Source: Paracoccaceae bacterium (GTDB lineage: Bacteria; Pseudomonadota; Alphaproteobacteria; Rhodobacterales; Rhodobacteraceae). From it: 17,697 nt of DNA. Position numbers and translations under genes: made by a program. The DNA lies in the NCBI GenBank assembly GCA_023263735.1, contig JALQUQ010000012.1, positions 1-17,697 on the forward strand, written 5' to 3'. Below are positions 1 to 17,697 of the stretch, piece by piece (positions within the stretch are counted from its first letter, which is position 1; every line of letters starts with the position of its first letter). The notes under the pieces are model-generated. The model made no database searches, was not told the origin of the DNA, and was given only the letters and a program-made list of their open reading frames with translations.

Positions 1-1
1 G

Positions 2-133
2 ATCGAAAAGGGGATGGACGACAGCCGTTTTCGTCGCATCAGCGGTCATGGTGACCGCCAGCCCGCGACCGCCGACCCCGCAGCCCTGCGCAACAATCGG
101 CTCGAGGTGATCTTGCTGCGCGAAGATCGCTAG
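2..133 (+). CDS. motB: Flagellar motor protein MotB, C-terminal end (partial)
   Basis: The last 43 codons of a gene that enters from the left edge. The visible end contains the pattern SGHGDRQP followed by NNRLEVILL, which matches the end of an OmpA/MotB peptidoglycan-binding domain (the helix with the NxRVE/NRRxE-type motif). MotB anchors the flagellar stator to peptidoglycan in the periplasm. Its identity rests largely on position: a MotB-like gene usually lies directly before flgE in Rhodobacterales flagellar clusters. Another OmpA-domain protein is possible. The reading frame ends with TAG 98 nt before the flgE start. Confidence 0.7.
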   Translation: MEKGMDDSRFRRISGHGDRQPATADPAALRNNRLEVILLREDR

Positions 134-216
134 GGGAAATCGTTCAACTTGATCCTATTAGGGGGGTGTTAAGCGACTTTGCTGCAGGGTGGGCCAACAA
201 TACGGCATCATTCTGT

Positions 217-223
217 AGAAAGG
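217..223 (+). promoter_or_regulatory. Ribosome binding site that fixes the flgE start
   Basis: AGAAAGG lies 8 nt before the ATG at 232. It favours this ATG over an in-frame GTG at 166. The 22 residues added by the GTG start do not resemble a FlgE N-terminus, whereas the protein from 232 begins exactly like the family. Confidence 0.6.
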
Positions 224-231
224 CGGCTTTG

Positions 232-1539
232 ATGACGATCTCTTCCTCGCTGAATGCGGGCGTTGCGGGCCTGAACGCGAATGCGACCCGGCTTGCCTCC
301 ATCTCTGACAATATCGCGAATTCGTCGACCTTTGGGTACAAGCGGGCCTCGACAGAATTTGAAAGCATGGTGATTTCAAATTCCCGCGGCGCGGGCACCT
401 ATTCGGCCGGGGGGGTGCGCGCCTCAACCTCCCGCTTGATTGAAGAGCGGGGGGCCCTTGTCGGCACCTCAAATGCGCTGGATCTGGCGGTTCGTGGGCG
501 GGGCATGCTGCCGGTGATGCCGGCTTCGGGCATGAATTCGGAAACGGGCGCCATTCCGATGATGATGACCACCACCGGTGCCTTTCGAACAGATGCGGAT
601 GGGGTGTTGAAAACGGAATCCGGCCTGGTGCTGTTGGGGTGGCCCGCCAATGGGGATGGGATTATCCCGACATTTCCGCGCGATACAAACAGCGGGCTTC
701 AGCCGGTGGTGATCAATGCCAACCAGACGGCCGGCGATCCGACCACGGTGATCTCGCTTGGCGTCAATCTTCCGGCCACAGAAACGGCCGCCGCCTCTTC
801 GGGTGAGGCGTTGCCCGTTTCCGTCGAATATTTCGACAATCTTGGCACCTCTGCCACCCTCGACATCACCTTTACCCCGGATGTGCCGGCGACGGGGTCG
901 TCCAACACCTGGACCATGCTGATCAAGGATTCGGCTTCGGGCGGGGCGGTTGTCGGGGAATATACGCTGACCTTTGATGATACGCGCGGGGCCGGGGGCA
1001 CGTTGTCGTCGGTCACCACCGTTTCGGGCGGTGTTTATGACACGGTCAATGGCACCCTGGACATGACCGTTGCCGGCGGGCCGATCACGATGACCATCGG
1101 GCGTTTGGGCGATCCGAACGGGTTGACCCAATTGTCAGACACCTTTGCCCCGACCGCCATCACCAAGGATGGATCGCCCGTCGGCAATCTGACAGCGGTC
1201 GAGGTGGATGAAAACGGGTATATCATGGCAACCTATGACACCGGGTTCATCCGGCGTATCTATCAGATTCCATTGGTTGATGTTCCCAATGTGAACGGCC
1301 TGACCGCCCTGAACAACCAAACGTTTCAAGTCTCGCCCGACTCGGGGTCGTTTTTTCTGTGGGATGCGGGTGACGGGCCAACCGGAACCGTCGTCGGCTA
1401 TGCGCGAGAGGGGTCGGCCACAGACGTTGCGGCTGAATTGACGGCCCTGATCACCACGCAGCGCGCCTATTCCTCGAATGCCAAGGTCATCCAGACGGTG
1501 GATGAAATGCTTCAAGAAACCACCAATATCAAACGATAA
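232..1539 (+). CDS. flgE: Flagellar hook protein FlgE
   Basis: FlgE (435 aa) polymerises outside the cell into the flagellar hook, the universal joint between rod and filament. It is exported by the flagellar type III system and has no Sec signal. The N-terminus carries the flagellar rod/hook signature: SSLNAGVAGLNANATRLA, then SDNIANSSTFGYK (residues about 4-37). The C-terminus has the matching helix with QRAYSSNAKVIQTVDEM (about 412-428), which pairs with the N-terminal helix in the assembled hook. The middle is the variable Thr/Gly/Ser-rich beta domain typical of FlgE. Length is normal for an alphaproteobacterial hook protein. It follows the motB end and precedes flgK by 12 nt, so it is probably cotranscribed with flgK, flgL and flgI. 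The start at 232 is supported by the RBS and by family alignment. Confidence 0.93.
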   Translation: MTISSSLNAGVAGLNANATRLASISDNIANSSTFGYKRASTEFESMVISNSRGAGTYSAGGVRASTSRLIEERGALVGTSNALDLAVRGRGMLPVMPASGMNSETGAIPMMMTTTGAFRTDADGVLKTESGLVLLGWPANGDGIIPTFPRDTNSGLQPVVINANQTAGDPTTVISLGVNLPATETAAASSGEALPVSVEYFDNLGTSATLDITFTPDVPATGSSNTWTMLIKDSASGGAVVGEYTLTFDDTRGAGGTLSSVTTVSGGVYDTVNGTLDMTVAGGPITMTIGRLGDPNGLTQLSDTFAPTAITKDGSPVGNLTAVEVDENGYIMATYDTGFIRRIYQIPLVDVPNVNGLTALNNQTFQVSPDSGSFFLWDAGDGPTGTVVGYAREGSATDVAAELTALITTQRAYSSNAKVIQTVDEMLQETTNIKR

Positions 1540-1551
1540 GGTCGTTTTGCC

Positions 1552-3003
1552 ATGACAATCGGATCTGCGCTGGCCTCGGCCCTGTCGGGCCTTACGGTTT
1601 CGGCCCGTCTGGCCGAGATCGCTTCGAACAACATTGCAAATGCCTTGAACGACGGCTTTGCCAAAAAGCAGGCCGTGGTCACGGCCCGCATGTTGGGGGA
1701 TCAGGGGGCCGGCGCGCGGGTGCAGGGCGTCACCCGATCGGTCGATGAATTGATCTTGGGCGATCTGCGTCTGGCGACGGCTGCACACCATTTTCACCAA
1801 TCAGAAACCACTTTTCTCCAAGGGATCGACACCGTTTTCGGCACAGCAGAGGATGAGGGGGCGATCTCTAACCGGATCGCCGGGTTCGAGGCGGCCCTGA
1901 CCCGCGCGCAATCGCGGCCCGATTCCGACCCGCGGCTACAGTCTGTGGTTGATGCCGCAAAATGGGTTGCCAGCGGTTTGAACGATGTTTCAAAGGAGAT
2001 TCAAACTTCACGTCAGGCCGCGGAGACCCGGATTTCCGGACTGGTGAGCCAGTTGAACTCTGACCTCCAGCGGATTGGCGAGCTGAATGCCAAGATCACG
2101 CGCATTTCCACCTCGGGTCGTGACAGCTCTGCCATTGAAGATCAGCGTCAACAGGTGATCGACCGTTTGGCCAGCGTCGTCCCCTTGCGGGAGGAAAAGC
2201 GCCCAAATGGTGCGATTGCCCTGTTTTCTTCAGGGGGATTGGTGCTGCTGGATGGGCGCGCGGCCGAGTTTGGTTTCACTCCGAATGCGCATGTCATGCC
2301 CGATGAGACTATCGGTTCCGGGCTTTCGGCGCTGACATTCAACGGGCAAGAGATCACGCTGAATGCGCAGGGCGGGCGACTGGGCGTCGGCGAACTGACC
2401 GCGCAGTTCGATTTGCGCGACCGACTTGCCCCACAGGCGCAGGCGCACCTTGATGGACTGGCTCGGGATCTGGTTGAGCGGTTGCAGGATCCGGCCGTCG
2501 ACCCCACGCTTGGTGGCGCTGCGGGGTTGTTCACCGATGCGGGAACCGCGTTTGCCGCCGCCAATGAAACCGGATTGTCGGGGCGTATCGCGGTCAATGC
2601 GGCCGTTTCGCCCGAAGCGGGGGGCGCATTGTGGCGGTTGCGGGCCGGGATCGGCGCCGCGTCACCCGGGGACCCGGGCGATGCAACGATCCTGCTGGCG
2701 ATGGGGGCCAAGGTCGCTCGTTCCCTGTCACCGGCCTCGGCCGCACTTTCCGGGCAATCGGGTTCGGTTGCCGAACTGGCATCGGGCCTGTCAGCGGGAT
2801 TCTCCGTGTCTCGTTTGGGGGCCGAACGCGCACAATCTTTTGCCGCCACCCGACATGAGACGTTGAAGGCGGAACATCTGGAAAATGGCGTCGATACCGA
2901 TGAAGAAATGCAAACGCTGCTCTTGATCGAACAGGCCTATGCCGCGAATGCCCGCGTGATTCAGGCGGCCGATGCCATGATGCAATCGATTTTGGAGATC
3001 TGA
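1552..3003 (+). CDS. flgK: Flagellar hook-associated protein 1, FlgK
   Basis: FlgK (483 aa) forms the first hook-filament junction ring, between FlgE and FlgL. The N-terminus has the shared axial-protein signature: SALASALSGLTVSARLAEIA, then SNNIANALNDGFAKK. Long helical stretches follow at about 65-220, with the FlgK-type pattern of helices before the central domain (for example RQQVIDRLASVVPLREE). The C-terminus has the paired helix EEMQTLLLIEQAYAANARVI, then QAADAMMQSILEI. It is somewhat shorter than enterobacterial FlgK (about 550 aa), as is usual in Rhodobacterales. It ends 2 nt before the flgL ATG, and GGAG near 2995 inside its last codons serves as the flgL ribosome binding site, so the two are translationally linked. 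Confidence 0.92.
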   Translation: MTIGSALASALSGLTVSARLAEIASNNIANALNDGFAKKQAVVTARMLGDQGAGARVQGVTRSVDELILGDLRLATAAHHFHQSETTFLQGIDTVFGTAEDEGAISNRIAGFEAALTRAQSRPDSDPRLQSVVDAAKWVASGLNDVSKEIQTSRQAAETRISGLVSQLNSDLQRIGELNAKITRISTSGRDSSAIEDQRQQVIDRLASVVPLREEKRPNGAIALFSSGGLVLLDGRAAEFGFTPNAHVMPDETIGSGLSALTFNGQEITLNAQGGRLGVGELTAQFDLRDRLAPQAQAHLDGLARDLVERLQDPAVDPTLGGAAGLFTDAGTAFAAANETGLSGRIAVNAAVSPEAGGALWRLRAGIGAASPGDPGDATILLAMGAKVARSLSPASAALSGQSGSVAELASGLSAGFSVSRLGAERAQSFAATRHETLKAEHLENGVDTDEEMQTLLLIEQAYAANARVIQAADAMMQSILEI

Positions 3004-3005
3004 CC

Positions 3006-4007
3006 ATGAGCTTGGTTTCTTTGGGCGATATGGCACAGACCTTCATGCTGCGCGGCCAGATCAACCGGTTGAAGGGCGAGGTGACGCGGACAACGGCAGA
3101 GTTGGCCTCTGGCCAAAAGCTGGATGTCGCGCAAAGCTTGAATGGCGACACGGCGCAATTGTCTTCCTACTTGCGCGCACAGGCTTTGATTCAAGGGTAT
3201 CAGACCGCAGCCTCGGATCAGGCGCTTCAGGCCGAAGCCATGCAAAGCGCGGTGGAGACCGTGCTGGATTTGGGCGAGGGGCTTGTTTCCCCGATCATGA
3301 CGGCCGCGCAGTCGCTTTCCACGCAAGTGTTCGACACAGTGGCGCGCGATGCCCAAAGCCGCCTGACGGCGGCCGTGGCGGCGCTGAATGTGTCAGTGGC
3401 CGGGCGCTATCCGATGGCCGGGGTCACTTCCGGTTCGCCGCCCTTGCCGAGTGGTGAGTTGTTCTTGGCAGAGCTGAAAACCGTCGTCGATGGGGCGTCA
3501 ACACCCGAAGAGGTGGTCAGCCGATTGTCAGATTGGTTCAACGGTTCAACGGGTTACTCCTCTGCGGCCTATGCGGGCGGTGACGGCGCAAAGCCAGTGC
3601 AGATCAGCCGGACCGAGGTTGTTTCCCTTTCGGTCACGGCCAACGATCCCGAAATCCGGCGCGCGCTGCATGGGTTGGCCGTGGCGGCAATGCTGGATGC
3701 GCCGAACATTTCCCTGAACGCCGAACAGCGCCAAACCCTGGCCACGATGGCCTATGCCGAACTGGATGCGGGCAATGCGGCGGCGGTCAATCTGGGCGCA
3801 CGGATCGGCACCATGCAACAACAGATCGACGTGGCCCAAAGTCGAAACGGGTCTGAGGCTTTGGTTTTTGAAAGCCGCATCGCGCGCGACATCGAGGCTG
3901 ATCCCTTTACTCTCGCGACCGAGCTGGAGGCGGTGCAGACCAATCTTGAAATGGTCTATTCCATCACCGCGCGCCTGTCGCGCCTGCATTTGTCGGATTA
4001 TCTGTGA
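3006..4007 (+). CDS. flgL: Flagellar hook-associated protein 3, FlgL
   Basis: FlgL (333 aa) forms the second junction ring, to which the flagellin filament attaches. It is a flagellin-like protein: an N-terminal coiled-coil helix with INRLKGEVTRTTAELASGQK (about 19-38), a less conserved middle, and a C-terminal helix with ELEAVQTNLEMVYSITARLS (about 306-325). This is the flagellin D0/D1 pattern. The N-terminus is more divergent than in gamma-proteobacterial FlgL, so identification rests on helix pattern plus position between flgK and flgI. Its stop codon overlaps the flgI start by one base (TGATG). Confidence 0.87.
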   Translation: MSLVSLGDMAQTFMLRGQINRLKGEVTRTTAELASGQKLDVAQSLNGDTAQLSSYLRAQALIQGYQTAASDQALQAEAMQSAVETVLDLGEGLVSPIMTAAQSLSTQVFDTVARDAQSRLTAAVAALNVSVAGRYPMAGVTSGSPPLPSGELFLAELKTVVDGASTPEEVVSRLSDWFNGSTGYSSAAYAGGDGAKPVQISRTEVVSLSVTANDPEIRRALHGLAVAAMLDAPNISLNAEQRQTLATMAYAELDAGNAAAVNLGARIGTMQQQIDVAQSRNGSEALVFESRIARDIEADPFTLATELEAVQTNLEMVYSITARLSRLHLSDYL

Positions 4008-5107
4008 TGCGGCTATTTGCTCTGCTGATTGGGCTGATGCTTTTGCCCGCCATCACTTGGGCTGAGGATATCCGGCTTAAGGATCTGGTGGAATTTGATG
4101 GGGTGCGGGGGAACGATCTGGTTGGTTATGGTCTGGTCGTTGGGTTGAACGGCACCGGTGATGGCATTCGCAATGCGCCCTTTACCGAAGAAATCATGCA
4201 AAATCTGCTGGAGAGGTTGGGCGTAAACGTTTCGGGAGAGGCGTTTCGCCCCAAGAATGTGGCCGCGGTTCTGGTCACATCGGAATTGCCGGCCCTTGCC
4301 CGGGCTGGGGGAAAGATCGATGTGACGGTTTCGGCCATTGGCGATGCGAAAAGCCTTTTGGGCGGAACTTTGGTGATGACGCCGATGAACGGGGCCGATG
4401 GTCAGATTTATGCCGTGGCGCAGGGAACGATCATCGCTGGGGGCGTTTCAGCCGAAGGGCAAGCGGCCCGCGTGGTTCAGGGTGTGCCGACCGCCGGCGT
4501 GATCCCGTCCGGTGCGCGGGTCGAGCGGGAGGTCGAGTTTGATTTTACGACGCTGTCTTCGGTGCGCTTGGCCCTGCGCAATCCGGATTTCACCACCGCG
4601 GGGCGGATCGAACAGGTGTTGAACGCCGAATTCGGGCGCCGGGTTGCCACCATGCTGGATGCTGGAACCGTTGAACTCGACATTGCGGCAACGGGGATGC
4701 GGTCTGCGGCCCATGTGATTGGCCGGGCCGAAAATCTGAGCGTCGCGCCAGAGTCGCGGGCGCGGGTGGTGGTCGACCAACGGTCGGGTACGATTGTCAT
4801 CGGTGAGGAGGTGCGGATCAGCCGTGTGGCCGTTGCCCAAGGGAATTTGACTCTGCGGGTCGAAGAGGCCCCGATGGTCGTGCAACCAAACCCCTTTGCC
4901 GAAGGCGAAACCATGGTGGTGCCGCGCACGCGGACCGGCATTGATCAGGCCCCGGGAACCGGTTTGGCCGAGGTGACGGGGGGCACGTCGCTTTCGGAAT
5001 TGGTTGCGGGGCTCAACGCCCTTGGCGTGGCCCCGCATGACATGATCGACATCCTGAAAAGCATCAAGGCTGCCGGAGCCCTTCATGCCGAATTCGTCGT
5101 GAATTAA
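4007..5107 (+). CDS. flgI: Flagellar P-ring protein FlgI
   Basis: FlgI (366 aa) forms the P ring, the bushing of the flagellar rod in the peptidoglycan layer. A Sec signal peptide is visible: MRLFALLIGLMLLPAITWA, with likely cleavage before EDIRLKDL, consistent with its periplasmic location. Family hallmarks follow: GNDLVGYGLVVGLNGTGD (about 35-52), GKIDVTVSAIGDAKSLLGG (about 103-121) and the C-terminal block with LSELVAGLNALGVAPHDMID. Length matches the family. ATG at 4007 is preferred over the overlapping GTG at 4004, since they differ by one residue and ATG gives a TGATG overlap with flgL. It is the last plus-strand flagellar gene here and runs to 3 nt from the convergent map gene, with no clear hairpin between them. 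Confidence 0.95.
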   Translation: MRLFALLIGLMLLPAITWAEDIRLKDLVEFDGVRGNDLVGYGLVVGLNGTGDGIRNAPFTEEIMQNLLERLGVNVSGEAFRPKNVAAVLVTSELPALARAGGKIDVTVSAIGDAKSLLGGTLVMTPMNGADGQIYAVAQGTIIAGGVSAEGQAARVVQGVPTAGVIPSGARVEREVEFDFTTLSSVRLALRNPDFTTAGRIEQVLNAEFGRRVATMLDAGTVELDIAATGMRSAAHVIGRAENLSVAPESRARVVVDQRSGTIVIGEEVRISRVAVAQGNLTLRVEEAPMVVQPNPFAEGETMVVPRTRTGIDQAPGTGLAEVTGGTSLSELVAGLNALGVAPHDMIDILKSIKAAGALHAEFVVN

Positions 5108-5110
5108 CGC

Positions 5111-5965
5111 TTAACCCCAGGTCGGATGGAATCTGTTTGCGGGGGAAAGGGTAAAGATTTCGCAACCCGTCGCCGTCACGCCGATCGAATGTTCGAACTG
5201 CGCCGACAGCGATTTGTCGCGCGTGATCGCGGTCCAATCATCCGAGAGGGTTTTGGTCTCGGGACGACCCAGATTGACCATGGGTTCGATGGTAAAGAAC
5301 ATGCCTTCTTCCAAAACCGCCTCGGCCCCCGGGCGACCATAGTGCAGCACATTCGGGGGGGCATGAAAGACCCGCCCCAGCCCGTGACCGCAGAAATCAC
5401 GAACGACGCTCATCCGCTGAGCCTCGACAAAAGATTGGATCGCAAACCCGATGTCGCCAAAGGTATTCCCCGGACGCACGGCCGCAATGCCCCGCATCAG
5501 CGCCTCATGCGTGACATCGATCAGGCGCATGGCAAAGGGTTTTGGCGTTCCGACGATATACATACGGCTGGTGTCACCATACCAACCGTCCACGATCACG
5601 GTGACATCGACGTTCAAAATATCGCCATCGACCAGCCGATCATTACCACGCGGGGTCTTTTCATGCTTGCTCGCCGGAATGGGCGAGCCGGGAATGCCAT
5701 GGCACACCACATGATTGGCCGAAATGCACGACGCGTGCTGATACCCTTTGTAGCCGATGGTCGCCGAAATCACGCCGCGGCGTTCGATCTCTTCGCGGAT
5801 GAAATCATCGATCTGGCCGGTTGTCGCCCCCACCTTGACGTGGCTGGCCACCATATCCAGGATTTCCGCCGCCACGCGCCCCGCCTGCCGCATGCCCGCA
5901 AAATCAGCATCTTCGTAGATGCGAATGCCATCTTTCGTGATCCGTGCGCGCGTGTCTTCCACCAT
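5111..5965 (-). CDS. map: Methionine aminopeptidase, type I
   Basis: This cytoplasmic metalloprotease (284 aa) removes the initiator methionine from nascent proteins. The five metal ligands of the family are visible: Asp120 (ILNVDVT), Asp131 (GDTSRM), His194 (FCGHGLGR), Glu227 (FTIEPM) and Glu258 (QFEHSIG). The substrate-site His89 (VVCHGIP) is also present. The ATG at 5965 has AAAGGAG just upstream (only 3 nt spacing). The open frame continues upstream to 6037, but that extension is not MAP-like. Oddity: between HGIPG and LVDGDI (residues about 93-110) there is a polar loop with PASKHEKTPRGND, roughly 14 residues longer than the usual short turn in bacterial MAPs such as the E. coli enzyme. 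It is convergent with flgI and divergent from the CinA-like gene. Confidence 0.95.
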   Translation of the reverse strand: MVEDTRARITKDGIRIYEDADFAGMRQAGRVAAEILDMVASHVKVGATTGQIDDFIREEIERRGVISATIGYKGYQHASCISANHVVCHGIPGSPIPASKHEKTPRGNDRLVDGDILNVDVTVIVDGWYGDTSRMYIVGTPKPFAMRLIDVTHEALMRGIAAVRPGNTFGDIGFAIQSFVEAQRMSVVRDFCGHGLGRVFHAPPNVLHYGRPGAEAVLEEGMFFTIEPMVNLGRPETKTLSDDWTAITRDKSLSAQFEHSIGVTATGCEIFTLSPANRFHPTWG

Positions 5966-5968
5966 GGG

Positions 5969-5975
5969 CTCCTTT
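5969..5975 (-). promoter_or_regulatory. Ribosome binding site for map
   Basis: Read on the minus strand, AAAGGAG is followed by CCC and then the ATG at 5965. It is a strong Shine-Dalgarno core at unusually short spacing. It marks the short form of the protein as the real one. Confidence 0.55.
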
Positions 5976-6040
5976 CGGTTCCCGCCTACATAAGAAAATC
6001 TGGCGGAAAAGGCCAGCGGGTCCGAAGGCCCGGGCACCCT

Positions 6041-6068
6041 TTGCAGAGCGGGCCGAGCGCCCTATACC
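6041..6068 (+). promoter_or_regulatory. Possible sigma-70 promoter for the CinA-like/GNAT pair
   Basis: TTGCAG at 6041-6046 and TATACC at 6063-6068 are 16 bp apart and lie 29 bp upstream of the ATG at 6097. They match the housekeeping -35/-10 layout moderately well. This is inferred from pattern only. Confidence 0.3.
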
Positions 6069-6096
6069 CAGTGCATGACGGCAAAAGGGGTGAGCG

Positions 6097-6816
6097 ATGC
6101 CAAATCCGACCGCGGCGATGCTGGTAATCGGCGATGAAATTCTTTCCGGGCGGACCCGGGATTCGAACATGAACCATTTGGCGACGGTGCTCAGCCAGCG
6201 CGGCATCACATTGGCCGAGGCGCGGTTTGTGCCCGATCAGACCGAGGCGATCGTGACGGCGGTCAATGCGCTGCGTCTGGCCTATGACCATGTCTTCACC
6301 AGCGGCGGGATCGGCCCCACGCATGACGACATTACCGCCGATGCCATTGCCTTGGCCTTTGGGGTGCCGATCTCGCACCGGGCCGATGCGATGGCGCTGT
6401 TGCAGGCGCATTATGATCGGGCCGGGGTGGCGTTCAACGACGCCCGTCAGCGTATGGCGCGCATTCCGGATGGGGCGGCGCTGATCGACAATCCGGTCAG
6501 TATCGCGCCCGGCTTCAGCCTTGGGAATGTGCATGTGATGGCGGGGGTTCCCCGGATATTCGAGGCGATGCTGGCGGGCGTTCTGGCCGGGATCACGGGT
6601 GGCGCACCCTTGCTTTCGCAGTCTTTGCGCGTTGATCGGGGCGAGGGCGAGATTGCTGCATCGTTCAAAGCCTTGGCCGAAGAGTACCCCGAACTTTCGA
6701 TGGGGTCTTATCCGTTTCAGCAAAATGGGGCCTTTGGGACCAATCTGGTGATCCGGGGGACCGATCCGGCGATGCTGGACGCGGCGATGATCAAGCTGCA
6801 AAGGTTGTTCGGATGA
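6097..6816 (+). CDS. Molybdopterin-binding protein, CinA N-terminal domain-like (competence/damage-inducible protein A family)
   Basis: The protein (239 aa) has the MoaB/MogA-type molybdopterin-binding fold found at the N-terminus of CinA. Visible motifs are AAMLVIGDEILSGRTRDSN (about 6-24) and the family loop TSGGIGPTHDD (residues 68-78). It ends at about the length of the COG1058 domain and lacks the C-terminal nicotinamide-nucleotide amidase (PncC) domain of full-length CinA. Stand-alone forms like this are common in alphaproteobacteria and are usually annotated 'competence/damage-inducible protein A'. The true substrate is not known; in CinA this domain has been linked to ADP-ribose pyrophosphatase activity. 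The RBS AAGGGGTGA precedes the ATG. Its stop overlaps the next gene's start by 4 nt (ATGA), so the two are translationally coupled. Confidence 0.85.
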   Translation: MPNPTAAMLVIGDEILSGRTRDSNMNHLATVLSQRGITLAEARFVPDQTEAIVTAVNALRLAYDHVFTSGGIGPTHDDITADAIALAFGVPISHRADAMALLQAHYDRAGVAFNDARQRMARIPDGAALIDNPVSIAPGFSLGNVHVMAGVPRIFEAMLAGVLAGITGGAPLLSQSLRVDRGEGEIAASFKALAEEYPELSMGSYPFQQNGAFGTNLVIRGTDPAMLDAAMIKLQRLFG

Positions 6817-7523
6817 CCCCAGAGTCCCTTCAGCACGCGATGGATGCGACATGGCCCGCGGCCCGATTGCACGAGGTGGGGCCTTGGCTGATCCGAGAGG
6901 GGCAGGGGGGCGGCAAGCGGGTTTCCGCGGCCAGTGCCCGTGCCGCGTGGCAGGATGGCGATATTGATCTGGCGGAAAAGGCGCAGATTGATCTTGGTCA
7001 AGAGCGGCTGTTCTTGATCCGCAAAGGGGATGAGGCGTTGGATCAGGCGCTGGACCGTCGGGGGTATCGCATCGTTGATCCCGTGATCGCCTATGCCATT
7101 CCCTGCGCTGATCTGGCCGAACCTGCGCCACCGGCGATGGCGGCCTTTCCGCATTGGCCGCCGCTGGCGATCTGCCGCGATATCTGGGCGGAACTGGGCA
7201 TTTCGGCCGCCCGCATTCGGGTGATGGAGCGGGCGCAGGGCCCGAAATGCGCGATCTTGGCCAGAACGGGCGACCAGCCATCGGGCGTGGCCTTTGTGTC
7301 GGTGCAAGGTGATGTGGCCATGTTGCACGCATTGGAGGTGCGCGAGCCAATGCGTCGGCAGGGTTCCGCGCACAACATCCTGCGAAGGGCTGCCAATTGG
7401 GCACTAGAGAACGGGGCCAAGACTTTTTCCTTGGTGGTGACCGAGGCCAATGATCCTGCCCGCAAGCTCTATGCTTCCCTGAATATGCAAGTTGTGGGAC
7501 AGTATCAGTACCGTCTGAAATGA
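6813..7523 (+). CDS. GNAT-family N-acetyltransferase
   Basis: A 236-aa protein with a C-terminal GNAT acetyl-CoA-binding core at about 157-230. It has beta strand 4 (GVAFVSVQGDVAMLHALEV), motif A with the pyrophosphate loop RREP-type pattern REPMRRQGSAHN (178-188), the following helix ILRRAANWALENGA, and the late-GNAT pattern NDPARKLYASLNM (213-225). The N-terminal 110 residues (GPWLIREGQGGGKRVSAA, then a helix and strand pattern) look like a second, degenerate GNAT half, an arrangement common among Rhodobacterales paralogues. The acceptor substrate cannot be deduced. It starts inside the end of the CinA-like gene, which suggests coexpression, but no shared pathway is known. Confidence 0.82.
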   Translation: MTPESLQHAMDATWPAARLHEVGPWLIREGQGGGKRVSAASARAAWQDGDIDLAEKAQIDLGQERLFLIRKGDEALDQALDRRGYRIVDPVIAYAIPCADLAEPAPPAMAAFPHWPPLAICRDIWAELGISAARIRVMERAQGPKCAILARTGDQPSGVAFVSVQGDVAMLHALEVREPMRRQGSAHNILRRAANWALENGAKTFSLVVTEANDPARKLYASLNMQVVGQYQYRLK

Positions 7524-7570
7524 CGGAATGGTCATCCTCATAGGCCACGCAGAGGGCGGGGATATCGGCA

Positions 7571-8521
7571 GTGAAACAAAGTGCGTTCCTCATTTCGGCT
7601 GGGTTGGGGCTTCTTTACGGAGTCTGCACCGCCATGGCCGCAGCTTGGCCCATCGACGTGCCCTATGCGGTGCAACCCGTTGTCGTGACCTCTGAGGGAA
7701 CGGCCAGTTTTGTTCTGCCGACGGGCCCGTTCGCGAATGGTGGAGTGCCGGGAATGCGACTGGAAGGGCTGCTGGAGCAGAGGGCTTGGCATGTGGAGGA
7801 GGATGGTCGCAGCACCCTTGATCTGCTGGCCCCTCTGCGCGCATCGCTTCAGGTGGCCGGGTTCAGTTTGATCTTTGAATGCGATGACGACGAATGCGGC
7901 GGGTTTGACTTTCGCTATGCGTTGCCGGTGATCCCAGAACCTGAAATGCACGTGAACCTTGGGGATTTCCGGTTCGTTTCGGCGATCCGCAAGGGGGAAG
8001 GGGTCACAATTCTGGTCAGCAAAAGTGCGGATGCCGGATTTGTGCAGATTTCGCATTTGTACGGCGCGGCGGGTGGAAAAACGCCTGGCCCCGAAACCGC
8101 CCCGCCCAAGGCCAAAGAGCCGCCCCTGATCACCAGTAGCCTGGCCGCGGCATTAGAGGCGGAGGGGCGTGCCGCGCTGGAAGATCTGGAATTCGCCTCA
8201 GGCTCCGCTGCGCTGAGCGATGGGGCCTATTCTTCTTTGCAGGAATTGGCGGAATGGCTGCGGGCCAACCCTGCGCGTCGCATTGCCCTTGTCGGGCATA
8301 CGGATGCCGCGGGAAGTCTGGAGGCGAATACCAGCCTGTCAAAACGCCGGGCGGAATCGGTTGAACAGCGGTTGGTGTCTGATTTCAAGGTTTCATCGGC
8401 ACAGATCGATGCGCTGGGGGTCGGCTATCTGTCGCCGCGCGCAACGAACCAAACCGAAGAGGGGCGGCGCAAAAACAGACGGGTCGAGGCGGTTGTCACC
8501 TCGACCCCATCATCGCAGTAG
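7571..8521 (+). CDS. Exported OmpA-family protein
   Basis: A 316-aa protein beginning with GTG. The N-terminus is a signal peptide (hydrophobic 4-24, AMAAAWP cleavage region). Residues 30-165 form a periplasmic domain of no assigned function containing two close cysteines (FECDDDECGGFDFRY, Cys104 and Cys109), which may form a disulfide. A Pro/Lys-rich linker (170-187) leads to a C-terminal OmpA-like peptidoglycan-binding domain (about 205-311) with the motifs EFASGSAAL, VGHTDAAGS (241-249) and the terminal KNRRVEAVV (301-309). It probably sits in the periplasm or outer membrane, bound to the cell wall. It begins 47 nt after the GNAT gene and may be read from the same transcript. It converges on the LysR gene with a 9-nt gap. 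Confidence 0.88.
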   Translation: MKQSAFLISAGLGLLYGVCTAMAAAWPIDVPYAVQPVVVTSEGTASFVLPTGPFANGGVPGMRLEGLLEQRAWHVEEDGRSTLDLLAPLRASLQVAGFSLIFECDDDECGGFDFRYALPVIPEPEMHVNLGDFRFVSAIRKGEGVTILVSKSADAGFVQISHLYGAAGGKTPGPETAPPKAKEPPLITSSLAAALEAEGRAALEDLEFASGSAALSDGAYSSLQELAEWLRANPARRIALVGHTDAAGSLEANTSLSKRRAESVEQRLVSDFKVSSAQIDALGVGYLSPRATNQTEEGRRKNRRVEAVVTSTPSSQ

Positions 8522-8530
8522 CGGTTGGCG

Positions 8531-9436
8531 TCACCAGGCCTCGGGGCCTTTGTCTGCCAATCGGCGGGCCAGAAAGTCGATAAAGGCGCGGACCTTGGGC
8601 TGGGTAAAGCGCCCCGGCGGATAGACCGCATAGATGCCCAGCGTTTCAATCGGCAAGCCCGGCAAGGCTTCTTCGACCTGACCGCGTTTCATGGCATCGG
8701 CATAAAGAAAGCTTGGCAAATAGGCGATGCCAAGGCCCGAGATCGCGGCATTCAGCAGGGATTGGCCGTCGTTCACCGTCAGCCAACCCGCCGTCCTGAC
8801 CTGACGCCGTTCGCCGGATGGGGCCGTCACTTTCCAGACGTTGCCATTGGCCTGATTGGAATAATGCAGCAGTCGATGGTCGTTCAGATCGTCGATCTTC
8901 ATCGGGCGCCCGAACTTCTGGAAATAGCTGGGCGAGGCGATCATCCGTTTGGTGGTTTCGGTCAGCTTGCGGGCGCGCAGACTGCTGTCTTCCAGTTCAC
9001 CGACACGAATGGCCATGTCAAAGCCTTCGCTGATCAGCTCGACATATCGGTTGTTCAGCACCATGTTTACGGTGATGTCCGGATATTCCAGCAGGAAATC
9101 TCCAAGGATTGGTGACAGCAGGTTCACCCCGAAATCGGTGGCAACCGAAATGCGCAACAATCCAGAGGGCGCGCTTTGCATGCTGGTGACAAGGGCATCC
9201 GCCTCGCCCGCGTCGTTCAAGACGCGCCTTGCCCGATCATAATAGGCCAATCCGATTTCGGTCGGAGAGACGCGGCGGGTTGTGCGGTTCAAGAGCCGAG
9301 CCCCCAACCGGGCCTCTAACGCCGAGACGTGCTTCGAAACGGCAGATTTCGAAATGCCCATCTTTTTCGCAGCGTCGGTAAAGCCGCCTTGGTCAACGAC
9401 CGTGGCAAAAGCTTCCATTTCTGTTAAGCGATCCAT
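8531..9436 (-). CDS. LysR-family transcriptional regulator
   Basis: A 301-aa DNA-binding regulator of standard LysR length. The N-terminal winged helix-turn-helix is clear: MEAFATVVDQGGFTDAAKKM, then GISKSAVSKHVSALEARLGA (residues about 7-46), followed by RLLNRTTRRVSPTEIG. The rest is the periplasmic-binding-like effector domain, with the LRISVATDFG start and the GLGIAYLPSFL segment near 240. It resembles the CrgA/DsdC-like branch. ATG at 9436 was chosen because it starts the canonical MDRLTEMEAF sequence; the open frame upstream to 9559 is not LysR-like. The RBS is weak (GGGGGAA). It is divergent from the AbrB-family gene, which makes that gene a natural target, but this is inference. Confidence 0.93.
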   Translation of the reverse strand: MDRLTEMEAFATVVDQGGFTDAAKKMGISKSAVSKHVSALEARLGARLLNRTTRRVSPTEIGLAYYDRARRVLNDAGEADALVTSMQSAPSGLLRISVATDFGVNLLSPILGDFLLEYPDITVNMVLNNRYVELISEGFDMAIRVGELEDSSLRARKLTETTKRMIASPSYFQKFGRPMKIDDLNDHRLLHYSNQANGNVWKVTAPSGERRQVRTAGWLTVNDGQSLLNAAISGLGIAYLPSFLYADAMKRGQVEEALPGLPIETLGIYAVYPPGRFTQPKVRAFIDFLARRLADKGPEAW

Positions 9437-9730
9437 GTTTCCCCCGGCAGACACGAAAAGGGTTGATGCGCCAGTATTGATCGCGAAATTGGGCATGATC
9501 GGGGCGCAGGCTTGTTCGATCCGGGGAATTCCAACTGATCGTTGACGGGTCGGAAACACGTTTCAAAGGGGTTCGGGGCCCTTGGGCCGCTGCATTGTGA
9601 CGGAAAGGTGGCAAGACCGTTTCGTTGTTTCCACAATTGGCGCCATTCTGGTCGGGCGTCTCTGGACTTTGCCAAGAGGTTGGAAAAGGATATCGCACAT
9701 CGGCGGAACCGACGCGAATGGAAGACCCTC
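9437..9730. other. Intergenic region between divergent lysR-type and AbrB-family genes
   Basis: This stretch of 294 bp should hold both promoters. No convincing -10/-35 pair or dyad stands out. An open frame in the AbrB frame extends back to a TTG at 9542, but its predicted residues (rich in Arg, His, Trp and Cys) do not look like coding sequence or like the family's N-terminus. The region is therefore treated as non-coding. Confidence 0.5.
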
Positions 9731-10756
9731 TTGAACAGATTTGGCAAGATTGGCTTGGCGCTGGTGCTGGCAACGGCGGGCGGTTTTTCTTTCTATGCCT
9801 TGGGGCTGCCGCTGCCGTGGATGCTGGGCGCACTGTTCTTTACGATGGTCGCTTCGGTGCGCGGGGTTCCGCTTGAGGCGCCGAACCGCATTCGCCCGGC
9901 GGTTATTGCGATCATTGGGGTGATGCTGGGGGCCCGGTTTACCCCGGATGTGATCACACAGGCCCTGGCGTGGTCGCAGGCGCTTGGCCTGTTGTTGGTG
10001 TATCTGGTGCTGACGGCGGCGACGGTGGTGCCGTTTTACCGTTTTGTCGGGGGCTTTGACTGGCCGACGGCCTATTTTTCGGGGATGCCGGGCGGGCTGA
10101 CCGAAATGATCGAGATGGGAGAGGCGATCGGCGCCAAGGTGCCGCCGATCATTTTGGCGCATTCCCTGCGCATCGTCATGACCATCGCCATGATCGCCGT
10201 TTGGTTTCGGGTTATTCAGGGCGTCAGCGTTGGTGCGACCTCCTTCTCGACGCCCGGTGCGCTGGGGGTGTTGGACGCGGTGCTGTTGATCGGTGCGGCC
10301 ATCTTGGGCAGTTTTCTGGGCACCCGGCTTAGGTTTCCAGCGCCGACCTTTCTGGGCCCCATGGCCATTTCAGCGCTTTTGCATCTGACCGAAGTCACCC
10401 AAAGCGCCCCTCCCGGCATGATGGTCAGTGCGGCACAGGTCATCTTGGGCTGCGTTTTGGGCTGTCGCTTTATCGGAATTCACCCGCGCGAATTGGCCTC
10501 GGCGGCGTGGCTCAGCTTTGCGGCGACGGGCATCACCATGATTTTGGCGGTGGCGACGGGAACGATCATTCAAAGGTGGACGGGCATCAATCTGGAACAG
10601 GCCATGTTGGCGCTGGCCCCCGGTGGTCTGACCGAAATGGGGCTCATTGCGCTGGCCATTCATGCCGATGTGGCCTTTGTGGCCTTGAACCACGTGGTGC
10701 GGATCATCGCGGTTCTGGTGTTGGCCCCGGTGACCTTTCGCCTGTTTCGGAAATGA
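9731..10756 (+). CDS. AbrB-family integral membrane protein (putative ammonia monooxygenase/transporter-like, PF05145 type)
   Basis: A very hydrophobic protein of about 341 aa with around ten membrane segments. An internal duplication is visible. The motif PGGLTEM occurs at residues 120-126 and again at 297-303, each followed about 20-25 residues later by a His and Arg in a membrane segment (AHSLRIVM and NHVVRIIA). LPLPWMLGALFF near the N-terminus is typical of the family. Members are named after E. coli AbrB; 'ammonia monooxygenase' in databases is a legacy label, and the transported substrate is unknown. No in-frame ATG exists near the start. TTG at 9731, with GGAAG 6 nt upstream, gives the normal family length and places the first membrane helix immediately after it. 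It ends just before the terminator hairpin at 10759-10778. Confidence 0.8.
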   Translation: MNRFGKIGLALVLATAGGFSFYALGLPLPWMLGALFFTMVASVRGVPLEAPNRIRPAVIAIIGVMLGARFTPDVITQALAWSQALGLLLVYLVLTAATVVPFYRFVGGFDWPTAYFSGMPGGLTEMIEMGEAIGAKVPPIILAHSLRIVMTIAMIAVWFRVIQGVSVGATSFSTPGALGVLDAVLLIGAAILGSFLGTRLRFPAPTFLGPMAISALLHLTEVTQSAPPGMMVSAAQVILGCVLGCRFIGIHPRELASAAWLSFAATGITMILAVATGTIIQRWTGINLEQAMLALAPGGLTEMGLIALAIHADVAFVALNHVVRIIAVLVLAPVTFRLFRK

Positions 10757-10758
10757 AA

Positions 10759-10778
10759 GAGGCTCCCGAAGGAGCCTC
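10759..10778 (-). terminator. Rho-independent terminator of the peroxiredoxin gene
   Basis: A perfect 8-bp stem, GAGGCTCC pairing with GGAGCCTC. Read on the minus strand the loop is TTCG closed by C-G (a stable UUCG tetraloop), and the stem is followed by TTTCATTT. It sits between the convergent AbrB-family and peroxiredoxin genes. On the plus strand there is no T-run after it, so it fits the minus-strand gene better but could slow transcripts from both sides. Confidence 0.8.
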
Positions 10779-10786
10779 GATCCCGA

Positions 10787-11443
10787 TCACTTCGGCGCTT
10801 TGGCAAAACGCAGATAGGGCAGTTTGATGTCCAGATCGCCAAAGCGTTCCTTGGCCTGTTCATTGTTCAGCGACAGGGCCACGATCACGTCCTGACCGGG
10901 CTGCCAGTTTGCCGGGGTGGCCAGCGGAACGCCGTCGGTCTGGCGCACGGCATCCAGTGCCCGCAGGATTTCGGCAAAGTTGCGGCCAACCGACATGGGG
11001 TAAGACATGGTGAGGCGCACCTTTTTATCGGGGCCGACGATATAGACGGTGCGCACGGTTGCCGTATTGGCCGGGGTGCGCCCTTCGCTTGGCAGATAGT
11101 AATCGGCGGGCAGCATGTCATAGGCTTTGGCCACCGACAGGCTGGTATCGTCGATGATCGGGAATTCAGCCGCATTGCCGCCAAAGGCCTCGATGTCGCG
11201 CTTCCATTTCTGGTGATCTTCGACCGAGTCGACCGAAACCCCGATCACCTTGGTGTTGCGCTTTTTCCATTCATCGGCCAACTGGGCCACCGCGCCGAAT
11301 TCGGTCGTGCAGACCGGGGTAAAGTCGCGGGGGTGGCTGAAAATGATCGCATAGCCATCGCCAACCCAATCGTGGAACTTGATGGTTCCTGCGGTCGATT
11401 CAGCGGTGAAATCCGGTGCGACATCGTTGATGCGAACAGACAT
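10787..11443 (-). CDS. 1-Cys peroxiredoxin (Prx6 type)
   Basis: A 218-aa thiol peroxidase that reduces hydrogen peroxide and organic hydroperoxides in the cytoplasm. The catalytic motif is P38-R-D-F-T42-P-V-C45 in HPRDFTPVCTTEFG. Cys45 is the only cysteine in the protein, so no resolving Cys exists and an external thiol must regenerate it. The thioredoxin-fold start NDVAPDFTAES, the segment TVRTVYIVGPDKKVR and the long C-terminal extension (TPANWQPGQDVIVAL and on) are typical of the Prx6 subfamily. The length is also typical. A strong AAAGGAG lies 6 nt before the ATG. It is transcribed away from the flavoprotein gene at 11645 and ends at the hairpin terminator. Confidence 0.95.
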   Translation of the reverse strand: MSVRINDVAPDFTAESTAGTIKFHDWVGDGYAIIFSHPRDFTPVCTTEFGAVAQLADEWKKRNTKVIGVSVDSVEDHQKWKRDIEAFGGNAAEFPIIDDTSLSVAKAYDMLPADYYLPSEGRTPANTATVRTVYIVGPDKKVRLTMSYPMSVGRNFAEILRALDAVRQTDGVPLATPANWQPGQDVIVALSLNNEQAKERFGDLDIKLPYLRFAKAPK

Positions 11444-11595
11444 TGGGCTCTCCTTTTGCCATTGGCGCAGATGTAGTCAATCGGCGCGGCTTTTGCATCC
11501 CCTTCTGATCATGGAACCCCGACTTTCCGCTGGGGTGGGGGCAAAACTGGGCCAAGGGCGTGAATTGACCATTTCTTGTCGCCCTTAGCTCTCAC

Positions 11596-11632
11596 ACTTT
11601 GGGCGGGCCTTTCGGTAGCCTGACCCCAAAGT
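11596..11632. repeat. Inverted repeat in front of the flavoprotein gene
   Basis: ACTTTGGG (11596-11603) and CCCAAAGT (11625-11632) are perfect inverted copies separated by 21 bp, ending 12 bp before the ATG at 11645. The arrangement could be an operator or a leader hairpin just before the ribosome binding site GGAGG (about 11635-11639). Its function is not shown. Confidence 0.4.
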
Positions 11633-11644
11633 TTGGAGGCGTGA

Positions 11645-13621
11645 ATGAGCCAGCATCGTCATCTGTTGTCGCCCTTGTCCCTGCGCGGGCATACCTTGCG
11701 AAATCGCGTCGTGTTCGGGGCGCATACGGCCAACATGTCCAAGGATGGCCTGCCAGATGCGCAATATGCGGGGTATCTGCGGGAACGCGCCTTGGGTGGT
11801 GCGGCGATGATCGTGGCCGAGCCGGTGCCCGTTCATCGCACGGGCGTTTTGACCCGTGGGAATTTTCGGCATTCGACAGATGATATCATCCCCGCCTTTC
11901 GTTCGGTGACCGAGGGGGTCAAGGACGCGGGCGCCGTGATCGTGCAGCAGCTTTACCACATTGGCGCGCATGGCGATTCAGACCTGAGCTTTGCCCCCCA
12001 TTGGTCGCCGTCTGGGCATGTCAGCTACCATGACAGCGACGGGTCGCACAAAATGACGGTGGCCGAGATCGAAGAGATGATCGCCGCCCATATCGCGGCC
12101 GCGATCCGGTGCCAGAAAGCCGGGTTTCAGGGCGTAGAGGTCTGGGCCGCCTATCATTCGCTGTTGGATCAGTTCTGGACCCCTTGGTCAAACGCCCGCG
12201 ACGATGAATGGGGGGGATCGCTGGAAAACCGCACCCGGTTTTCGCGGCGCATCATCGAAGGCATTCGCCGGGCTTGCGGCGAAGACTTCATCATCGGATT
12301 GTCGGTTTCGACCTCGGACAGCCATGATGTCTTGTTGTCAACCGAGGCTTTGGCCGAAACTGTCGCCCTGCACGACGCAACCGGTCACATCGATTATGTG
12401 ACCTGTGGGCATGGCGGCTATCTGGATTTTGAGCGGTTGATGCCGACGTTCCTGTTTGCCGAAAAGCTGACGGCCCCGGTAACCGAGGTGTTGAAAGGGG
12501 CCGTGAAGCATGCAGTGATCACCTCCGAGGCGCATGTGCGCACGCCCGAAAATGCAGAAAGCATCATCAGCAGCGGGCAGGCCGATCTGGTTTCAATCGT
12601 GCGCGGGCAGATTGCCGATCCGCATTTGGCCCGCAAGACGATCGAAGGGCGGCCAACAGATATCCGTGGCTGCATCAGTTGCAATCAGATGTGTTGGGGC
12701 CGCCGCAGCCGGGATTACTGGATTTCCTGCTTGATCAACCCCTCGGTCGGGCGCGAATGGGAATGGGGGGGCGACCGGTTCACCCCTGCTGAAACCCCAA
12801 AGACGGTGTTGGTTGTGGGGGCCGGGCCGGCCGGTTTGGAAGCGGCGCGCGTCGCTGCCGAACGGGGGCATCGTGTCGACATCGTCGAAGCTCTGCCACA
12901 GACCGGGGGGCAATTCCGGTTGGCAGCCGAGCAACCCCGCCGCGCGCAGATCTCCGATCTTTTGGATTGGTATGAGCGGCAGTTTGAAGCCTTGGGGGTG
13001 ACCCTGCGGCTGAATACCTTCGTCGAGGAAGAGGACATCGCCGCCCATGCGGCCGAGGTTGTGGTATTGGCCACCGGGTCCTTGCCCGACCCCGAGGTGC
13101 GGCAAAGGTGGGCCCCGTCGTTGGGGCCATTGCCGGGGGGGGATCGTCCGGGTGTCTGGTCGGCCGAAGAGGCGATGCGGCGCGAGGCGCGGCTGGGCGA
13201 TCACGTCATCGTTCTGGATGAGGGCGGCAACTGGCGGGGCGTTGGCACCGCTTGGACCTTGGCCGAGCGCGGGCACAAGGTGACGCTGGTCACCCCAGAT
13301 GCCTATGTCGGCAAAGAGTTGACCCGGACATCGGCGGACGCCCCCGCGCGGGTGCGTCTGGCGCGTCTGGGCGTGACCTTTCTGACCGAGCATTGCTTGA
13401 CGGCATGGCACGGCAATGGCGCAACGGTTCGCAGTTTCCTGACCGGCGAAGAGCAGACGCTGGCCGCCTCGGCTGTGGTCTATGCAACGACAAATCAGGC
13501 CTTTGATCCGTGGCCGGAAACCTTTGACGGCAAGGTCACGCATCGGATCGGGGATTGTGTGGCGCCCCGTCAGGCCCCCTATGCCTTTTACGAGGGTCGA
13601 AAGCTGGGCCGCGAACTCTGA
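11645..13621 (+). CDS. NADH:flavin oxidoreductase, Old Yellow Enzyme/TMADH-type iron-sulfur flavoprotein
   Basis: A 658-aa three-domain redox enzyme. Residues 1 to about 360 form the FMN-binding TIM barrel (LRNRVVFGAHTANM at 18-31; NARDDEWGGSLENRTRF near 181-197). A 4Fe-4S motif follows: Cys343, Cys346, Cys350 and Cys362 (CISCNQMC, then 11 residues, then C). Residues about 385-658 are an FAD/NAD(P)-binding module with VLVVGAGPAGLEAARVAAE near 388 and a second dinucleotide fold near 520. This is the architecture of trimethylamine dehydrogenase, 2,4-dienoyl-CoA reductase and several N-demethylases of methylated amines. The substrate is unknown. The Cys that binds FMN covalently in TMADH is Thr28 here (AHTANM), so the FMN should be non-covalent. 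GGAGG precedes the ATG. It stands alone, with no electron-transfer partner or substrate transporter gene beside it. Confidence 0.9.
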   Translation: MSQHRHLLSPLSLRGHTLRNRVVFGAHTANMSKDGLPDAQYAGYLRERALGGAAMIVAEPVPVHRTGVLTRGNFRHSTDDIIPAFRSVTEGVKDAGAVIVQQLYHIGAHGDSDLSFAPHWSPSGHVSYHDSDGSHKMTVAEIEEMIAAHIAAAIRCQKAGFQGVEVWAAYHSLLDQFWTPWSNARDDEWGGSLENRTRFSRRIIEGIRRACGEDFIIGLSVSTSDSHDVLLSTEALAETVALHDATGHIDYVTCGHGGYLDFERLMPTFLFAEKLTAPVTEVLKGAVKHAVITSEAHVRTPENAESIISSGQADLVSIVRGQIADPHLARKTIEGRPTDIRGCISCNQMCWGRRSRDYWISCLINPSVGREWEWGGDRFTPAETPKTVLVVGAGPAGLEAARVAAERGHRVDIVEALPQTGGQFRLAAEQPRRAQISDLLDWYERQFEALGVTLRLNTFVEEEDIAAHAAEVVVLATGSLPDPEVRQRWAPSLGPLPGGDRPGVWSAEEAMRREARLGDHVIVLDEGGNWRGVGTAWTLAERGHKVTLVTPDAYVGKELTRTSADAPARVRLARLGVTFLTEHCLTAWHGNGATVRSFLTGEEQTLAASAVVYATTNQAFDPWPETFDGKVTHRIGDCVAPRQAPYAFYEGRKLGREL

Positions 13622-13652
13622 CGCGGCTCTTTGCGTCATTCGGCCGATAAGG

Positions 13653-13679
13653 GGCGCGGCGCTTTGATATGGCCGCGCC
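13653..13679. terminator. GC-rich hairpin after the flavoprotein gene
   Basis: GGCGCGGC (13653-13660) and GCCGCGCC (13672-13679) form a perfect 8-bp stem around an 11-nt loop, 31 nt after the flavoprotein stop codon. No T-run follows on the plus strand, so it is at best a weak or Rho-assisted terminator, or a stabilising 3' structure. Confidence 0.35.
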
Positions 13680-13754
13680 AGAAAACCACTTGGCGACGGG
13701 CGGTGAAAGGGGCAAGATCACCCCAATCGCCCGCATTCTGTTGCGCCAAGAGAC

Positions 13755-13845
13755 CGACTTTTCAGATGTTTTTTCGTGATAATAGGATGTAATGGGTGTT
13801 TACATTTACTAAGTAACGAATGCCTCTAGGTCAACGGGGGAAAAG
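13755..13845 (+). promoter_or_regulatory. AT-rich promoter region of the coiled-coil/AAA module
   Basis: After the hairpin, base composition changes sharply to AT-rich (for example the T-run at 13769-13774). A GATAAT at 13778-13783 fits a -10 box, with CGACTT at 13755-13760 as a poor -35 at 17 bp. A TTTACA at 13799-13804 could be a second -35, but no good -10 follows it. GGGGGA at 13836-13841 is the ribosome binding site for the ATG at 13846. The promoter itself is inferred. Confidence 0.3.
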
Positions 13846-14919
13846 ATGGCCAATTTTGAGACGCAAATTTCTGAAAGCCAAAAGCAGGTTGCCGAGGCGC
13901 AATCCAAGATCAGGGAGGTGACCAGCCGCATCGAGGCTGCGCGCCAACAATTGGATGCCGGGGAAGCCGCCATCGACATTGAAAACGCGACCCTGCAAGA
14001 CGTTCACAAACACACGGATCTGATGAATGCCAACATCGCCGAATTGATCATGGGGCTTGATGATGTCACGGCGGCCTTCTCCAAGGATTTTGACGAGATG
14101 CGCACCAAGACAGGCTGGGAAAGCTTTGTCGGCGTGTTCAGCAACGCCAAATCCGAAAGCATGCGACAAGAACGTCTGCGCACCGCCAGCATTGATGATA
14201 AATTGCAGGATCTGATTTCGAAATCGGATGTCATCGTCAAACTTCTGCAAGGTCAGCTTGATATGCTGAACACGCAGAAAACCTCGGTCGAGGCGAATTT
14301 GACCGGTACGCTGACCGAGCGAGAGGTCACTGTTTCCGCGCTTGAGGCGGTACGGGCCGAAATCGCGACGATGGACCCCAAAATCATCGAGCTGGAAAAC
14401 AAGATCAGCGTTGAAATGGACGCAGCCACCCGGACGCGGCTGGAAACCGAATTGGCCGCGCTGAATTCGCGCTACAATGAATTGTTGCAGGACGAGCAGG
14501 TCAAGGTCGCAAAGTCGCAAACGCTGGAACGCTATATCGAAAAGGGCAAGACGTGGATGGACAGCCTGCAAAATCAGGCGGCCACGCAACTGGTGTTGAT
14601 CAACAAACTGCAGACAGACACCAAACAGCGGGTTGTGTTGTATGATGCGCTGACCGCCAGCCTCAAGACAGCCCAGCAACAGGATGTGGCGCACCGGATC
14701 AACGAAATCGGGGTCAAGACCGACCAAGAGGCGCAGGCCGCCATGGCCGCCATTGGCGCCGCGACCAATGACAAGATGGCCGATATGCTGGAAGCCCATG
14801 AAGACCACATGGTTTTTGCCCGCAAAATCCTTGAGCAAAAGGCCAAGGCCGATGAACGCTTTAACCGTCGGTTCGCGGCGATCGTCGATAAGCACGACAA
14901 GAACGCCTATGGAGAGTGA
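13846..14919 (+). CDS. Coiled-coil protein of unknown function (module gene 1)
   Basis: A 357-aa protein that I do not recognise. It has no signal peptide, no membrane segment and no cysteine, so it is probably cytoplasmic. It is almost wholly helical, with heptad-like stretches at about 1-60 (SESQKQVAEAQSKIREVTSR and on), 115-225 and 290-350. A short non-coil break near 89-103 contains TGWESFVGVFSNAKS. The C-terminus is basic and charged (KAKADERFNRRFAAIVDKHD). Length and helical pattern recall TelA (toxic anion resistance) and PspA-type membrane-stress proteins, but I see no signature of either. It is the first of four co-directional genes, preceded by an AT-rich promoter-like region and followed after 23 nt by a small membrane protein. 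A scaffold or adaptor for the downstream AAA protein is a reasonable inference, no more. Confidence 0.8.
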   Translation: MANFETQISESQKQVAEAQSKIREVTSRIEAARQQLDAGEAAIDIENATLQDVHKHTDLMNANIAELIMGLDDVTAAFSKDFDEMRTKTGWESFVGVFSNAKSESMRQERLRTASIDDKLQDLISKSDVIVKLLQGQLDMLNTQKTSVEANLTGTLTEREVTVSALEAVRAEIATMDPKIIELENKISVEMDAATRTRLETELAALNSRYNELLQDEQVKVAKSQTLERYIEKGKTWMDSLQNQAATQLVLINKLQTDTKQRVVLYDALTASLKTAQQQDVAHRINEIGVKTDQEAQAAMAAIGAATNDKMADMLEAHEDHMVFARKILEQKAKADERFNRRFAAIVDKHDKNAYGE

Positions 14920-14942
14920 CCAGTCTGCGGGGTGATACGGCG

Positions 14943-15281
14943 ATGACCTTTGCCGCACAGCGCCGACTTGCCGCAGCGATAGGCCTGACCGCAAGCGCAC
15001 TTGTCGGGCTCTTGGCTCTGCTTGCGGCAGGTCTGGCGCCAGAAAAGGGGTCGAACGTCGACTCCCTTTTTGCGGTGATGCTGCTGACCCTTTTGGGGGT
15101 GGCCGCGCTGGCGCTGGCCTTCGGGGTGGTGATGCGCTCGCTTCAGCGCTGGTTCTGGTTTGCCGGAAAGATCGGGGAAAGCCCGCTTTTCCGCCGCCGC
15201 ATCCTTACCGGCTGGGCCAGCGGCTTTTGGCGCTGGTGGCTGCATATTGACGAAAACGGGGATGACCTTGACCGTAGATGA
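14943..15281 (+). CDS. Small two-helix membrane protein (module gene 2)
   Basis: A 112-aa protein of no recognised family. Two hydrophobic segments at about 9-31 (ending in LVGLLALLAAGL) and 41-64 (LFAVMLLTLLGVAALALAF) form a hairpin. They are followed by a tail very rich in Trp and Arg (RWFWFAGK, then WASGFWRWWLH near 91-101), which may lie at the membrane surface. The acidic end is ENGDDLD. ATG at 14943 is chosen because GGGGTGA lies about 8 nt upstream. A GTG at 14916 overlapping the previous stop is in frame, but its putative Shine-Dalgarno is only 1 nt away. The gene's last 20 nt overlap the next gene, suggesting translational coupling. Confidence 0.7.
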   Translation: MTFAAQRRLAAAIGLTASALVGLLALLAAGLAPEKGSNVDSLFAVMLLTLLGVAALALAFGVVMRSLQRWFWFAGKIGESPLFRRRILTGWASGFWRWWLHIDENGDDLDRR

Positions 15282-16392
15282 CACGCTGACCAAGGACCAC
15301 GCGCAACTTTTTGATACGCTGATCGCGCGCCGGTACTTTGAAAAATTCGATGTGATCACAGGGCATCTTGTCCGGGTTGCCGGTGAGCTTGAGACCGAGG
15401 GGGCCCTGACCCGGACCGAGACCCGGATCTTGGGACGCTATGCCGCCAGTCTGGCGGCAACCTTCCGCGCGCTTTCGCTGAAATATCTGATGACCGGGCG
15501 AACGGAAACAGCCCCGCCCATGACCTTTGACCGGCATGAAAGCGGGTTTCCTGTGGCGCAGGAATTGATGCTGATGGCCGTCGATGCCGCGCAGGCCGGC
15601 AAGCATTTGGCGGGTGCCGCCTCGGTCGAAGAGTTGAAGGATCGGATGGTGCGCCAGATCGTGCGGGATCTGACCATTCCCACCCAGCTGCAGTTCGCCC
15701 TGTCGCAACGGATGTATTATGAGGCCTTGGTTCAGGGTGGCCTGTTCTGGGCGCGCAATGATCCCGATATCCAATGGGTCGAGGATGTGGGAGATCGGCG
15801 GCGGTATCTGGTGCATTGGGCGGTTTATGACACCCAGATCAATCTGCCCGTGATCTATTTGCTGAATGTCGAAGATTCTGGCCGCAAAGCCCTGCCGCAA
15901 GACGATCGCCGTTGGCCGCAAGCGCAGCAGCATCTGATGGCGCAAAGTCTTGATGGGCTAAAGCTTTTGACCATTGCCCAAGGCTTCGACAAGGATTTCG
16001 AGAATTTGCACCCGAAACGGCTGCGGCGCATCCACATCGGGCCGATGTATTCCAACAGCTTTACCCTGCAATCCGGCCCGATTTCCGAAGTGCTGGAAAA
16101 AGCCGTCGCCCCCGAAGGACAGGATTGGGCTTTGGTCTGGACGGTCGAGGATCTGCAATCCGAACGGGCCGAGCAAGTCAAGGATGGCTGGTTCAGCACG
16201 GTCGAACGCCAGATTTTTGCCCTTGACCCCTTTGCGGGGCGGGGGGCCGATACCGGGGCCACGCATATGGAGCGGATGGTTGTGCTGCCCGAACGTCCGT
16301 TTCAGGTGTTGGCCGAATTGAACCCGCCGGGGTTTCGCAACGTGCGCAAATTCGTGGTGGGCGCCGGGGGGCGCATCATATCGACCCGCTAG
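15262..16392 (+). CDS. Hypothetical protein (module gene 3)
   Basis: A 376-aa soluble-looking protein with no signal peptide, no clear membrane segment and no motif I can assign. The first 150 residues are mainly helical (FEKFDVITGHLVRVAGELET; RILGRYAASLAATFRALSLK). The second half looks alpha/beta with conserved-looking blocks: RRRYLVHWAVYDTQINLPVI near 188-207, LKLLTIAQGFDKDF near 234-247, KRLRRIHIGPMYSNSFT near 252-268, and RNVRKFVVGAGGRIISTR at the C-terminus. The start at 15262 overlaps the previous gene by 20 nt. The open frame extends upstream to 15160, but that part is the previous gene read in another frame. The RBS is poor (ACGGGG directly before the ATG), so translation probably depends on coupling. 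Confidence 0.75.
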   Translation: MTLTVDDTLTKDHAQLFDTLIARRYFEKFDVITGHLVRVAGELETEGALTRTETRILGRYAASLAATFRALSLKYLMTGRTETAPPMTFDRHESGFPVAQELMLMAVDAAQAGKHLAGAASVEELKDRMVRQIVRDLTIPTQLQFALSQRMYYEALVQGGLFWARNDPDIQWVEDVGDRRRYLVHWAVYDTQINLPVIYLLNVEDSGRKALPQDDRRWPQAQQHLMAQSLDGLKLLTIAQGFDKDFENLHPKRLRRIHIGPMYSNSFTLQSGPISEVLEKAVAPEGQDWALVWTVEDLQSERAEQVKDGWFSTVERQIFALDPFAGRGADTGATHMERMVVLPERPFQVLAELNPPGFRNVRKFVVGAGGRIISTR

Positions 16393-16431
16393 CGATCAGG
16401 CCTGTTCAAGTGATTTGAGGACGAGGGAATT

Positions 16432-17592
16432 ATGACCACGCGCGACACGATGGAACTGAAAGAAGAGGCGATCCGCAGTCAATACGAGGCTGCGTTGAAC
16501 CTTATGACCGGGTTTGATCATGCGCCAAGATTGGGAAAGGCGGTCGAGATTGCGCCGACAGAGCGGAGCAGCGGAATCGGCACGCGCCCCCGGTTTCGAT
16601 CAACGACCCCCGGGCTTGTCACGCGACCAACAACCCGCCCCGGAGGGGTGCGTCTGATTGACCGGATCGAGGGGCAGAGCGATGGTCTGTTGTCGCCGGT
16701 GCAATCCGCCGTTCTGAATGCGCTGCGGCGGGGGCTGGCGATCTCTCTCGCCATGGCCGAGTCTTGTGCGGCGCTGTCGCCCTTGGGCGAATTGAAGAAG
16801 GCCAATCTGGAGGGCCGTCTGCCCGAGACCAAAAGGTCGGAGTTTTCGGAATTGCTGGCGGCCGAGGCACTGGTGGCCCTGCACAGCTTTGCCAATGCGA
16901 CGGCGTTTCTTTTGGCCCCCCATCTGGGAAGCACAACGGTTGAGCTTGGCGAGGTTGACGAGGTCTTGACCGACAACACGCCCTTGGCTTTGCAGGGGGT
17001 GTTGTGGGAGCTGGATCAAGACATCGCACAGCATGCGACCGATGAGCCGCGTTTGACGGCAACCGTGGCGGCCTTTTGCGAAGTGCTGATGGAAAAGGTG
17101 GCCTTGCGCGCCCAAACCGCGCCCCGCACCGACGCATTCACCCAGAACTCGTGGAAGGTCGAGGCGGATGGCCTGACGCTTTCCGGCTTCAAACCGGCAC
17201 GCGTGGCCAAGGGTGGCCAAATCACCATGCAGTTCAAGAAACCGCATGAGGTGGTGGGCAACCACATCGCCAAATATCAGTCGATGAAACTGGCCAAGAT
17301 GCTGATGGCCTATGACTTTGACCGCAAGCTGAACCCCTTTGCCGAATTGGGCGGGTTCATCTTTACCTTCATGGGCGATGGCAAACCGGGCACTGGGAAA
17401 ACCACGCTGATCCAGATGATGGCGGGGCTGTTGAACGATTATTGTCAGGTCGCGGGTTATCCCTTCCGCTATCAGAACTTTTCGATCGATCAGATCGACA
17501 GCTATCAGGGCAAATCCGGCCAGAATGCCAAGGCCTTTATCGACACTGTCATCGATCCGACCGTGATCGGCTTGGTCTGCCTGAATCGCTGA
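16432..17592 (+). CDS. AAA-type ATPase, broken after Walker A (module gene 4)
   Basis: The visible reading frame has 386 codons. Residues 1 to about 300 are an unrecognised, partly helical region with a Thr/Arg/Pro-rich linker near 45-75. Then comes an AAA P-loop: GFIFTFMGDGKPGTGKTTLI with Walker A GKPGTGKT at 317-324 (Lys323). Next are NFSIDQIDSYQGKSGQNAKA and FIDTVIDPTVIG, the lead-in to a Walker B strand. The frame then changes character to LVCLNR and stops at 17590-17592, so Walker B, sensors and arginine finger are all missing. A complete homologue should continue well beyond this point. The last about six codons are foreign sequence from the junction near 17570. The start has GAGG and GAGGG upstream of the ATG. 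It is the likely motor of the module. As written it could not hydrolyse ATP. Confidence 0.8.
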   Translation: MTTRDTMELKEEAIRSQYEAALNLMTGFDHAPRLGKAVEIAPTERSSGIGTRPRFRSTTPGLVTRPTTRPGGVRLIDRIEGQSDGLLSPVQSAVLNALRRGLAISLAMAESCAALSPLGELKKANLEGRLPETKRSEFSELLAAEALVALHSFANATAFLLAPHLGSTTVELGEVDEVLTDNTPLALQGVLWELDQDIAQHATDEPRLTATVAAFCEVLMEKVALRAQTAPRTDAFTQNSWKVEADGLTLSGFKPARVAKGGQITMQFKKPHEVVGNHIAKYQSMKLAKMLMAYDFDRKLNPFAELGGFIFTFMGDGKPGTGKTTLIQMMAGLLNDYCQVAGYPFRYQNFSIDQIDSYQGKSGQNAKAFIDTVIDPTVIGLVCLNR

Positions 17593-17696
17593 TAGATCGA
17601 AACGCCCGCCATCCCGATTCCGGTCAGCCCCAGCGCCCACGCCGCCACGCTGCTGTCGTCCATCGCCGCGATGAGGCTGCCCACCGCAGTGAGCGA
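17505..17696 (-). CDS. Small membrane protein fragment, possibly holin-like (partial)
   Basis: An open frame enters from the right edge on the minus strand. It reads SLTAVGSLIAAMDDSSVAAW, then ALGLTGIGMAGVSIYQRFRQ: a hydrophobic segment followed by a basic tail, a pattern seen at the end of small phage holin-type proteins. This coding-like part covers about 17575-17696. The remaining 22 codons down to a stop at 17505 are antisense to the AAA gene and are probably not part of the original protein. The gene's start lies outside the window. The identification is tentative. Confidence 0.4.
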   Translation of the reverse strand, partial: SLTAVGSLIAAMDDSSVAAWALGLTGIGMAGVSIYQRFRQTKPITVGSMTVSIKALAFWPDLP

Positions 17697-17697
17697 G

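Follow-up and report, generated by a model that had tools for sequence, protein, structure and literature searches.

Among described systems, those closest to the locus considered here are bacterial operons in which PspA/Snf7 proteins are encoded together with AAA+ ATPases and Band-7 proteins, an arrangement that is read, in the available sections of PMC11237479, as ESCRT-like remodelling. Archaeal ESCRT loci likewise include coiled-coil and SPFH members (PMC10936438, in the part of its text available). (In the Thaumarchaea, to take the example given in that part of PMC10936438, a coiled-coil protein is encoded upstream of cdvC/vps4.)

The core of the present locus is CC (a soluble coiled-coil protein), U (a soluble protein outside the Pfam families), an AAA ATPase, a DUF6638 protein and a terminal membrane protein that is either DUF1523 or DUF2333. 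These five genes almost certainly constitute one functional unit. The window (that is, the whole 17,697-nucleotide stretch of DNA that was analyzed) is the entire contig C33 of a 3.2 Mb, 740-contig assembly that is 86% complete, and it carries the first part of the unit. A first-pass annotation, made from the letters of the window, had described four plus-strand ORFs separated by 23, -20 and 39 nt, and these positions and spacings are reproduced (Table 1). It had also taken the four to make up the module. CC, U and AAA do belong to the core, but the small membrane protein encoded between CC and U is sporadic, and DUF6638 and the DUF1523/DUF2333 gene were overlooked because the contig ends. The intergenic region upstream of CC, which presumably harbours the putative module promoter, had been called AT-rich; it is slightly so, but only mildly (overlapping 1-kb windows run at 55-61% GC). 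The gene that precedes it (11645-13621) has a match in just 2 of the 20 stretches fetched from relatives. A Pfam scan places CC, U and the small ORF in no family above cut-off, which agrees with the earlier description of U as a protein without a recognized domain. Segments over the hydrophobicity threshold used are absent from CC, U and AAA of the window and number two in the small ORF, as expected of the cytoplasmic coiled-coil protein and the two-helix membrane protein that had been proposed.

Table 1. Features of the unit and its surroundings on contigs C33 (the window) and C41
Feature	Contig	Position	Strand	Remarks
Upstream intergenic region	C33	13622..13845 (~225 nt)	+	52% GC, mildly AT-rich
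CC, 357-aa all-helical soluble coiled-coil protein	C33	13846..14919	+	Homologues, conservation, AlphaFold model
Small two-helix membrane protein, Trp-rich tail	C33	14943..15281	+	112 aa from ATG, 121 aa from GTG at 14916
U, 376-aa soluble protein, no Pfam family	C33	15262..16392	+	Helical N-terminal part and predicted T-fold-like domain
Predicted T-fold-like domain of U, residues ~165-339	C33	15754..16278	+	
AAA ATPase gene, 5' part, ~380 of ~640 codons	C33	16432..17573	+	ORF as read runs to 17592, 386 aa
Walker A motif GDGKPGTGKT	C33	17374..17403	+	9 of 10 columns invariant in 30 homologues
IDSYQGKSGQN, pore loop 1 position	C33	17494..17526	+	HMMER alignment to MSKYYGQSEQK of VCP-like ATPase
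Probable foreign/chimeric contig end, outside the module	C33	17574..17697	.	Similarity of relatives ends at 17573
DUF6638	C41	5572-6933	-	PF20343, 699 bits vs cut-off 27
DUF1523	C41	4624-5298		PF07509, 245 bits vs cut-off 23

The end of the AAA ORF at 17592, taken at face value at first, is not genuine. DNA similarity to each of the three relatives compared (3/3) ceases at 17573; beyond it come about six residues that match no relative, and then a stop. When a full-length relative is used as query, its residues 1-383 are found in the window and its residues 605-641 on contig C41, at positions 7016-7126, the last of these being the end of that contig. The residues between 383 and 605 have no match in this genome's assembly, and there is no second copy of 17574-17697 within it. 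Because similarity stops at 17573, the end of the AAA gene lies on C41 and the assembly is in 740 contigs, the last 124 bases of the window are most plausibly a chimeric or mis-assembled end. The gene order in this genome runs CC, small membrane protein, U and AAA to the end of C33, and then AAA, DUF6638 and DUF1523 on C41, implying that ~220 AAA codons are missing from the assembly.

Conservation of gene order extends far beyond this genome. In a genome scan with AAA, of which the best 80 of 519 confirmed loci were kept, the order CC-U-AAA-DUF6638-DUF2333 on a single strand is found in 80 of 80. (This set is biased to relatives of S. meliloti because an S. meliloti protein ranks the loci. It comprises 77 loci with names that we take to be those of Hyphomicrobiales, two titled only Alphaproteobacteria, and one MAG labelled Arenimonas.) Among 61 relatives of the present genome, U is present in 26: in 15 of 16 of its genus (this genome included), in 11 of 21 from the family's other genera and in 0 of 24 from the rest of the class. 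Of the 25 U-positive genomes that remain when the window genome is left out, 20 Rhodobacteraceae loci were fetched, and CC-U-AAA-DUF6638 lie on one strand in all 20, followed in all 20 by a DUF1523-like gene (identified by motif; two of these genes were Pfam-tested). The annotated loci of S. meliloti and Vibrio parahaemolyticus have CC, U, AAA and DUF6638 in identical order, with identities to the corresponding window proteins of 42 and 40% for CC, 31 and 30% for U, and 43 and 37% for AAA, respectively. The whole unit, with DUF1523, is also found in another family of the class (L137) and in another class of the phylum (L136). In a tblastn search of 72,556 plasmid records, AAA is found in 10, U and DUF6638 in those same 10, and CC in the same 10 plus one record with a weak partial match. 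Adjacency had been set beforehand as the check on the proposal of an undescribed system, with scattered homologues counting against it; homologues are found linked, not scattered, in the loci kept or fetched (80/80 of the best 80 of 519, and 20/20), in S. meliloti, Vibrio and L136, and on plasmids, and the proposal of a linked-gene system is strongly supported.

The genes also come and go together. An even draw of 149 Rhodobacteraceae genomes has DUF6638 in 69, CC in 65 and U in 63, with all 63 U-positive genomes falling within the 65 CC-positive ones (lists compared by eye). CC and DUF6638 are both present in 64 and both absent in 79; DUF6638 occurs alone in five and CC alone in one (Fisher p 6e-35, kinship ignored). 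Of the six exceptions, three (G248, G311, G348) have their match next to the contig boundary beyond which the absent gene would lie, two (G349, G350) have a partial DUF6638 match, and the last (G299) is a genome that is 77% complete. CC lies upstream of DUF6638, at 1.7-5.7 kb, in 56 of 56 genomes that have both on one contig and strand; in the other 8 of the 64, this one included, the two are on separate contigs. Sampled more widely, DUF6638 occurs in 3 of 190 genomes of the class, all in the window's family (this genome counted), and in 26 of 398 genomes of the phylum: 14 of the same family, 11 of other families of the class, and one of another class. Thus, co-occurrence and sample counts together make presence of the unit patchy yet nearly all-or-none. 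The unit may at times have passed as a whole from one lineage to another. A search with the Vibrio U protein matches 3 proteins only, so that the unit seems to be rare in Vibrio.

The AAA protein is a classical AAA ATPase by its motifs. PF00004 scores 41.8, 50.2 and 44.3 bits in three full-length relatives (cut-off 21.2) and 17.5 bits in the shortened window ORF; relatives are 634-667 aa long. The ~300-residue N-terminal region noted in the first-pass annotation as unrecognized is real and has no Pfam match, in full-length relatives included. The alignment of AAA with ATPases of the i-AAA protease, VCP-like, proteasomal and katanin kinds takes in the position of the aromatic pore loop. The Y, Q, G, K and S of IDSYQGKSGQN, aligned to a site that we take to be aromatic pore loop 1 of classical AAA proteins, are invariant in 30 homologues. 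The region of Walker B, sensor 1 and the arginine finger lies past the contig end here; in relatives, this region aligns with classical AAA proteins. AAA passes the hydrophobicity threshold once in 21 of the best 80 of 519 loci, CC and U in none of these 80.

CC has at least 4656 homologues at E<=0.001. Invariant residues number 106 of 357 across 53 sequences, and 48 of these lie within residues 217-306. Its AlphaFold model is helix throughout and of low confidence (pLDDT 65.5, pTM 0.45). Foldseek with this model gives no match at E<=0.001; weaker matches (E>=0.018) are to generic helix bundles, some of them parts of alpha-pore-forming toxins, and are discounted as evidence because of the low confidence of the model. 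PspA, Vps/Snf7 and TelA entries do not appear among the 50 fold-search matches listed. Identity with PspA or Snf7 at the level of sequence is rejected, there being no PspA_IM30 or Snf7 Pfam match (E<=1 for CC; E<=0.5 for two homologues). U has at least 2741 homologues and a confident AlphaFold model (pLDDT 88.6, pTM 0.88) with the predicted T-fold-like domain; profile comparison shows no relationship of U to DUF6638 or to AAA. Sequence searches of solved structures with CC, U and DUF6638 each returned nothing credible. The literature search, which left supplementary files and most subscription papers outside its scope, found no mention of DUF6638 or PF20343, and none of the mentions of DUF2333 or DUF1523, PMC5256989 among them, is evidently about the five-gene unit in the portions of those sources available.

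The terminal membrane gene is DUF1523 (PF07509) in Rhodobacteraceae and DUF2333 (PF10095) in Hyphomicrobiales; like DUF6638, both are assigned by the curated Pfam cut-offs. One or two hydrophobic segments are present in DUF2333 in 80/80 of the best 80 of 519 loci and in DUF1523 in 20/20 loci. In the Vibrio locus, no terminal membrane gene lies downstream of DUF6638. Membrane action may therefore be non-essential, in that the terminal gene varies by order and none follows in Vibrio. The small membrane gene is a sporadic accessory of the CC-U junction, and not the core module member that it had been thought to be: its protein has no tblastn match at E 1e-4 in the loci of 20 relatives, and 4-31 nt lie between the matched ends of CC and U in the 11 loci fetched from within the genus. 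Additional small hydrophobic ORFs occupy this junction in L119, L120, L122 and L124. Only that of L124, a 99-aa protein, is akin to the window's: the two share 30% identity over 63 aa (E 1.5e-6 when eight proteins are compared). A Band_7/SPFH gene is inserted at the junction in 3 of the 80 best loci of 519. (Many Hyphomicrobiales CC-U gaps contain ORFs without a hydrophobic segment, which give the impression of intergenic repeats; on both grounds these were excluded from the gene count.) The link to the membrane that had been postulated at the outset thus survives by way of DUF1523/DUF2333 and an occasional Band_7 protein, but not through the small protein as a core member.

A classical AAA motor, a constrained family of soluble coiled-coil proteins and a terminal membrane gene together suggest a sub-membrane machine. 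The preferred reading, to which we assign a probability of roughly 40%, is that of an ATP-driven sub-membrane complex in which an AAA ring would remodel CC assemblies, by analogy with AAA-linked PspA and ESCRT-III systems, though outside them by sequence. We infer that the proteins may form a complex, which would sit at the cytoplasmic face of the inner membrane, anchored there by the DUF1523/DUF2333 protein. CC would build coiled-coil assemblies and serve as the substrate of AAA, presumably a hexamer, which might engage it by way of the conserved residues 217-306. Pulling CC through the AAA pore would remodel or dismantle the assembly and, possibly, remodel the membrane as well. DUF6638 may be an adaptor or ligand sensor, as may U, which possibly forms rings as a T-fold-like protein.

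Part of this architecture could be kept without kinship to the described systems. A machine unrelated to PspA/ESCRT-III, in which the AAA ring, with an N-terminal domain of its own, would work on a polymer of the new-family CC, a new, small-molecule-sensing T-fold-like ring protein would govern, and anchors would be swappable (DUF1523, DUF2333, Band_7, small two-helix proteins), is a doubtful proposition. Somewhat differently, AAA might be an activase or maturation chaperone, with U (possibly an enzyme) and DUF6638 as its clients and CC as a scaffold. CbbX and NorQ are AAA activases or maturation factors of this kind. The predicted T-fold-like domain of U resembles purine/pterin enzymes, AAA has weak matches to CbbX and SpoVK, and U and AAA adjoin directly, with a gap that is often <30 nt; we nevertheless regard such a chaperone as unlikely.

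The spacer between AAA and DUF6638 is variable and in 25 of the best 80 of 519 loci contains a homologue of DUF559 endonucleases. This, a weak PADLOC match of AAA to TRIP13 (E 1e-5), and patchy presence (69/149 Rhodobacteraceae by DUF6638, and occurrence also in Vibrio and in another class) would suit a module for defence against phages or mobile elements. In 60 of the best 80 of 519 loci, however, the unit is bordered by genes for thymidine kinase and formate-THF ligase, and flanks so constant point to a stable site, not an island, in those 60. Six proteins (CC, U, AAA, DUF6638, DUF2333 and the small protein) have no other PADLOC match, phage records have no CC match, and viral contigs contain no relative of AAA. 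Defence is quite improbable. A role in a TelA/XpaC-type toxic-anion or envelope-stress branch, with CC as a distant TelA and the membrane protein in the part of XpaC, would accord with CC being helical, of similar length and provided with a membrane partner, in a genome that carries a true TelA elsewhere. CC nevertheless fails to match PF05816 at E<=1, and a comparison of the CC family with the TelA of this genome (one sequence) by hhalign gives a probability of 0.4%, making this branch very improbable. A chromosome or nucleoid machine, with CC as an SMC-like coiled coil moved by AAA, is highly improbable: in its favour, CC matches SMC proteins weakly (E 0.0018) and some CC homologues bear the source name 'chromosome segregation ATPase', but coiled coils in general give SMC scores of this kind (16 bits vs cut-off 729) and Pfam finds no nucleotide- or DNA-binding domain in CC.

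Judged by DUF6638, the five-gene unit occurs in Rhodobacteraceae at the frequency given above, yet its proteins carry no annotation beyond hypothetical or DUF. S. meliloti, which belongs to the collinear set, carries the unit, so that genetically tractable hosts exist and direct testing is possible. If AAA-driven membrane remodelling is what the unit does, bacteria would have in it one more counterpart of the logic of ESCRT and PspA.

Set beside the described systems, the sub-membrane complex preferred here is recognizable in outline and distinct in its parts. Absence of TelA and PspF signatures, already remarked in the first-pass annotation, is confirmed by Pfam on CC and on AAA relatives (a Sigma54-activation AAA+ domain with HTH is not matched in three full-length AAA relatives), as well as by the comparison of the CC family with TelA; PspF, PspB and PspC of the Psp systems are not seen in the unit. 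With the TelA/XpaC toxic-anion pair the unit shares a helical cytoplasmic protein and a membrane partner, but TelA is not matched in CC, and the true TelA of this genome is encoded at another place. ESCRT-III/Vps4 (Cdv) systems, as far as the available part of PMC10936438 describes them, also combine a classical AAA protein that has the aromatic pore-loop position with a helical partner. In contrast to them, the unit lacks Snf7 and MIT domains (for MIT, no Pfam match in three full-length AAA homologues), and its AAA bears the long N-terminal region. The PspA/Snf7-AAA+-Band-7 loci, in the portions of PMC11237479 available, are operons that encode an AAA+ ATPase together with a soluble helical protein, a membrane protein and sometimes a Band_7 protein, just as the unit does; they differ from it in that its CC is not PspA/Snf7 by sequence, and in that, as there described, they include nothing equivalent to U or DUF6638.

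A genome from another class of the phylum carries the entire unit (locus L136), DUF1523 included, and the best matches of its proteins to the Rhodobacteraceae versions lie at 49-71% identity; the unit was probably transferred as a whole. Separately, the scan of 149 Rhodobacteraceae genomes found a match to the coiled-coil protein (CC) interrupted by one in-frame TAA in genome G302 (locus L139), with the remaining genes of the unit present.

Small genes collect in the variable spacer between the AAA and DUF6638 genes (genome-scan loci L005-L084 and Rhodobacteraceae loci L106-L125). A DUF559 endonuclease homologue lies within this spacer in 25 of the 80 genome-scan loci, and the spacers of L106, L120 and L122 encode small, mutually related three-helix membrane proteins. 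The junction between CC and the 376-residue protein (U) is interrupted by a Band_7/SPFH gene in 3/80 genome-scan loci.

Band_7/SPFH genes inserted at the CC-U junction
Locus	Coordinates
L039	7642-8583
L065	7906-8796
L077	7907-8797

Positions 17574-17697 are best read as a foreign or chimeric end of the window contig. This segment contains one open, hydrophobic reading frame on the reverse strand, and no second copy of it was found elsewhere in the genome's assembly. Judging by their translations, the genes at positions 166-5107 look like those for the flagellar hook, the hook-filament junction and the P-ring.

Contig C241 of the window's own genome (L085) carries a true TelA gene (PF05816), preceded by a 294-residue ORF with hydrophobic stretches that may be XpaC-like.
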